Below, piece after piece: positions 1-64,000 of a stretch of DNA of 64,000 bases (positions are counted from its first letter, which is position 1; each line of letters starts with the position of its first letter). The DNA comes from Candidatus Pacearchaeota archaeon (GTDB lineage Archaea > Nanobdellota > Nanobdellia > Pacearchaeales > GW2011-AR1). Position numbers and translations under genes: made by a program. Location: the NCBI GenBank assembly GCA_019659125.1, contig JAIFVX010000002.1:96002-160001 (forward strand), given 5' to 3'. A model generated the notes under the pieces. The model was given only the letters and a program-made list of their open reading frames with translations, made no database searches and had not been told where the DNA came from.

Positions 1-693
1 AAGAAGCTTGTCCTCATACCTCAGGCGGTCAAACCTATCTCTTTCAAAAAAAGTAAATCTCCACGGTTCAGGGCCCTTTTCATGGGATCCATTAATAATC
101 CTGATGATTTTTACCTCAAGGGAGGTTTGGAGGCAATTTATGCATTCCAAGCACTCGGAAAAGAGAATGCAGAACTCATTGTGCGATGCAAAGTCCCTGA
201 AAGCGTTAAAAATCTTGTAAGGAAATCAAATAACATTACCCTTCTTGATGAAATCCTTCCTTTTGATAAAGTTATAGAGCTATATACAAGCTCAGACATG
301 CTCTTGATGCCAAGCCATCAATATGTCCTTATGGCTACTCTGGAATCCTTGTATTTTGGTCTTCCTATTGTCGCCCTTGACACCTATGCGGTGAAAGACT
401 TTGTAAAGGACGGATACAATGGATTTTTAGTCAAGCCTTCCAGCCAGATATTAGCTTATAAGGATCCAATCTATCCCACCAATCTTCGAAGTGCCGAATT
501 CATCTCTGAAATACGGGCTCCTGACCCCATACTGATAAGCAATTTGGCTGATAGAATTAGAACCTTAATAAAAAACTCAAAACTAAGGAAAAAAATGGGA
601 GATAATGCAAGAAAGCTTGCAACAACTGTATTCTCCATCGAGGAGCGGAACAAGAAGCTTAAGAATATTTTTGATACTATGATTTCTTCTTAA
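1..693 (+). CDS. Glycosyltransferase family 4 (group 1), C-terminal part; gene starts upstream of window
   Basis: Frame open from base 1; contains LLMPSHQYVLMATLESLYFGLPIVALDT and NGFLVKP, typical of the GT4 C-terminal domain. Confidence 0.8.
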   Translation, partial: KKLVLIPQAVKPISFKKSKSPRFRALFMGSINNPDDFYLKGGLEAIYAFQALGKENAELIVRCKVPESVKNLVRKSNNITLLDEILPFDKVIELYTSSDMLLMPSHQYVLMATLESLYFGLPIVALDTYAVKDFVKDGYNGFLVKPSSQILAYKDPIYPTNLRSAEFISEIRAPDPILISNLADRIRTLIKNSKLRKKMGDNARKLATTVFSIEERNKKLKNIFDTMISS

Positions 694-2434
694 GCAAGTA
701 ATTTCCAAGAGCAAGATACTTGAGGGATGAGTTTGCTACTGTATGCAATGCATCTTCAGGGGTGAGAACATTTGGCTCCCCGTGAAGATTGAATGAGGTG
801 TTCAGCACCCCACCTATTCCCGTTAATTTCTTAAATGAATTAATGATTTCCCAGTAATCTGGATTCCATTCCTTGTAGACAACTTGTGGGCGAAGCGTGA
901 AGTCGTAGGAATGCATCGCCGCTGGAAGATGTTTCCTTGCAAGAGGGGTTGAGTCGAAGGTAATCACCATATATGGGGCAGCCATCTTCTTTTTATTTAC
1001 GAAATACTTCGAGGCATCGGTATCAATAATGCTGGGAGTGAATGGCATCCAGAAATCTCTGTCTTTGATGGTTTCATTAAGTACCTGCACCGCGGCAGGG
1101 TTTGAGGGATTGGATAAAATAGATCGATTGCCAAGAGCTCGTGCTCCCCATTCACTTCTTCCTGAACAGCGAGCGACGATTTCCCCTTTTGCAAGAAGTT
1201 TTGCGATCTCTTTGTTAATGCTCTTAGGCTTGGTTATCTCGTATCCGTTTTCAAGTTTCCTTTGCTGTATAAGGTTTTTAACATAGGCATCATCATACAT
1301 GGGACCTAGATAGAGATCCTTAAGAGGCTGGGGAGTAAATTTTTCATTTGATTCAGTGCAGTATTTTTTATAGCCATATAAGCATGCACCCATTGCTGTA
1401 GACTCATCACCTGCGCTTGGCATGACGAACATATGATTGACTTCCTTTAGCTCTGAAATCCTTTGATTTGCCTTTACATTCATGAAGACTCCTCCTGAAA
1501 ATGCCACATTATGGATAGATGTTTTTTCTATCGCATTTAACACCCACTTTGAGGTAAGGTCCTCTGTAAATTTTTGTATCGATGCAGCAAGTGTGTCAAA
1601 CCTCACATATTTCAATGCCTCATCAATAAACGAGTCTGCATATTGCATTCTGAACTTTGACTTGAAATGTAGTCCATCAACCCAAAGAATCTTCTGTAAA
1701 AGAGGATAGACATCCTCCACTTTGTCTTTCTTAGCATATGGAGCGAGGCCCATGACCTTGAATTCATGTTCATTCGGTCGCATTCCAAGAGCAACAGTAA
1801 AAATAGCATAGAGATATCCTAACGAGGCAGCCTTAGGCGTCGATGCGATCCTTTTTAGCTCCTGGCCATCATATACACTGACTGTTGCACACAGGCCGTC
1901 GCCTTCTGCATCGAGAGAAAAGACAAGTGTTTTTTCATTAGAGGGAAGATTGAAACAGGTTGATAGTGCATGGCATAGATGATGATCTGTGTAAATGATC
2001 TTACTTTTATCAATATTGAAGTAACGAGCTACGTCGTTTGTTCTTTTTTCTTTCATTCGCTCGAGATTCCTTTCATCCTTAGCATGCTTCATGTCAATCA
2101 TCCAACCTGTACTTGACGGATACTTATACGACATGTATCCAAAGAGTTTCTTCATGAGAGGTTTTTTTGTATATGTTTCTCGATAGCTATTATAGACCTT
2201 TCCTGGGCTCTTCAGATCCGCTCCCAGGGTACTGAAAACAACATATTGTAGATCTTGAGGGGTTATTTTAGCATACTCAAGGACATACTTTATAGAGTGA
2301 TGGGGGAATCCTACATGATTTTTCAGCCTTGAAAATCTTTCTTCGCTGACGCAGGCAATTATCTTTCCATCCTTCAATAGGGCGGCTGTTCCGTTATGTC
2401 CGGGATTTATTCCCAAAATATACATGTAGAGCAC
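677..2434 (-). CDS. NodU/CmcH-family carbamoyltransferase
   Basis: 585 aa; N-term ILGINPGHNGTAALLKDGKIIACVSEERFSRLKN and C-term GRSEWGARALGNRSILSNP are family hallmarks. M at 2425 is an alternative start. Confidence 0.9.
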   Translation of the reverse strand: MLYMYILGINPGHNGTAALLKDGKIIACVSEERFSRLKNHVGFPHHSIKYVLEYAKITPQDLQYVVFSTLGADLKSPGKVYNSYRETYTKKPLMKKLFGYMSYKYPSSTGWMIDMKHAKDERNLERMKEKRTNDVARYFNIDKSKIIYTDHHLCHALSTCFNLPSNEKTLVFSLDAEGDGLCATVSVYDGQELKRIASTPKAASLGYLYAIFTVALGMRPNEHEFKVMGLAPYAKKDKVEDVYPLLQKILWVDGLHFKSKFRMQYADSFIDEALKYVRFDTLAASIQKFTEDLTSKWVLNAIEKTSIHNVAFSGGVFMNVKANQRISELKEVNHMFVMPSAGDESTAMGACLYGYKKYCTESNEKFTPQPLKDLYLGPMYDDAYVKNLIQQRKLENGYEITKPKSINKEIAKLLAKGEIVARCSGRSEWGARALGNRSILSNPSNPAAVQVLNETIKDRDFWMPFTPSIIDTDASKYFVNKKKMAAPYMVITFDSTPLARKHLPAAMHSYDFTLRPQVVYKEWNPDYWEIINSFKKLTGIGGVLNTSFNLHGEPNVLTPEDALHTVANSSLKYLALGNYLLKKKS

Positions 2435-2443
2435 TAAAAGGGA

Positions 2444-3217
2444 TTACTTATAAAGATTGTTGTTCCTTTTCGCATACAGCATGCCTTGCTGGGGAGAATC
2501 TGGCTTGAGAGTTACTGAAAAGCCTCTCTTCTCAAGGAAACCCTTAAGTGTTCGGATATTCTTGCGGCTATCCAGATTATGATATTCCAGGCCAATCATT
2601 CTTATTTTTTTCAAGATTGCTGGTGAACATGAAAAAAGAATGTCATATTCAGCACCCTCGCAATCCATCTTGAGAAAATCTAGCGAGGCCCATGCATTCC
2701 TTTTCATGATATCAGCGAGAGATGTTGCATTGACGTGCTGCTTGTTCCGAGCTGATGGGCTTTCATAGATAGAGTGGCAGAGAGGATTATCTGAAAAAAA
2801 CATTGTTAATACCCCTTTCTTGGAAGAAACCGCCTCATTATATGCCGTAATATTTTTTAGATTATTAAGGGCTATATTCTCCTGTAGCAATTTGAAATTG
2901 GAGGGGGCTGGCTCAAAGGCAAGAATTTTCGCATGAGGGGAGTAATAAGAAGCGAATAATGAGAAAAACCCTATATGAGCCCCTATATCAATGACTGTCT
3001 TTATTTCCCTTATTTGCCCTGGCCCCCCATACGCATGATGAACCCAGATTTCATTTAATGTTGTTCTATCAGTAGTTCCTGCCCGTACCTTATACTTGAT
3101 TCCATTTCTCAATTTATAGACAATGTATTTTCCTTTTATCATGCGAGCGTAATCAAGCAGATAGAGTGGCCAGTTCTTCACTGTCTTTATGATCCTGAAT
3201 AATGTCCTTATTTTCAT
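2444..3217 (-). CDS. FkbM-family SAM-dependent methyltransferase
   Basis: VIDIGAHIGFFSLFASYYSP, LAFEPAPSNFKLLQENIALNN, DFLKMDCEGAEYDIL; start set at internal Met (MKIRTLF) overlapping the upstream stop. Confidence 0.85.
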   Translation of the reverse strand: MKIRTLFRIIKTVKNWPLYLLDYARMIKGKYIVYKLRNGIKYKVRAGTTDRTTLNEIWVHHAYGGPGQIREIKTVIDIGAHIGFFSLFASYYSPHAKILAFEPAPSNFKLLQENIALNNLKNITAYNEAVSSKKGVLTMFFSDNPLCHSIYESPSARNKQHVNATSLADIMKRNAWASLDFLKMDCEGAEYDILFSCSPAILKKIRMIGLEYHNLDSRKNIRTLKGFLEKRGFSVTLKPDSPQQGMLYAKRNNNLYK

Positions 3218-4176
3218 TGAAAGTTTCTTACCCTTCCTTTTCGTATCTGTCCAAGATGGGTAAAGCAATATATAAGCGAAGAAAGATAAAATGTAAGCCG
3301 TAGTATATTCTCTTTCTTTCCCGATGTCAACGCCGAAATCTTTCTCAGAAGAGTAATCCCCAGAAGGGACCAGATGAACTTAAACTGCTGAAGTATGCCT
3401 TTATTCATGTCTTTAAAGTTGAAATAGAAGTGGTCAACCTGATTAAGGTAGCTTATCTTTCTCGTTGGATAACGTTCAATGGATGAAGCTCTATGCACAA
3501 TATCTGCGTAGGGTGTAAGAAACAGTGATGAATGATGACGCATGTACAACCGATAGGAGAAGTCCATATCCTCCACTACGGTGTATCCAAGGAGATTCTC
3601 GTCGAACTGCTGTTCACTAAATACCTCTCGTTTGTAGACCATGTTCACTCCTGGAAGCCATTGCGTATTCTTTGTCTTCGCAAGATGAATGGGATAGAGG
3701 TTCCCGTACGAGGAAACTACATCTGTTCTTTCATTTTCTCGCCTGCTTAGGAAGAACAATTTCTTAAGAAGAATCATGAACGGAGAATCCTTGGCGTCCT
3801 CTTTAATATAGGCTGCTGCTGCCCGTGCATCGGGATTCTCATTGAAGACCTTTAAAATCTCGGAAAAATAATTTTTCCCAAGGGTAACATCATCATCAAT
3901 AAAGCACACAAGCCTTCCCGATGACGCCTTCGCTCCCTTATTTCTCGCGATAGTAATCGAGGGTTGTGATGAATAGAGATAGGTTATGTTCTTTATGCTT
4001 TTTACAACCCTTTTTGTCCTGTCATCTTTGCTTTGGTCAACGACAATAACTTCCTTCACGGGGAATTTCCTTAATGAAGAAAGGGTTAATGCAATATCGT
4101 CCGGTCTATTGTAGGTAGGAATGATAACTGACAGATCACGTATACCATAGCTAACGAATGATTTTTTCTTTTTCAT
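3214..4176 (-). CDS. Glycosyltransferase family 2
   Basis: SVIIPTYNRPDDIALTLSSL, VCFIDDDVTL; C-terminal hydrophobic segment. Confidence 0.85.
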   Translation of the reverse strand: MKKKKSFVSYGIRDLSVIIPTYNRPDDIALTLSSLRKFPVKEVIVVDQSKDDRTKRVVKSIKNITYLYSSQPSITIARNKGAKASSGRLVCFIDDDVTLGKNYFSEILKVFNENPDARAAAAYIKEDAKDSPFMILLKKLFFLSRRENERTDVVSSYGNLYPIHLAKTKNTQWLPGVNMVYKREVFSEQQFDENLLGYTVVEDMDFSYRLYMRHHSSLFLTPYADIVHRASSIERYPTRKISYLNQVDHFYFNFKDMNKGILQQFKFIWSLLGITLLRKISALTSGKKENILRLTFYLSSLIYCFTHLGQIRKGRVRNFQ

Positions 4177-5095
4177 TACTTTTCTTGATATATTTATAGT
4201 TTTTCAGCGCGGAAGCAAGTGCCGCTAGATAGAGAAGCATACGTTTTGGAAAGTTCTTATGGAATATGGTATTCTTGATGCTAATAGGCTCAATAGTGTT
4301 TTTCCTTGTAAAGAGAGTGCGCACAAGCTGGCGGAAAGCCATGCTAATCTTGGTTGAAATTGGTGCATACCTGAAATAAAAAATCATCATGCCCTCGCTC
4401 TGCTGCCGATAGAGAAAATCCTTTGCTGAGCCAGTCACTCCGGTAGCGCTCCCTATATGCACGGAGTGTGATTTCCCATTATAGATCATCTTGAATCCTG
4501 CTTTCTTAGCCCTATAGCAGTAATCAAGGTCATTCGGCCCATAAAAGAAATTCTCATCATAATATCCTATCTTTTCCGCCACAGTCCTTCTGATAACCAT
4601 AGCGGGCCCTACAAATGCATCAACCTCCTTTATGAAGTTGTACTTTCCCGTATCTGGTTTATATGAATCATCGGCTCCTTCATAGGGGGTTTGCAATCTT
4701 CCGTCAGGAAATGTATGCTTTCCGCTTCCCAGGCCGTTCTTAGGGTCTTTTTCAAGCTCGTTGATGATTAAGGTAAGCCATTGCGGCTGTACAGTAATGA
4801 TATCATTGTCCATCACACAAACATAGTCTGCTTTCATACTTTTAAGGACGTATTTCCATCCTACGTTAATCCCTTCTGTATATCCGTAGTTTTTCTTAAG
4901 TTTTATGATATGTATCCCTGGATTAACCTTTTTTAGAAACTCAACACTTCCATCAGTCGAGCCATTATCAACAAGAACAACCTTGTAGTTCTTATACGTG
5001 GTCTTTTTCAAAGATTTTAGGCAGTTTGCAGTCATGTCCTTCTTGTTCCAATTAACAATAGCTATTCCTACTAACGGTTCTTTTTGCTTTTTCAT
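4151..5095 (-). CDS. Glycosyltransferase family 2 (rhamnosyltransferase-like)
   Basis: VGIAIVNWNKKDMTANCLKSL, VDNGSTDGSVE, DNDI, FFYGPNDLDYCYRAKKAGFKM. Confidence 0.87.
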   Translation of the reverse strand: MKKQKEPLVGIAIVNWNKKDMTANCLKSLKKTTYKNYKVVLVDNGSTDGSVEFLKKVNPGIHIIKLKKNYGYTEGINVGWKYVLKSMKADYVCVMDNDIITVQPQWLTLIINELEKDPKNGLGSGKHTFPDGRLQTPYEGADDSYKPDTGKYNFIKEVDAFVGPAMVIRRTVAEKIGYYDENFFYGPNDLDYCYRAKKAGFKMIYNGKSHSVHIGSATGVTGSAKDFLYRQQSEGMMIFYFRYAPISTKISMAFRQLVRTLFTRKNTIEPISIKNTIFHKNFPKRMLLYLAALASALKNYKYIKKSNEKEKIIR

Positions 5096-5619
5096 TTTAC
5101 AACCTTCAACTTTACTTCAAGGACTTGTGAGGGAAACATATATGCAAAGAATCGTTCATAGATAGGCTGATGGAGATTGACAAGAGGATTAAAAATCCTC
5201 AGGAACCTATTTTCACTATAGATGATTGTTCTTCTGAGGATTTTAAAGTTCATTTTTGAGGATACATCGAAATAATTCTTTAGCTTACCCCTTTCAAAGA
5301 AGTCAAAGGTGGCGGATGCAAAAAAATGCTTGTGCGTGGGATCTTTCACCATATTAAGGCTGCTAAAGTAAGGGACTCCTATAGTGATAATGGCTCCTGG
5401 CTTGGAAATTCTCCAGACTTCTTCCATAGTCTTTACCACATCATCGACATGCTCAAGCACATGATTGATAAGGACTTCTGAGAACGTATTGTTCCTGAAA
5501 GGCAAGGGTGTCTTGTTTATGTCCCATATCTTGTCTACACCTTTGAACTTATAGCTATCAAGGTTTACGTATCCCTGGCGGATGTCCGTCCCGCAGCCGA
5601 GATTCAGCTTTTCTGCCAT
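5092..5619 (-). CDS. Class I SAM methyltransferase (type 11)
   Basis: KLNLGCGTDIRQGYVNLD, LPFRNNTFSEVLINHVLEHVDD. Confidence 0.8.
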   Translation of the reverse strand: MAEKLNLGCGTDIRQGYVNLDSYKFKGVDKIWDINKTPLPFRNNTFSEVLINHVLEHVDDVVKTMEEVWRISKPGAIITIGVPYFSSLNMVKDPTHKHFFASATFDFFERGKLKNYFDVSSKMNFKILRRTIIYSENRFLRIFNPLVNLHQPIYERFFAYMFPSQVLEVKLKVVK

Positions 5620-5701
5620 GGTTGAAGCAGTAAATACGGGTTTTTAAACTATATTAGTTTTACTGGAGAACATTTAAATATAGATATACAGGTTGGTTGT
5701 A

Positions 5702-6376
5702 ATGGTTTTTGATGATATTTTTTCTAGAGTAAGAGAAGCAAGACCTGAAAAACCTGAAGAAGTAGTTGTACTCGCTATTGCGGGATATGGGGGATCAGGG
5801 AAGAGCTACTTTATCAGAGAGTTTTCTGATTATCTTAGCCAAAGAAATCTTGAACCTTTTAAATTATCGACAGATCTGTATCATATGCATCCTCGATCCA
5901 AGAAGAAAACACTCATGAATGAGTTTATGGCCCAAGGTGTTGACCGCACAGAAGCAATCAAGATTGCATATGACCATGATACTAACCTCATGGCGCAGCA
6001 TCTGGCTTTAATAAAAGACCGTCAGAATGTACAGGCTTCTGGACTCTATGAGGGAGATAGTGGAGAAAAAAATGCAAAACTCGATATTAACTTTGAAAAC
6101 AAGGGGAATGTATGGGTTCTTTTTGAGGGAGTCTATGTACTAGACAAATCTATACGAGGTTTTTTGGATCAAGTTGTATTCCTAGAGGCAAGCCACCAAA
6201 CTAGACTGGAAAGAACTGATAAAAGAGCTCAACAGCGTGTGAATCCCTATACTATTGATAGAGAAATATTTCGTGCAATGGATAGAGCAAATCATGACTG
6301 GCTTGAGCCCCAGAGAAGAGCAGGAGATATTGTTATAGATAACAATGATTATACCAACAGAAAAATAATCTCTTAA
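5702..6376 (+). CDS. P-loop kinase, uridine kinase-like
   Basis: Walker A AIAGYGGSGKS; start at MVFDD, with TATA-like atttaaatata about 26 nt upstream (ORF track start 5693). Confidence 0.6.
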   Translation: MVFDDIFSRVREARPEKPEEVVVLAIAGYGGSGKSYFIREFSDYLSQRNLEPFKLSTDLYHMHPRSKKKTLMNEFMAQGVDRTEAIKIAYDHDTNLMAQHLALIKDRQNVQASGLYEGDSGEKNAKLDINFENKGNVWVLFEGVYVLDKSIRGFLDQVVFLEASHQTRLERTDKRAQQRVNPYTIDREIFRAMDRANHDWLEPQRRAGDIVIDNNDYTNRKIIS

Positions 6377-6927
6377 AGTTTCCTAATTACGTCTAATACT
6401 ATCTTCTTCAGATCCTCATTTTGAAAACTCATCGTGGTAAGAAGCGCTTTAGCCTTTGCAGACAATCGTGTATACATGAAGGTTATCTTATCTTTCAGAT
6501 AAGGAAGGTGAGTCCTTTGATAGTGCTCAAGGTTATTCTCAAAAAATGATAGACTATCAGCATCTTTCAAAACTTCTACATCGCCTGATCCTCCAATCTC
6601 ATGATTCTCGATGAGAGTCTTTACTTTTTTCCTTATTTTATCGTCAATATCAAACTTCTTGAGTATATCATCTATAATCATAGCTGACCGTGCGGCATGA
6701 CGCATCTTAAAGGACTCATAACTTTCAGATTCATCTTTTTTTACAGGCTCCCCATAGCTTCTGTCAATATCATGACCAAGTGCGGCAACCTTTAGAGCTA
6801 TATCGGCATCGGGTTTGAGCTTTAGAACCCATTTCAATACTGAATGTGAATGACTATATTCAATCTTTGATTTCGAATGCTTTGTGAGATTGTCTATTTC
6901 TTTCGTAATTATGGAAAAATTGTCCAT
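6373..6927 (-). CDS. HD-domain phosphohydrolase-like protein
   Basis: H...HSVLKWVLKL...KVAALGHDIDRS...NHEIGGSG...DADSLSFFE pattern of HD superfamily. Confidence 0.65.
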   Translation of the reverse strand: MDNFSIITKEIDNLTKHSKSKIEYSHSHSVLKWVLKLKPDADIALKVAALGHDIDRSYGEPVKKDESESYESFKMRHAARSAMIIDDILKKFDIDDKIRKKVKTLIENHEIGGSGDVEVLKDADSLSFFENNLEHYQRTHLPYLKDKITFMYTRLSAKAKALLTTMSFQNEDLKKIVLDVIRKL

Positions 6928-6986
6928 GCTACCCTAGACGATTTCATGATATAATACTTTTTAAACTATTATCTCCATTATTTTGT

Positions 6987-8096
6987 ATGAAGATAGGCTT
7001 CTTGATCACTTACTTTTACCCTAAGACTGGAGGGGCTGAGAATAATTGCTATTATCTGGCAAGAGAACTAGCAAAGAGGCATGAGGTCCACGTGTTCTGC
7101 TCTGGAGAGAAAGAATCCGATGAAGTCATTGAAGGAATTCAGGTCCATAGGAGCAAGGAGATTTTCAGAATAAAGTATTATCTTGGATTTTATCCTTCCA
7201 TCGTAAAGAAATTGCAGGCATACAAGCTTGATGTGCTCCATGTCCATGGGCTTGGGTTCGTACAGCATGATATTGCCATCAGGAAACTAAGAAAGGTGAA
7301 TAAAGACATAAAATTAGTATGTACCCCTCATGGGCCGTTCATGGCACTCGAGCATTATAATCTCATGGGGATGCTATTCAAAAAAATCTATACCCCATTC
7401 ATACGCTCAGCATTAAAGGACTATGATATACTTATCCAAGTCAATCCCTATCAATATCAATGGATGGCTAAGGAGTATGGAATCCCTAAGAGAAAAATAA
7501 AGTTCCTCCCGAATGGAATTGATGAAACTATGTTTACAGAGGCAAAGAAATACACTTTTAAGAACAGTTTTGTGATCTCATATCTTGGAAGGATACAAGA
7601 ATACAAAGGACTTGACCAAGTAATAAGGGCTCTTCCTGAACTTGCTAAAGTACAAAAAAATATTCTCTTTGTTATGATGGGAAAAGATGTAGGTGATAGG
7701 AAGCGATTAGAAAAGATTGCACTGGAATTGCATGTTGAAAAACATATACGCTTCATGGGAGAGGTTTCAGAGCAATTAAAGCGCGGATTGCTTGATGCTT
7801 CCGAAATATTCATTTTTCCCAGCCAGTGGGAGGCATTCGGCATTGTAGTATTAGAGGCAATGGCTCGAGGGAACTCGATCGTGTCCACAAACACTGAAGG
7901 TGGAAAATATCTCATTAAGGAAGGAGAGAATGGATATCTCTTCAGTTATGGAAACGAGAAGGAGTTCCTATCCTCCATGACAAGGATAATCCGAGATCCA
8001 AGACTAAGGAAGAAAATGCAGGATAACAACAGGAAGAAAGCCAGGAAATTCTTATGGAAGGATATTGCTAGGCAACTTGAAATGATTTATCGATGA
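6987..8096 (+). CDS. Glycosyltransferase family 4
   Basis: YFYPKTGGAENNCYYLARELAKRHEVHVF, PNGIDETMF, PSQWEAFGIVVLEAMARGNSIVST. Confidence 0.92.
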   Translation: MKIGFLITYFYPKTGGAENNCYYLARELAKRHEVHVFCSGEKESDEVIEGIQVHRSKEIFRIKYYLGFYPSIVKKLQAYKLDVLHVHGLGFVQHDIAIRKLRKVNKDIKLVCTPHGPFMALEHYNLMGMLFKKIYTPFIRSALKDYDILIQVNPYQYQWMAKEYGIPKRKIKFLPNGIDETMFTEAKKYTFKNSFVISYLGRIQEYKGLDQVIRALPELAKVQKNILFVMMGKDVGDRKRLEKIALELHVEKHIRFMGEVSEQLKRGLLDASEIFIFPSQWEAFGIVVLEAMARGNSIVSTNTEGGKYLIKEGENGYLFSYGNEKEFLSSMTRIIRDPRLRKKMQDNNRKKARKFLWKDIARQLEMIYR

Positions 8097-9006
8097 GATT
8101 TGGGACTTTCCAGTCATACATTTCCATATATTCTTGCAGACATACTTTCCAATCTCGCGGGATGGTGATTCCCAGGGATTTCAAATTTGTATTGACAAGC
8201 TTTTCTGACCTAGGTCTTGGTGCGAAATAATCTTGTTTGAAATATGAAGAATCTACCTTCTTTAGGGAAATCTTGTCATGAAGATTGTGGGCTTGAAGTA
8301 TTATTTCTGCCACCTCATATCTACTTCCGCCGCCTTCACATACAGAGTTATAGACTCCATATTTTTCCCTATCAATAACGGCACGCATTATCTTAGCAAG
8401 ATCATAGGTATAGCTTGGGCTTCCTAGCTTATCATCAATGACTGCAAGCTCAGTTTTTCCTGCTTGTATCTGCTTCATGATCTTATTAATAAATTTCTTG
8501 TCTTTTGTAGGACCTCCTCCTACCATCCATCCAGCCCGAAAGACAAAATGTTGTGGATTGAGTGTCTTTACAGCATGCTCTCCCTGATATTTTGACTTTC
8601 CATAGACGCTTAAAGGAGAGGCCATTTCATCGTCATGATATTCCTCTTTTTCTCCGTTAAAGACACCTGCAGTTGAGATATATGCCATGGGAATTCCCAG
8701 CTCTGCCGTAAGTTTTGCAAGATATTCTGGAGATTTTGCATTCACAAGAAAGGCTTCTTCGGGATTCTTTTCGCAATACTCCATGTCAGTAAGCGCTGCC
8801 AGGTGAAGCACGTAATCAGGCTTTAAAGTTATAATTTTTCTCTTTATGGCTGCAAAATCAGTTATGTCTAAATGTTCCAGCCATGGCTCATTAATATCTT
8901 TATCAGTTGGATACAACTGGCAGATGCTTTTAAACTCATGATAGACTGCCTCTCCCAGCATTCCTCCGCACCCTGTAACAAGTACCTTAGTTTCCTTTTT
9001 GATCAT
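8068..9006 (-). CDS. dTDP-4-dehydrorhamnose reductase (RmlD)-like SDR
   Basis: KVLVTGCGGMLGEAVYHEF, YISTAGVFNGEKEEYHDDE, SVYGKSKYQGE (YxxxK). Confidence 0.8.
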   Translation of the reverse strand: MIKKETKVLVTGCGGMLGEAVYHEFKSICQLYPTDKDINEPWLEHLDITDFAAIKRKIITLKPDYVLHLAALTDMEYCEKNPEEAFLVNAKSPEYLAKLTAELGIPMAYISTAGVFNGEKEEYHDDEMASPLSVYGKSKYQGEHAVKTLNPQHFVFRAGWMVGGGPTKDKKFINKIMKQIQAGKTELAVIDDKLGSPSYTYDLAKIMRAVIDREKYGVYNSVCEGGGSRYEVAEIILQAHNLHDKISLKKVDSSYFKQDYFAPRPRSEKLVNTNLKSLGITIPRDWKVCLQEYMEMYDWKVPNLIDKSFQVA

Positions 9007-9113
9007 TAAAAGTTAATATCTAAATTACTTTTAAACGTTTCTATAAAAATTTAGCTACTTGCGTATATAACTGAAATAGAGATATTTTTAAATGAGTATT
9101 TCCTATTCCAGCT

Positions 9114-10226
9114 ATGAGAATACTTGAGGTGACAAACTATTCAGCTGGTGCATGCGGTGTAGGAGCCAGAGCAAAACATGAGGCCATGCTCCTTGCAAAA
9201 AAGGGATATTATGTCAGACTTTTTTCTTCCAATAGTGTGAAGGGATCGACTGAGACTGCTCCGGCTGAGGAAATGTTCCACGAGGTAAAAATAACACGGT
9301 TCCCAGCAGTAAAACTTGGAGGGGAGAGCTTCATGAGCTGGGATTATTCCAAGGAAGCCCTTGAATTTAAGCCAGACATCATTATTGCCCACTCATATCG
9401 ACATTCTCATACAACTAAGGCTTTGGAGATAGGGAAAAAAATAGGAGCAAAAGTCTTTTTGGTAACCCATGCTCCCTTTGTGAAGGGAAATATCACCAGA
9501 GGATTCTTTGCAAAGATAGCGGTATGGTTTTATGATACCTTCAAGGGTCCCAAGATACTTAATGGATTTGACAAGGTAATTGCCATATCACAATGGGAGA
9601 TCCCTTACTTGAAGAAGCTAGGAGTGCATGATGACAAGATTGTTTACATACCCAATGGAATTCCTGACGAATTCTTTACGAAACCTAAGAAGCCACAACG
9701 AAGCAAAATTTTGTTCTTTGGAAGAATCTCGCCTATAAAAGACTTGGAAACATTGATAGAAGCAGTCAAGATGATGAAGAACAAGGTCCGTGTTGAAATT
9801 GTAGGGCCTGCGGAAGAAGAATATAGGAAAAGACTTCAGTCACTGATTGACGCCTATGGACTGCAGAAAGATATTGTCTTTGGTGATGCTATCTATAGTA
9901 TTAAAGAGAAGATAGAAAAGATGGATTCGGCTTCCATCTTTGTCCTTCCTTCAAAAAGAGAGGCAATGCCCCAGGCGTTGATAGAGGCAATGGCACGAGA
10001 GAGAATTGTTGTCGCTAGCTACAATCAAGGAACGGCCGACATCATCGACAATGAGGTGAATGGTTACTTGTTCGAAGTCGGTAATGCGGCTGCGCTGGCA
10101 CATAGGTTAGATAATGCAATCATCAATCCCATCAAAGGGATGGCTGAAAACGCTCGAAGAAGTGTTGATCAATTTAGATGGTCTCGGCTTCTTGGTAAAA
10201 TTGAAAAGACTATTGGTATTGAGTAG
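9114..10226 (+). CDS. Glycosyltransferase family 4
   Basis: PNGIPDEFF, KILFFGRISPIKDLETLIEAV, VLPSKREAMPQALIEAMARERIVVAS. Confidence 0.92.
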   Translation: MRILEVTNYSAGACGVGARAKHEAMLLAKKGYYVRLFSSNSVKGSTETAPAEEMFHEVKITRFPAVKLGGESFMSWDYSKEALEFKPDIIIAHSYRHSHTTKALEIGKKIGAKVFLVTHAPFVKGNITRGFFAKIAVWFYDTFKGPKILNGFDKVIAISQWEIPYLKKLGVHDDKIVYIPNGIPDEFFTKPKKPQRSKILFFGRISPIKDLETLIEAVKMMKNKVRVEIVGPAEEEYRKRLQSLIDAYGLQKDIVFGDAIYSIKEKIEKMDSASIFVLPSKREAMPQALIEAMARERIVVASYNQGTADIIDNEVNGYLFEVGNAAALAHRLDNAIINPIKGMAENARRSVDQFRWSRLLGKIEKTIGIE

Positions 10227-10890
10227 GATCTCTTATATTTGCCCAGTAAAATCCCTGCTTACGAAGCATGCATGCAAGACATGATCCACAGTGCATATTC
10301 TTCCCGACATAACAACTTGATGTGTTTCTAAAATCAACTTTCAACTCGTTTCCCAAGACAATAATATCTTCCTTGTCTTTTTCGATAAATGGGGCAATGA
10401 CTTTAAAGGGCTTAGAGTAGGAACTTGCAAGAGCATTCATCTTTTTTAAAAAATCCTTAGTTGCATCAGGAAAGCTTTCCCTCCCTTCGCACTTGAACCC
10501 AAGGAAAATATCATACACTCTTTTATCTTGAATAAAGAGAGAGTCTGCAAGGGATAATGCATGTGCGATAAAGAGTGGATTCCTTCCGGGAACATACCAT
10601 TTCTTGCTTTCCTTAGATGTATCTTTAAGCTTGTCAACCCTTTTTACTTTTCCTTTCTTATTGATAAGGGACGTTGATAGGTTTCTCAGCTCAGGAAGCG
10701 CCATCTCCTTGAACTCAGCCTTTAGATTTCTGGCACAGATTTTTGCACATTTCCTCTCTTGATTAAGTGACTTCTGACCATAATTGAAGAAGAGAACGAT
10801 AATATTACTGTATTTCAGCTTCTTTTTTGCATAGTGGGCAGTGACCACACTGTCAAGGCCTCCTGAGCAAAGAACTATCGCATCCTTCAT
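10210..10890 (-). CDS. queC: 7-cyano-7-deazaguanine synthase (QueC)
   Basis: PP-loop IVLCSGGLDS; Cys cluster SSCYVGKNMHCGSCLACMLRKQGF; start at MKDAIVL. Confidence 0.88.
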   Translation of the reverse strand: MKDAIVLCSGGLDSVVTAHYAKKKLKYSNIIVLFFNYGQKSLNQERKCAKICARNLKAEFKEMALPELRNLSTSLINKKGKVKRVDKLKDTSKESKKWYVPGRNPLFIAHALSLADSLFIQDKRVYDIFLGFKCEGRESFPDATKDFLKKMNALASSYSKPFKVIAPFIEKDKEDIIVLGNELKVDFRNTSSCYVGKNMHCGSCLACMLRKQGFYWANIRDPTQYQ

Positions 10891-10910
10891 TGGAAAGGGT
10901 GTCACATAAC

Positions 10911-10920
10911 CTTTATAAGT
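10911..10920. promoter_or_regulatory. Shared TATA-like element (ctttataagt) for queC (-) and 10941 ORF (+)
   Basis: TTATAA centre is 25.5 nt from both start codons in a 50-bp divergent gap. Confidence 0.5.
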
Positions 10921-10940
10921 TTGTTTCATTCTCAGGAATT

Positions 10941-11126
10941 ATGAGAAAGGCAAAAGACCTTAAGAAGGGGGACTCAATCAGTATCGGAGGAGAGAAACTT
11001 GTCGTTGAATCTGTTGAAATATCAGATATAGGAAAGCAAGGCACTCAGAAATGTAGGATTGAAGCTAAAAAAAAGAATAATGAGAAAGTCATTATCATCC
11101 GCCCCTCTGATTACCCTTTTTCATGA
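10941..11126 (+). CDS. Small basic protein (61 aa), possibly EF-P/IF-5A KOW-like
   Basis: MRKAKDLKKGDSISIGGEKLVVESVEISDIGKQG resembles the EF-P/aIF5A N-terminal KOW fold; start at MRKAKD rather than track start 10890. Confidence 0.55.
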   Translation: MRKAKDLKKGDSISIGGEKLVVESVEISDIGKQGTQKCRIEAKKKNNEKVIIIRPSDYPFS

Positions 11127-12025
11127 TTGACATCATCATAACTTCCTATAATGAGCCTAAGTCTACACTCCGTGCTGTTAACGCATTCTTAAAACAAGAG
11201 ATTCCGGATGACTATAGGATTACTGTTGTGGACCCTTTTCCCCATGTGGGGACATTCTTGAAGAAAAACATCAAGAGTAAGAAATTCACGTTCTTCCTTG
11301 ATCCGGGCGAAGGGAAAAGCTATGCATTAAATTTATTGCTGCAGGAATATGCATCAAAGAACACCAATGATCTATTCATATTGACTGATGGGGATGTTTA
11401 CGTATCTGATACTGCCGTCAAAGAAATCGTAAATGCATTCAAAGACAAGAAGGTTGGCGCTGTCACAGGCAGGCCAGTATCTCTGGATAATAGAGATACA
11501 AAATATGGGTTCTGGGCGCATGTTGCATTCTCAGGCATTGATAGAGTGCGGAAGAGGCTTTCTGAACAAAAGAAATTTTTTGAGTGTTCGGGATACTTGT
11601 TTGCAATCAGGAAGGGAGTCATCATTGATTTTCCTGTGGAGACTTCAGAGGACAGCATCATCCCCTATCTTTTCTGGAAGAAGAAATACAGAATTGAGTA
11701 TGCAAAGAATGCTGAAGTCTATGTTAAGAATCCGAGTACATGGAAGGACTGGCTGACACAGAAGGTAAGAAATATTAAGGCTCATGAGAACTTGAATGCT
11801 ATTGCTCCCGGCATGCCACGGACAAAATCATTATTCAATGAAATTAAGGAAGGTGCGTTCTTTACATTGAAACAGCCAAAGAATTTCAAGCAAGCCTGGT
11901 GGATGCTCGAGCTCTATTTTGCACGATTATATATCTATTACAAGGCATTCAGTGAACTGCGGAAGAAGAGATATGCAGACGGATGGCGAGACATTGCAAC
12001 TCCCTCTACAAAAACTCTAGATTAG
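11123..12025 (+). CDS. Glycosyltransferase family 2
   Basis: IDIIITSYNEPKSTLRAVNAFLKQ, LTDGDVYVS, CSGYLFAIRKGVI. Confidence 0.87.
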   Translation: MIDIIITSYNEPKSTLRAVNAFLKQEIPDDYRITVVDPFPHVGTFLKKNIKSKKFTFFLDPGEGKSYALNLLLQEYASKNTNDLFILTDGDVYVSDTAVKEIVNAFKDKKVGAVTGRPVSLDNRDTKYGFWAHVAFSGIDRVRKRLSEQKKFFECSGYLFAIRKGVIIDFPVETSEDSIIPYLFWKKKYRIEYAKNAEVYVKNPSTWKDWLTQKVRNIKAHENLNAIAPGMPRTKSLFNEIKEGAFFTLKQPKNFKQAWWMLELYFARLYIYYKAFSELRKKRYADGWRDIATPSTKTLD

Positions 12026-12430
12026 TTTTAAGACTTCCTTGATTTTGGTCTTTAGCTCATCCAATGATGTTACGATAGGCATTGAGGCTATAAGGATAGC
12101 ACTGAGATATTCTAATGCGTCTTTAATGGATTCATCGGTCTTTATTCCTATCGCTGGAATGCCCTTTGCATGAGCATAGCCTAGCTCCCATGCAGTTCCT
12201 GCACCTACATGGAGGCCATCAAGGGACGCTATGACTAGTCTACAGTCCTTAAATCCCTCAATGATGTCTCCCTTGAATATTCTTTGGACGTCATGCATTC
12301 CTTTAACGATCCCTACATCCCGATGAGGAAGAAATGTCTTTAATCCTAGTTCTTTACAGAGCACATCTATCCTTTCAAGCATTTCTTTTTCCGATTCGGT
12401 CCCTATCTTGCCGGCAATATAAACTTTCAT
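12017..12430 (-). CDS. Nucleoside 2-deoxyribosyltransferase-like / deoxynucleotide N-hydrolase family
   Basis: MKVYIAGKIG, DCRLVIASLDGLHVGAGTAWELGYAHAKGIPAIGIKTD. Confidence 0.7.
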   Translation of the reverse strand: MKVYIAGKIGTESEKEMLERIDVLCKELGLKTFLPHRDVGIVKGMHDVQRIFKGDIIEGFKDCRLVIASLDGLHVGAGTAWELGYAHAKGIPAIGIKTDESIKDALEYLSAILIASMPIVTSLDELKTKIKEVLKLI

Positions 12431-12447
12431 GAAATTGCTTGGTAATT

Positions 12448-12460
12448 AACCTTAAAAAGA
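12448..12460. promoter_or_regulatory. Shared TATA-like element for 12430 (-) and 12480 (+)
   Basis: aaccttaaaaaga centred about 25 nt from both starts in a 49-bp divergent gap. Confidence 0.4.
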
Positions 12461-12479
12461 TATTCACGCTTAGGTTTTC

Positions 12480-13460
12480 ATGAAGATTGCAGTCATAAAG
12501 CTAGGGGCAAAGGGAGATGTAGTTCGTACCCTTTCCATTCTTCCCGCACTTCATGAGAAGTACAAGAACGCGAGTATTACTTGGATCACCAAGGATAATT
12601 CACGAGATTTGTTGCAGGGAAATCCTCATATTCATGCTATTGCAACTCTTCCCTATCATGGAAAGGAAATGTTTGACATTCTCTACAATTTTGACATTGA
12701 CAAGGAGGCGACAAGCCTCGCCATGCAGATTACAGCGAAAAAGAAGTATGGATTCTATGCTGAAGGAGAGTACCCTTCAGCATTTAATTTAGGAGCCGAA
12801 TCCTATCTTTCAACCTTATTTGATGATGATGTAAAAAAAAGCAATAGGAAGACATATCAGGAGCTTATGTTTGAAGCTGCTGAACTGAAATATACAAAGC
12901 AAAAGCCCCATATCTATCTCACTGAACAGGAAAAGAAGTTTGGACTTGATTTCGTTAAGAAAAATTCCTTGAAAAGAAAGATTGTTGGCATTCACATGGG
13001 AGCATCCCCTCGATGGCCGTCAAAGGCATGGCATGAATCGCACATTATGGATTTCATCACCAAGGCTTCCCAGCAGTACGATATTATCCTCTTTGGAGGG
13101 CCTGATGAAGTAAAGTCGCATGCGCATCTTCTCGAACGATTGAAGAAAGAAGGGATTACTATTCATCAAAACAATCCTAGAAACAGCGACAGAGAATTTG
13201 CCTCTCTTGTCAATATTTGCTCGTCCATGGTATGTTCGGATAGTTTTGCTCTTCACGTCTCTCTTGCCCTTGGAAAGAAAACGGTCGGATTATTCTTCTG
13301 CACGAGCCCTTACGAGATAGAAGATTATGGCTTGCTGCATACAGTTGTTTCTCCGTTGTTTGAGAAGTTCTTTCCTGAACGCATGAACGAATATAACGAA
13401 GAGCTGGTAAAAAGTATTTCTGCTGACGAAGTTCTTAAGATCGTCAAAAAATCCCTATGA
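12480..13460 (+). CDS. Glycosyltransferase family 9 (heptosyltransferase-like)
   Basis: KIAVIKLGAKGDVVRTLSILPALHEKYKNASITWIT, VGIHMGASPRWPSKAW, SDSFALHVSLALGKKTVGLF. Confidence 0.88.
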   Translation: MKIAVIKLGAKGDVVRTLSILPALHEKYKNASITWITKDNSRDLLQGNPHIHAIATLPYHGKEMFDILYNFDIDKEATSLAMQITAKKKYGFYAEGEYPSAFNLGAESYLSTLFDDDVKKSNRKTYQELMFEAAELKYTKQKPHIYLTEQEKKFGLDFVKKNSLKRKIVGIHMGASPRWPSKAWHESHIMDFITKASQQYDIILFGGPDEVKSHAHLLERLKKEGITIHQNNPRNSDREFASLVNICSSMVCSDSFALHVSLALGKKTVGLFFCTSPYEIEDYGLLHTVVSPLFEKFFPERMNEYNEELVKSISADEVLKIVKKSL

Positions 13461-14335
13461 TAAGTATCGTGATAACGTCGTTCAATGAGCCAAAGACTAT
13501 AGGAAAGGCGATTGGATCCTTTCTGTCTCAAAATCTCAATAATTATGAGTTGATTATCTCCGCTCCTGATGAGGAGACATTGAATATCGCGCGATCGTAT
13601 GCGCGAAAGAACAGGCGGATTAAAGTTATCAGGGATAAAGGAAAAGGAAAACCTGCCGCTCTCAACCTTATCTTTAAGGTCGTAAGGGGAAGTATCATCA
13701 TATTGACTGATGGTGATGTGTTTGTATCTCCCGATTCTGCAAAGAACCTTGTTAAAAGATTCAGGGACAAGACTGTAGGGGGAGTTACAGGAAGAATTCT
13801 ATCAACAAATCCAAGAAATAGCCTTTTTGGATTCTGGGCATACTTTTTGACTGAAGCCTTCCATGATATGAGGATGCAGGAGGAAAAGAATAGAAAGAAT
13901 GTCATCTGCTCAGGGTATCTTTACGCAATAAGAAAGGGCATCATACAAAAGATTCCTGAAGAGATAATGGCTGACGATGCATTCGTCTCTCTTGCCATCA
14001 ACAAGGCAGGATTGCGAACCGTATACGAGCCTTTGGCTAAGGTCTCCGTAAAATACCCTACAAACCTTCCTGACTGGATACGGCAGAAAAAGAGAACCTC
14101 TGCCCGGTTCTATCAATTAAAGAAATATTATCCTATCTCCAAGGCACATTCCCTACGAGGAGAGATTATTTCAGGGGCTCGAGCAGCTTCCCAGCTTCGT
14201 TCACCCAAAGAGTTCTTCCTCCTTTCATTACTTGGTGTGATGAGGGCATATATATGGGGGAGAGTGTTCTTTGACGTTAGATTATGGAAGCGGGGATTCA
14301 AGAAGACCTGGGAAAGAGTTGAAAGCACGAAATAA
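13457..14335 (+). CDS. Glycosyltransferase family 2, paralog of 11123-12025
   Basis: ISIVITSFNEPKTIGKAIGSFL, ILTDGDVFVSPDSA, CSGYLYAIRKGII. Confidence 0.87.
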   Translation: MISIVITSFNEPKTIGKAIGSFLSQNLNNYELIISAPDEETLNIARSYARKNRRIKVIRDKGKGKPAALNLIFKVVRGSIIILTDGDVFVSPDSAKNLVKRFRDKTVGGVTGRILSTNPRNSLFGFWAYFLTEAFHDMRMQEEKNRKNVICSGYLYAIRKGIIQKIPEEIMADDAFVSLAINKAGLRTVYEPLAKVSVKYPTNLPDWIRQKKRTSARFYQLKKYYPISKAHSLRGEIISGARAASQLRSPKEFFLLSLLGVMRAYIWGRVFFDVRLWKRGFKKTWERVESTK

Positions 14336-14369
14336 GAAGAAATAAAAAGCTTCATTTCTACCATTCTCC

Positions 14370-15959
14370 ATGGATGACGTCGAGAAGAGAAGAGAGAAAC
14401 TCAAGAAGTGGCTGAAAGGAAGCTCCTCCATCTATTTGATTGCAATCCTTGTGTTTGCATTGATTCTTCGTATATACTTATTTTATAACACTGCGGGACA
14501 GACTCTCTGGTGGGACGAAGCAGAATATATGGCTACGGCAAAACACTGGGCCTTCGGTGTTCCCTATGATTTGAACCCTCAGAGACCTCCATTATTCCAA
14601 TTTCTTGCTGCAATCCTCTTTAAAGTAGGATTAGGTGAATCATTTATCAAGTTTACAATTTCCTTAATCCCTTCAGTTTTCCTTATATTTTGCATCTATC
14701 TTCTTGGAAAGGAGATGTTTGACGAAAAAATTGGATTGATTGCAGCATTCTGTGCATCGATAAGCTGGACATTCCTTTTCTGGAGTACGCGAATGCAGCC
14801 AGACTTCCTTTCGATGTCATGCCAAACTCTCGCGGTATGGTATATGTGGAAATACTGGAAAGGAGACATGAAAGTACACTCCCTAGCAGCACTTTCGGGA
14901 GTCTTTGTAGCGCTTGGATTTTACTTCAAGATTTCTGCATTGCTTGTTCCTATGATATTCATGGTTTTCATAGCCCTTATGGATAGATTGTCTGCATTCA
15001 AGAAAAAGGGATATTACATATTTTCAGGCGCGTTTCTTGCTACCCTTATCCCTTATTTCATCTGGTCATGGTCTACCTTTGGAAACTTATTTGCATCTAA
15101 ACAGGGATACACCCCAGATTCATTGCAGTTCCCGATAGGATGGTATAATTTTAAGTTTTATTCTATGATGACTGACGGTCTTATAGGTGTTTTATTTATC
15201 CTCTTTCTTATAGGGGTAATCCTGGCATTCCGTTTCGTCCTCTACCTTGACGTGCTTGTAAAACATAAGAAGAGAGTTTTTGATCCTGGATTGTTCAGTT
15301 TGCTATCTCTTGCATTTATTTCGGCGTTCTATATATTCTACATAAAGAATACCGATGACCGTTGGGTTTTCCTTTGGATGCCTTTCATCTTTATGCTTGT
15401 AGGAGTGGCAACCGTGTTCATTTATAAGATGATACGGCCCTATGGCAAGGCGATCGCCGTGATTGTCGTCATAGCCCTCCTCGGGTTTGCAACTTATGGG
15501 CAGATTGTACATGCTAAGATGCTGGATGAAAACAAGAAAGGAAGTTACGCTCCTGTGAAAGATGCAAGTCTATGGATAAAAGAGAATTCTTTGCCGAATG
15601 ACAAGGTACTTTCTATATCCTACACACAGAGCGTTTACTATACGGAGAGGAATGTAAGCACATACTCGACTATCTATAATACGACTGCATTTGAAGACTA
15701 TCTCCAAAAGAACAAACCTCAATTCATACAAGTTTCTATCTTCGAGCCCCATCCTACCTGGATTCTACAAAGTGGAACTCAGAATGGATATCAATATGTT
15801 GCACTGCCTTATTTCAACTCCTCAATCGTCACTCAGAATGGACAGCTGGCATCACTTGACTTGAAGCCAGAAGTAAAACACGATGGTATTACCTTCACCT
15901 TGGTCTATCCACGTGAACAGATTGACTGGGCATTTGTGTACAGGATTACTTACCAATAA
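14370..15959 (+). CDS. Multi-pass glycosyltransferase, GT39/ArnT-like
   Basis: Multiple hydrophobic helices; LWWDEAEYMATAKHW...NPQRPPLFQFLAAIL typical of PMT_2. Confidence 0.8.
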   Translation: MDDVEKRREKLKKWLKGSSSIYLIAILVFALILRIYLFYNTAGQTLWWDEAEYMATAKHWAFGVPYDLNPQRPPLFQFLAAILFKVGLGESFIKFTISLIPSVFLIFCIYLLGKEMFDEKIGLIAAFCASISWTFLFWSTRMQPDFLSMSCQTLAVWYMWKYWKGDMKVHSLAALSGVFVALGFYFKISALLVPMIFMVFIALMDRLSAFKKKGYYIFSGAFLATLIPYFIWSWSTFGNLFASKQGYTPDSLQFPIGWYNFKFYSMMTDGLIGVLFILFLIGVILAFRFVLYLDVLVKHKKRVFDPGLFSLLSLAFISAFYIFYIKNTDDRWVFLWMPFIFMLVGVATVFIYKMIRPYGKAIAVIVVIALLGFATYGQIVHAKMLDENKKGSYAPVKDASLWIKENSLPNDKVLSISYTQSVYYTERNVSTYSTIYNTTAFEDYLQKNKPQFIQVSIFEPHPTWILQSGTQNGYQYVALPYFNSSIVTQNGQLASLDLKPEVKHDGITFTLVYPREQIDWAFVYRITYQ

Positions 15960-15987
15960 AGTTTATTAATAGATTCTTTATAGGAAT

Positions 15988-16836
15988 TTGATGAACTGCG
16001 TTATCTGTCAGGGAAATGTGAAACAAATCCCACTTATTCATGAAGTTTCTAGGTATACTAGAACAGCATATCCTCTTTTTGAATGCACCAACTGCGGGCT
16101 TGCACGACCTCACCCCCTACCCTATTCTGAAACCACGAAGCTATCTATCTATGATGTCCCTGAAAATATACGATTCTTCAATAAAGAGACCAAAACTATT
16201 GAAGAATCAAGTCCAGAATATAAGTATTATTTCAGGCATTTTACGCCCTATATTGATCTTGTCAATAAGTATAACATTCAGGGATCATGCCTCGATGTCG
16301 GATGCGGTGTCGGACACCTTATGCACATGCTTGCAAGAAAAGGGCTGAATGTCGAAGGGATGGAAATAAGCCCTGATCTGGTAAGCGCTCTAAACAAAAA
16401 ATTCAAAGTATATTGCGCTGAGGTAGGTGATAAAAGTATCAAGAAGAAATACGATCTCATTACCTTCAATCATGTTTTAGAACATGTTGAGCATCCTGAA
16501 TCATTCATTAAGGGAATATATAGTATGTTGAACGAGCAGGGATACATAATCTTTGCAGTTCCTTTTCTTTATGGGCTTATCCCACAGATCTTGCGCACAA
16601 AATGGTATGGACTTGGCTATGGCCAACACCTTAATTTCTTCTCAATAAAGAGTTTAAAGAACCTGCTGGAGAGAAACGGGTTTATAGTCCATGAATTCAA
16701 GAGACTGAGTGTTGACTATGCACACCCTGCATTTCCTCGAATAATGAACACCGTTGCCCAGATGATCATGAAGGGTGTTATTGCTATGAATTGGGGCGAT
16801 AATCTCTTTGTCGTGGCGCAGAGGAACGGAAAATGA
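15988..16836 (+). CDS. Class I SAM methyltransferase with N-terminal Cys-pair module
   Basis: MNCVICQGN...FECTNCGLARP; CLDVGCGVGHLMHMLARKGLNVEGMEIS; ITFNHVLEHVEHPESF. Confidence 0.82.
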   Translation: MMNCVICQGNVKQIPLIHEVSRYTRTAYPLFECTNCGLARPHPLPYSETTKLSIYDVPENIRFFNKETKTIEESSPEYKYYFRHFTPYIDLVNKYNIQGSCLDVGCGVGHLMHMLARKGLNVEGMEISPDLVSALNKKFKVYCAEVGDKSIKKKYDLITFNHVLEHVEHPESFIKGIYSMLNEQGYIIFAVPFLYGLIPQILRTKWYGLGYGQHLNFFSIKSLKNLLERNGFIVHEFKRLSVDYAHPAFPRIMNTVAQMIMKGVIAMNWGDNLFVVAQRNGK

Positions 16837-17528
16837 ATCTCGGTTCACTCCTTTCTAAGGCATTTGAAAAATTCCCTGAATGGCCTATAAAAAATGACAT
16901 CCGATATTTTCTCGCCTTTAACAGGCTTGTACCTTCATTCGTCTCTGATCTCTCGCCAGTCAAGGGATATGAATTGAATTATCATATTAAGCCAGGAGAC
17001 ATTGTTGTCGATGCGGGAGCATTTACAGGAGATTATACAGTATTTGCCGCAAAAAGAGCGGGTCCTCACGGAAAAGTTCTTGCATTCGAGCCTGATGCAA
17101 AAAACAGGAAGATTCTAGCACACAATCTCAACCATGAAGGATTGAGAAATGTCATAATAATCCCAAAGGGGTTATGGAACAAGAATACAAAGCTGCAGTT
17201 CAGCGGTTCTGATGGTCTGCACTCCACTCTTCTTGCAGGCAGTAAGGAAACGTCGATTGATGTCGTTAAGCTTGATGATGAATTGAAGAAACGGGGAATA
17301 AGAAAAGTCGACGTCATCAAGATGGATATAGAGGGGGCTGAAATAGAGGCTATTCAGGGTTCTCTCGAAACATTAAAGAAAAACAAGGTGCATGTCATCA
17401 TTGCATCATACCATATCGTTGATGGGAAAAGAACATCATACTATATTGAAGATTTCTTGAGAAAGCACGGGTATCAGGCAAAATCTGATTTTCCTAAGCA
17501 TTTAACGACGTATGGCTGGAAGCCCTAA
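16833..17528 (+). CDS. FkbM-family methyltransferase
   Basis: VVDAGAFTGDYTVFAAKRAGPHGKVLAFEPD, VDVIKMDIEGAEIEAIQGS. Confidence 0.87.
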   Translation: MNLGSLLSKAFEKFPEWPIKNDIRYFLAFNRLVPSFVSDLSPVKGYELNYHIKPGDIVVDAGAFTGDYTVFAAKRAGPHGKVLAFEPDAKNRKILAHNLNHEGLRNVIIIPKGLWNKNTKLQFSGSDGLHSTLLAGSKETSIDVVKLDDELKKRGIRKVDVIKMDIEGAEIEAIQGSLETLKKNKVHVIIASYHIVDGKRTSYYIEDFLRKHGYQAKSDFPKHLTTYGWKP

Positions 17529-18511
17529 CTAATATTCAGTTTTGCTTTGGTAAACGCCCATATGTATGCAACTGTTGTTGCCCATACAAGAGGTGCATGA
17601 AGAAGCCAAGCCTTATCCTTATACTTGATAAGTGGAGGAATACTTTCAACTAATGCTGGAACGAAGAGAAGGTCCTTAATGACTTGATAGACAAAATTGA
17701 CTTTCCCAAATCGCCCCCACATTCCTTGAGACCATTTGAAGACCCTATCATGGGTGGCTCCCCTGACAAAATAGTATCTTCCCCATTTGACCTTCTTTTT
17801 TAGGAAATCCCTAGCACCTGGAGTCATGAGATGATGAAGATGTGCATCTTTTACAATAGCAATATTTGCACCGTTTGGACGTGAAGCCAAGAGATACGCT
17901 ACATCCACATCCCGGCTGTATCCTCCAATACTCTTTAGCGTTTTCTTCCAGAGTGTCAGGTAATATCCTCCCGTAAGAAGAAAGTCATCTTTCGTGTTGT
18001 GGCGGACATAATACTTTCCCTTATCGACCAACCTTGCCCTTCCAAGCGATATTTGCGGATCAAGCGATCCATACATGGCAAAAGGATCTGTTCCTACATA
18101 GCTCAAATATTGGTTAGTTAAATTATCCGATTTTACGACAGCCATTCTGCAGATAGCATAGGCAATGGTCTTGTCATTCATAAGAGGATAGATCATTTTG
18201 GTAATCCAGTCTTTTTCTACAAGTGCATTATCGGAATCAATGGTAACCACGATATCTCCTTTGGCAGCGTCGCATCCTATTGATTTAGGCATTCCTTTTC
18301 CCTCAGGATATCCTTTGACTTTTGTGAGAATGACTCTGGCTCCAAGCTTTCGTGCAACTTCAATCGTCCCATCTGTAGAATAGCTATCCACAATAATAAC
18401 CTCTATCTTATTTTTTGGATAGTCCTGCTTTCGTATGCTCTTAATAGCCCTTTCAGTAAAATCTTTGCAATTAAGGGTACAAATGACAAAACTTACTTTA
18501 GGAAGTTTCAT
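17525..18511 (-). CDS. Glycosyltransferase family 2
   Basis: SFVICTLNCKDFTERAIKSIRKQDYP, VDSYSTDGT, TIDSDNAL. Confidence 0.87.
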   Translation of the reverse strand: MKLPKVSFVICTLNCKDFTERAIKSIRKQDYPKNKIEVIIVDSYSTDGTIEVARKLGARVILTKVKGYPEGKGMPKSIGCDAAKGDIVVTIDSDNALVEKDWITKMIYPLMNDKTIAYAICRMAVVKSDNLTNQYLSYVGTDPFAMYGSLDPQISLGRARLVDKGKYYVRHNTKDDFLLTGGYYLTLWKKTLKSIGGYSRDVDVAYLLASRPNGANIAIVKDAHLHHLMTPGARDFLKKKVKWGRYYFVRGATHDRVFKWSQGMWGRFGKVNFVYQVIKDLLFVPALVESIPPLIKYKDKAWLLHAPLVWATTVAYIWAFTKAKLNIS

Positions 18512-19422
18512 GAGGTCTTGTGGAAAATCTTATTTAAAAATCCTCCTAAAAATCCGAGGCCATAGGTAACATGCACAATAAAGAAGATGAATGGAAGTAT
18601 AAAGAATGCAGGAAAATTCCTGTTTCTCACTGATTCATAGAATGAGAATACAAGGGCTAGTATAACATAGGCTATCAATGGAAGAATAAAGAGTCTGCTT
18701 AAAGCCAGGAGGAATGGCAATGTAAGAATGTAGAGAACAAATAAAGAAGGGATGATAAATAATGGCTTTGCCTGAAGTTCCTTTTTAAGATCCCATTTTG
18801 TTTTTGCAATAGCATAGTCAAAAATTTGCTTCACAAGTGCTTTTAGTGTTGGTCTTCTTCGGTGATATACAAAGATCTCTGGAGAATAACCTACCTTGAG
18901 CCCGAGCTTTTTAGCTTTCTTGACGAATGCCACATCATCTCCAGGATATAATTCCCTATCAAACTTCAGCTTCTTAAAAACTGACTTTCTCACCGTAAGA
19001 TTGACACCACTAATATAATCATGATCTGCATTCAGGTTTAGTTTTGACTTCCTGTATCTCCTATTGACTCCTGGGGCTCCAAATGGGTCCTCAAGGACAT
19101 AGCCACTTACTCTTGCAAAGAATTTATCGCTCTTCGGGGTAATTTGAGCTCCTCCCACAATACTGATTTCCTTATGATCATCAAGGAAAGAGTCAATTTT
19201 CTTGAGAAAGTCTTTTTCTATAATAGCATCGTCGTCGAGAAATACAATTATTTCCCCTTTTGCTTTCTTTACACCATTATTCCTATTATCGGGGACATTA
19301 AGACCCTTTATGATAATCACTTCAAAATTCTTCTTAGGATAATCTAGCGTTTGTATGGAAGAAAGTATCTCTGCATCCCTCCACGGGGCAAGTGCAATGA
19401 CAATTGAGAATCGTTTTTTCAT
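18508..19422 (-). CDS. Glycosyltransferase family 2, membrane-anchored
   Basis: FSIVIALAPWRDAEILSSIQTLDYPKKNFEVIII, VFLDDDAII, C-terminal TM helices; start at MKKRFS. Confidence 0.85.
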   Translation of the reverse strand: MKKRFSIVIALAPWRDAEILSSIQTLDYPKKNFEVIIIKGLNVPDNRNNGVKKAKGEIIVFLDDDAIIEKDFLKKIDSFLDDHKEISIVGGAQITPKSDKFFARVSGYVLEDPFGAPGVNRRYRKSKLNLNADHDYISGVNLTVRKSVFKKLKFDRELYPGDDVAFVKKAKKLGLKVGYSPEIFVYHRRRPTLKALVKQIFDYAIAKTKWDLKKELQAKPLFIIPSLFVLYILTLPFLLALSRLFILPLIAYVILALVFSFYESVRNRNFPAFFILPFIFFIVHVTYGLGFLGGFLNKIFHKTS

Positions 19423-20195
19423 TGTAACCGTGAAAGTAGCGAATCGTAGATTTTTATAAACCTTTTGAATGGGGAATGAAGAATCCTTAACCGCAATATT
19501 GCAAGACCCATCCACGGGCCTGCCTTCTTGAAATTGATCGTCGAGTATTTCTTGTCACTCCATGTTGTGGGGACTTCCTTAATTGTATATCCTTGTTTTC
19601 TCATGGTGTAAAGAAGTTCCACATCAAATGCCCAACGAGTCATTCCCAGTCTTGGAATAACATCCTTGACTGCTTCAGCAGTAAAGACCTTTGCTCCGCA
19701 TTGTGTGTCTCTGTAGGGCATGAGGAAAAGAGCACGTATGATAACATTAAAGACTCGTGAGACAAAAATTCTCTCTGCCTTGGGTTTTGGACTAACGTGG
19801 GCTCCGGCAAGATACCTGCTTGCAATGACTCCATCGTGCCCTGGGAGTGCCTCTAGCAATGCATAAAAGCTTTCAGGAGATGTTGCCATGTCTGCATCAA
19901 CGAAACCAATCACATCGTTCTTTTTCTTAAGGACCTCTTTACAACCCTCAATGACTGCATATCCTTTCCCTCCTCTCTGGAGGTTTATGCTTTGAATTCT
20001 TGAGTTTTTCTTTGAATATGACTTAATGATCGCTTCAGTCCTATCTTTTGTTGCGTTAATGACAACAAGGATCTCGTAGTCTAACTTCTTCTTCACACGA
20101 AGAGATTCAAAATAGGAGGAATAGCTCTCGAGAGTCTTTGCAATCCTTTTCTCTTCATTATGTGCGGGAATTACGATCGACAGTTTCATGATCAA
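19419..20195 (-). CDS. Dolichyl-phosphate glucosyl/mannosyltransferase-like GT2
   Basis: LSIVIPAHNEEKRIAKTLESY, GKGYAVIEGC, GFVDADMATSPESF, DTQCGAKVF, RWAFDVELL. Confidence 0.88.
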   Translation of the reverse strand: MIMKLSIVIPAHNEEKRIAKTLESYSSYFESLRVKKKLDYEILVVINATKDRTEAIIKSYSKKNSRIQSINLQRGGKGYAVIEGCKEVLKKKNDVIGFVDADMATSPESFYALLEALPGHDGVIASRYLAGAHVSPKPKAERIFVSRVFNVIIRALFLMPYRDTQCGAKVFTAEAVKDVIPRLGMTRWAFDVELLYTMRKQGYTIKEVPTTWSDKKYSTINFKKAGPWMGLAILRLRILHSPFKRFIKIYDSLLSRLQ

Positions 20196-21384
20196 TTAGG
20201 AATACGGAAGCCCATAGGAACAAGGCTGAAGCAACTATAAAGGCTAGAGCAAATTGAATGAGGTTGTGGGAGAAGTAAACAAGGAGGATTAATTCTATGG
20301 GGATTGCAAACACAAGAATCCCATATCCCTTAACCCTTCCTATGGACAGCTTATATGAGAGTGTCGCATATCCTAAAGAAAGCAGACTGACAGCACAACC
20401 CAGATAGAAGAGTATTGAGGATGACTGAACAATGACCTTGCCTGAAAATACTTTTATGATAATGTTCGGGAAAAAGAAGAAAAGCGTGAGGGCCACCACA
20501 ATGCATATTCCAATCAGAATAAGTGCCTTCATGAACAACTTCTCTTTCTTGCCCTTAGATTGGGCTGTTAAAGGAAACATTGCTTTGGTGATTGGCTGAG
20601 TCGCAAAGAAGACAGTTTTTGCCATCATGGATGCAATTGCATAGGCTCCTGCGATGTCAGGACTAAACATAATTCGGGCAATGATAATATCTGCGCTGTA
20701 GAGAACCAGTGTTGTCAGCGTCGCTAAAAATACTGGCTTTGAGTACCTATAGATGTCCGGAGTTGCAGCGGCCTTCTCCTTTTGAGAGAATATGCTTCTT
20801 AAAGTAATGAAGGAATAGAGAAAGGCTATAAGGCCTGCAATAATTGTGGCTGTTATCGCCCCATATACTTTCCATCCAATCATGACGAGAAGAAATGCTC
20901 CTAAAAGCTTCAAAAACCCTTCAATGATCATATTTACTCCAAGAGAGACAAACATCTTCTTCCCCTGCATAATACCTCTTGGAATAGGGATAAGGAAAGA
21001 GTAGAATATAATAAGTCCATTGAGAACAAGCAAGGGAAATGGTATTTTCAACAGTGGAGAGACGACAAAGATAACGGCGAGATAGCATACTCCTAACAAT
21101 ACTGCAAAGACAAGAGATCTTTTTAGGGATTTTTTAAATATATTCTTTAATTTTCCAGGGTCATTTTCCTGTGAGGAATACTTGGCAAGGATTGTCTGGA
21201 TTGATTCCGAGAATATGGCTAGGATATAGAGAATAGAGAAAAGCGTTGCCAGTATACCATATTCTGCCACTGTAAGGAATCTTGCCATGAGAAAATGGAA
21301 AAAATAGTTAAACGCCTGAAATGCGTTGAAGGTTACAAATAATATGATGCTTCCCGAAAGTAAACTCCAATTTCTATCAGCCAT
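20158..21384 (-). CDS. Polysaccharide/lipid-linked oligosaccharide flippase (MATE-like/Wzx)
   Basis: Multi-pass membrane protein; NYFFHFLMARFLTVAEYGILATLFSILYI; start at MADRNW. Confidence 0.8.
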   Translation of the reverse strand: MADRNWSLLSGSIILFVTFNAFQAFNYFFHFLMARFLTVAEYGILATLFSILYILAIFSESIQTILAKYSSQENDPGKLKNIFKKSLKRSLVFAVLLGVCYLAVIFVVSPLLKIPFPLLVLNGLIIFYSFLIPIPRGIMQGKKMFVSLGVNMIIEGFLKLLGAFLLVMIGWKVYGAITATIIAGLIAFLYSFITLRSIFSQKEKAAATPDIYRYSKPVFLATLTTLVLYSADIIIARIMFSPDIAGAYAIASMMAKTVFFATQPITKAMFPLTAQSKGKKEKLFMKALILIGICIVVALTLFFFFPNIIIKVFSGKVIVQSSSILFYLGCAVSLLSLGYATLSYKLSIGRVKGYGILVFAIPIELILLVYFSHNLIQFALAFIVASALFLWASVFLIDHETVDRNSRT

Positions 21385-22393
21385 AAAAAATTCCCTGTCT
21401 AAAAATAACAAAACCTAGAAGAATGATGATGATCTGGAAGATCCATAGAGTGTATACCACTCGCTTCTCTGTAGGCTTTATCGAAGATTTTTGAAGAAGG
21501 GCTATAGCAACATGCTCCAATCCATAGAGCTTATCATACGGCAGTGCAAGGGTCCCATCTTTCTGAGGTTTTCCGAACGACTGCTTTATGAGTTTACCCC
21601 GTGATTTCAGAATTACTTCAAGTATATAGGGAATGAAGAAAAATACGGCTATCTTTTCGAAATTACCGAGAATTGAAAGGATTGCGCACAATGCTCCGAC
21701 GGAATATGTAAGGACATCACCTGGAAATACTTTCGCAGGATAGAAATTATAATAGAGGAATGCTATAAGTGCAACCACCATACAGAGCGCAAGGACTGAA
21801 AGCCATGACTGACCTGTTAAATACGCGACAAGACCAAGAGCTATCAGGATAAGGGTTCCCTGACCTGCTTCGAGGCCATTGTGACCCGCAATCATGTTAA
21901 ATGTCGTTGTTGCTGCGACAATTCCTAAAGGTATGAGGACAAGAGGATAAAAGAATCCGAGATCTACTTGCCCGAGGAATGGAAAAAGAATTAAACTTCT
22001 TCCTGCATTGATTACCATGAGAGGTATTGCTGCGATAATAACCAAGAAAATTCTTGATTTTATAGAAAGCCCTCCGTGAACCCATCCTAGAAGATCATCC
22101 ACTAATCCTATTCCACCTGCAAGTGTTACAACGAGAAGGGTAGCAAGAATTTCGATAAGATAATCAGTCGTATGAAGATAAAATACTCTGTAAGCCACCA
22201 AAAGCAAAACGCCAACAATAAACCCGAGCAGCACCATGATTCCTCCTGAACCGGCCACCTTTTCAGCTTTAATCTTATTCATATCATCCCATAGCAACCC
22301 TATCTGTCGGGCCTTCTTCATCCAGAATGGAAGTAAGAACAAGGTTATGAAAAAGCTTGCCAGGATCGGGATGAGAAGAATTCCGCTTGCCAT
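21377..22393 (-). CDS. UDP-GlcNAc:polyprenyl-phosphate GlcNAc-1-P transferase-like (GPT/MraY superfamily)
   Basis: GLVDDLLGW, NMIAGHNGLEAGQGT, NFYPAKVFPGDVLTYSVGA. Confidence 0.85.
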   Translation of the reverse strand: MASGILLIPILASFFITLFLLPFWMKKARQIGLLWDDMNKIKAEKVAGSGGIMVLLGFIVGVLLLVAYRVFYLHTTDYLIEILATLLVVTLAGGIGLVDDLLGWVHGGLSIKSRIFLVIIAAIPLMVINAGRSLILFPFLGQVDLGFFYPLVLIPLGIVAATTTFNMIAGHNGLEAGQGTLILIALGLVAYLTGQSWLSVLALCMVVALIAFLYYNFYPAKVFPGDVLTYSVGALCAILSILGNFEKIAVFFFIPYILEVILKSRGKLIKQSFGKPQKDGTLALPYDKLYGLEHVAIALLQKSSIKPTEKRVVYTLWIFQIIIILLGFVIFRQGIFYG

Positions 22394-25101
22394 TATGCTT
22401 GTTGAACCGACGTATCAGGATACGTAGTGCGAAGATAACTTTCATTTACTACCATTCCTTGTGGATAGTGTATCTCCCATATTCTAATAGGACCTCGAAG
22501 ACCTTGGTAGTCAACAAAATCGCCAATGTTGGCGTTCTGAGATTTTAAGTATGCGACAAGAGCGTCATCTTCGCTATGAGCAAGGGTAAATGAGGGATTA
22601 TTTTCATTGTAGAGATACAATCGAGCAAGCTGTGACTTTACTGTCCTATTGCTTAAATATAACAGCGCTCCATCGACATCAAGATTCAACCCTGCTGATG
22701 TCTGTGTTGCTCGAGGGAACAAAAAGACTCCTGCATCAAGCCCTGAACCGAAGTCAATTAAGGTCTTATCATATACATATCGAAGAGGAATTGCATATTG
22801 CTTCGCTGGCAATCCTTTTTGTGCACATTCAAGGCAGTCGATATACAATCCCTGAACACTTGTTAATTTTGACTGCTGACGGATTATCATGACACCTATG
22901 ATTGCAGCCTTACCTGCAGGAAGGAACACTTGCGTTCCATTCAAGCTATACATAACATCCGCATCCAAGGTTGTCCCTCCCCCATAGACAAACGTTGTAG
23001 CATTTTTTGCCTCTCTGGTTTGTGAGGGATCTTTCTGGAATTCTGCCAGCCAACTTGCACGGTCATAGTTTTGATCTGATCCAATAGTTGAGAATGCAGA
23101 GTATTTCCCTATGTCACTTGAATCTATGAGGAAATGAGTTGTGTTATGTGCGTAAAGGAAACTTAATGCTGCGTCATTGTCGGGCCCTGTTAATGCATAT
23201 CTCCCCATGAGGTGGTTCCAATAAGGAATAGCATTCCCTCCGTCAAGCACCGTCGCGCGCTCTCCTATCGTTTGAATCCAATATCCATAATCCCACCAGT
23301 GACCAAAGACTGCGTTGGTTGGAGTAGAGGTCCTTACCCAGGCCATGGCTTTCTGCCATTGTTGCGTATAATCGTAAGGAGCATAATTCTGTGCAGTGTT
23401 CTTGCTTTCATTATAGAATGCATATGCTGAGAACAACGCAGCGATAATGATGATACCTGCTGCTGCAAGAGATAGTATCCGCTTCAGATCTCCCGAACTT
23501 CTCCAAGCTCGCACACTGAAGACAACTAAGAAGTATGCCACAATAATAGATGTTGGAGGAACAAGAACCATGACTAATCTGACCGCTGCTCGTGCTCCAA
23601 TGACTCCTAAGATAAAGAACGACGAGAGCAGAATATATCCCACATCGATATGAAGGAGTTTCTCTGATTCTCCTTTCTTATAATACTGATAATAGTAGTA
23701 TCCGAATGTTCCCAGGAAAGCAATAAGACCAAGGGAATAGAATGCTATGCTTGCGAAGCTGGTTCCATTGAAAATACTGCTTCCACTGTATCTTCCAAAG
23801 ATAAGCGAGGCTATGAAGAAGGCATATGCGGATGTTGTTAGTGTTCTTTCCCTTTTAGTGAAATGAGATACCATATTCCAGTAGAGATAGATGGAACCTA
23901 TAAGGAAGAGCCAGAAGAAGAAAGGAATTCCTCGAATGACTGGACCAAATGAATCAGCCCATTCACTGAAGAACGGCTGCCTGTTCTCAGCCACCGTTAA
24001 ACCAAGACGGTCACTGATAGGGCGGATAAGTGCCTGTTGGATGACTCTGAACTTGTCGAATATAAATGAAGGTCCTCGCAATACCATCCCTCCAAGAGCT
24101 CCTAGCACAACAGCGCAGACAAGAGCAATCACCGGCCGGGGAACCTTATGGAATGACTCAACATGTCGTTTCAAGCGAGTGTGAAATATAATATTGTAGA
24201 TAATGAGCGATCCAATTGCAAGCAAGGGGATAAGTGCAATAAACGACGTCATGAATCCGACATAACGCAATGTAAACAGCCGTGAAGTAATGATGAGATG
24301 AGGGATCATCCACGCAAGGGCGATGTAGAGTTTTTTACGAGAAGTTTCGCCAAGTAGGAATGTTATAAGAAGTGTAACTCCAATAGCTAGGAACACATAG
24401 GTATATCCTCCCCAGATAAGAGCCATAGCTCCTGTTGAGAGGCCTGAAATAACTGCGAGAGAAATCTGATGCCATTGCTTCTTGGCTTTCCAAGCCGCTA
24501 TGAAGAAATAGAATGCTACTGCAAGGTAAAAGAATGCAGCGGATTCCTTTTCAGGAATTCCTGCTATAGTTCGTGGAAGCAATGAAGGTATGGTGATGAA
24601 AAAGAATGAACTGATAAGTGCAATGAGATTGGCCTTTTTTGCGCCAAGAGTATCAATGAAGAGAATCCGTGCGAAAAAGAAGAATGCAATGACCGTGATT
24701 GCAAACATGAATACGGGGAAGATAACCGATGATTGCTCCACCGATGTCGATCCAAAATGAACGGCAATCTTGTGGAACCAGGCCATAACATATGTGTGAA
24801 GCACAAGCTCATTACGGACATCAAATCCTAGAGGAACATACCTCATTGTGTCAATAGTCATAAGAGAGCCGTGCTGGACAATATATTTAGTCCAACGAAG
24901 GAAAAGGAAAGGGTCTAAGTCAGGGCCAAGAGTCCAGCTTCCCGTTGTTACGTCTTTCAGCTTTGACAGATTAAGGGTTCTTAGCCAAACCGAAAACCAT
25001 ACAAGAATTGCAAGAGCAATATAGCTTAACCACAAGTATTTTTTTCGTAAGAACTCAAGAGCCTTGGCCTTTCGCTGTTCGAATAGTTTCTCGTCGTCCA
25101 T
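22393..25101 (-). CDS. aglB: Oligosaccharyltransferase STT3 subunit (AglB)
   Basis: 902 aa multi-pass protein with FGHWWDYGYWIQTIGERATVLDGGN (WWDYG catalytic motif) and soluble C-terminal domain. Confidence 0.93.
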   Translation of the reverse strand: MDDEKLFEQRKAKALEFLRKKYLWLSYIALAILVWFSVWLRTLNLSKLKDVTTGSWTLGPDLDPFLFLRWTKYIVQHGSLMTIDTMRYVPLGFDVRNELVLHTYVMAWFHKIAVHFGSTSVEQSSVIFPVFMFAITVIAFFFFARILFIDTLGAKKANLIALISSFFFITIPSLLPRTIAGIPEKESAAFFYLAVAFYFFIAAWKAKKQWHQISLAVISGLSTGAMALIWGGYTYVFLAIGVTLLITFLLGETSRKKLYIALAWMIPHLIITSRLFTLRYVGFMTSFIALIPLLAIGSLIIYNIIFHTRLKRHVESFHKVPRPVIALVCAVVLGALGGMVLRGPSFIFDKFRVIQQALIRPISDRLGLTVAENRQPFFSEWADSFGPVIRGIPFFFWLFLIGSIYLYWNMVSHFTKRERTLTTSAYAFFIASLIFGRYSGSSIFNGTSFASIAFYSLGLIAFLGTFGYYYYQYYKKGESEKLLHIDVGYILLSSFFILGVIGARAAVRLVMVLVPPTSIIVAYFLVVFSVRAWRSSGDLKRILSLAAAGIIIIAALFSAYAFYNESKNTAQNYAPYDYTQQWQKAMAWVRTSTPTNAVFGHWWDYGYWIQTIGERATVLDGGNAIPYWNHLMGRYALTGPDNDAALSFLYAHNTTHFLIDSSDIGKYSAFSTIGSDQNYDRASWLAEFQKDPSQTREAKNATTFVYGGGTTLDADVMYSLNGTQVFLPAGKAAIIGVMIIRQQSKLTSVQGLYIDCLECAQKGLPAKQYAIPLRYVYDKTLIDFGSGLDAGVFLFPRATQTSAGLNLDVDGALLYLSNRTVKSQLARLYLYNENNPSFTLAHSEDDALVAYLKSQNANIGDFVDYQGLRGPIRIWEIHYPQGMVVNESYLRTTYPDTSVQQA

Positions 25102-25141
25102 AGTAGTCCTAGTGTGTAAAAATACTATATAAAGCTTTCAA

Positions 25142-25999
25142 TCAGAACAGGGCAGGTGTTATAAAGACTTCTATCAGGGCTGCAAGAAAGAGAACAACGA
25201 CTGCGACAATGATCAGATTCAATGAGTCCTGTAAGATTTCCCAGAATTTCTCAGTTCCTGCTTCATGCTTTATCACAGCCACAGACACCATGCCTCCGGC
25301 CAATGCAACGGTAAAGTATGAGGCAATTTCAGGGATACCATGAATCATATATCTCATAATTCCCATGGGCAACCCACTTAACTGCGATTTTGTGAAAATG
25401 ACTACTGCAGCCGATATCACTGTCGCATTCCACGCCAGCACGAAAATCACCCCTGCCCCAAAAAGAAGTGAAAAGAGAAGTGTGAAAAGAAGTACATACA
25501 TGTTGTTGGTGAAGATAAGGAACAGCCTTTCTTTATTCGTGAGGAATGCCGAAGGGCCTCCTGCTTCTCTTAATCCGTACTGCTTGACACATTCATTGTA
25601 GCTTGTCGGTCTGTTAATGAGGCAGTACGTTTCAATTTGTGCCTTGAACGTTGCTGTTGATGAAAGAACTGTATACCATATGGAAAATGCAACGACAAAT
25701 CCTACAAAGAGCCACATGAAGGCAAGAATTGCACGCTCATGTTCCTTCAAAAGGGAAAAAGATGTCTTGTCTCGAGTTATCCTTTTCTCTTCAAGCTTTA
25801 TGGTATAATAGATGAACGGCATGGAAAACATTACCGTAAATGTCACTACAAGGACTCCTGCATACTTTGACAGCACCGCATCCTGGGCAAATATCCAGTT
25901 TACGAGAAGCAGTGAAACGCTTGCATAAAATGCTCCGACGAAGAACAGTTCCCACGGATGTCTTTCGGCTTTCCTTGGATTGATGAGCATCTCGAGCAT
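25142..25999 (-). CDS. SpoIIM (stage II sporulation protein M)-like membrane protein
   Basis: LIFTNNMYVLLFTLLFSLLFGAG..., MIHGIPEIASYFTVALAGGMVSVAVIKHE; common in archaea. Confidence 0.75.
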   Translation of the reverse strand: MLEMLINPRKAERHPWELFFVGAFYASVSLLLVNWIFAQDAVLSKYAGVLVVTFTVMFSMPFIYYTIKLEEKRITRDKTSFSLLKEHERAILAFMWLFVGFVVAFSIWYTVLSSTATFKAQIETYCLINRPTSYNECVKQYGLREAGGPSAFLTNKERLFLIFTNNMYVLLFTLLFSLLFGAGVIFVLAWNATVISAAVVIFTKSQLSGLPMGIMRYMIHGIPEIASYFTVALAGGMVSVAVIKHEAGTEKFWEILQDSLNLIIVAVVVLFLAALIEVFITPALF

Positions 26000-26059
26000 T
26001 GATAGGGTATGGAAGGTCGGCTTAAATAGTTTTTTATACCCTTTTGGGCTTTACAGGCC

Positions 26060-27871
26060 ATGAGTGGTGAAGAGCTTTCAATTATTGCAAATCGATTACG
26101 CAGAGATTCCTTGCTGATGACAACTGCCGCAGGAAGTGGGCATGCAAGCTCATGCCTTTCATGTGCTGAAATTATAACAACTTTATTATTTCACGAGATG
26201 AGTTATGACCCTTCAAACCCTGGACACCCTGATAACGACGAGTTTATCCTTAGCAAGGGGCATGCAGCCCCGATCTTATATGCTGCACTGTTTCGTGCAA
26301 AATGCATCAATGAGGATCTTCTCAGTTTAAGAAAATTGACAAGCAATCTTGAAGGGCATCCTATTCCCGGAGCAATCCCGTGGATCAAGGTGGCCACAGG
26401 AAGTTTGGGGCAAGGTCTTTCAGCAGGCGTCGGCATGGCACTTGCCGGTAAATTGAAAAAAAGAAGTTTTAGGACCTATGTTCTCTTGGGCGATAGTGAA
26501 TTGAGTGAGGGATCAAATTATGAGGCATTACAACTGGCAACCCACTATTCATTACACAATCTCTGTGCTATTGTTGATGTCAATGGACTTGGACAACGTG
26601 GAGCGACCATGTTAGGAACAAAGATTGATGCATATAAGAAACGGTTCGAGTCATTTGGATGGAAAGTCTTTACTGCTGACGGGCATTCAATACAATCACT
26701 GATGACGGCGTTTTCCGGGGCCAAAGCATCTAAGACTCCTAGCATCATCCTTGCTAAAACAGTCAAGGGAAAAGGAGTAGCTCTCATGGAAGGAAAGAAT
26801 GGATGGCATGGAAAAGCATTGACGCCGGAACAGCTTCAGAAGGCTCTTCTAAAATTCCCCGAGCAGGATCTTCCTCCAGTCAGGATTGAAGTTCCCGAGC
26901 CTAGTGAAGAAAGAGAAAAGGCATCTGATCTCGTGCTTTCGAGCTATAAAGAAGATATCTCCACGCGGGAAGTCTATGGAAGGACACTTGCAGAGTTCTC
27001 TAAAAGCTACGATCGAATTATTGCAATCGATGCAGAAGTAAGCAATTCCACGTTTTCTGAAGAAGTAAAGAAAAATACCCCTAAGCAATTTGTCGAGGCA
27101 TATATTGCAGAGCAGAACATGATCGGCATGGCACTTGGATTGTCAAAAAAAGGATATAAGGTATTTGCATCTTCATTCTCTGCATTCCTAACACGAGCCC
27201 ATGACCAATTGAGGATGGCTGCCTATTCTATGGGAAATTTCACGGTATGCGGAAGTCACTCCGGAGTTTCTATAGGGGAGGATGGAGCATCGCAGATGGG
27301 GCTTGAAGATATTGCCTTATTCCGATCATTGCCAAACACTATTGTCCTCTATCCATGCGATGCCCTTTCTACACAAAAGCTTATGCTTCTTAGCCAAACC
27401 GAACAGGGTATAAAATATATCAGGACAACAAGACCCAAGACTCCTTTGCTTTATGATCCTGAAGATGAGTTTGCTATCGGTGATTTTGGGGTTGTACGAG
27501 AGTCTCCTAAAGATAAAGTTGTGCTTGTAGGTGCAGGTATCACAGTACATGAGGCGATGAAAGCACATGCCTTGCTCGCCGAGGAGAGAGTTGCTGCTGC
27601 TGTCGTTGATCTGTATTCCATAAAGCCATTCAACACTAAAGAATTCATAGAGTTCGTGAAGGGACGAGGCAAAAAGGTAGTGGTTGCTGAAGACCATTAT
27701 AAGGAAGGAGGTATTGGAGAGATGCTCTGCAGCGAGCTTGCTGACACCGATATTAAGATAACGTGTCTTTCTGTCTCCGAGGTACCTCACTCAGGAACCT
27801 GTGAAGAACTTCTCGATAAATATGGAATCAATGCTGCCGCTATTGTCGAAGCAGCTAGGAAATTGCTTTAA
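26060..27871 (+). CDS. tkt: Transketolase, full length (fused N and C parts)
   Basis: GSGHASSCLSCAEI, SKGHAAPILYAALF, GSLGQGLSAGVGMAL, GDSELSEGSNYEA, AEQNMIGMALGLSKKGYKVFASSFSAF. Confidence 0.93.
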   Translation: MSGEELSIIANRLRRDSLLMTTAAGSGHASSCLSCAEIITTLLFHEMSYDPSNPGHPDNDEFILSKGHAAPILYAALFRAKCINEDLLSLRKLTSNLEGHPIPGAIPWIKVATGSLGQGLSAGVGMALAGKLKKRSFRTYVLLGDSELSEGSNYEALQLATHYSLHNLCAIVDVNGLGQRGATMLGTKIDAYKKRFESFGWKVFTADGHSIQSLMTAFSGAKASKTPSIILAKTVKGKGVALMEGKNGWHGKALTPEQLQKALLKFPEQDLPPVRIEVPEPSEEREKASDLVLSSYKEDISTREVYGRTLAEFSKSYDRIIAIDAEVSNSTFSEEVKKNTPKQFVEAYIAEQNMIGMALGLSKKGYKVFASSFSAFLTRAHDQLRMAAYSMGNFTVCGSHSGVSIGEDGASQMGLEDIALFRSLPNTIVLYPCDALSTQKLMLLSQTEQGIKYIRTTRPKTPLLYDPEDEFAIGDFGVVRESPKDKVVLVGAGITVHEAMKAHALLAEERVAAAVVDLYSIKPFNTKEFIEFVKGRGKKVVVAEDHYKEGGIGEMLCSELADTDIKITCLSVSEVPHSGTCEELLDKYGINAAAIVEAARKLL

Positions 27872-27907
27872 AAAAGTTTATATATAAGATACGTTGTATA
27901 AGTTTTT

Positions 27908-29125
27908 GTGAAGTATTACTTTCTCTTTCCAATTCTTGTTCTCTGTGGTTCTATTCTAGCGATAAGTCTAGCCTCCGCCGAGGAGGCTACCACGACACTT
28001 CGTGTAATCACGAATGTCATAAATGACAACGGCGGTACTGCCACTTCCCAGGATGCTGCATTTTCCGTTCGAGCACCGTGGATAAGTCCGGGAAATCCAG
28101 AGTTTGTACCGATATATAACGATACAGACCTCACCTTATTCATGGAGCCTGGACCGTATGATGTCACCTATCGTGCACCAAGGAACGAGTACTTCTTAGA
28201 TTATAACCGAACTGTTTCGGAAGGCTGTTCTGGCAACATCCAGGTTGGTCAGCATATTATTTGCACCGTTACCTATGATGATCCGGATCTTTCTGGCTTT
28301 GGTTTTGTTCATATCGTCACTCATGTTATTAACGATAATCTTGGCACGGCAAACCCTTCAGATTTTGCATTTTTCATAACTTCGCCAACAGGCGATGGTC
28401 GTCAACGTCAAATCGAAGCTAGAGAAGCTGATATTACTGTATTACGAGATCCTGGACCGTATGATCTTTACAGTTTTTACAGTAAAACTGGCGGATACAC
28501 AAGAACTCTTTCTGACGACTGTTCGGGTACTGTGGCTGCAGGCGAAACTAAAACGTGCGTGATTATATATGATGATCCACCCCTTATTCTGCTTCCACAG
28601 CACTGGTGTTACCAGGAATCCTCTACTATTAGCACTCCTTGCGGCGGTTTGGCAGGTGGTTCATATTCTTCGTCAAACAACGATACCTTATGGATGGATG
28701 GAGATTGGCATACGACACTCTATTCATTTCAAAGACCTGGTATCGTGGATTATTATACGACTTACAAAAAACCTGCTCGTGCACTTCCAACAAGCGTTTT
28801 GAAACTCAAAGACTATACGGAAGAAGGCGATACGTTATTTAGTTTTGATACTACGTATAAAATCCCAGAAGCATGTTTTTCTCAAAGTGATTTACAATTT
28901 AGATTTACATTAGGGTATGGGGCAGACTCGGACTTTGTAAAAAGTGCATGCTGGGGCGGCAACACATGGGTGGTTTTTAGAAATCTTGTGAAGGATGATG
29001 CTGGAATGATGGAAGAAGCCATGATTTGGGGAATGGCAGCAACTGAAAAGGACTGCAAAGTGCTGCAGAAAGGGCGGGAAAAGGAGTGCATGAAAGCAGT
29101 AAAAGAAATGAGGCATAATAATTGA
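27908..29125 (+). CDS. Secreted/surface protein with two tandem prealbumin/SpaA-like repeats
   Basis: GTG start, hydrophobic signal peptide, two copies of VxxVINDN.GTA...PGPYD...CSG...G....C...YDDP. Confidence 0.7.
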   Translation: MKYYFLFPILVLCGSILAISLASAEEATTTLRVITNVINDNGGTATSQDAAFSVRAPWISPGNPEFVPIYNDTDLTLFMEPGPYDVTYRAPRNEYFLDYNRTVSEGCSGNIQVGQHIICTVTYDDPDLSGFGFVHIVTHVINDNLGTANPSDFAFFITSPTGDGRQRQIEAREADITVLRDPGPYDLYSFYSKTGGYTRTLSDDCSGTVAAGETKTCVIIYDDPPLILLPQHWCYQESSTISTPCGGLAGGSYSSSNNDTLWMDGDWHTTLYSFQRPGIVDYYTTYKKPARALPTSVLKLKDYTEEGDTLFSFDTTYKIPEACFSQSDLQFRFTLGYGADSDFVKSACWGGNTWVVFRNLVKDDAGMMEEAMIWGMAATEKDCKVLQKGREKECMKAVKEMRHNN

Positions 29126-29992
29126 TTATAAACCCTTCTTCAGTGCATCAGCAATCAAGGGCGAAATGTCAATCTGTGCATATTTGTTAGGGATTGTGTT
29201 TGTCGTAATGAGTTCTGCATATTTTGTAATCAATGTGTCAGCATTCTTCACAAGCACTCCATGAATCCCTATGCAGATGATCTTTTTTGCCCCTTGCTTC
29301 TTCGCCATCTTAAGAGCTCCTGAAATTGTCCTTCCCGTACTTATGATATCATCAATTATAATGATGTTCTTTCCAAGCTTTTTCTCCTTCTGCTTTATGT
29401 GCTCTGAGGAAAATCGCGTCTTTTCCAAGATGACTACTTTCTTATTGAGCATATCGGCTATTTTTTGGCTCCATTGCGCGCTTTCCTTATCAGGGCCGAC
29501 GATAGTGAAGTCATCCTTGAATCTTTTCCTTATATAATTAGCTATGAGTTTGTTTGTTGTGATGCTTGTTGCGTGCTTTGAAATCTGACGCATGCTGTGT
29601 AGCCTGTGCAAATGAGGATCGACTGCTATGATCTTATCAAAGTGCGAGAACATCTCAAGGATATGCAATGATGAGAAGCTATCGTAATTAAAGAAATGAG
29701 TATCCTGGCGCATATAGGGAAGATATGTTGCCACCAAGATGACTTTCTTTGCATGATAATCTTTGGCGATTCCTCCTGCAAGCAATGTCTCAACAATCTT
29801 CCTGTTTGGATCCCCCGAAAGAGAATTGATGATCACCACCGTCTTGTTCTTTGGATTGTCTTTTAAGGAGATGTGGAACTCAGAGTCGGGGAAATCCTCG
29901 ACCGTAATGGGTACATAATGTGCTTTCAGCGCACGTGCAACGTGCTGTGCAATCTCTTTCGTTTCGGGAAAACTAGCTATAAGCAATGACAT
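29126..29992 (-). CDS. prs: Ribose-phosphate pyrophosphokinase
   Basis: PDSEFHISL, YLPYMRQD, PDKESAQWSQKIAD, IIIIDDIISTGRTISGALKMAKKQGAKKI. Confidence 0.93.
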   Translation of the reverse strand: MSLLIASFPETKEIAQHVARALKAHYVPITVEDFPDSEFHISLKDNPKNKTVVIINSLSGDPNRKIVETLLAGGIAKDYHAKKVILVATYLPYMRQDTHFFNYDSFSSLHILEMFSHFDKIIAVDPHLHRLHSMRQISKHATSITTNKLIANYIRKRFKDDFTIVGPDKESAQWSQKIADMLNKKVVILEKTRFSSEHIKQKEKKLGKNIIIIDDIISTGRTISGALKMAKKQGAKKIICIGIHGVLVKNADTLITKYAELITTNTIPNKYAQIDISPLIADALKKGL

Positions 29993-30036
29993 TCTTCACC
30001 TTTGATACGTTCACACGAAGATTGTATATAAATCTA

Positions 30037-30600
30037 TCAGTAGAGACGAGCATCGCATACATGCGTATCGCTGCTATTAGTTTCGTTTCTCACTCTGAAA
30101 ACACAATCCCTATAATCTTTTGACTTCTCTAATAAGACTGCAGTTGACTCGGTTGGGAGGAACGGCCCATTAAGACTATAATAATAAGCATCGAATAAAT
30201 CATGAAATCTGACCAATATAAAATAGTATTCGCTGCAATCTATAATATTATATTCTGTACTATAACCTCCTCCACTCCAAACTTGAACAATTTTAGCAGG
30301 GTTTTTCCCTTCACAATAAAAATGTTTTTTAAATGAGAATGAATTTCGATAGTAAGACAACTCTTTGCCGTTAACATTGATAGCACCTCCGTTTTCAAGA
30401 AGAGCATCCATATCTTCCCTTGATATTGATGATCTTGCTGTAAAGCTGTGATTGTTTAAAGCCGGATATTTTTCTTGGCTTTCAATGAGAGTTTTAACAT
30501 AGCTTTGACGAACTTGTGTTGGGCTAGTAAAATAATATTTAAATAAGGCTATTAGAATAAGCATTATCACAAGTATTGTTATAACGATAGACCTCTTCAT
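30037..30600 (-). CDS. Hypothetical protein with N-terminal TM segment
   Basis: Start at MKRSIVITILVIMLILIALFKYYF; TATA-like box about 26 nt upstream. Confidence 0.5.
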   Translation of the reverse strand: MKRSIVITILVIMLILIALFKYYFTSPTQVRQSYVKTLIESQEKYPALNNHSFTARSSISREDMDALLENGGAINVNGKELSYYRNSFSFKKHFYCEGKNPAKIVQVWSGGGYSTEYNIIDCSEYYFILVRFHDLFDAYYYSLNGPFLPTESTAVLLEKSKDYRDCVFRVRNETNSSDTHVCDARLY

Positions 30601-30672
30601 ACCGCTAGAGAGCTTAATTCTTTTTAAATATTCCCTAGAATGATTTTTATACTGACAGTCCCTGAAAGAGGG

Positions 30673-31566
30673 ATGTATGACATCATAACGCTGGGGAGCG
30701 CAAGCCTTGATGTTTTCGTAAAGACGAAAGAGGAGATACGGAAGCATAAGTCCCACACTGATCTGTGCTACCACCTTGGTGAAAAGATCCTTGTCAACAA
30801 GCTTTCATTCAACACGGGAGGAGGAGGGACAAACACTGCAGTTGCCTTTTCAAGGTTAGGATTAAAGACAGGGTACATGGGAGTTGTAGGGCATGATGTA
30901 CAGGGGATTATCATCCTTCATGAATTAAAAAAAGAAAAAGTTGATTTTCTTGGAAGTATGAAGAAAGGTAACACTGGATATTCAATCATTCTCCCGAGCG
31001 ATACTGATCGGGCCATCCTTTCATACAAGGGAGTTAACAATGAATTTAGCATTCATGATGCTCATTATAAGCTGGCAAAGTGGTTATATGTTAATACGAT
31101 GCTAGGCACAAGCTTCTCTACCGCTCAGGCCATCATGAAAAAACATAAAGGGAAAGTTGCAGCAAATATTAGCCTGTATCTTGCTAAAGAGGGGTTGAAA
31201 AAACTGTCTTCTTTTCTAAGAAGGCTCGACATTCTTGTTCTTAACAAGGAAGAGGCTTACGCCTTGACGAAAAAGAAGACTATTCACGATGCATTACAGA
31301 CCCTTTCGACACACACTGCAGGAATTATTGTTATTACCGATGGTTTCCATTCTTTACATGCCTATGATGGCAAATACTGGGTAAAGAAGGTGAAGAGGAT
31401 AAAGCCCGTAGATTCAACAGGTGCTGGAGATGCATTCGGAGCTGGTTTCGTTTATGGGATCATGAAAGGGAAAAGTCTGATGAAAAGTCTAGAGCATGGT
31501 AGCGAGGAAGCACACTCGGTACTCCTTCATGTGGGGGCAAAGAATAATCTCTTGAGAAAATTATAA
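30673..31566 (+). CDS. PfkB/ribokinase-family carbohydrate kinase
   Basis: FNTGGGGTNTAVAFSRLGLKTGYMG and PVDSTGAGDAFGAGFVYG; ORF track start 30640. Confidence 0.88.
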   Translation: MYDIITLGSASLDVFVKTKEEIRKHKSHTDLCYHLGEKILVNKLSFNTGGGGTNTAVAFSRLGLKTGYMGVVGHDVQGIIILHELKKEKVDFLGSMKKGNTGYSIILPSDTDRAILSYKGVNNEFSIHDAHYKLAKWLYVNTMLGTSFSTAQAIMKKHKGKVAANISLYLAKEGLKKLSSFLRRLDILVLNKEEAYALTKKKTIHDALQTLSTHTAGIIVITDGFHSLHAYDGKYWVKKVKRIKPVDSTGAGDAFGAGFVYGIMKGKSLMKSLEHGSEEAHSVLLHVGAKNNLLRKL

Positions 31567-31610
31567 TATCAAAATTTAAATAGTTCTGATTCTAGGATGA
31601 GTAAAAGAGC

Positions 31611-32591
31611 ATGAACATCGCTATCAACGGTTTTGGAAGAATAGGAAAACAATTCTTTTTGGCATGTATGGAACAAAAAGTATCATGGAACTTTGTCATC
31701 AATGATATCGCTTCCCTGGATTACTTAGCATATTCATTGAAGTATGATACAGTACACCCAACTCCTCAGGAAAGCGTGAAGCATGATGGGAAGTATCTCT
31801 ATTTTGGAAAGAAAAAAATGAGAGTCTATACGGAAATGGATCCCTTGAAACTGCCATGGAAAGACGAGAAGATTGATGTCGTCGTTGATTGCACAGGCAT
31901 GTTTACTGAAAGGGAAGGAGCAATGAAGCATATTCAGGCAGGAGCAAAGAAAGTACTGATATCGGCTCCTGCAAAGGGGCACGATTGCACCCTGGTATGT
32001 GGAGTCAATAATTCAATGCTCAAGAAAGACAACAGAATTATTTCTGCAGGAAGTTGCACTACAAACTCTGTATCCCCTTTGGTAAGCATTCTTCACAATG
32101 CGTTTGAGGTAATCAGCGCTTCATTCATCACAACACATGCTTATACTGCAACCCAAAGGCTTGTTGATAGTGCTGACAAGAAAGATATGAGGCGAGGAAG
32201 AGCCGCTGCTGAAAACATTGTTCCCTCAACCTCGGGCGCGTCAATTTCTGTTGTCGAAAGCATTCCTGAACTGAAAGGTAAGCTAACAGGCTACGCATTA
32301 CGAGTTCCTGTTGCTGATGGTTCTCTTTCAAGTGTATTCGCTCATGTGAGAACAAACACTACAGCTCAGGAAATAAATGCTCTTTTCAAAAAACAAGCTG
32401 AAAAGATGAAGGGAATCCTTTTGTACAATGAAGATGAGATCGTCTCTTCAGATATCATCCATAATCCATCTTCATGTATATTTGACTCAACTTTAACAAG
32501 CGTTACAGGAAACCTTGTAAGTGTCGCCGGATGGTATGATAATGAATGGGGATATTCAAATAGACTTGTTGATGTCGTTAAACTTCTTTAA
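31611..32591 (+). CDS. gapA: Glyceraldehyde-3-phosphate dehydrogenase, class I (bacterial/eukaryal type)
   Basis: INGFGRIGKQFFLA, SAGSCTTNSVSPLVSIL, GWYDNEWGYSNRLVD. Confidence 0.93.
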   Translation: MNIAINGFGRIGKQFFLACMEQKVSWNFVINDIASLDYLAYSLKYDTVHPTPQESVKHDGKYLYFGKKKMRVYTEMDPLKLPWKDEKIDVVVDCTGMFTEREGAMKHIQAGAKKVLISAPAKGHDCTLVCGVNNSMLKKDNRIISAGSCTTNSVSPLVSILHNAFEVISASFITTHAYTATQRLVDSADKKDMRRGRAAAENIVPSTSGASISVVESIPELKGKLTGYALRVPVADGSLSSVFAHVRTNTTAQEINALFKKQAEKMKGILLYNEDEIVSSDIIHNPSSCIFDSTLTSVTGNLVSVAGWYDNEWGYSNRLVDVVKLL

Positions 32592-32593
32592 CT

Positions 32594-33781
32594 ATGAGTA
32601 TATGTACTATAGATCATCTTCTTCTGCAGAATGAGAAAATCCTTCTTAGGGTCGATATAAATTCTCCCGTTGTAGAAGGTAAGATACTTGACTCCCCACG
32701 AATGGCTGAGGCAGCTGAGATGATTAGGGTCCTTCTTGAAATGAAGGCGCGAGTCATCGTTATTGCCCATCAGGGGAGGAAAGGAGATTCAGATTTCCTG
32801 CCTTTGAAACAACATGCTGACCTCCTTAGTAAAAAAATAGGTAAAACCATCCAGTATATTGATGATCTTTTTGGGGAGAGAGTGGAATATGTGATTGCAG
32901 GACTGAAGCCCGGAGAGGCGATTATGTTAAGGAATGTCAGAGAGTATGATGATGAAAAAGACGTTGATTCCAAGAACAACCGATATCATTCATTCTCTAC
33001 CCTTTTTGATGCGTATGTGAATGACGCATTCTCAGTCTGCCACAGGAAACAAGGGAGCATTGTTATTCCCCCTCAGCATCTGGAGAGTGCCATGGGTAAT
33101 AATTTTGAGAAAGAGCTGAAGGCTGTGGAGAGATTTAAAGAAGCCAGAGGGAAAGGTGTCTATCTTATTGGAGGCTCGAAGATTGAAGATTATATTCCTT
33201 TATTCAATGTCTTGAAGAGCAAGAATAATCTAGTGCTTGCCTCAGGGGTGCTTGCCAACGTGTTTTTGGTTGCTAAGGAAATAGACTTGGGATATGAAAA
33301 GAAATGGATTAAAGAGAAAGGATATCACAAGCTTATTCCTCAGCTGAAAGGTGTGCTACGCAAATACGGAAAGCAGATAATCTTGCCAGTTGATTTTGCA
33401 TTTGGAGACAAAATTAGGAAGGAAAGAAAACTAAAGCAAGCTCCATTCAAGGAAAAGATATGGGATGTAGGCCATGATACTGTTGCACTGTTCAAGAAGC
33501 ATATTGACCTTGCAGATATCATATTCATGAAAGGCCCTCTAGGATACTCTGAGCTTCCTCTCTTTGGGTATGGCACGGTTGAGATTCTGACCCATATTTC
33601 AAAGAAAAAGGCATTCAGCCTTCTTGGGGGAGGACATCTCACGACAACCATCCAGCACTATCATATTCCTAATCATTTTTCGTACATCAGCACCTCAGGA
33701 GGGGCCTTAATTGCAGCCATCTCCGGAGAGAAACTTCCTGGCTTAGAGGCATTGGAAAAATCTACTTGGAAGAAATTCTGA
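32594..33781 (+). CDS. pgk: Phosphoglycerate kinase
   Basis: LLRVDINSPV, LLGGGHLTTTIQHY; adjacent to GAPDH. Confidence 0.92.
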   Translation: MSICTIDHLLLQNEKILLRVDINSPVVEGKILDSPRMAEAAEMIRVLLEMKARVIVIAHQGRKGDSDFLPLKQHADLLSKKIGKTIQYIDDLFGERVEYVIAGLKPGEAIMLRNVREYDDEKDVDSKNNRYHSFSTLFDAYVNDAFSVCHRKQGSIVIPPQHLESAMGNNFEKELKAVERFKEARGKGVYLIGGSKIEDYIPLFNVLKSKNNLVLASGVLANVFLVAKEIDLGYEKKWIKEKGYHKLIPQLKGVLRKYGKQIILPVDFAFGDKIRKERKLKQAPFKEKIWDVGHDTVALFKKHIDLADIIFMKGPLGYSELPLFGYGTVEILTHISKKKAFSLLGGGHLTTTIQHYHIPNHFSYISTSGGALIAAISGEKLPGLEALEKSTWKKF

Positions 33782-33794
33782 AGCACTATTTAAC

Positions 33795-36494
33795 CTAGTT
33801 AAAATAGGGTATGTGTCGGCGGATGAAGGCACCCAGCATATTCAAGACAAATACTATTGCTGTGGCTCCAAGAATGAATTCCCAATCCAAGATTGAAAGT
33901 GTTGCCGTGCCGAAGAATGTGCTTAATGGGGTGTAGATGACCATGAGCTGCAAAAGGACCGAGGCAGCGACTGCAATGATGAGATACTTATTGCTAAACC
34001 ATCCAAGCTTGTATTCGGAGCGTATTGCTTGCAGTCTCGCAAGCTCCATCATGATTATAGCGGTAAACGCGATCGTCTGAATCTTGTCCAGATATAATGC
34101 ACCTGAAAGATTTGAATATTCTTTCATAGCCCACCAGAATAACCCAAGGACTGCGGCTGTAATCAATGTTGATACATACACTATGCTGAAAACCATTGAC
34201 CGGCTCATGATCCCTTCGGCGACTCTTCTCGGCGGTTGACCCATAAGATTGTGTGAGCTTGGGTCGACGCTTAATGCAAGAGCCGGAAGGCCGTCAGTGA
34301 CAAGATTAAGCCAGAGAAGCATGACAGCAGTCATGGGAAGAGGCCATCCGAACAGAATTGCGAATAAAATTACTGCAACCTCTCCCACATTGCATGACAA
34401 GAGATAATTGACAAATTTCTGGATGTTCTCGTAGATTCCCCTACCTTCTTCCACTGAATGCACAATGGTAACAAAATTATCATCCTGGAGAATCATGTCG
34501 CTCGCTTCTTTCGTAACATCGGTCCCCGTGATACCCATTGCTATGCCCAGGTTGGCCTTCTTGATCGCGGGAGCATCATTGACACCATCACCAGTCATAG
34601 CAACGATCTGTCCTTGTTTTTGCAAGAGCGTGACGATCGCCATCTTATGCTGAGGTTCGACTCGGGCAAAGATTGATGTCGTCTGGAGTATATTCATCTG
34701 CCCTTCCTCATTAAGTTGTGAGAATGCCGTGCCGTCCATTGAATTTCCCTCAATGCCTATCTCATGCCCTATGGCCTCTGCGGTATGAAGATTATCTCCT
34801 GTAATCATGATGACTCGAATTCCTGCTAACTTGCACATCTTCACTGCTTCAGGAACCTGCGCATGTGGCGGGTCAATCATTCCTTGCAGGCCTGCAAAGA
34901 TTAGCTTTGCCTCGTTCTTTTCTCGCAGCTTGTAATCCTTGTATGCGAATGCAAGAACTCTCAATGCCTTTGTCGCCAAACTGTCATTCAAGGCCATAAT
35001 TTCCTCTCTTTGTTTTTGGCTTAATATCCTCACTTTTCCATTGATAATGATCTTGTCACACTTTGCCAAAATCCTTTCCGGAGCGCCTTTGGTGAAGACA
35101 TAAGCCTTCAATGTCTTCTCGCTCTTGTGGATCGTGCTCATCATCTTTCGTACAGAATCAAAGGGTTCCTCTCCTATCTTTTTCCACTCTGCCTGAAGCT
35201 GTTCCTGATGCAGACCTGCTTTTTCTGCACTAACAAGCAGCGCAGCTTCCGTCGGGTCTCCTGTCACCGAGATTCTTTCTCCCTTTACCAGAGAAGCATT
35301 ATTGCAGAGCGCACCTATTCTAAAGACCATCATATCCTGGTCCTTTAGTTTTTTAGCATCCGCATGTATATCTCCGGTCAGCTCATATCCTGATCCATCG
35401 ACATCAAATAGAGTATTGTTTGTGTAGACTTTCCGCACGGTCATCTCATTCTTCGTCAGGGTTCCTGTCTTATCGCAGCATATCACGGTTGTCTCTCCAA
35501 GAGTCTCTACCGATGGAAGTTTCCTGATGAGGGCATTTTGCCTAAGCATCTTCATGACACCTATGGCAAGAGCGATGGTGACAATGGCTGGAAGCCCTTC
35601 AGGAACAGCGGCAACGGCAAGGGAAACGGCCGTCAAAAGCCAGTCTTTTGCCTCAAGGAAGAATCGTTGCACATCCCCATTCATAAGATGAGTGACATCA
35701 CCATCCTTGAATATGCCTACCGTGAAAATAATTGCACAAATCACCAACGTAGTTATGCCGATTCGATGACCGAGAACCTCAAGTTTTTTCTGAAGAGGAG
35801 TCTGCTCATCTTCAACGGATGCGATCATAGTTGCAATCTTACCTATTTGAGTATTCATGCCCGTGCCGACAACAATGGCCTTTGCCCTACCTCGAGTCAC
35901 AATGGTGCCTGAGAATATCATGTTTGAACGCTCGGCAAGTGGCGTGGCCTCTTGAAGGGCATCAAGCTTCTTCGATACAGGAACTGACTCTCCTGTAAGG
36001 GAAGCCTCTGAAACCTGGAGATTGAAATGTTCAAGAAGCCTGGAATCTGCAGGGATCTTTGACCCTTCCTCGACCATAATGATATCGCCAGGGACGAGTT
36101 CCTTGACTTCAATCATGGTTTGCTTCCCATCACGTAAGACAAGGGCCTGCAATCCTGAAAGTCTTTTCAGCGCTTCAATTGCCTTCTCAGCCTTATACTC
36201 CTGCATGAAGCCAAAGATTGCATTGAACAATAGTATGGCGAGGATGGATATGCTGTCAACAATCTCATCAGCTATGAGGGAGAGGACAAGTGCAAAGATA
36301 AGAATGTAGATGATAAAGCTCCTGAATTGATTGAGGAAAAGAATGACTGGATTTATCTTTTTCTTCGCTTTTAGCTCATTAAGCCCATACGTCGCTCTCC
36401 TTTTAACAACTTCCTGCGACGAAAGGCCTGTAGCAGGGCTGACTCCAAGGGAATAAAGTACATCCTCGGCTTTTTGTGTGTATGCTTCCATCAA
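33795..36494 (-). CDS. P-type cation ATPase, P2A (Ca2+)-like
   Basis: VICCDKTGTLTKNEMT, AVPEGLPAIVTIALAIGV, MITGDNLHTAEAIGHEIGI, MTGDGVNDAPAIKKANLGIAMG, LWLNLVTDGLPALALS. Confidence 0.92.
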   Translation of the reverse strand: MMEAYTQKAEDVLYSLGVSPATGLSSQEVVKRRATYGLNELKAKKKINPVILFLNQFRSFIIYILIFALVLSLIADEIVDSISILAILLFNAIFGFMQEYKAEKAIEALKRLSGLQALVLRDGKQTMIEVKELVPGDIIMVEEGSKIPADSRLLEHFNLQVSEASLTGESVPVSKKLDALQEATPLAERSNMIFSGTIVTRGRAKAIVVGTGMNTQIGKIATMIASVEDEQTPLQKKLEVLGHRIGITTLVICAIIFTVGIFKDGDVTHLMNGDVQRFFLEAKDWLLTAVSLAVAAVPEGLPAIVTIALAIGVMKMLRQNALIRKLPSVETLGETTVICCDKTGTLTKNEMTVRKVYTNNTLFDVDGSGYELTGDIHADAKKLKDQDMMVFRIGALCNNASLVKGERISVTGDPTEAALLVSAEKAGLHQEQLQAEWKKIGEEPFDSVRKMMSTIHKSEKTLKAYVFTKGAPERILAKCDKIIINGKVRILSQKQREEIMALNDSLATKALRVLAFAYKDYKLREKNEAKLIFAGLQGMIDPPHAQVPEAVKMCKLAGIRVIMITGDNLHTAEAIGHEIGIEGNSMDGTAFSQLNEEGQMNILQTTSIFARVEPQHKMAIVTLLQKQGQIVAMTGDGVNDAPAIKKANLGIAMGITGTDVTKEASDMILQDDNFVTIVHSVEEGRGIYENIQKFVNYLLSCNVGEVAVILFAILFGWPLPMTAVMLLWLNLVTDGLPALALSVDPSSHNLMGQPPRRVAEGIMSRSMVFSIVYVSTLITAAVLGLFWWAMKEYSNLSGALYLDKIQTIAFTAIIMMELARLQAIRSEYKLGWFSNKYLIIAVAASVLLQLMVIYTPLSTFFGTATLSILDWEFILGATAIVFVLNMLGAFIRRHIPYFN

Positions 36495-36754
36495 CAGAGA
36501 TCGAGATGATGCTCGTACATGAGTGCAACGTCCTTGTCATTTAACGCCTTGATAACCTGCTGTCGTATTTCTGAAGATGAAATTATTCCCCGCTGTTTCT
36601 TGACCCATTGCGTGATCTTCTTAGAAGTCTTTGCTGCAATGCTTTCTGACTTTTTTTCAGGATAATGACAATTCAGTGCTGCTGCGTAACAGGATGCATA
36701 TATCTTTCTTTCATCATATTTTTCTTCCTTGCCTTGTCGCTTTATGATTTCCAT
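36491..36754 (-). CDS. Stand-alone ATP-cone-like domain protein
   Basis: MEIIKRQGKEEKYDERKIYASCYAAAL...ISSSEIRQQVIKALNDKDVALMYEHH follows the ATP-cone pattern; start overlaps upstream stop by 1 nt. Confidence 0.65.
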   Translation of the reverse strand: MEIIKRQGKEEKYDERKIYASCYAAALNCHYPEKKSESIAAKTSKKITQWVKKQRGIISSSEIRQQVIKALNDKDVALMYEHHLDLC

Positions 36755-37461
36755 CAGTTCAAGTTGATGACTCCATTTGCAATTAATATGAGAAGCCATC
36801 CCAATGATATCAAGATGAGCCCTGTAAATAGCCTCATGTATGCCTTATTATCTTGTTTCCATTGCTGGATGTGTTGGAGCTTCGATCCGATGAGGACCAT
36901 GAAGAGTATCACCACGAGAGGCATGACGAATATTATGTTATAGATGATAAGCAACACAAATGCGCTCATATTGAAGTTCTGCGAAAGTAAAAGGGTTATT
37001 GCAAGGTAAGGTCCTCCCGTACAAGGAAGCTCTACTGAAGCAACAAAAACCCCGAGGAATACGACTGTACCCATAGTAAGATTTTTCATCTTGTTCTTTA
37101 TCATATCAGAGTATTTTACTGGAATCATGAGAGAGAATCCTTCACCATACCAGAAGTAATCCTTTATTTCTATGATTCCTGCAAACACCACTAAAAGACC
37201 GACAACAATTGAAATGTATTCTGCAATGACTATGGGAATTGCAGCCATAAACGATATAAGACCAAGACCATAGATAAAATAGGTGAGATAGACTGCTCCG
37301 ATGTAGATCAATCCTATTTTAAGAAGCTCTCCTTTTCTTTTTCCTACGAGAATTGTGGAAACAAGAAGGATAAGCACACCTATAGCACAAGGGTTGATGG
37401 AATCAACTGCAGCCGTGACAAGGACTGTTGCCAATGTGGGAAGCGTTATTGCTATGGCCAT
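36754..37461 (-). CDS. CcdA/DsbD-family thiol-disulfide transmembrane protein
   Basis: VDSINPCAIGVLILLVSTIL and ELPCTGGPYLAITLLL, paired membrane Cys of CcdA. Confidence 0.85.
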   Translation of the reverse strand: MAIAITLPTLATVLVTAAVDSINPCAIGVLILLVSTILVGKRKGELLKIGLIYIGAVYLTYFIYGLGLISFMAAIPIVIAEYISIVVGLLVVFAGIIEIKDYFWYGEGFSLMIPVKYSDMIKNKMKNLTMGTVVFLGVFVASVELPCTGGPYLAITLLLSQNFNMSAFVLLIIYNIIFVMPLVVILFMVLIGSKLQHIQQWKQDNKAYMRLFTGLILISLGWLLILIANGVINLN

Positions 37462-38162
37462 ACTTTTCCTCCTATCTCAATCCTCTTTCGTTGCATTGAA
37501 TAATCCCAATCATTGGCAGCCCAGCTGTCACATAGTAATGAGGTTGTTGATGCATTCGAGTCATCAAAAAGAATTATAATGCAGTCTCCTGGTGGCACTA
37601 ATGATGATGGATAGGGAACATACTCTTGAGGATTATCTATTTTCTTTCCATCGACGTAGACTTTTAGTGTTGCAGGATTGTTTCCGCAGGAATCTCCATT
37701 GCTAACAGCACGGAAGCCAGATTCCGTCGGATAACTTACCTGAGATGACGTCAGGCTGCCCCCAATGGTGGAGAAATAGTTGCCTAGAGAGATGGTATCC
37801 AATGAGGAAACAACTCCCTCAATATGGATCCTTCCGTCATTGTGACTATGGATGAGAGGAGAGCCAATCTTGTTATTCGGGAAATGTGCTTGTACTAACT
37901 CAAGCTTTTCCCCGCAGACAATCACTTCATAATCTGCATGCCAATGGACAGGGCCCTTTGTTTCTGAAGTGACGTTTTGGTAGACAGTATGGCCTGCAAG
38001 ATACAACGATGCGAGAACTGTTGGAATGACCATAATCCAGAACATTGTCCTCTTTTGATTTGGAGAAAATGAATCTTTCTTGAAAAGAGATATGATGACG
38101 GTTATAACCAGCAGTACTGAAGCAGCTTCTATATATATGACAGGATCAAACCAGTCAATCAT
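37452..38162 (-). CDS. Membrane-anchored extracytoplasmic protein with His-rich motif (HWHAD...IHSHNDGRIHIEG)
   Basis: Two N-terminal TM helices then soluble domain; GPVHWHADYEVIVCGEKLELV, PLIHSHNDGRIHIEGVV. Confidence 0.7.
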   Translation of the reverse strand: MIDWFDPVIYIEAASVLLVITVIISLFKKDSFSPNQKRTMFWIMVIPTVLASLYLAGHTVYQNVTSETKGPVHWHADYEVIVCGEKLELVQAHFPNNKIGSPLIHSHNDGRIHIEGVVSSLDTISLGNYFSTIGGSLTSSQVSYPTESGFRAVSNGDSCGNNPATLKVYVDGKKIDNPQEYVPYPSSLVPPGDCIIILFDDSNASTTSLLCDSWAANDWDYSMQRKRIEIGGKVWP

Positions 38163-38165
38163 TGA

Positions 38166-38246
38166 TTAGCAGAAGGGACAGCCCTCGTTATCCTCTTTCG
38201 TTATAGGCTTTTTCTTTTGCTTTTTTTTGCTCTTTTTTTCAGCCAT
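38166..38246 (-). CDS. 26-aa Lys-rich micropeptide ending CPFC
   Basis: MAEKKSKKKQKKKPITKEDNEGCPFC*; 3 nt upstream of the next ORF; TATA-like box about 28 nt upstream. Confidence 0.5.
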   Translation of the reverse strand: MAEKKSKKKQKKKPITKEDNEGCPFC

Positions 38247-38268
38247 ACTTCTTACAGAATTATAGGAA

Positions 38269-38280
38269 ACTATATAAACA
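38269..38280. promoter_or_regulatory. Shared TATA-like element (actatataaaca) for micropeptide operon (-) and lpdA (+)
   Basis: TATATA centre about 28 nt from the minus start and 30 nt from the plus start in a 57-bp gap. Confidence 0.45.
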
Positions 38281-38303
38281 TTTCTTTGTATTTTCATGCA
38301 GAC

Positions 38304-39656
38304 ATGGGAAAATACGACTTGATTGTTGTCGGGGGTGGTACTGCTGGTTTGAGGACTTCGCTTTATGCTGCAGGTCACGGACACAGCACTGCATTGATAG
38401 ATCCTGGAATTCTAGGAGGGACATGCCTCAACACAGGATGCATTCCCACCAAAAGCATGCTTCATGCATCTCATCTTTTTCACTCCATCCAGAATGCAAA
38501 GATGTTCGGTATTGATGCAAGCGCAAAGATCAATTTCAAGGCACTTATGAAACGCGTACATGACATTGTACAAGATGGACAGGACCATATTGAGACCAGC
38601 ATTCACAATAAGAATTTAACCTTGATCAAAGGCAAGGCAACATTCATCTCAAAAGATTCTGTGCAGGTGAATGGACAGACACTCTCAGCAGATAAGTTCA
38701 TCATATGCACTGGAGCAAAGGCACGGGTCGCTCCTGTGAAGGGCTTGGAAAATGTAAAATATATGGTGAGTGATGATGTTCTTGATTTGCAATCGCTGCC
38801 GAAGTCTATTGCAATCATTGGGGGTGGATATATTGCAGTTGAGTTTGCGACGTTTTTCAGCGAACTAGGAACTAAAGTATACATCCTTGAACGGAATCCC
38901 CAGATTTTGAAGGATTTAGATGATGACATCATTCAACTTCTCAGTGAGCACTATGTTGAACAAGGCATCTCCCTACTTACACCAAGCGATATTGTTGAAG
39001 TAGGACAGGAAGGAGATATGAAAAAAATAACATACACTATGGGAAACAAGACACAAACCGTGAAGGTAGAACAGCTGCTCATCGCTACGGGAAGGGCTCC
39101 GAATACATTCAATCTTGGTCTTGATAAAGCTGGTGTTAAAGTAGGAGAGAAAGGTAATATCGAAGTTGAAGATAATTTGCAAACAACGAACAAGAATATC
39201 TATGCCATCGGTGATGTCACGGGAAGGGCTCCCTTTGCTCACGCGGCAAAACGGGAATCTCATATTGCATTAGTCAATGCATTGGAAGGAAAAAAGGAAA
39301 CTATGAACTTTGGCCTTGTGCCCTGGGCAATCTTTTCAGAACCAACTATCGGAGGCGTTGGGTTGAGTGAGAAACAAGCTAAAGAAAGAAAAGTAAATTA
39401 TGGTACGCTCAAGGCAAACTTCTCAAGAGCGGGAAGGGCAACGGTCATTGGAAACACTCTAGGATTTGCAAAAGTACTCTATGATAAGAAAAACAGGAAA
39501 ATTATCGGAAGCACTCTTATAGGGCCAAGGGCCGATGAATTGATCCATGAATTTGTTGCGCTCATCAATGCAGAAGCAAAGATTGACATCCTTAACGACA
39601 TCATTCACATCCATCCCACTTTATCAGAAGTGTTTGAAGCTCTCAAGGAAGCCTAA
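38304..39656 (+). CDS. lpdA: Dihydrolipoamide dehydrogenase (PDH E3) family flavoprotein
   Basis: DLIVVGGGTAGLRTS, GGTCLNTGCIPTKSMLHASH, HIHPTLSEVFEAL; start at MGKYDL. Confidence 0.88.
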   Translation: MGKYDLIVVGGGTAGLRTSLYAAGHGHSTALIDPGILGGTCLNTGCIPTKSMLHASHLFHSIQNAKMFGIDASAKINFKALMKRVHDIVQDGQDHIETSIHNKNLTLIKGKATFISKDSVQVNGQTLSADKFIICTGAKARVAPVKGLENVKYMVSDDVLDLQSLPKSIAIIGGGYIAVEFATFFSELGTKVYILERNPQILKDLDDDIIQLLSEHYVEQGISLLTPSDIVEVGQEGDMKKITYTMGNKTQTVKVEQLLIATGRAPNTFNLGLDKAGVKVGEKGNIEVEDNLQTTNKNIYAIGDVTGRAPFAHAAKRESHIALVNALEGKKETMNFGLVPWAIFSEPTIGGVGLSEKQAKERKVNYGTLKANFSRAGRATVIGNTLGFAKVLYDKKNRKIIGSTLIGPRADELIHEFVALINAEAKIDILNDIIHIHPTLSEVFEALKEA

Positions 39657-40765
39657 AGTTTTACCCTTTTCATCTCTTCTAAGGAAGGAATGATCTTCTT
39701 TGCGGTCGGGTTCTTTACAGCAGAGGAAATCTTCAATGCAGCATTGTAAAATAACTCTTCATCAAGGTTCTTTATCTTCTCTGCAAGTATCTTTTTCATA
39801 AGGAAAGGGAAGACAAGAACATTATTGACAGGATTATCGAAATCACTTCTTCCTGTTGCAGCTATTACAGCTCCAGCAGCCCTTGCATCATCAGGAAGTA
39901 TCTCAGGGTCTGGATTTGAGAGGGCAAAGACAATTGGCTTCTTATCCATTGATTCAATCATTTTTTTGCTGACGAGATTTTTTTCACTTGAAACTCCAAT
40001 GAAGACCTCTGCATTTCTTAGTGCATTTGAAAGATCTCCTCTTATTCTTTTCTGATTGGTAAGAGCTGCAATCTTTTCCTTATAATGATTTAAATGTGGC
40101 CTTCCTTCATAGATAATGCCCTTGCTGTCAGTCACTATAATATGTTTGGCTCCCGCATAACGAAGTAGGTTTGTTATTCCATATCCTGCTGTTCCTGCAC
40201 CAGCAATCACAATACTTACTTTCTCTATTCTCTTTCTCACGACTTTCAGAGCATTGAGGAGTGCGGCAAGAGCTGCGATGGCAGTTCCCTGCTGATCGTC
40301 ATGAAATACTGGGATTTCCAGTCCTTTCAATCGCTCAAGAATTTCTAGACACTTCGGGGATTCTATATCCTCAAGGTTGATTGCACCAAATGTAGGAGCG
40401 ATATTCTTTATGAATGAAATAATTTCTTCTTTATCCTGTGTCTTGATGCAGAGAGGGATTGCGTTCACGTTACCATAGGCCTTGAACAACATTGCTTTCC
40501 CTTCCATGACGGGAAGTGCTGCCTCAGGACCTTTATTACCGAGACCAAGAATCCTTGAACCATCACACACAATCGCAATAGTGTTTCCTTTTCCCGTATA
40601 TTCATATACAGTATCTTTGTTTTTGGCAATTTCCTGCACAATATGAGCAACACCCGGAGTATAGAGGAGTTTTAAGTTGGAATGATTTACAGGAATCTTT
40701 GGATTAACTTCTATCTTACCTTGCAGTCTCTTATGCAACTTTTTTGATTCATCCTCAATAGTCAT
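39653..40765 (-). CDS. NAD(P)-dependent malic enzyme
   Basis: LLYTPGVAHIV, VCDGSRILGLGNKGPEAALPVMEGKAMLFK, PVFHDDQQGTAIAALAAL. Confidence 0.92.
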   Translation of the reverse strand: MTIEDESKKLHKRLQGKIEVNPKIPVNHSNLKLLYTPGVAHIVQEIAKNKDTVYEYTGKGNTIAIVCDGSRILGLGNKGPEAALPVMEGKAMLFKAYGNVNAIPLCIKTQDKEEIISFIKNIAPTFGAINLEDIESPKCLEILERLKGLEIPVFHDDQQGTAIAALAALLNALKVVRKRIEKVSIVIAGAGTAGYGITNLLRYAGAKHIIVTDSKGIIYEGRPHLNHYKEKIAALTNQKRIRGDLSNALRNAEVFIGVSSEKNLVSKKMIESMDKKPIVFALSNPDPEILPDDARAAGAVIAATGRSDFDNPVNNVLVFPFLMKKILAEKIKNLDEELFYNAALKISSAVKNPTAKKIIPSLEEMKRVKL

Positions 40766-42129
40766 TTTAACGCCTTGTTCAGCGTCTCTTCATCCATGAG
40801 ATGCTGCTCTAAAATAATTTCTCGAATAGTTTTTCCTTTCATGTATGCCTGTTGGACAACACTTGAGGCCTTCTGATAACCAATGTGAGGAGTTAGCGCA
40901 GTCACTAGGAGGGGATTTTTTTCCACGTAATCCTTAATCTTTCCCTTATGTGCTTTCATTCCATTGATACAATGAAGGGAGAAAATATCAAGTGCTTTTG
41001 TCAAGACTTCTATAGAATGAATGAGAGCATGGGCAGCAAGAGGCATCATGACATTCAACTCGAGCTGTCCGGCTTGTGAACACAAAGTGATAGCTGTGTC
41101 GTTGCTTATTACATAGAATCCAACCATATCTACCATTTCGGCAATGGATGGATTCACTTTTCCAGGCATGATTGAAGAGCCAGGCTGCACTGCAGGCAAT
41201 TCAACTTCATCAATTCCTGAAGTGGGACCTGAACTAAGCAGACGTAGATCATTGGCGATCTTTATTAGATCTTCCGCAAGAACTTTCAGGGATGAACTGA
41301 TCGAAGAAATGGTAGAAAGACTTTGCGTTTCTCCAAACAAATTTCCAGGATGAAATTTTGCTCTCGTCATCGCATACAATTCCTTGTACATTGACTTTCT
41401 AAATCGTTCAGGAGCATTCACTGAGGTCCCGACAGCGGTTCCTCCCAAGTTTATCTTCAACAAGTCAGAGTATATTTTTCCTAGTGATTTTCTATCATTG
41501 GCTATTGTGGCTGCATATCCTCCAAACTCCTGACCAAGAGTAAGGGGAACCGCATCACGTAGGTGAGTTCTCCCTGTTTTCTTTATTGATTTCCATTCTC
41601 GCGATTTTTTCTGAAGCGCTTCTTCAACATGGTGTAATGCAGGAAACAATTGCTTAGATATGGCTTGATAGGCTGCGACATGGATTGCAGAGTGAAAGAC
41701 ATCGTTTGTTGACTGGCCAAGATTGACATGGTCATGAGGATCGATGATTCCGTAAGAACCTCTTGTCTTATGAAGTATTTCCAAAGCTCGATTAGCGATC
41801 ACCTCATTGATGTTCATATGTTCTGAGGTGCCAGCACCTGCCTGGAACACATCCAGGGGAAATTGATCGTTCAGCTTCCCATAAATCACATCCTCGCATG
41901 CACGTACAATTGCGTTCGCTTTGTTCTCGTCAAGCCTCTTTATTCTTTTGTTTGCAATAGCAGCTGCTTTTTTTATCATCGCCAAGGCTTGGACAAGCTT
42001 CATGGAAAAATGAAGTCCGCTAATAGGGAAATTTTCTAACGCTCTTTGAGTGGCAATACCATAATACACCTGAGAAGGAATCTTCTTTGATCCCAGATAG
42101 TCCTTTTCTACTCTATATCCTCTTTTCAT
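40762..42129 (-). CDS. fumC: Class II fumarase/aspartase family (probable fumarate hydratase)
   Basis: GSSIMPGKVNPSIAEM signature; THLRDAVPLTLGQEFGGYA. Confidence 0.88.
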   Translation of the reverse strand: MKRGYRVEKDYLGSKKIPSQVYYGIATQRALENFPISGLHFSMKLVQALAMIKKAAAIANKRIKRLDENKANAIVRACEDVIYGKLNDQFPLDVFQAGAGTSEHMNINEVIANRALEILHKTRGSYGIIDPHDHVNLGQSTNDVFHSAIHVAAYQAISKQLFPALHHVEEALQKKSREWKSIKKTGRTHLRDAVPLTLGQEFGGYAATIANDRKSLGKIYSDLLKINLGGTAVGTSVNAPERFRKSMYKELYAMTRAKFHPGNLFGETQSLSTISSISSSLKVLAEDLIKIANDLRLLSSGPTSGIDEVELPAVQPGSSIMPGKVNPSIAEMVDMVGFYVISNDTAITLCSQAGQLELNVMMPLAAHALIHSIEVLTKALDIFSLHCINGMKAHKGKIKDYVEKNPLLVTALTPHIGYQKASSVVQQAYMKGKTIREIILEQHLMDEETLNKALK

Positions 42130-42203
42130 TTTCTAATAAGCCTTAGGGCATATAAATGTCTTTTCCTCATAAGATTTATAACAGATTTGTTCTTATTGGA
42201 GTA

Positions 42204-43922
42204 ATGAAAAAAGAGGAGAGTGATGTTCTCGTCATAGGTTCTGGGGGAGCGGGATTGAGGGCTGCCATTGCATTGCATGATCAAAGAATTCCTGTCCTTG
42301 TCGTAGGGAAGTGCGCAAAACGAGACGCTCATACCATTCTTGCTACAGGAGGCATTAATGCAGCGCTCGGAAACATGGATCCAAAAGATTCATGGCAGCT
42401 CCATGCTTCAGATACTATTCGAGACGGCGGATACATCAATGATACGAATGCTGTCCTTACTTTGTGTAAGAATGCTCCAGCAGCTGTTCTTGAGCTTGAG
42501 AAATGGGGTGCTCAGTTCCATAAGGAAAAGAATGGACGGATAAGCCAGAGATTCTTTGGAGCTGCCACCTATAGGCGTGCATGTTTTGTTGGAGATGTTA
42601 CGGGAAAGTCAATCTTGAATACATTAGTTGATCAGGCAGAAAAAAGAAAGATTCCTTTCAGAAGTGAAGTGTATATTGTTTCTCTTTTAGAGAAGAATGG
42701 AAAAGTTAATGGTGCTGTTGGGCTTGACATGCAAAGGGGGGAATTTGTTGTATTTCATGCAAAGAAAGTTATTCTTGCGACGGGAGGTCACTCTCGGATG
42801 TTTGCTCGATCGTCTTCCCGATTTTGGGAGAACAATGGGGATGGAATCTCACTCGCATACCGTTTGGGAGCTAAATTTATGGATATGGAGATGTTTCAGT
42901 TCCATCCTACGGGAATGGTCTTTCCTTCTGAAGCAGAAGGAGTACTTGTAACCGAAGCGGTGAGAGGCGAGGGGGGAGTTTTGACTAACACTAGAGGAGA
43001 GCGATTCATGGAACGCTACGATAAGGAAAGAATGGAGTTATCTGCCCGAGATATTGTAGCACGGGCAATCTATAATGAGGTGCAAGAAGGAAGAGGGACA
43101 AACCACGGAGGAGTCTGGCTTGACATCTCTCACAAGCCCAAGTCATATATCTTAAAGAGACTTCCTAAAATGTATAAGCAATTCAAAGAGTATGTGGGAA
43201 TAGACATCTCAAAGGAAAAGATGGAAGTTGCTCCTACTGCCCACTATTCTATGGGTGGCATCTATAGTGATCAGAGAACCGGAAAAACTTCCATTCCAAA
43301 TTTATTTGCGATTGGGGAAGTAACTTCGGGAGTACATGGAGCCAACAGGCTTGGAGGAAACAGTCTTGCTGAGATTGTTGTGTTTGGAAAGATTATAGGG
43401 GAGTATGTTGCACAGGAAGCAAAAAAAGACTATCTCCTTCCTCTTGATGAGAAAATGATCGCTAGCACAATAGAAGAAGTAGTGTCCATTACTCATCAAA
43501 AAGGTGATGATCCTATTGCCTTGAAAAAAAACATCCAGAAAATCATGTGGAAGGATTGCGGAGTTGTCAGAGAAGGAAAGAAGATGAAGCAAGCATTGCG
43601 TGAGATATCTTCATTAAAAGATTCTACATTTTCCACAGGAAGGAATTTAAAGATGAATGAGAAACTGATTGCAGCACTTGATGTACGGAACATGTTCCCA
43701 ACATGTGACATGATCTTGCGCAGCGCATTATTCAGAGAAGAAAGTAGGGGCGCACATTACCGTTCGGATTTTCCTGAGACAAAAAAATCGTGGAAAAAGA
43801 ATATTATATGTTTTCCTAAGCAGAATAGTATTAAGGTTACATCGCGAGCGATCGTACCTGTTCCGCGAGAGATTTCAAAACATTTTGGAGACACGAATCC
43901 ATCCCACAAGCTCCTTGAATAG
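42204..43922 (+). CDS. Succinate dehydrogenase/fumarate reductase flavoprotein-like (SdhA/TfrA/NadB superfamily)
   Basis: DVLVIGSGGAGLRAAIAL, APTAHYSMGGIYSDQRTGKTSIPNLFAIGEVTSGVHGANRLGGNSL; start at MKKEES. Confidence 0.88.
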   Translation: MKKEESDVLVIGSGGAGLRAAIALHDQRIPVLVVGKCAKRDAHTILATGGINAALGNMDPKDSWQLHASDTIRDGGYINDTNAVLTLCKNAPAAVLELEKWGAQFHKEKNGRISQRFFGAATYRRACFVGDVTGKSILNTLVDQAEKRKIPFRSEVYIVSLLEKNGKVNGAVGLDMQRGEFVVFHAKKVILATGGHSRMFARSSSRFWENNGDGISLAYRLGAKFMDMEMFQFHPTGMVFPSEAEGVLVTEAVRGEGGVLTNTRGERFMERYDKERMELSARDIVARAIYNEVQEGRGTNHGGVWLDISHKPKSYILKRLPKMYKQFKEYVGIDISKEKMEVAPTAHYSMGGIYSDQRTGKTSIPNLFAIGEVTSGVHGANRLGGNSLAEIVVFGKIIGEYVAQEAKKDYLLPLDEKMIASTIEEVVSITHQKGDDPIALKKNIQKIMWKDCGVVREGKKMKQALREISSLKDSTFSTGRNLKMNEKLIAALDVRNMFPTCDMILRSALFREESRGAHYRSDFPETKKSWKKNIICFPKQNSIKVTSRAIVPVPREISKHFGDTNPSHKLLE

Positions 43923-45284
43923 CTAGTTTATCACTATAGACTTGATATTAACAAATTCTTTGATGCCGTAATACGAAAGCTCACGACCGACTCCTGAGTT
44001 CTTTATGCCTCCAAAGGGAAGCCTTGGATCTGATTTTACCATGCCATTAATGAACACCATGCCTGCCTCTATCTTTTTTGCAAGCTCCTCGGCTTTTTTT
44101 AAATCTCCTGTCCAAAGACTTGCTCCAAGGCCAAACTGAGTTCTATTCGCCTCTTCGATTGCTTCTTTCTCATCTTTTACATAACTAATTATAGCAACTG
44201 GGCCGAATGACTCCTCGTTCGCTATTTTCATAGATGGCTTTATGTTGGTAAGAGCTGTTGGCAGGTAATAGTATCCTCTTTCTTCTTTCCTTTTCCCTCC
44301 ACAGAGGACCTTTGCCCCTTTTTTTACAGCATCTTTTACTTGCGCATCGAGAGATTCCAGAATGTCTTTTCGCGCGAGAGGCCCTACATCGGTTATCTGA
44401 TAGAGAGGGTTTCCTACATTCAACGCCTGCATATGATGAACATAATTTGACTCAAAAGAATCTTTCTTTGACTTTACGACGATAAAGCGCTTTGCTGCAA
44501 TACAGCTCTGACCTGCGTTTATCATTCGTGATTGCACGGCAGTCTTGCATGCAAGCACAAAATCAGCATCCTCCAGGATAATGAATGGATCGCTGCCTCC
44601 AAGCTCAAGGACAACTTTCTTTATGTGTTTACCAGCATTCGCTCCTATATTCCTTCCTGCTCCAACACTTCCTGTCAGAGAGACTCCTTGTACCAAATTC
44701 TTTTCGATAAGATGGGCAGCTATATCGGATGACATCAGTGGAGCATTAAACAGATATTTAGGAAATGACTGCGCGAATAAACTCTCAAGAGCTTGAGCGC
44801 ATCCAGGAACATTCGTTGAGTGCTTAAGGATACAGGCATTCCCTGCACACAGTGCTGGAATGGCGTAGCGAAAAACCTGCCAGAATGGGAAGTTCCATGG
44901 CATGATTCCCAAAATTATTCCTAACGGTTCGAATGCAACATAGCTTTTCTTGGCTTCTGTCTTGATTATTTCTGGTTGCAGGAATGCTGGAGCATTTTGC
45001 GCGAAATAATCGCAAAGCCAGGCGCATTTCTCAATCTCTGCTTGAGATTCCTTGATAGGCTTCCCCATTTCATTAGTCATGAGTGTTGCAAGTTCCGTAC
45101 TCTTTCTTCTCAGCATGGATGCGAGGGATGCAACGCTGCGCGTTCGCTCCTGTACTGATTTATCTTTCCATGAAAGGAGTGCCTTTCTTGCTTTCTCCAC
45201 GATTGCAATTATTTCTTTTTCTGGGGAAAGCGAATAACTCTTGAGTATTTCTTCGGTTGCAGGATTAATAGACGTTATTTTCAT
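43923..45284 (-). CDS. Aldehyde dehydrogenase, succinate-semialdehyde dehydrogenase-like
   Basis: LELGGSDPFIILEDADF, NAGQSCIAAKRFIV, PFGGIKNSGVGRELS. Confidence 0.9.
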   Translation of the reverse strand: MKITSINPATEEILKSYSLSPEKEIIAIVEKARKALLSWKDKSVQERTRSVASLASMLRRKSTELATLMTNEMGKPIKESQAEIEKCAWLCDYFAQNAPAFLQPEIIKTEAKKSYVAFEPLGIILGIMPWNFPFWQVFRYAIPALCAGNACILKHSTNVPGCAQALESLFAQSFPKYLFNAPLMSSDIAAHLIEKNLVQGVSLTGSVGAGRNIGANAGKHIKKVVLELGGSDPFIILEDADFVLACKTAVQSRMINAGQSCIAAKRFIVVKSKKDSFESNYVHHMQALNVGNPLYQITDVGPLARKDILESLDAQVKDAVKKGAKVLCGGKRKEERGYYYLPTALTNIKPSMKIANEESFGPVAIISYVKDEKEAIEEANRTQFGLGASLWTGDLKKAEELAKKIEAGMVFINGMVKSDPRLPFGGIKNSGVGRELSYYGIKEFVNIKSIVIN

Positions 45285-46288
45285 TGGCTCAGTGCTGGAG
45301 CAACAGGAAGATTAAGCATACTTAACAAGCCTGGCTTTGCGTTAAGTACTACAGGAATAAGATTGACTGCATGACTTGTGGTAGTGATATTTCCCGGAGG
45401 GACATTGATAGTTTCCACCAATCTTGGGATTCCTTCAATAATAATTCGATTGTAATACTCTTCTTTTGGATCAACACGACCGAGCTCTTCAAGAGTAATT
45501 ACTTTCTTCCCATTCTTCATCCCGAAACAGCGATGGTCAAAGCCTGCGACATTTCCCTTCTTGATCTTCATATAGCCTGGAACGGTGATTGGTTTCTTTG
45601 CAGCCACTGGATCTCGTGTTTCAATAATCTTATCTATATCCCAATGGAGGCCGTGTGCCAGCATTGATAATGACTCAGGAAGGCCTATATGTAATGGTAA
45701 TTTGCCTTCCTTGACACCTTGTTTAAATTCAGAAACATCCATTCCAATGCCAATATTTTTCTGGATTGCAGGACCAAAAGGCGAGAAGTCAATTACTCTT
45801 GTAACTTTTATCTCCTTCACATTCTGACAGATGCCTGTCAGGAAGAGAGGCATAAGATCCATAGCAAATCCTGGATTAATTCCAGAACCAAGGACTGAGA
45901 CATCATATTTTTTCGCCGTTGCGTCGATTTCATTGCAAAGGGCTGGATATTTGGGGAATGGATAGCCCATCTCCTCAGCAATGGTGATAACGCTGATTCC
46001 TTGCTTTACGGCCCCTTGGATCTGCTCCCATACTTTAGGTACATAGGAAACTGCGGCGTGAAGCATGATATCTGCCTTGGAAGTCCTGAACACTTCGTCA
46101 GCATTGTCAGAAACTTTGACTCCGACATTCCTTTTTAATCCAAGAACAACACCCAGGTCTTTTCCTTGGTTTTCAGGTTTTCTATCAATAGCTCCTACAA
46201 TCTGGAGATCTTTCTTTTCAAGCATGATCTTAGCCATCATGCTGCCCATAGCCCCAAGGCCGAATTGTATAACTCGTATCTTTCCCAT
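45281..46288 (-). CDS. DapB-fold oxidoreductase, 2,4-diaminopentanoate dehydrogenase (Ord)-like
   Basis: IRVIQFGLGAMGSMMAKIMLEKKDLQIVGAIDRKPENQGKDLG, GSGINPGFAMDLMPLFLTG; start at MGKIRVI (track start 46405). Confidence 0.72.
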   Translation of the reverse strand: MGKIRVIQFGLGAMGSMMAKIMLEKKDLQIVGAIDRKPENQGKDLGVVLGLKRNVGVKVSDNADEVFRTSKADIMLHAAVSYVPKVWEQIQGAVKQGISVITIAEEMGYPFPKYPALCNEIDATAKKYDVSVLGSGINPGFAMDLMPLFLTGICQNVKEIKVTRVIDFSPFGPAIQKNIGIGMDVSEFKQGVKEGKLPLHIGLPESLSMLAHGLHWDIDKIIETRDPVAAKKPITVPGYMKIKKGNVAGFDHRCFGMKNGKKVITLEELGRVDPKEEYYNRIIIEGIPRLVETINVPPGNITTTSHAVNLIPVVLNAKPGLLSMLNLPVAPALSQ

Positions 46289-46337
46289 CTTTTTATAGAG
46301 AACCATTCCTATGTATATAAAACATTCGTCTCGCAAC

Positions 46338-46390
46338 TTATATAAATCCCTGTGTATTAATAGAGATACGATTCTCGTTGAAAGGGGGTT
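46338..46390 (+). promoter_or_regulatory. Leadered promoter: TATA-like ttatataaat plus G-rich SD-like aaaggggg ahead of the 46394 ORF
   Basis: TATA-like element centred about 51 nt upstream of ATG; aaagggggtt at 46381-46390. Confidence 0.45.
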
Positions 46391-46393
46391 ATC

Positions 46394-46660
46394 ATGGCTA
46401 AACAAACAAATACCCGTACACGTACACGACCTCGGACTACTACCCGTAGCATGGCTATGTCAAAAGTTCGAGAGATGTCGCCACAGCTAGAGCAGAAGGC
46501 TCGGAAAGCGATGCATATGACTAAGAGAAAATTCCAGACGGCTGAAAAAAGGGTTGAAGGATATGTCAAACGTCACCCTGCCAAAGCCGCGCTTATTGCC
46601 GCCGCGATCGGAGCCGCAATCACTGCCGGAGCAGCTGGAGCATTGAAAAAGAAACGTTAA
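46394..46660 (+). CDS. Small basic protein with C-terminal glycine/alanine zipper, DUF883/ElaB/YqjD-like architecture
   Basis: Arg/Thr-rich N-term, amphipathic middle, VEGYVKRHPAKAALIAAAIGAAITAGAAGALKKKR C-term. Confidence 0.65.
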   Translation: MAKQTNTRTRTRPRTTTRSMAMSKVREMSPQLEQKARKAMHMTKRKFQTAEKRVEGYVKRHPAKAALIAAAIGAAITAGAAGALKKKR

Positions 46661-47817
46661 TCTTTAAAAAACGCATCCAGGTCTGACTTTATGCCTAACA
46701 GTTTGTAAGCGATGTGTTTCGCAACCATCGTGCAGACGACTTGCGAACTAGCCCCGCCAACACTAATTTTATTTTCTTTTTTCTCAATGACGGGAATATA
46801 ATCTTCAGTAACTCCAAACGTACCAGACCACACATATTCTATTTCAATTGATAGTTGAGGGAACAATTTTTTAAGAAATTCCTTTATCTTTTCTACATGA
46901 GGGCGGTGTGGGTTAGTGTTCTTTTGCTCTTTTTGGACAATTCTATCCCCAAACCCTAGCAGAATCCTACTATCTTTCGTTAATTTAAGATAATGGTATC
47001 TGATCTTCGTGTCCCAAACGAGTTTGTTTTCTACCATATTTATGGATTCTCGCTGGGCATGAGTGAGTGGTTTTGTGATAATAATTGTTGATTTCCTATT
47101 CTTGACTTTTTTATTGCGGATATCGACGTCAATGGCGATAATTATTTTCTTGAATTTTATAGATCCATGAGGAGTTTCCGCACTATCTTTTTGCAATTTT
47201 ATGAGCGGTGTATGCTCATAGACCGCGACACCTTTTTTCTCTATGACTTGTGAAAGCCCTTGAGTGTATTTTAAAGGATTTACAGACAGTCCATGATCGA
47301 ATGAAAGAATAGCATGCTTAAAGAGAGGGGTATTAATCTGCTTCTTTAACTCATCTCCTGAAAGCCAGCGTGTTGTTTTTTCTATTTTTTTCTCAATTTC
47401 ATATTCCTTGAGAAGGAAACGATGAGATGGATAAGGAAGCATCCCATATACTGTATGCAAATTTTCGGCATCACAATCTATCTTCTCTTTTTTCGCAATA
47501 TTTTTCATGAGATTAAGGCCTTCATGATTGCCTTTCCAAAAAATTATTCCTTTTTTCATGCCGTGCTTCTTGACTATAGAATCGAGGTCGAGCTCTCCTT
47601 TTAATGTCAAGAATCCTGCTGACTTTCCTGTTGCTCCCGATGCTATTGTGTTTTTCTCGATGAGAACTATGTTCTTAGCTTGATGGGTTGCAAGGAAATA
47701 TGCCAAAGAAACACCGAGAACTCCACCTCCGACAATGAGATAGTCACATTCGATGTCTTTCTTCAAAGGAGCTCTGACCTTATAGCCTGGATTCTTCCAG
47801 AACACCTCATATTTCAT
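46657..47817 (-). CDS. FAD-dependent oxidoreductase, DAO family
   Basis: CDYLIVGGGVLGVSLAYFLATHQAKNIVLIEKNTIASGATGKSAGFL, YVWSGTFGVTEDYIPVI. Confidence 0.85.
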   Translation of the reverse strand: MKYEVFWKNPGYKVRAPLKKDIECDYLIVGGGVLGVSLAYFLATHQAKNIVLIEKNTIASGATGKSAGFLTLKGELDLDSIVKKHGMKKGIIFWKGNHEGLNLMKNIAKKEKIDCDAENLHTVYGMLPYPSHRFLLKEYEIEKKIEKTTRWLSGDELKKQINTPLFKHAILSFDHGLSVNPLKYTQGLSQVIEKKGVAVYEHTPLIKLQKDSAETPHGSIKFKKIIIAIDVDIRNKKVKNRKSTIIITKPLTHAQRESINMVENKLVWDTKIRYHYLKLTKDSRILLGFGDRIVQKEQKNTNPHRPHVEKIKEFLKKLFPQLSIEIEYVWSGTFGVTEDYIPVIEKKENKISVGGASSQVVCTMVAKHIAYKLLGIKSDLDAFFKD

Positions 47818-47820
47818 GGC

Positions 47821-47849
47821 TTCTTAAGAAAACCTTAATATTTAAGGTT
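47821..47849. repeat. Palindrome ttcttaagaa followed by inverted repeat aaccttaa-tat-ttaaggtt; candidate operator
   Basis: Perfect 10-bp palindrome at 47821-47830 and perfect 8-bp arms with 3-bp spacer at 47831-47849. Confidence 0.6.
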
Positions 47850-47887
47850 TAGGTAGATTTTTATAATAGTATTTCCTGGGAAGTAAA

Positions 47888-49042
47888 ATGAGGTTCGACT
47901 TTGTTGTTCTAGGTGCTACAGGGCTGCAGGGAAAAATAGCGTCCAAGGACCTTCTTGAACGTGGGTTTTCCGTCCTGATGTGTGGGCGTGATGAAAGCAG
48001 AATTGAGCACTTGCTTAAGAGATATAAGAAGACAAAATTCTCCTATGTGGATATCCGTGACGAGGCTAAGGCCGTAGATATTGTCAAGAAGTCTGGAGCA
48101 ACAGTTGTTGTCAATTGTGTCGAGGGTGATTGGAACCTTGCTATTCTCCAGATCTGCATCAAGGCAGGTGTAAACTGCGTCGATCTTGGATCTGAGATAT
48201 GGATGACACGGAAACAATTCGCTTTAGGAAGTATCTTACGGAAAAAAGGTCTCGTCCATATAACAGGATGTGGATCTGTACCTGGAGTGGGGAACGTGAT
48301 GCTTCGATATGCAGCGGAGAAATTTGATAGCATCAAGACAATTGAAGTCGGATTTGCCTGGAGCTCGAATATACAGAAATTCGTCGTTCCTTTCTCCATA
48401 CAAAGCATCATTGAGGAATTTACTGATCCTGCAACCAATATCGAGAACAGGAAATTTGTGAAAATCACTCCTATGAGCTCTGTTAAGGAAGCCAGAGACT
48501 CTGTTGTGGGAAGGCAGGAGCGATTCTATGCACGCCACCCGGAAACATACACCTTCTATCATTACTTTAAGAAGAAAGGAGTGAAAAATGTCAGGTTTTC
48601 TGCTGAATTTCCCCCTCACTCGTTTGATAAGATAGAATCATTCATCAAATTGGGATTTGGAAGCGCTCTTCCTATTGACATTGATGGAAAGCCAGTATTG
48701 CCTATCAATTTTTTAACGGAGCTCTTGAAACGCCTTGACATTCCAGAAAACTACACTGAGAAAGAGGATCTCTGGGTGACGTTAGAGGGAAGGAGCAAGG
48801 GGAAAAAGAAGTTTACGCGAATGCAATGCGTTGTAAAAACTATTGATGGCTGGGAGGATGCCGGATGCAACATTGATACTGGTATCTCTGCCAGCATTAT
48901 GGCTCAGCTTATTCATAGGGGGAGTATCAAAACGCCTGGAAGCTATGCCCCTGAGGCCATCGTCCCTCCACAAGAATTTTTTAGGGAGTTACGAAAAAGG
49001 GAGATGATTGTCTACGAGAATGGAAGGATGATTAACCAGTAA
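47888..49042 (+). CDS. Saccharopine dehydrogenase-like (COG1748/Lys9-type) protein 1
   Basis: VVLGATGLQGKIASKDLLERGFSVLMCGRDES, VVNCVEG, HITGCGSVPGVGNVM. Confidence 0.82.
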   Translation: MRFDFVVLGATGLQGKIASKDLLERGFSVLMCGRDESRIEHLLKRYKKTKFSYVDIRDEAKAVDIVKKSGATVVVNCVEGDWNLAILQICIKAGVNCVDLGSEIWMTRKQFALGSILRKKGLVHITGCGSVPGVGNVMLRYAAEKFDSIKTIEVGFAWSSNIQKFVVPFSIQSIIEEFTDPATNIENRKFVKITPMSSVKEARDSVVGRQERFYARHPETYTFYHYFKKKGVKNVRFSAEFPPHSFDKIESFIKLGFGSALPIDIDGKPVLPINFLTELLKRLDIPENYTEKEDLWVTLEGRSKGKKKFTRMQCVVKTIDGWEDAGCNIDTGISASIMAQLIHRGSIKTPGSYAPEAIVPPQEFFRELRKREMIVYENGRMINQ

Positions 49043-50200
49043 GTGCTTCTTTTCGTTAATACGCCTGCCATTATCATAAATATGAATGCCTCGGTTGTCT
49101 AGCTCTTGGAAAAAGACAGGGCAGGGGACAACAGCTTCAGGACCATATACACCTGTCTGAGTTATTAATCTAGTATGAAGCATTTGCGATATGATCGAGA
49201 TTGTCCTTCCCGTGTTAACATTGCTTCCTGATTTTTCCCATCCTTTCAGTGTCCGCACAATGCAGTCCATCTGGCGGAATAATGGTTTCTTGTTCTTCTT
49301 TCCCCAGATTCTTACCCAAAGATTTTCAACTTCTGTATATCCTGGAGGAAATCGTAGTCTCTTCAATACCTGTGTGGTAAAGCTTGCAGGCTTAATGCTT
49401 ATACCGTCCACTTCAAGCGCTTCTTCAGAACTGAATCCAAGCTCCATAAGCATGTTGATGACCTTCAATGAATGTTCCGGAAAACCAGCCATATAATGGA
49501 GATTCTTTAGGCCTTTGTATTTGAAATATTTGGCGAAGGTGAATGCCTCCGAATGGACAATGCAATGCACTGTCTGCTTGCCTATCTCTTTGAACATGTA
49601 GGTCGCCATGCAATTCATTCTATCGGCTTTTACGAGCTTTCCATTACGAAGAATAATGGGAGCTGTGTTAAACTCGTTGAATATACTCTTAATGGAATAG
49701 GGTACAACAAAATCCTTGATATTGGAATCCCATGCGAAACCTAAATCAATAGTGTCAACACTGTCAAATTCATTGATTGCATGTGCAGCCATAACGTTTG
49801 TAATTCCTGGAGTTGAACCACACCCTGTAATATTGATGATTCCTCTCTTCCGGAAATCCTGATCAAGCTTGAACTGCTGTATGGTAATGTCATTAAGCCC
49901 TCCGAGATCAGTACATGATCTTCCTGCAACAAGGCATGCTTTCATGATAGGAACATTATAGATAAGTTCTGAACAGTTGACAACTACTTTAGCTCCGGAG
50001 CGAAGTATAGCTGCAAGGATCTCTTCCTGCTTTTTAAGATCCACTCTCATGAATGAGGCACGCTTATTCTTCAGCATATCCTGGACTGCTGAAGAATCCC
50101 TGCCTGCAAGGACAATTCTATGACCACACTCAAGTAAATCTCTTGCACAAATCCTTCCTTGTTGCCCTGTTCCTCCAAAAACTATAAAATCACATACCAT
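48989..50200 (-). CDS. Saccharopine dehydrogenase-like protein 2
   Basis: IVFGGTGQQGRICARDLLECGHRIVLAGRDSS, NITGCGSTPGITNVMAAHA; C-term extends antisense into neighbouring paralog. Confidence 0.82.
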   Translation of the reverse strand: MVCDFIVFGGTGQQGRICARDLLECGHRIVLAGRDSSAVQDMLKNKRASFMRVDLKKQEEILAAILRSGAKVVVNCSELIYNVPIMKACLVAGRSCTDLGGLNDITIQQFKLDQDFRKRGIINITGCGSTPGITNVMAAHAINEFDSVDTIDLGFAWDSNIKDFVVPYSIKSIFNEFNTAPIILRNGKLVKADRMNCMATYMFKEIGKQTVHCIVHSEAFTFAKYFKYKGLKNLHYMAGFPEHSLKVINMLMELGFSSEEALEVDGISIKPASFTTQVLKRLRFPPGYTEVENLWVRIWGKKNKKPLFRQMDCIVRTLKGWEKSGSNVNTGRTISIISQMLHTRLITQTGVYGPEAVVPCPVFFQELDNRGIHIYDNGRRINEKKHLLVNHPSILVDNHLPFS

Positions 50201-51324
50201 TACAATTCTCTTTTGTTTTCAAAAACTTTGATACCTCTTCTCTTTAATTCCCTGAAGAATAGGATGGGATTTATAATTGTTTCTGGTGGAAAAGCTCCTT
50301 TCTTCTCAATGGTAGGAATCATCTGAGCAATGATGGAGCACGGAACGGCTGTATCAATGACTCCCGCAGGGTATTTTCCGTCCGACTTTGTAAGAGCAGA
50401 CATGATGAGTTTTTCATCAAATGCAACCCTCAATAACTCTTCATCTTTGATAGTGACCTTGGAAGGAATGAATTGATCCATGACTTTTGCAGTCATATCA
50501 ATGATTGATGTATTTTTACCGTCAACATTTAGCTCTTCCCTTGATGTTAGACCAAGGTTAATGAGTGTTTTTATTACAGCATTGAATTCTTCTGGAAATG
50601 TGACTCTAAATTCACAGTTTTTTAGTCCGTTTTTCTTAAATGAGCTAGGAAGAGTAGCCAATTCTGAGTGCAAGCTATAGAATCCTCTCATCTTCCCAAA
50701 CGAACCGAAATTGTATTCCTTTACACCCTCTCCCGGCTTCGCAAAGAATAATTTTCCTTGTCTATAGACTGCAGGAGCCTTTGTGTACTCATCAATCAAT
50801 GTCTTGAAGCTATAGGGAAGAACAAATGGTTGATTGTAGTGCGTGGAATCCCTGTCAGCGAAGGTGATATCAATAGAATGGAAGTGATGTATCTTTTGCG
50901 CTCCATAGGCAGCCATAACGTTTGTAATTCCTGGAGTTGAACCGCATCCTAACACGGCAACTCTATTTATTTTTCTAAATTGGTCATTAAGCTTAAGCTG
51001 CCTTCGTGTTTCGTGAAATAGTCCTCCTAGATCAACATAATGTGTCTTTGCCTGCAAACAGCATTTCATGATATGTATATTGAAATAATACTGTACGCAG
51101 TTGACGACAACATCCGCTCCTTTTACGAGCAAAGTAAGTTGAGATTGATTTTCTATGTCCACATATCGTGCTGTAATGCGGGATGAATGAAATAACTTAG
51201 CATAACTCTGTGCTTTTTCTTTATCTCTTCCAGCAATGATGATATCATCTTTTGTTGTTCGAAAAAGATCCCTGACAACTGCTTTCCCTATAATGCCATA
51301 GCCACCTAGAACTACATATTTCAT
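50200..51324 (-). CDS. Saccharopine dehydrogenase-like protein 3
   Basis: VVLGGYGIIGKAVVRDLFRTTKDDIIIAGRDKEKA, VLGCGSTPGITNVMAAYG. Confidence 0.82.
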   Translation of the reverse strand: MKYVVLGGYGIIGKAVVRDLFRTTKDDIIIAGRDKEKAQSYAKLFHSSRITARYVDIENQSQLTLLVKGADVVVNCVQYYFNIHIMKCCLQAKTHYVDLGGLFHETRRQLKLNDQFRKINRVAVLGCGSTPGITNVMAAYGAQKIHHFHSIDITFADRDSTHYNQPFVLPYSFKTLIDEYTKAPAVYRQGKLFFAKPGEGVKEYNFGSFGKMRGFYSLHSELATLPSSFKKNGLKNCEFRVTFPEEFNAVIKTLINLGLTSREELNVDGKNTSIIDMTAKVMDQFIPSKVTIKDEELLRVAFDEKLIMSALTKSDGKYPAGVIDTAVPCSIIAQMIPTIEKKGAFPPETIINPILFFRELKRRGIKVFENKREL

Positions 51325-52760
51325 GTTAACCCGATATAGACATGCTTAAGGTATGTGTATTCCTCGAGTGCATAGATGGAAAGGTCTCTGCCTCCACCGG
51401 TTTGCTTGAGGCCTCCATGAGGCATCTCCGAAACAAGAGGTAGGTGATCATTGATCCAGACCTCCCCGAAGTCAAGAGCATTTGACACCTCTACTGCTTT
51501 TTTGATATTGTTTGTCCAGACGCTGGATGCTAGACCATATGAAACATCGTTTGCCTTTTCAATAGCCTCTGATTCTGTCTTAAACGATGCAAGAGCAATG
51601 ATGGGGCCAAAGACTTCCCGCTGACAAAGATTTCCTTTCTGTTCGAAATCTTTAACGACTGTAATGGGATGGAAAAATCCATTCTTAGGAACTTTCGATT
51701 GAAACACCACTTTCTCTGTCTTTCCAAGGTTTTGAATAAATGAAGATACCTTTTCCTGCTGTTTCTTTGAAACCAAGGGACCTATAGTAGTTGAAGACTT
51801 TGAAGGATCGCCTACGACAACATTTTCAGCATTTTTTTTCACTTCTTGGATGAATTTCTGATAGATAGAATCGTGAACGTAGACGCGAGCTGCAGCAGTG
51901 CAATCCTGACCTGAATTTACGATTGAAGCATCAACGACATATTTTGCAGCTTTCTTTAAATCTGCATCTTCAAAGACGATGAATGGCGCTTTTCCTCCAA
52001 GCTCTAGATGCACTTTCTTAAGAGTTTGCGAAGCAAGTCTCATGATTTCCTTTCCTGTCTCAGTGCTTCCTGTCAATGCAATGCAGTCAATGTCAGAATG
52101 CATGGCAAGCATTCTTCCCACAGTCTCTCCGCTTCCTTGGATAACATTGATGACTCCTTTCGGAAAGCCGACGGATTCAGCAAGCAGTGCAAGCTCTATC
52201 GTTGTTAGAGGTGTTAGCGATGATGGTTTGAGGATTATAGTGTTGCCAACAGCAACGGACGCAAGTTTCCAGCATGCCATCATAATAGGATAGTTCCAGG
52301 GAGTCACTGCTGCAACAACTCCTAGAGGCTCTCTCTTCAGGAGGGATTCTCCTAGAGGAGTGTGTTTCTTTCCAGTATCTGCATAGATTCCCGAAGCTTG
52401 CGTTGTCAATGCTCTGCATGCACCTGCATAGAATCGTATATTGTCAATCGAGAAGTCAATATCCATGGTTGCCATTGCAATTGTTTTTCCTTGATTCTCA
52501 GACTCCAATTTCGCTAATCTCTGCTTATTATGTTCCATGGCATCGGCAAGCTTAAGGAAAAGATTTGAACGCTCTCCAGGAGTGGTGTTCTTCCAGTCTT
52601 TGAACGCTTTTCGTGCAGCTTCAACAGCAGTATCGACATCTTGCTTGTCAGAATCTACAATCTCTGCAATGGGCTTTTCTGTGTATGGATTAAGAACCTC
52701 GAGATAATGTGTAGAATGAGCTTCCCATGCACCACCTACATAGTTCTTCCACCTCTTCAT
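51321..52760 (-). CDS. Aldehyde dehydrogenase, gamma-aminobutyraldehyde dehydrogenase-like
   Basis: LELGGKAPFIVFEDADLKKAA, NSGQDCTAAARVYV, EMPHGGLKQTGGGRDLS. Confidence 0.87.
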   Translation of the reverse strand: MKRWKNYVGGAWEAHSTHYLEVLNPYTEKPIAEIVDSDKQDVDTAVEAARKAFKDWKNTTPGERSNLFLKLADAMEHNKQRLAKLESENQGKTIAMATMDIDFSIDNIRFYAGACRALTTQASGIYADTGKKHTPLGESLLKREPLGVVAAVTPWNYPIMMACWKLASVAVGNTIILKPSSLTPLTTIELALLAESVGFPKGVINVIQGSGETVGRMLAMHSDIDCIALTGSTETGKEIMRLASQTLKKVHLELGGKAPFIVFEDADLKKAAKYVVDASIVNSGQDCTAAARVYVHDSIYQKFIQEVKKNAENVVVGDPSKSSTTIGPLVSKKQQEKVSSFIQNLGKTEKVVFQSKVPKNGFFHPITVVKDFEQKGNLCQREVFGPIIALASFKTESEAIEKANDVSYGLASSVWTNNIKKAVEVSNALDFGEVWINDHLPLVSEMPHGGLKQTGGGRDLSIYALEEYTYLKHVYIGLT

Positions 52761-52798
52761 CTTTCATTTAGTAAACCGAATTATATAAATTCTTCGAG

Positions 52799-54169
52799 TT
52801 ACAATACCCTTTTCTTTTGTTCATACCATGCAAGCTTGTCTAAGGCCTTGACGGCGTTTTCAGGATAGCTGAAAGTTGGAAGGCCTGAGTCTGCCAAGGA
52901 ATAGGAAAGGTTTTGAGTAAATTCCCCTCCTGTTGAGACGACTACGATAGGCTTCTTTGTTTCTCGATGCATCTCTCCTATAACCTCTACAATATCGGTG
53001 GTAATAAGAGGGGTTTGATAGAGGACGATGAGAAGTATCGCATCAATGCCATCGTCCTTGCTGCAGGCTTCTAAGGCAATCTTATAGCGTTCCGTTGTTG
53101 CATCTCCTACCAAATCTAACGGGTTGTGGACACTCACTGTGGGAGGAAATGCTTTCTTTAAATTTGATGCTGTCTCTGACGAAAGAGATGCAAGGACGAG
53201 ATTATGTGCTGAACTGATCGCATCAGTTGAGAGTATACCATATCCGCCTCCATTGGTAATGATCTGCACTCGATTTCCTTTGCATGCAACTCCTTTTTCA
53301 AGCAAACTTGCAACGTCAAACATCTCTTCCAGAGATTCTGCATAGATAACACCTGTCTGCTTGAATATTCCTAGATATACTTCCTTCTTTCCTGCAAGCG
53401 CTCCTGTATGGGACAAGACCGCCTTGCCTCCCTGTTCGGTAAGGCCTCCCTTGATAGCAACGATGGGCTTGATCTTTGAGACTTTCTTGAGCGTATTAAA
53501 AAACTTCTCTCCGTCCTTGATTCCTTCAATATAGAGACAGATAACATTGGTGTGCTTATCCTCTGCTAGATATTCAAGAAGGTCTGATTCATCAATATCC
53601 GTCGCGTTGCCGTAACTGATAAACTTTGAGAACGTATGATGCTCTTCCGTTGCTTTGTCGAGAATTGCGGCACCGATTGCACCAGACTGACAGACAAAGC
53701 TTATCCCTCCAGGCTTAGGCCTTCTCAGCCTATAGCGGGGAATGAAGAGCGCATCAAGATTATGATATGCATCGTAAATTCCCAGGCAGTTTACTCCTAT
53801 AGCGCTCATTTTGTTTTCATTCAGATAATTTCTTAATTCATCCTCAAGCTTTTTATTGCCTATCTCGCCGAAGCCTGCGCTGACAATGAGAAGGTTTTTG
53901 ACATTAACATGGTTACATTCTTTCACCACTTTAAGTACAACATTTGCGGGAACTGCAATGATTGCAAGATCTATCTTCTTTGAGACTTTCGTGATTGATG
54001 AATATACCTTATAATTCAGGATCTGGGAGGTCTCAGGGTTGATAGGAATGACATCTCCTGCAAAGCCTCCTTCAATAAGATTCTTGAATATCACATGTCC
54101 CACCTTATTAGGATTCCTTGATACACCTACGACTGCAATAGAATGAGGCTCGAAGAAATTCTTCATCAT
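52799..54169 (-). CDS. acdA: Acetyl/acyl-CoA synthetase (ADP-forming) alpha subunit
   Basis: SIAVVGVSRNPNKVGHVIFKNLIEGGF, GVNCLGI, FVCQSGAIGAAILD, phosphohistidine-type VLSHTGALAG. Confidence 0.9.
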   Translation of the reverse strand: MMKNFFEPHSIAVVGVSRNPNKVGHVIFKNLIEGGFAGDVIPINPETSQILNYKVYSSITKVSKKIDLAIIAVPANVVLKVVKECNHVNVKNLLIVSAGFGEIGNKKLEDELRNYLNENKMSAIGVNCLGIYDAYHNLDALFIPRYRLRRPKPGGISFVCQSGAIGAAILDKATEEHHTFSKFISYGNATDIDESDLLEYLAEDKHTNVICLYIEGIKDGEKFFNTLKKVSKIKPIVAIKGGLTEQGGKAVLSHTGALAGKKEVYLGIFKQTGVIYAESLEEMFDVASLLEKGVACKGNRVQIITNGGGYGILSTDAISSAHNLVLASLSSETASNLKKAFPPTVSVHNPLDLVGDATTERYKIALEACSKDDGIDAILLIVLYQTPLITTDIVEVIGEMHRETKKPIVVVSTGGEFTQNLSYSLADSGLPTFSYPENAVKALDKLAWYEQKKRVL

Positions 54170-54209
54170 CTTTTTTATCTAAGAGTGGGTTAATTTATAT
54201 TCGTTGTGG

Positions 54210-54893
54210 TCAGAAAAAGAGTACGACAAGAACTGAAAGGATGACAACGTTTCCAAAGTCTGCAATTGAGGTTGTGATGGGAATCAGGAAGTTATTGGGA
54301 TCCTCCTTCTTCCTGAAATAATAGAGGCCTGCGCTTAGAGTAAAGATGAATATGACAATCATCATGATAAGCACATCTATGACTCCAATGGCTAGGATTT
54401 TATATGCAATAAGAAATGTATGATCGTGGGACACAGCTACAGATATAAGGGATGTTATAAAGACCATAATGAGAGATATGATGAGGGTCTGGGAAAAGAG
54501 ATTGCTTAATTCTCGGTTGAGGAATGGATGACCGTGAATCCTTCCCTCATGAAGCAATGTGGAGTAGCGTGAAGAGACAATAGCTGCGCTTGCTCCTAAC
54601 ATGGCATTTAATGCTGGAAGCATGATAAGAAGAGGAAGCACTGAAATCAATGTTGTCTTGACTGATTCTACGGCCAAACCTCCAAGGGCATTGAGAAGGC
54701 CTGAAATGAGAAGTATTCCTAAACTTTCTTGCACTATGACTTTTATAACATTGGAATGAAAACCATATTCTTTTATGTAGAACAGCGTCTTTCTTGTTAT
54801 ATTGTGCTTCTTATGTAACTTATGCTGGAGCGGATGATACTTTCTCCGTTCAAGGTGTCTGAGCTGCTCGAGATTCTTTTGTATAAGTTTCAT
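54210..54893 (-). CDS. MgtE/SLC41-like half-size permease B
   Basis: Membrane protein with LLPLLIMLPALNAMLGASAAIVSSRYSTLLHEG and PNNFLIPITTSIADFGNVVIL. Confidence 0.75.
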   Translation of the reverse strand: MKLIQKNLEQLRHLERRKYHPLQHKLHKKHNITRKTLFYIKEYGFHSNVIKVIVQESLGILLISGLLNALGGLAVESVKTTLISVLPLLIMLPALNAMLGASAAIVSSRYSTLLHEGRIHGHPFLNRELSNLFSQTLIISLIMVFITSLISVAVSHDHTFLIAYKILAIGVIDVLIMMIVIFIFTLSAGLYYFRKKEDPNNFLIPITTSIADFGNVVILSVLVVLFF

Positions 54894-55432
54894 ATGAATG
54901 TAAGTGCTATGGCAAGGCCGATGATGCTGACGATATCGCCTACTGCAGTGACTAGAGGGCCCATAATATTATTGGGATCGTTTCCGCGCTTGAAAAGAAA
55001 ATAGGTAGTGAATAAGGTGATTGGGATTTCAAGGACGTTCGCAACCAGCCCAGCGACTAATGCAAGCATCATCAAGCTAACATACCATACATGGAAAAGA
55101 ATATACGTAAAGAGCGTGGCGAGTACTCCTAAAAAGAATGATAGAAAGAGTGTAAGTATAATCGATGCTGCTATGTTTCCTCGAATGATTTTTGTATTGA
55201 GTTGTCCGGGTTTTATGACTCCAAGAAAAAGCCCCGAGGTAATTCGCGAGACAAATGAACCTCCTATGTCTCCGCGGAGATCAAGAAGCCCTGGAAGGAT
55301 AATGAGCATTCCGGGAAGTAGTTCAAGCTTGTTCGTATAGAGCGCAAGGAGCGATCCTGCAATGATTCCCCCTATAACTGAGATAAGCTGAGAAGAGAAT
55401 ATTTCCTTAAAGTTCTTATCAATAAACCCCAT
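54890..55432 (-). CDS. MgtE/SLC41-like half-size permease A
   Basis: LLPGMLIILPGLLDLRGDIGGSFVSRITSGLFLG and DPNNIMGPLVTAVGDIVSIIGLAIAL. Confidence 0.78.
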   Translation of the reverse strand: MGFIDKNFKEIFSSQLISVIGGIIAGSLLALYTNKLELLPGMLIILPGLLDLRGDIGGSFVSRITSGLFLGVIKPGQLNTKIIRGNIAASIILTLFLSFFLGVLATLFTYILFHVWYVSLMMLALVAGLVANVLEIPITLFTTYFLFKRGNDPNNIMGPLVTAVGDIVSIIGLAIALTFI

Positions 55433-56643
55433 TATGTAATCTCCAACATAAGATGGCCTGGATCCTCTATAAACATCTTAAGAGATTCCAAGAAGCGAGC
55501 TGCCTGCGCTCCATCGATAATCCGGTGATCAAAGGTAAGCGAGAGAGGAAGCACCTTAGTTTTTCCACGGTCAAATATTCTTCCTGTTCCAAGGATGGCT
55601 GCCTCTCCAGGATTAATGATTGGTGTCGCATAGGTTCCTCCTATAGACCCATAGTTTGTTATCGTAAATGTGCCTCCCTGCATCTCTTCAAGTTTTATTG
55701 TCCTTGCCCTCGCTTTCTCTGCAAGTGCAGATATTTCCTGTGCAAGTTCAACAATGCTTTTAGTATCGGCGTTTTTTAGAACTGGAACCATCAGGCCGAG
55801 CTCTGTCTCTACTGCAATTCCTATATTGAAATATTTCTTGATAATAATCTCTTCCCCTTCTATTGAGGAATTAAGTATTGGATTCTCATGCAATGCAGCC
55901 ACGATTGCCTTGATTATGAAAGGCATTAATGTCAGCTTAACGCCTTTCTTTTCTAGCGATCCTTTCTCTTTTTCTTTAATAGAATAAAGCTGAGAGACAT
56001 CAACATCTTCCATTGCAGTCACTTGTGCTGTCTCTGCCAAAGACTTTACCATATTGATAGCAATAGTCTTTCGTATTCCCTTGAGCGGAATTCTCTCTGT
56101 ATACCCATGATCATCATACTTTTTCTGTACAGGAACAAGTTGTTGAGGAATTGCTTCTGGCTTTTGCTTTTCTATATCAGTTTTTATGATTCTTTTTTCA
56201 GGTCCAGAACCTTTCATTCCATGAAGATCTACATTCATTTCGGAAGCTAGCTTCCGTACTGCTGGAGATGCAAGAATCTTCTTTGATTGCTGGATTCCTT
56301 TCATGGTTTGCGCCTGAGGCTTATCCTCGACCTCGTCGGGAGCCTCTTCAAGTTGTCCGACGACAGACTTTCCTTTTACTGGTTCTTTAACAGTTACTTT
56401 TTCTCCTTGTACGCCAAGAGTTACTAATGTTGATCCTACTTTTACCGTATCTCCTGCCTTATAGTGAAGTTTTATGACCACTCCTGATCGCGGGGATGGA
56501 AGATCGACAACTGCCTTGTCCGTTTCCACCTCAACAAGTGGTTGATCTTCTTTTACAGAATCTCCTTCATTTACAAGCCATTTTACAATCTCTCCTTCGG
56601 TAATTCCTTCTCCAACATCAGGAAGTTTGAACTCAAATGGCAT
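55432..56643 (-). CDS. 2-oxoacid dehydrogenase complex E2 (dihydrolipoamide acyltransferase)
   Basis: Lipoyl domain VEVETDKAVVDLPSPRSGVV; PSBD ASPAVRKLASEMNVDL; catalytic LTFDHRIIDGAQAARFL. Confidence 0.93.
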   Translation of the reverse strand: MPFEFKLPDVGEGITEGEIVKWLVNEGDSVKEDQPLVEVETDKAVVDLPSPRSGVVIKLHYKAGDTVKVGSTLVTLGVQGEKVTVKEPVKGKSVVGQLEEAPDEVEDKPQAQTMKGIQQSKKILASPAVRKLASEMNVDLHGMKGSGPEKRIIKTDIEKQKPEAIPQQLVPVQKKYDDHGYTERIPLKGIRKTIAINMVKSLAETAQVTAMEDVDVSQLYSIKEKEKGSLEKKGVKLTLMPFIIKAIVAALHENPILNSSIEGEEIIIKKYFNIGIAVETELGLMVPVLKNADTKSIVELAQEISALAEKARARTIKLEEMQGGTFTITNYGSIGGTYATPIINPGEAAILGTGRIFDRGKTKVLPLSLTFDHRIIDGAQAARFLESLKMFIEDPGHLMLEIT

Positions 56644-57610
56644 TCTTCATCACCTTCTCTATCGCATTAATGATTCGTGCCTGATTAACAAGATACATGT
56701 CTTCATGTCGAGGCAAAGGGACAACAACATCGTAGCCTGTAACACGTTCTATAGGAGATTCTAAACTGTAAAGAGCTTTTTCATTAATTCGTGCGATAAT
56801 TTCCGCTGCAAATCCATTATTCCTTTGGGCTTCCTGTACAATCACTACTTTTCCTGTTTTCTTCACTGAACTGATGATGGTTTCTGTATCAAGAGGCGAC
56901 AAAGTGCGGAGGTCAATCACCTCAACATCGATATCAGACATATGCTGGACCGCTTCAAGAGATATTTTTAGAGAAGCACCATAGGTAATAAGAGTAACAT
57001 CATTTCCAGGTTTGACAATCTTAGCCTTACCTAATGGAATCATATACTCTTCCTCAGGAACTTCCTCTTTTATCGCTCGGTAAACTCTCTTAGGCTCAAA
57101 GAAAATGACTGGATTAGGATCTCGCATTGCTGAGATAAGAAGACCTTTTGCATCATAGGGTGTTGAAGGCATGACTACTTTTATTCCAGGGGTATGGATG
57201 AAATAGGTTTCAGGTGATTCTGAATGATGTTCTAATGCTCGAATTCCCCCACCAATAGGACATCTGACTACTAAAGGAACTGTATATCGTCCTCGTGACC
57301 TGTGCCTAAGCCTAGAAGCATGACAAATTAATTGATCTATCGCTGGGAAGACAAATCCTTCAAACTGTATTTCTGCAACGGGCTTCATGCCTCCTGCAGC
57401 CATTCCTATGCAAGTACCTACAATTCCAGATTCAGCAAGAGGAGAATCAATGACTCTTTCATTTCCATACAATGCTGCAAGACCATCAGTCACTCGAAAT
57501 ACCCCTCCATCTTCTCCCACGTCTTCTCCTATGAGAATAATACTTTTGTCCTTTTCCATCTCTTGCTTAAGTGCAAGATTGATCGCCTCCACCATATTAA
57601 GCCGTGGCAT
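56633..57610 (-). CDS. pdhB: 2-oxoacid (pyruvate) dehydrogenase E1 beta
   Basis: LIGEDVGEDGGVFRVTDGL, DSPLAESGIVGTCIGMA; start at MPRLNM preceded by ggagg. Confidence 0.93.
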   Translation of the reverse strand: MPRLNMVEAINLALKQEMEKDKSIILIGEDVGEDGGVFRVTDGLAALYGNERVIDSPLAESGIVGTCIGMAAGGMKPVAEIQFEGFVFPAIDQLICHASRLRHRSRGRYTVPLVVRCPIGGGIRALEHHSESPETYFIHTPGIKVVMPSTPYDAKGLLISAMRDPNPVIFFEPKRVYRAIKEEVPEEEYMIPLGKAKIVKPGNDVTLITYGASLKISLEAVQHMSDIDVEVIDLRTLSPLDTETIISSVKKTGKVVIVQEAQRNNGFAAEIIARINEKALYSLESPIERVTGYDVVVPLPRHEDMYLVNQARIINAIEKVMKNAI

Positions 57611-58313
57611 AATTTTCCTCCTGTAACCCAAAAACATGCTTGAAATTTGACACCAACTTCTTTTTTACCTGTTCAAGAGGAAGCTTATAGCCTACAATAT
57701 CGCTCATGAATATTGGCTGAACTTCACTGGCTGGCCAACCACATGGATCAATGAGATGGAAATAATGCTTATCTTCCCTGTTTACATTTAAAGAAAATCC
57801 ATGATGGGTGTAAATATCATCTCCTAACAATGACACCTTTATCCCTTTCGTGCAGAGGACATAATTCTTTCCGGCATTTCTATACCAGGTTGCTCTATAG
57901 GGCTTGTCTGTCGAGGGATTCTGTACATCATAGCGACTAACGGGGATGTCAAAATCACGGGCAGTGAGAATCATCGTCTCTTCAAGCTTTTTCATGAAAT
58001 TAAGAATTCCACCATATTCTTTGATGTTCATAATAGTATACCCTATAAGCTGACCTGGCCCTAAGTACGCTGCACCGCCTCCTCTATCACTCTGGAAAAA
58101 TTCTATTCCTTTTTGCGCAAGCTCTTCTTGAGTAACGTGCAACTTATTACTCTCCTTATTAGATCCAAAGGTTATCGTCGGTGAGTGCTCCACCAGTAGA
58201 AGCCTATCTCCTATCTTTCTTTGTTTTCTCTTCTCAAAGAGGTCATGCTGGATTTCAAGCGCTCTGGAATAATTCATAAATCCAATATCTTGAACAAGAA
58301 AATCCAAGCTCAT
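57597..58313 (-). CDS. lipB: Lipoate-protein ligase B / octanoyltransferase
   Basis: LLLVEHSPTITFGSNKES, DRGGGAAYLGPGQLIGYTI, HGFSLNVNRE...HLIDPCGW. Confidence 0.88.
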   Translation of the reverse strand: MSLDFLVQDIGFMNYSRALEIQHDLFEKRKQRKIGDRLLLVEHSPTITFGSNKESNKLHVTQEELAQKGIEFFQSDRGGGAAYLGPGQLIGYTIMNIKEYGGILNFMKKLEETMILTARDFDIPVSRYDVQNPSTDKPYRATWYRNAGKNYVLCTKGIKVSLLGDDIYTHHGFSLNVNREDKHYFHLIDPCGWPASEVQPIFMSDIVGYKLPLEQVKKKLVSNFKHVFGLQEENYATA

Positions 58314-59377
58314 GCCACCTCTCCCTTTACGCTTTCCCTTTCTTCTTTCAGGTCAGGAGTAAGCTTGTCATACATGTAGTCAAACATTTCTTCAGGTTTT
58401 ATAGGCTGAATGGATTCGAACTTGGTTATGGCATCCTGCACTAACTGCTCAGCTTTTTGCGCAACTTCTTTTTCATATGAATCTGAGAACATTTTCTTCT
58501 TTACCATATATTTCTTTAGTCTTTCTATAGGGTCCTTGGATTCCCACTTTTTAACCTCATTCTCACTTCGGTATTTCTTAGCATCATCCGATGTGGTATG
58601 ATCTCCCATTCTATACGTAAAACATTCAATAAATGTCGGTCCTTTGCCATTCCGAGCTTTCTTTAACGCATCTTGTACTGCACTATAAACTGCAAACACA
58701 TCATTGCCATCAACTTGGATCCCTTCAAATCCATACGCAATCGCTTTCTGCGCCAGGGATTGCGCTGCAGTCTGTTCTTTTACAGGAACAGATATGGCAT
58801 ATTGATTATTCTGGCAGATAAATACTGTAGGTGCCTTAAAAACTCCGGCAAAGTTCATAGCTTCATGAAAGTCTCCTTCTGAGGTCGCTCCATCTCCAAA
58901 ATATACAAGGGTAGCTCCTTCCTTCTTATAGAACTTAAACGACATAGCCATACCTACTGCATGAGGCAAGTGACCTCCCACCGTGATCGCAACAGGAAAC
59001 ATATTTACGTTTTTTGGTATATCCATGCCCCTTTCATCCCCTGCCCAGTATTGAAATAACTTTTCTAAGGGCATTGCTCGTGTAATGAACACTCCATGTT
59101 CTCTGAATGCTGGAAATGCCATATCGTGTTCCTGCATCTGGATCGCTGAAGGAATCTGACAGGCTTCCTGTCCCTTCACAGAAGCAAATGTCCCTATCCT
59201 TCCCTGCCTTTGCAATTTTACAGCCTTATCATCAAATGTTCTTGTAAGTATCATGAGTTCATACATTCTTTTTATAATTGCAGGAGAAAGGGATGGAATC
59301 AACTTTTCATCTGCAATTCCCTGTTCATTTAAAATTTGCAGATAGGGAACCTCAAATTTTTCAATAATTTTCCTCAT
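58310..59377 (-). CDS. pdhA: 2-oxoacid (pyruvate) dehydrogenase E1 alpha
   Basis: TPP motif YFGDGATSEGDFHEAMNFAGVFKAPTVFICQNN; YRMGDHTTSDDAKKYR; SD-like gaggtga upstream of ATG. Confidence 0.93.
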   Translation of the reverse strand: MRKIIEKFEVPYLQILNEQGIADEKLIPSLSPAIIKRMYELMILTRTFDDKAVKLQRQGRIGTFASVKGQEACQIPSAIQMQEHDMAFPAFREHGVFITRAMPLEKLFQYWAGDERGMDIPKNVNMFPVAITVGGHLPHAVGMAMSFKFYKKEGATLVYFGDGATSEGDFHEAMNFAGVFKAPTVFICQNNQYAISVPVKEQTAAQSLAQKAIAYGFEGIQVDGNDVFAVYSAVQDALKKARNGKGPTFIECFTYRMGDHTTSDDAKKYRSENEVKKWESKDPIERLKKYMVKKKMFSDSYEKEVAQKAEQLVQDAITKFESIQPIKPEEMFDYMYDKLTPDLKEERESVKGEVA

Positions 59378-59462
59378 TCTTTCACCTCGGTCTTTACAAT
59401 CCCGGGCGATATTTAAACCTTGTCTGAGAAATCTTTAAATAGCCCCCTTTGATGATTTTTTT

Positions 59463-59987
59463 ATGATAACTAAAGAAAGTAGAGACCAACAGGCAGGTTC
59501 TAATCTAGAAGGCTCTCTGAAAGTCATCCGCGACCTTATCGCCAAGCGGGCGTATGAGATAAGCATCTCTGGCACGGGCGGAAGTGAGCTGGAGAATTGG
59601 CTGCGAGCAGAGCGTTCTCTGAACGATAATGTAGGAGTACTAAACTACTATGAACCATTCCAACATGAAATGAGGCGAAAGCTAGAGTTAAAAGGATACC
59701 AGTTAAAATTTTCTACAGAACTCCACTGCGACATTGAAACCAATGATGGTAGATGTATCGGCGACTTAGATTTTGAGTACGAGCATAGTGCTCATTCTAA
59801 TGGAAAAGATTGGGATTTATGGCTGAATGGAGAAGAACATCGTGAATCACTACTTCCCGTTATAGAATCTCTAGCTAGGCAAAATAAGGCTACTATGAGT
59901 GTAACTTACCTATATGAACTACCTCTAGGAGATGGTCGTACAGGTATCAGACATGCACACATGGAGATTACTGATACGGCTAAGTAA
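59463..59987 (+). CDS. Hypothetical protein, N-terminus resembles DUF2934
   Basis: LIAKRAYEISISGTGGSELENWLRAERSL resembles the IAxRAYELWExxGxxxGxxxEHWLxAERxL consensus; TATA-like tctttaaatag upstream. Confidence 0.55.
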   Translation: MITKESRDQQAGSNLEGSLKVIRDLIAKRAYEISISGTGGSELENWLRAERSLNDNVGVLNYYEPFQHEMRRKLELKGYQLKFSTELHCDIETNDGRCIGDLDFEYEHSAHSNGKDWDLWLNGEEHRESLLPVIESLARQNKATMSVTYLYELPLGDGRTGIRHAHMEITDTAK

Positions 59988-60038
59988 TAAGCGATCTATT
60001 TCAATAAGATATTTAAGCATCTTTTAGTTCTTGAAAGA

Positions 60039-60665
60039 ATGAAAGAGGTGTATAATGAGTATAAGGCTGAGCAGTTTTTACGGCGATATCTTCCTGTTGC
60101 GCGATCACAGCTTGTTCATGACAGCACGCAGGTTACTCTTCCCTTGCCTCTTGTCTTAAAGATCATCTCTGATGATGCATTACATAAAAGCGAGGTTCAT
60201 GGAGTCAGAGTTGTAAAGACACAGGATGATTTGGAGAGGGAATTTTCAGATTTGATTGAGAATGCGAAGAAAAGAAAGCTAAAGATTGATGGTATCCTTG
60301 TCCAGGAATACTGTTGGGGAACAGAATTGATTATGGGGATAAAGAATGATGAAGTCTTTGGCCATGTCATTGTATTTGGTGTTGGAGGGATATTTACCGA
60401 GATACTGAAAGATACATCAACACGAAAGTGCCCTATCACTGCTCATGATGCGGATGAGATGATGGAAGAATTGAAAGCGAAGGATATACTGCACGGTGCA
60501 CGAGGAGTAAAAGTAAATAGAGAGTTCTTGAAACATGCGCTTGTGGCTATCTCAAAGATTCCAGGACATCATCCCCACATAGAAGAGCTCGACATCAATC
60601 CATTCATGGCAGATGAAGAAGGCGGGAAGGTTGTTGATGCTCGAATTGTATTCAATACTAAGTAA
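60039..60665 (+). CDS. acdB: Acetyl/acyl-CoA synthetase (ADP-forming) beta subunit, ATP-grasp
   Basis: PLVLKIISDDALHKSEVHGVRV, GILVQEYCWGTELIMGIKNDEVFGHVIVFGVGGIFTEILKDTSTR, IEELDINPF. Confidence 0.9.
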   Translation: MKEVYNEYKAEQFLRRYLPVARSQLVHDSTQVTLPLPLVLKIISDDALHKSEVHGVRVVKTQDDLEREFSDLIENAKKRKLKIDGILVQEYCWGTELIMGIKNDEVFGHVIVFGVGGIFTEILKDTSTRKCPITAHDADEMMEELKAKDILHGARGVKVNREFLKHALVAISKIPGHHPHIEELDINPFMADEEGGKVVDARIVFNTK

Positions 60666-61278
60666 GTTTCTTTAGAGCTTCTTTAGGGTTTTCTGAGTCG
60701 CTAATGAACGATCCCGAGTTAAGAATTGTTGCTCCGGCTCTTTTCAACTTTTTTGCTGTTAGTGGATTAACTCCCCCGTCAATCTGTATAGATATCTTTG
60801 CAAGTTTCTTCAGTTGTTTTATTTTTGTATATATTGAAGGAAGGAGATGCTGGTGCTCTTTTCCAGGGTGGACTCCCATAAGAAGCACTCCATCGATCAA
60901 TGATATAAAATGAAGAAGATTCTGAACTTTTGTCTCGGGATTTAGCGCAATAAATGCTTTCATCTTGTATGTATGTATTGCTGCAATAAGATCCTCTATC
61001 GCTCCTGCATTTTTCTGCGATTCATAATGGAATATGATTTTCTTGAAACCTTTATGCCTTAGCTTTCTTATATATGATAGTGGATTGCGTACCATGAGAT
61101 GGGCCTCAGATTCATAGTTATTTAATCGTGGAATGGCGGAAATATTAATCGATTTCGCCTTGACAAATTTTCCATCCATGATATCAACCTGAAATTTTCT
61201 TGATAGTGTTTTTACCTTATTGAATCGCTCATCAAATTCCTTCTTTGATTTTGCGAATACCGTAGGAATGATAATCAT
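60658..61278 (-). CDS. rpe: Ribulose-phosphate 3-epimerase family
   Basis: KFQVDIMDGKFV, SEAHLMVRNP, VLLMGVHPGKEHQ, IQIDGGVNPLTAKKLKRAGATILNSGSFI. Confidence 0.85.
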   Translation of the reverse strand: MIIIPTVFAKSKKEFDERFNKVKTLSRKFQVDIMDGKFVKAKSINISAIPRLNNYESEAHLMVRNPLSYIRKLRHKGFKKIIFHYESQKNAGAIEDLIAAIHTYKMKAFIALNPETKVQNLLHFISLIDGVLLMGVHPGKEHQHLLPSIYTKIKQLKKLAKISIQIDGGVNPLTAKKLKRAGATILNSGSFISDSENPKEALKKLT

Positions 61279-61724
61279 CGTCGCTCATATCGAGCTATTT
61301 TTTGGATCCTTCGTTCGTGCCTTGATTTTTTACTAAATTTGGTGTTTAACCATATTAAAATTATGGATTCGATTTTCTTTAAGGGAAAATTCCTTCCTCG
61401 CAATCCAAGAATGTTCGCATCATTATCCTCCCTAGACATTTTTGCAGAATATGAATCATAAGCAGCCACTGCACGAATTCCAGGGACTTTGTTTGCAGCA
61501 ATAGTCATTCCCACTCCTGTGCCACATACCAATATCCCTTTTGCTTCCTTATCCTTGGCCACTTTTTGTGCAACCTTGAATGCATAGTCAGGATAGTCAT
61601 CATGCTTCTCTTCCTGATAGGGACCAAGATCATGATAGGGAATTTTCTTTTTATCAAGGAACTCCTTTACTTTTTTCTTTACATGGAAACCGGCATGGTC
61701 AGATCCTAGAAACACCTCTTTCAT
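61275..61724 (-). CDS. rpiB: Ribose-5-phosphate isomerase B
   Basis: VFLGSDHAGFHVKKKVKEFL, GILVCGTGVGMTIAANKVPGIRAVAAYDSYSAKMSREDNDANILGLRGR; start at MKEVFL. Confidence 0.9.
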   Translation of the reverse strand: MKEVFLGSDHAGFHVKKKVKEFLDKKKIPYHDLGPYQEEKHDDYPDYAFKVAQKVAKDKEAKGILVCGTGVGMTIAANKVPGIRAVAAYDSYSAKMSREDNDANILGLRGRNFPLKKIESIILIWLNTKFSKKSRHERRIQKIARYERR

Positions 61725-61755
61725 TAAAGATGAAGATGAACGAGATTTATAAGAG

Positions 61756-62109
61756 TTATGGATAGACAAACCCTGCTTTTTGAAGGGGTTGGGGCTGGTA
61801 TGCGGGGTCTACCATATCCAATATATCTGCATCATAGCGATCTGCCGTATGACTTATCTTTTGACCAATAAGAATTCCTGAAATTGTGAAGGCAAGTCGA
61901 GGAGAAGTAGTTAAAACATCCTGATTGATTACTCGTACCACTCCTTGCTCTGATGCGTCTCGGTCGACAACTGAATAAAGACCTTTCAAATCTTGTGAGG
62001 GGGTAACCTCTATTTTAGGACGGTGGATGTTTAATTCCCTAATAAACTTTGAAACTTCTTGCGACGACATCCCGCAAATGTTCAATCTGCTAAAGCTATC
62101 ATTCGTCAT
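61756..62109 (-). CDS. Hypothetical protein, 117 aa
   Basis: Unoccupied gap between rpiB and tpiA on the same strand; no family recognised. Confidence 0.5.
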   Translation of the reverse strand: MTNDSFSRLNICGMSSQEVSKFIRELNIHRPKIEVTPSQDLKGLYSVVDRDASEQGVVRVINQDVLTTSPRLAFTISGILIGQKISHTADRYDADILDMVDPAYQPQPLQKAGFVYP

Positions 62110-62141
62110 ATCAATCCATTAAACTCACGTTTTATAAATCT

Positions 62142-62774
62142 TTAGAATAAAGCCGAGACTTCTTTGAGGAACTTCTCGGGATTTTGCGAATGGGCGACCG
62201 CTGAGGCAACAAGAATACCTTTGCAACCAAGCTTTAGTGCTTCCTTGACATCTGCTGCGGAAGTTATTCCTGCGCCGCAAAGAGGGATGATGTCAGTGCC
62301 TTTCAAGACCTCGACAAATTTTAACAGGTCTTTGGGATCATGGGCCGTAATTGGCTTTCCTGTCGCAATCAGCTTTGGATTTTCATATGCTATGGCAAAT
62401 GGATCAAGTTTTTTGAGTTTTTCCGCTTCGGCAATACTGTCAGTACATACGATCAAGCGTAGATTCAACTCTTTGCAACGCTGGATAGTTTTCTTAATGA
62501 CTTGAAATGAAATGGGATGTTCTGAATGGTTTAATAGACTGCCTCTGGCTCCTACTGATTGCAGAGCTTCAGGCAATATGAAACCTGTTGCCCTCTCAGA
62601 CTCTTGATAATCGACATGCTGAGCATACACGGGAAGTGTTGTGCTCTTTACAATTTCTTTGACATCTGTATGAGGCACGGCAACATGAGCTTTATTGCAA
62701 TAGATATCGATGGTCCTCACAAGGTCTATAAGTGGCTGACCAAACTTGTAATTCTTAAGATTGATGACAATCAT
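62142..62774 (-). CDS. tpiA: Triosephosphate isomerase
   Basis: MIVINLKNYKFG, GSLLNHSEHP, IAYENPKLIATGKPI, PLCGAGITSAADVKEALKLGCKGILVASAV. Confidence 0.92.
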   Translation of the reverse strand: MIVINLKNYKFGQPLIDLVRTIDIYCNKAHVAVPHTDVKEIVKSTTLPVYAQHVDYQESERATGFILPEALQSVGARGSLLNHSEHPISFQVIKKTIQRCKELNLRLIVCTDSIAEAEKLKKLDPFAIAYENPKLIATGKPITAHDPKDLLKFVEVLKGTDIIPLCGAGITSAADVKEALKLGCKGILVASAVAHSQNPEKFLKEVSALF

Positions 62775-63523
62775 TTGAACATGATCTCCTTTATCTTCTT
62801 CGCCATGTGCAATGGATTTTTATGCTGCCATACGTTCCTTCCTACTGCGACACCAAATGCCTTTGCCTTCACAGTTTCCTGCACTTCTTTGAGGAAAACA
62901 GGTTCATCCACCTTTGATCCTCCCGAAATCACGATTTTTGTTTTTCCTGCTGATTTTACCGCCCATGCTAGATCTTTCTCATTTCCATTATATTTTAATT
63001 TTACTACATCTGCTCCTATCTCTAAACCAACACGAGCTGCATAAGCCATAAGTTCTGCTGCAGGCTTTTCTTCAACAGACTTTCCTTTGGGATAAATCCA
63101 TGCAATAACTGGAATTCCACGCTCATGAGCTTCCCTTTCTATATATTCGAACTCCTGTAGCATCGCTGGCTCGTGCTCACTCCCTATGTAAATCGTGTAT
63201 CCTACTGCTGCCGCTCCCAACTTGATTGCTTCCTCTACCGTGCATAGTTGCAATGATACGGGATCTCCTTTCACAAGACTTGTTTTTCCGTTAAGTTTGA
63301 CGATAAGAGGGATTTTGCTTCGTTGGATGGCAGAATTATACTTTTCAGCAATACCTTTTTGGAAAATCATCGCTGTAAACTTTCCTTTAGAAGCAATATC
63401 TATGATGCTTTTAGGATCAACGTTTGCATCATTGAATTCAATAGGGCCATGCTCTATACCTTGGTCATAGGCAAGATACAAGGCTTTCCCTTTCGTGGTA
63501 ATTTTGTCGAGACTCACCTTCAT
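62771..63523 (-). CDS. Fructose-bisphosphate aldolase, archaeal class I (DhnA/DeoC-like)
   Basis: YLAYDQGIEHGPIEF, DVVKLKYNG, KIVISGGSKVDE, GVAVGRNVWQHKNP. Confidence 0.88.
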   Translation of the reverse strand: MKVSLDKITTKGKALYLAYDQGIEHGPIEFNDANVDPKSIIDIASKGKFTAMIFQKGIAEKYNSAIQRSKIPLIVKLNGKTSLVKGDPVSLQLCTVEEAIKLGAAAVGYTIYIGSEHEPAMLQEFEYIEREAHERGIPVIAWIYPKGKSVEEKPAAELMAYAARVGLEIGADVVKLKYNGNEKDLAWAVKSAGKTKIVISGGSKVDEPVFLKEVQETVKAKAFGVAVGRNVWQHKNPLHMAKKIKEIMFK

Positions 63524-63553
63524 AGAGCAGGAAGCGGTTGTTTCTATATAAAT

Positions 63554-63940
63554 CTAGCTTTTCGCTTCTATTTGTCTAATAAGGTCCTGAAGATGTTGGG
63601 TATAAAAGTCAAGTTGCGTGGAAAGCTGTACCTTTATGTCATTCAAACGAGTGATTTGTGATTCTATCACTTTTTTAGCCTCTTCGGGGGTCTTTCGAAC
63701 TATGACTCCTGCACCTACCTCAACAAAGAGCTTTTTCTCCTGCAAGGATGATTTCACATAGACTCCTTTTCCTAGAGATGCAAGCATTTCCTTTTCAGAT
63801 GATGTACTAATTGCATGAAGATGCTCTGTAAATGCTTGTAGCTCTACAATCTGCTGTCGCACTAACTCTAAGTTCTGCTCGGTCTCCTTGGCATGCTGTT
63901 CAATGAAGGATGCCTTCATGATAAGATCTTGGTCCATCAT
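63554..63940 (-). CDS. pfdA: Prefoldin alpha subunit
   Basis: Coiled-coil ends with central GKGVYVKSSL...LFVEVGAGVIVRKTPEEA. Confidence 0.87.
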   Translation of the reverse strand: MMDQDLIMKASFIEQHAKETEQNLELVRQQIVELQAFTEHLHAISTSSEKEMLASLGKGVYVKSSLQEKKLFVEVGAGVIVRKTPEEAKKVIESQITRLNDIKVQLSTQLDFYTQHLQDLIRQIEAKS

Positions 63941-64000
63941 AAAATGATTAGATAGAGGCTTTTAAAGTTATCTTCCAGACTTCAAGTTTCTCCATAAAGA

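What the first reader, a model, noticed from the sequence alone, without database searches (positions are those of the whole stretch)
33795..38246. Five-gene redox/metal operon: CPFC micropeptide, His-rich membrane protein, CcdA, stand-alone ATP-cone, P-type ATPase
Seen: five consecutive minus-strand ORFs with 3-nt gap, 10-nt overlap, 1-nt overlap and 4-nt overlap. Products: 26-aa Lys-rich peptide ending CPFC; two-TM protein with HWHAD...IHSHNDGRIHIEG; CcdA-like electron carrier; ATP-cone-like protein without a ribonucleotide reductase or NrdR partner; P2A-like ATPase. Known: CcdA moves reducing equivalents across the membrane, ATP-cones sense ATP/dATP, P2 ATPases move cations. Inference: a nucleotide-gated metal/thiol homeostasis module in which the CPFC peptide or the His-rich domain is a redox or metal client. 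I know of no described system with this composition.
Basis: partly seen in the sequence, partly recalled or inferred. Interest (0 to 1): 0.72.

Follow-up and report, generated by a model that had tools for sequence, protein, structure and literature searches.

The report
Conserved transmembrane redox module with micropeptide
A set of four small genes next to each other (a 26-residue cysteine-tailed peptide, a histidine-rich membrane protein of no known family, a CcdA-like membrane electron carrier and a lone ATP-sensing domain) recurs across two lineages of ultra-small microbes, one archaeal and one bacterial, and so is a real, apparently undescribed redox module and not a quirk of this genome.

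Summary
Among 80 relatives of the CcdA-like gene from DPANN archaea (58 loci) and CPR bacteria (22), the HWH protein lies directly upstream in all 80, a stand-alone ATP-cone lies just downstream in 70, and a Lys-rich peptide ending C-x-[FY]-C lies in the cluster in 61. In the 26-aa peptide, two sister genomes differ by 10 synonymous and 1 non-synonymous codons. A second branch of the same CcdA subfamily has VKOR plus a thioredoxin-like lipoprotein in place of HWH and lacks the ATP-cone, yet still has the CxFC peptide in 4 of 20 loci; in one locus a CEFC tail is fused to VKOR. So the peptide follows CcdA, and HWH takes the place of the thioredoxin output. The P-type ATPase is common beside the core in CPR, sporadic in archaea. 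The adjacent flavoprotein is probably the E3 of a pyruvate dehydrogenase. Best reading: a CcdA-centred transmembrane dithiol relay feeding an extracytoplasmic Cys/His, probably metal-binding, domain. Nucleotide gating is untested. HWH has no Pfam, NCBIfam or PDB match, and no held paper pairs CcdA with an ATP-cone.

The parts
38258..38286 (-). TATA-type promoter element (AAGAAATGTTTATATAGTTTCCTATAATT), 12-40 nt upstream of the peptide start
   Evidence: 29-mer identical in the sister genome L006; function inferred from archaeal promoter knowledge
38166..38246 (-). CxFC-tail micropeptide, 26 aa, Lys-rich, ends CPFC
   Evidence: 10 synonymous vs 1 non-synonymous codon changes against the sister genome; C-x-[FY]-C-terminal Lys/Arg-rich small ORFs occur 53 times in 80 related loci versus at most 2 for any other residue in the same pattern
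37452..38162 (-). HWH protein: two TM helices plus extracytoplasmic Cys/His domain
   Evidence: upstream of CcdA in 80/80 related loci; H73 H75 C83 H105 H107 H113 E115 C159 invariant in 64/64 linked orthologues, positive-inside topology; AF2 pLDDT 95; no Pfam, NCBIfam or PDB relative
36754..37461 (-). CcdA-like (SfLAP/DsbD_TM-type) membrane protein with PC motifs in TM1 and TM4
   Evidence: C25 and C147 invariant in 71/71; SfLAP 71/71, DsbD_TM 24/71; profile match to a canonical CcdA with both Cys regions aligned
36491..36754 (-). stand-alone ATP-cone protein, 87 aa, no Zn ribbon and no reductase domain
   Evidence: PF03477 E 1.4e-9, 54/55 family members; just downstream of CcdA in 70/80 loci
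33795..36491 (-). P2A-type (SERCA/PMR1-like) cation ATPase; accessory
   Evidence: TIGR01522/TIGR01116 E<1e-210, just under their cut-offs; PEGL, NVGEV, NLVTDG ion-site motifs; same position in the sister genome, frequent in CPR clusters, sporadic in DPANN
38304..39656 (+). divergent FAD disulfide reductase (dihydrolipoyl dehydrogenase type); possible electron donor but probably E3 of the pyruvate dehydrogenase at 55-59 kb
   Evidence: TIGR01350 above cut-off; only such gene in the genome; E1/E2 present in the window without their own E3

Best explanation
This is a CcdA-centred transmembrane dithiol relay. Shown: the genes form a conserved unit; CcdA keeps two invariant Cys in TM1 and TM4; the HWH domain lies outside the membrane by the positive-inside rule and carries two invariant Cys plus five invariant His and a Glu; the CxFC peptide is a conserved coding sequence without a signal peptide (so probably cytosolic); HWH occupies the place that VKOR plus a thioredoxin-like lipoprotein occupies in sister operons. 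Inferred: the Lys-rich peptide docks at the membrane or at CcdA and exchanges electrons through its terminal CxFC, acting as a minimal thioredoxin or glutaredoxin substitute; CcdA moves two electrons to C83/C159 of HWH; HWH uses them to keep its thiols, and a metal (probably copper) bound by its His cluster, in the reduced state for handling or detoxification. Speculative: the ATP-cone reports the ATP/dATP or energy state to the carrier. The P2A ATPase is a lineage-specific ion-export partner.
For: HWH-CcdA-cone order across DPANN and CPR. In the class-wide search 24 of the 26 strong ATP-cone hits (E<1e-20) lie directly downstream of this CcdA (by coordinates). Invariant Cys of CcdA and alignment to canonical CcdA. 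HWH invariants and topology. CxFC peptide statistics and selection. The peptide follows CcdA also when HWH is replaced by VKOR+Trx, and a CEFC tail is fused to a VKOR in L064. A FAD disulfide reductase directly downstream in CPR operons and divergent in eight archaeal loci. HWH paralogues beside DUF411, ArsR-type regulators, a YHS-bearing P-type ATPase and cupredoxins.
Against: No biochemistry. The CcdA model is of modest confidence (pLDDT 69) and its Foldseek match to TtCcdA is weak (E 0.5). The spacing of C83 and C159 in the HWH model could not be measured. The window genome has one thioredoxin that could serve CcdA without the peptide. The ATP-cone has no shown contact with CcdA. Some loci lack the peptide (19/80) or the cone (10/80; some end at contig edges).
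Confidence: 0.5

Rival explanations
1. Metal trafficking or efflux module: the CxFC peptide and its TRASH/LIM-like relatives are cytosolic metal-binding chaperones, the CcdA/ArsG-like protein is a metal or metal-thiol permease, and HWH is the extracytoplasmic metal acceptor; Cys residues bind metal and do not relay electrons.
For: Several CxFC peptides are fused to Cys-rich zinc-ribbon-like stretches; 25/71 CcdA-like members match the ArsG permease model and one the Cad resistance family; neighbours include VIT1, CitMHS/ArsB-like, P-type ATPases and cupredoxins; His cluster in HWH.
Against: Two invariant PC motifs placed as in CcdA/DsbD; the same CcdA subfamily serves VKOR+Trx operons, a plain thiol-redox setting; FAD disulfide reductases recur beside the core.
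Confidence: 0.27
2. Disulfide-bond quality control: HWH is a folded substrate or an isomerase-like partner whose C83-C159 disulfide is kept reduced by CcdA, and the His cluster is only structural.
For: VKOR/Trx replacement in sister operons; C83 and C159 invariant.
Against: Five invariant His plus Asp/Glu are hard to explain as structure only; HWH has no thioredoxin fold in the model's secondary structure.
Confidence: 0.12
3. The ATP-cone and the CxxC-tail peptide are split parts of a ribonucleotide-reductase regulation or reduction system (RNR uses both an ATP-cone and a C-terminal Cys-pair tail).
For: ATP-cone homologous to those of NrdR and NrdD; class I/II RNR and an NrdR-like gene present elsewhere in the genome.
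Against: RNR and its NrdR-like gene lie together on another contig; RNR was not seen among the neighbours surveyed; the peptide also accompanies VKOR-type operons that lack the cone.
Confidence: 0.05
4. The neighbours are accidental or hitchhiking gene order in small genomes.
For: The P2A ATPase is rare beside the core in DPANN, and the flavoprotein is probably the E3 of pyruvate dehydrogenase here.
Against: HWH 80/80 and cone 70/80 adjacency over two domains of life, with gene overlaps retained.
Confidence: 0.02

Closest known systems
CcdA / DsbD transmembrane electron carriers (TtCcdA, PDB 5VKV)
   Same: Small polytopic protein with one Cys in a PC motif in TM1 and one in TM4; profile alignment over the TM helices to a canonical CcdA
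   Different: Sequence family is SfLAP/ArsG-like before DsbD_TM; fixed partners are HWH and an ATP-cone, not a thioredoxin-like TlpA/ResA/CcmG protein or haem proteins
VKOR + thioredoxin-like lipoprotein + CcdA operons of the same CcdA subfamily (L148-L167)
   Same: Same CcdA subfamily; CxFC peptide upstream in 4/20; flavoprotein divergent in L150 and P-type ATPase beside L162 and L167
   Different: No HWH and no ATP-cone; the output is a disulfide-forming pair
ATP-cone domain (NrdR repressor, NrdA/NrdD/NrdJ)
   Same: Sequence match to PF03477 (54/55 members) and to NrdR/NrdD chains in the PDB; K-R-x-G-x-x-E...K signature kept
   Different: No Zn ribbon, no catalytic domain; genetically tied to a membrane carrier
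C-terminal Cys-pair redox tails (RNR large subunit, thioredoxin reductase, MerA) and glutaredoxin CPYC/CPFC active sites (from general knowledge)
   Same: Flexible terminal dithiol, CPFC/CPYC-like motif
   Different: Here a free-standing 17-60 aa Lys-rich peptide without a thioredoxin fold
ArsG / Cad-type permeases of the same superfamily
   Same: Weak NCBIfam/Pfam matches
   Different: No arsenic or cadmium gene set in the core

Membership tests
CcdA/DsbD-type thiol electron carriers | one redox Cys in TM1 and one in TM4, in PC motifs | tested here: met
   C25 (NPCAIG) and C147 (LPCTG) invariant in 71/71
CcdA/DsbD-type thiol electron carriers | detectable homology to CcdA/DsbD_TM | tested here: met
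   hhalign to a canonical CcdA P 1.9e-4, probability 47%; DsbD_TM in 24/71, but SfLAP in 71/71; window protein itself just below the SfLAP cut-off
CcdA/DsbD-type thiol electron carriers | CcdA fold | tested here: inconclusive
   best PDB match is TtCcdA 5VKV but E 0.5 from a model of pLDDT 69
CcdA/DsbD-type thiol electron carriers | transfers electrons from cytosolic thioredoxin to an extracytoplasmic acceptor | not testable with these tools
   needs biochemistry
ATP-cone | PF03477 profile match above cut-off | tested here: met
   38.7 bits vs 25.8; 54/55 members match
ATP-cone | nucleotide-contacting Lys/Glu/Lys of the N-terminal K-R-x-G-x-x-E...K segment (residue roles from general knowledge) | tested here: met
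   K5 and K17 in 55/55, R6 51/55, E11 53/55
ATP-cone | ATP/dATP binding | not testable with these tools
   needs ITC or similar
NrdR | Zn ribbon before the ATP-cone | tested here: not met
   87-aa protein with only PF03477
P2A Ca2+-ATPase | SERCA/PMR1-type sequence and TM4/TM5/TM6 ion-site residues | tested here: met
   PEGL, NVGEV, NLVTDG; TIGR01116 702.4 bits, just under its cut-off of 703.4
HWH domain as a known family | match to any Pfam, NCBIfam or PDB entry | tested here: not met
   no sequence match above noise and no PDB fold match at E<=0.001; best is the transcobalamin beta domain at E 0.35
Cytochrome c maturation (CcdA-ResAB/CcsBA) | haem lyase or ResB/CcsA and a thioredoxin-like CcmG/ResA in the operon | tested here: not met
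   not among neighbours by Pfam survey or motif scan

The most novel reading that the evidence does not exclude
A nucleotide-sensing (ATP-cone) subunit directly gates a transmembrane thiol relay in which a 20-60 residue Lys-rich peptide with a terminal CxFC replaces thioredoxin as the electron carrier: a cross-domain redox system of the minimal-genome DPANN and CPR lineages, ending on a new extracytoplasmic Cys/His metal domain.
Probability: 0.3. Interest if true: 0.9.

Novelty: new variant of a known kind. Interest (0 to 1): 0.74.

Why it matters
DPANN archaea and CPR bacteria are numerous, have tiny genomes and are reported to lack electron transport chains ancestrally (PMC7507113, title and abstract), yet this module is kept in both and its gene tree mixes the two domains in one clade, which suggests transfer of a useful unit. 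It gives a testable role to an unnamed domain (HWH), to a widespread class of micropeptides that gene finders tend to miss, and to an ATP-cone tied to a membrane protein and not to ribonucleotide reductase. If the peptide is an electron carrier it would be among the smallest known.

Tried and rejected
Single-sequence search of genome contigs with HWH found nothing; the CcdA alignment was the productive bait. The idea that all six genes including the flavoprotein form one unit in this genome was dropped, because that flavoprotein is the genome's only lipoamide-dehydrogenase type and a pyruvate dehydrogenase without E3 lies 16 kb away. A redox or metal role for the ATP-cone cysteine (C22) was dropped: present in only 28/55. 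The claim that the genome lacks NrdR or RNR was dropped. Foldseek for HWH gave no usable match; AF2 of the CcdA-like protein was of modest confidence. Patescibacteria-wide prevalence could not be measured because the tool needs a genome handle there.
Full report
What is there. The window lies in an 809-kb, five-contig archaeal genome whose sister genome is a Candidatus Pacearchaeota assembly (L040 is the same contig as L006). A 29-base element with a TATA box just upstream of the peptide start is identical in the sister genome, no minus-strand terminator-like site lies between the genes, and the whole order, flanked by phosphoglycerate kinase and the flavoprotein, is the same there. Co-transcription is therefore likely but not shown.

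Is the micropeptide real? Between the two sister genomes its 27 codons (stop included) differ at 10 synonymous and 1 non-synonymous positions. In 829 kb of related loci I counted ATG-started ORFs of 14-110 aa with at least 20% Lys/Arg that end in X-x-[FY]-X: 53 for X=Cys, at most 2 for any other residue, and internal C-x-[FY]-C occurs only four times. Sixty-one of 80 loci hold such a peptide (45/58 DPANN, 16/22 CPR), either just upstream of HWH, downstream of the ATP-cone, or beside the ATPase. Commonest tails are CEFC, CPFC and CAFC. Several are longer and carry extra Cys pairs resembling small zinc-binding modules. The pattern for the tail was chosen after seeing the first examples, so the residue controls, not the raw count, carry the weight.

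Does the set recur? Using the CcdA-like protein as bait, 80 loci were returned from Woesearchaeota, Pacearchaeota, Aenigmatarchaeota, Micrarchaeota, Diapherotrites and other DPANN, and from Levyibacteriota, Saccharibacteria and other CPR bacteria. HMMs built from the three or four sequences of the window and its nearest relatives, and iterated, found HWH directly upstream of CcdA in all 80 and an ATP-cone just downstream in 70. Conversely, in 382 genomes of the class, of the 26 ATP-cone hits below 1e-20, 24 lie directly downstream of a CcdA hit (reading the coordinates together), one lies near a contig start with its CcdA also cut at a contig end (G309) and one is elsewhere (G304); weaker hits lie mostly in open frames of the length of NrdR or of reductases. 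The bait selection favours close CcdA relatives, so these fractions describe this subfamily, not all CcdA.

What are the proteins? CcdA-like: every one of 71 sequences keeps Cys in both PC motifs; it matches Pfam SfLAP in all and DsbD_TM in 24, NCBIfam DsbD and ArsG weakly, and aligns over its TM helices with a canonical CcdA found in L053, which itself matches TtCcdA. ATP-cone: only PF03477, with the K-R-x-G-x-x-E...K segment conserved and PDB relatives NrdR and NrdD. HWH: no Pfam, NCBIfam or PDB sequence relative; AF2 gives two TM helices and a well-defined mainly-beta domain (pLDDT 95) without a solved relative at E<=0.001. In 64/64 CcdA-linked members H73, H75, C83, H105, H107, H113, E115 and C159 do not vary, whereas stand-alone paralogues mostly lose C83 and often H113 and E115. 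The TM1-TM2 loop averages +3.1 and the flanks -3.4 and -1.8, placing the domain outside. The ATPase is SERCA/PMR1-like.

What constrains the mechanism? Twenty further members of the same CcdA subfamily lack HWH and the ATP-cone. They have instead VKOR and a thioredoxin-like lipoprotein (motif scan: VKOR 15/20, WCxxC protein 19/20, and several of the rest visible by eye; VKOR confirmed by Pfam in two). Four of these still carry a CxFC peptide upstream, L150 also has the flavoprotein divergent from the peptide exactly as in the window, and L162 and L167 have a P-type ATPase beside them. In L064 a CEFC tail is fused to the end of a VKOR. The simplest reading is that CcdA is the hub, the CxFC peptide belongs to the CcdA side, and HWH and VKOR+Trx are alternative extracytoplasmic ends. 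The ATP-cone goes with HWH alone (70/80 against 0/20), so whatever it senses concerns the HWH output.

Metal evidence is indirect: the invariant His/Asp/Glu set, and HWH paralogues in clusters with DUF411, ArsR-type regulators, a P-type ATPase with a YHS domain, and cupredoxins; VIT1 is the most frequent Pfam family among archaeal neighbours surveyed (12 of 90 proteins).

Peripheral genes. A P2A-type ATPase at 40% identity or more lies beside the core in most CPR loci with enough flank but in only a few archaeal ones. A FAD disulfide reductase lies directly downstream of the core in at least twelve CPR loci and divergent in eight archaeal loci near the window's clade. In this genome, however, it is the only such enzyme and a pyruvate dehydrogenase with E1 and E2 but no E3 lies at 55-59 kb, so it most likely serves that complex, perhaps in addition.

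Evolution. In a CcdA tree of 71 sequences one well-supported clade of 30 mixes all CPR bacteria with about ten archaea; three changes of domain suffice. This fits a small number of transfers, with the caution that these are metagenome bins.

Literature. No paper in the held open library mentions both CcdA and ATP-cone, or Patescibacteria and ATP-cone; one review holds VKOR, CcdA and archaea together but not as such a system by its abstract. Subscription papers and most preprints were not searchable, so novelty is likely but not proven.

Verdict. The module is real and conserved (very high confidence); its core is peptide + HWH + CcdA + ATP-cone. A thiol relay is the best explanation (about 0.5), a metal-trafficking version the main rival (about 0.27); the two may both be partly true.

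Noticed in passing
window 55432-59377 (-): Pyruvate dehydrogenase-type E1 alpha, E1 beta, lipoyl E2 and a lipoate-ligase/octanoyltransferase-like ORF without an E3; the E3 is probably the flavoprotein at 38304-39656. Noteworthy for a sub-megabase archaeon.
   Followed up: partly
G000:C1:38516-41019: Class I/II-type ribonucleotide reductase with a separate NrdR-like ATP-cone protein upstream; NrdR is described as rare in archaea (PMC9110341).
   Followed up: partly
L064 about 7562-8047 (-): VKOR protein with a C-terminal Lys-rich KVCEFC tail: a natural fusion that links the micropeptide tail to a membrane thiol enzyme.
   Followed up: partly
L148-L167: VKOR + thioredoxin-like lipoprotein + CcdA operons are common in this archaeal class, sometimes with DoxX-like and peroxiredoxin-like neighbours.
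   Followed up: partly
L060, L063, L069, L075, L077, L088, L097, L108, L117: CxFC peptides fused to small Cys-rich (TRASH/FCS/LIM-like) zinc-ribbon-like stretches.
   Followed up: partly
L052-L059, L069, L088 and others: VIT1-family transporter directly downstream of the peptide in many Woesearchaeota loci; cupredoxins and further HWH paralogues follow.
   Followed up: partly
L041, L045, L049: CitMHS/ArsB-like transporter directly downstream of the core in loci close to the window's CcdA, where the window has the P2A ATPase.
   Followed up: partly
L083 8130-8822, L111 7086-7748, L113 6996-7520, L068 4269-4889: Second HWH-domain gene inside or just after the core operon.
   Followed up: no
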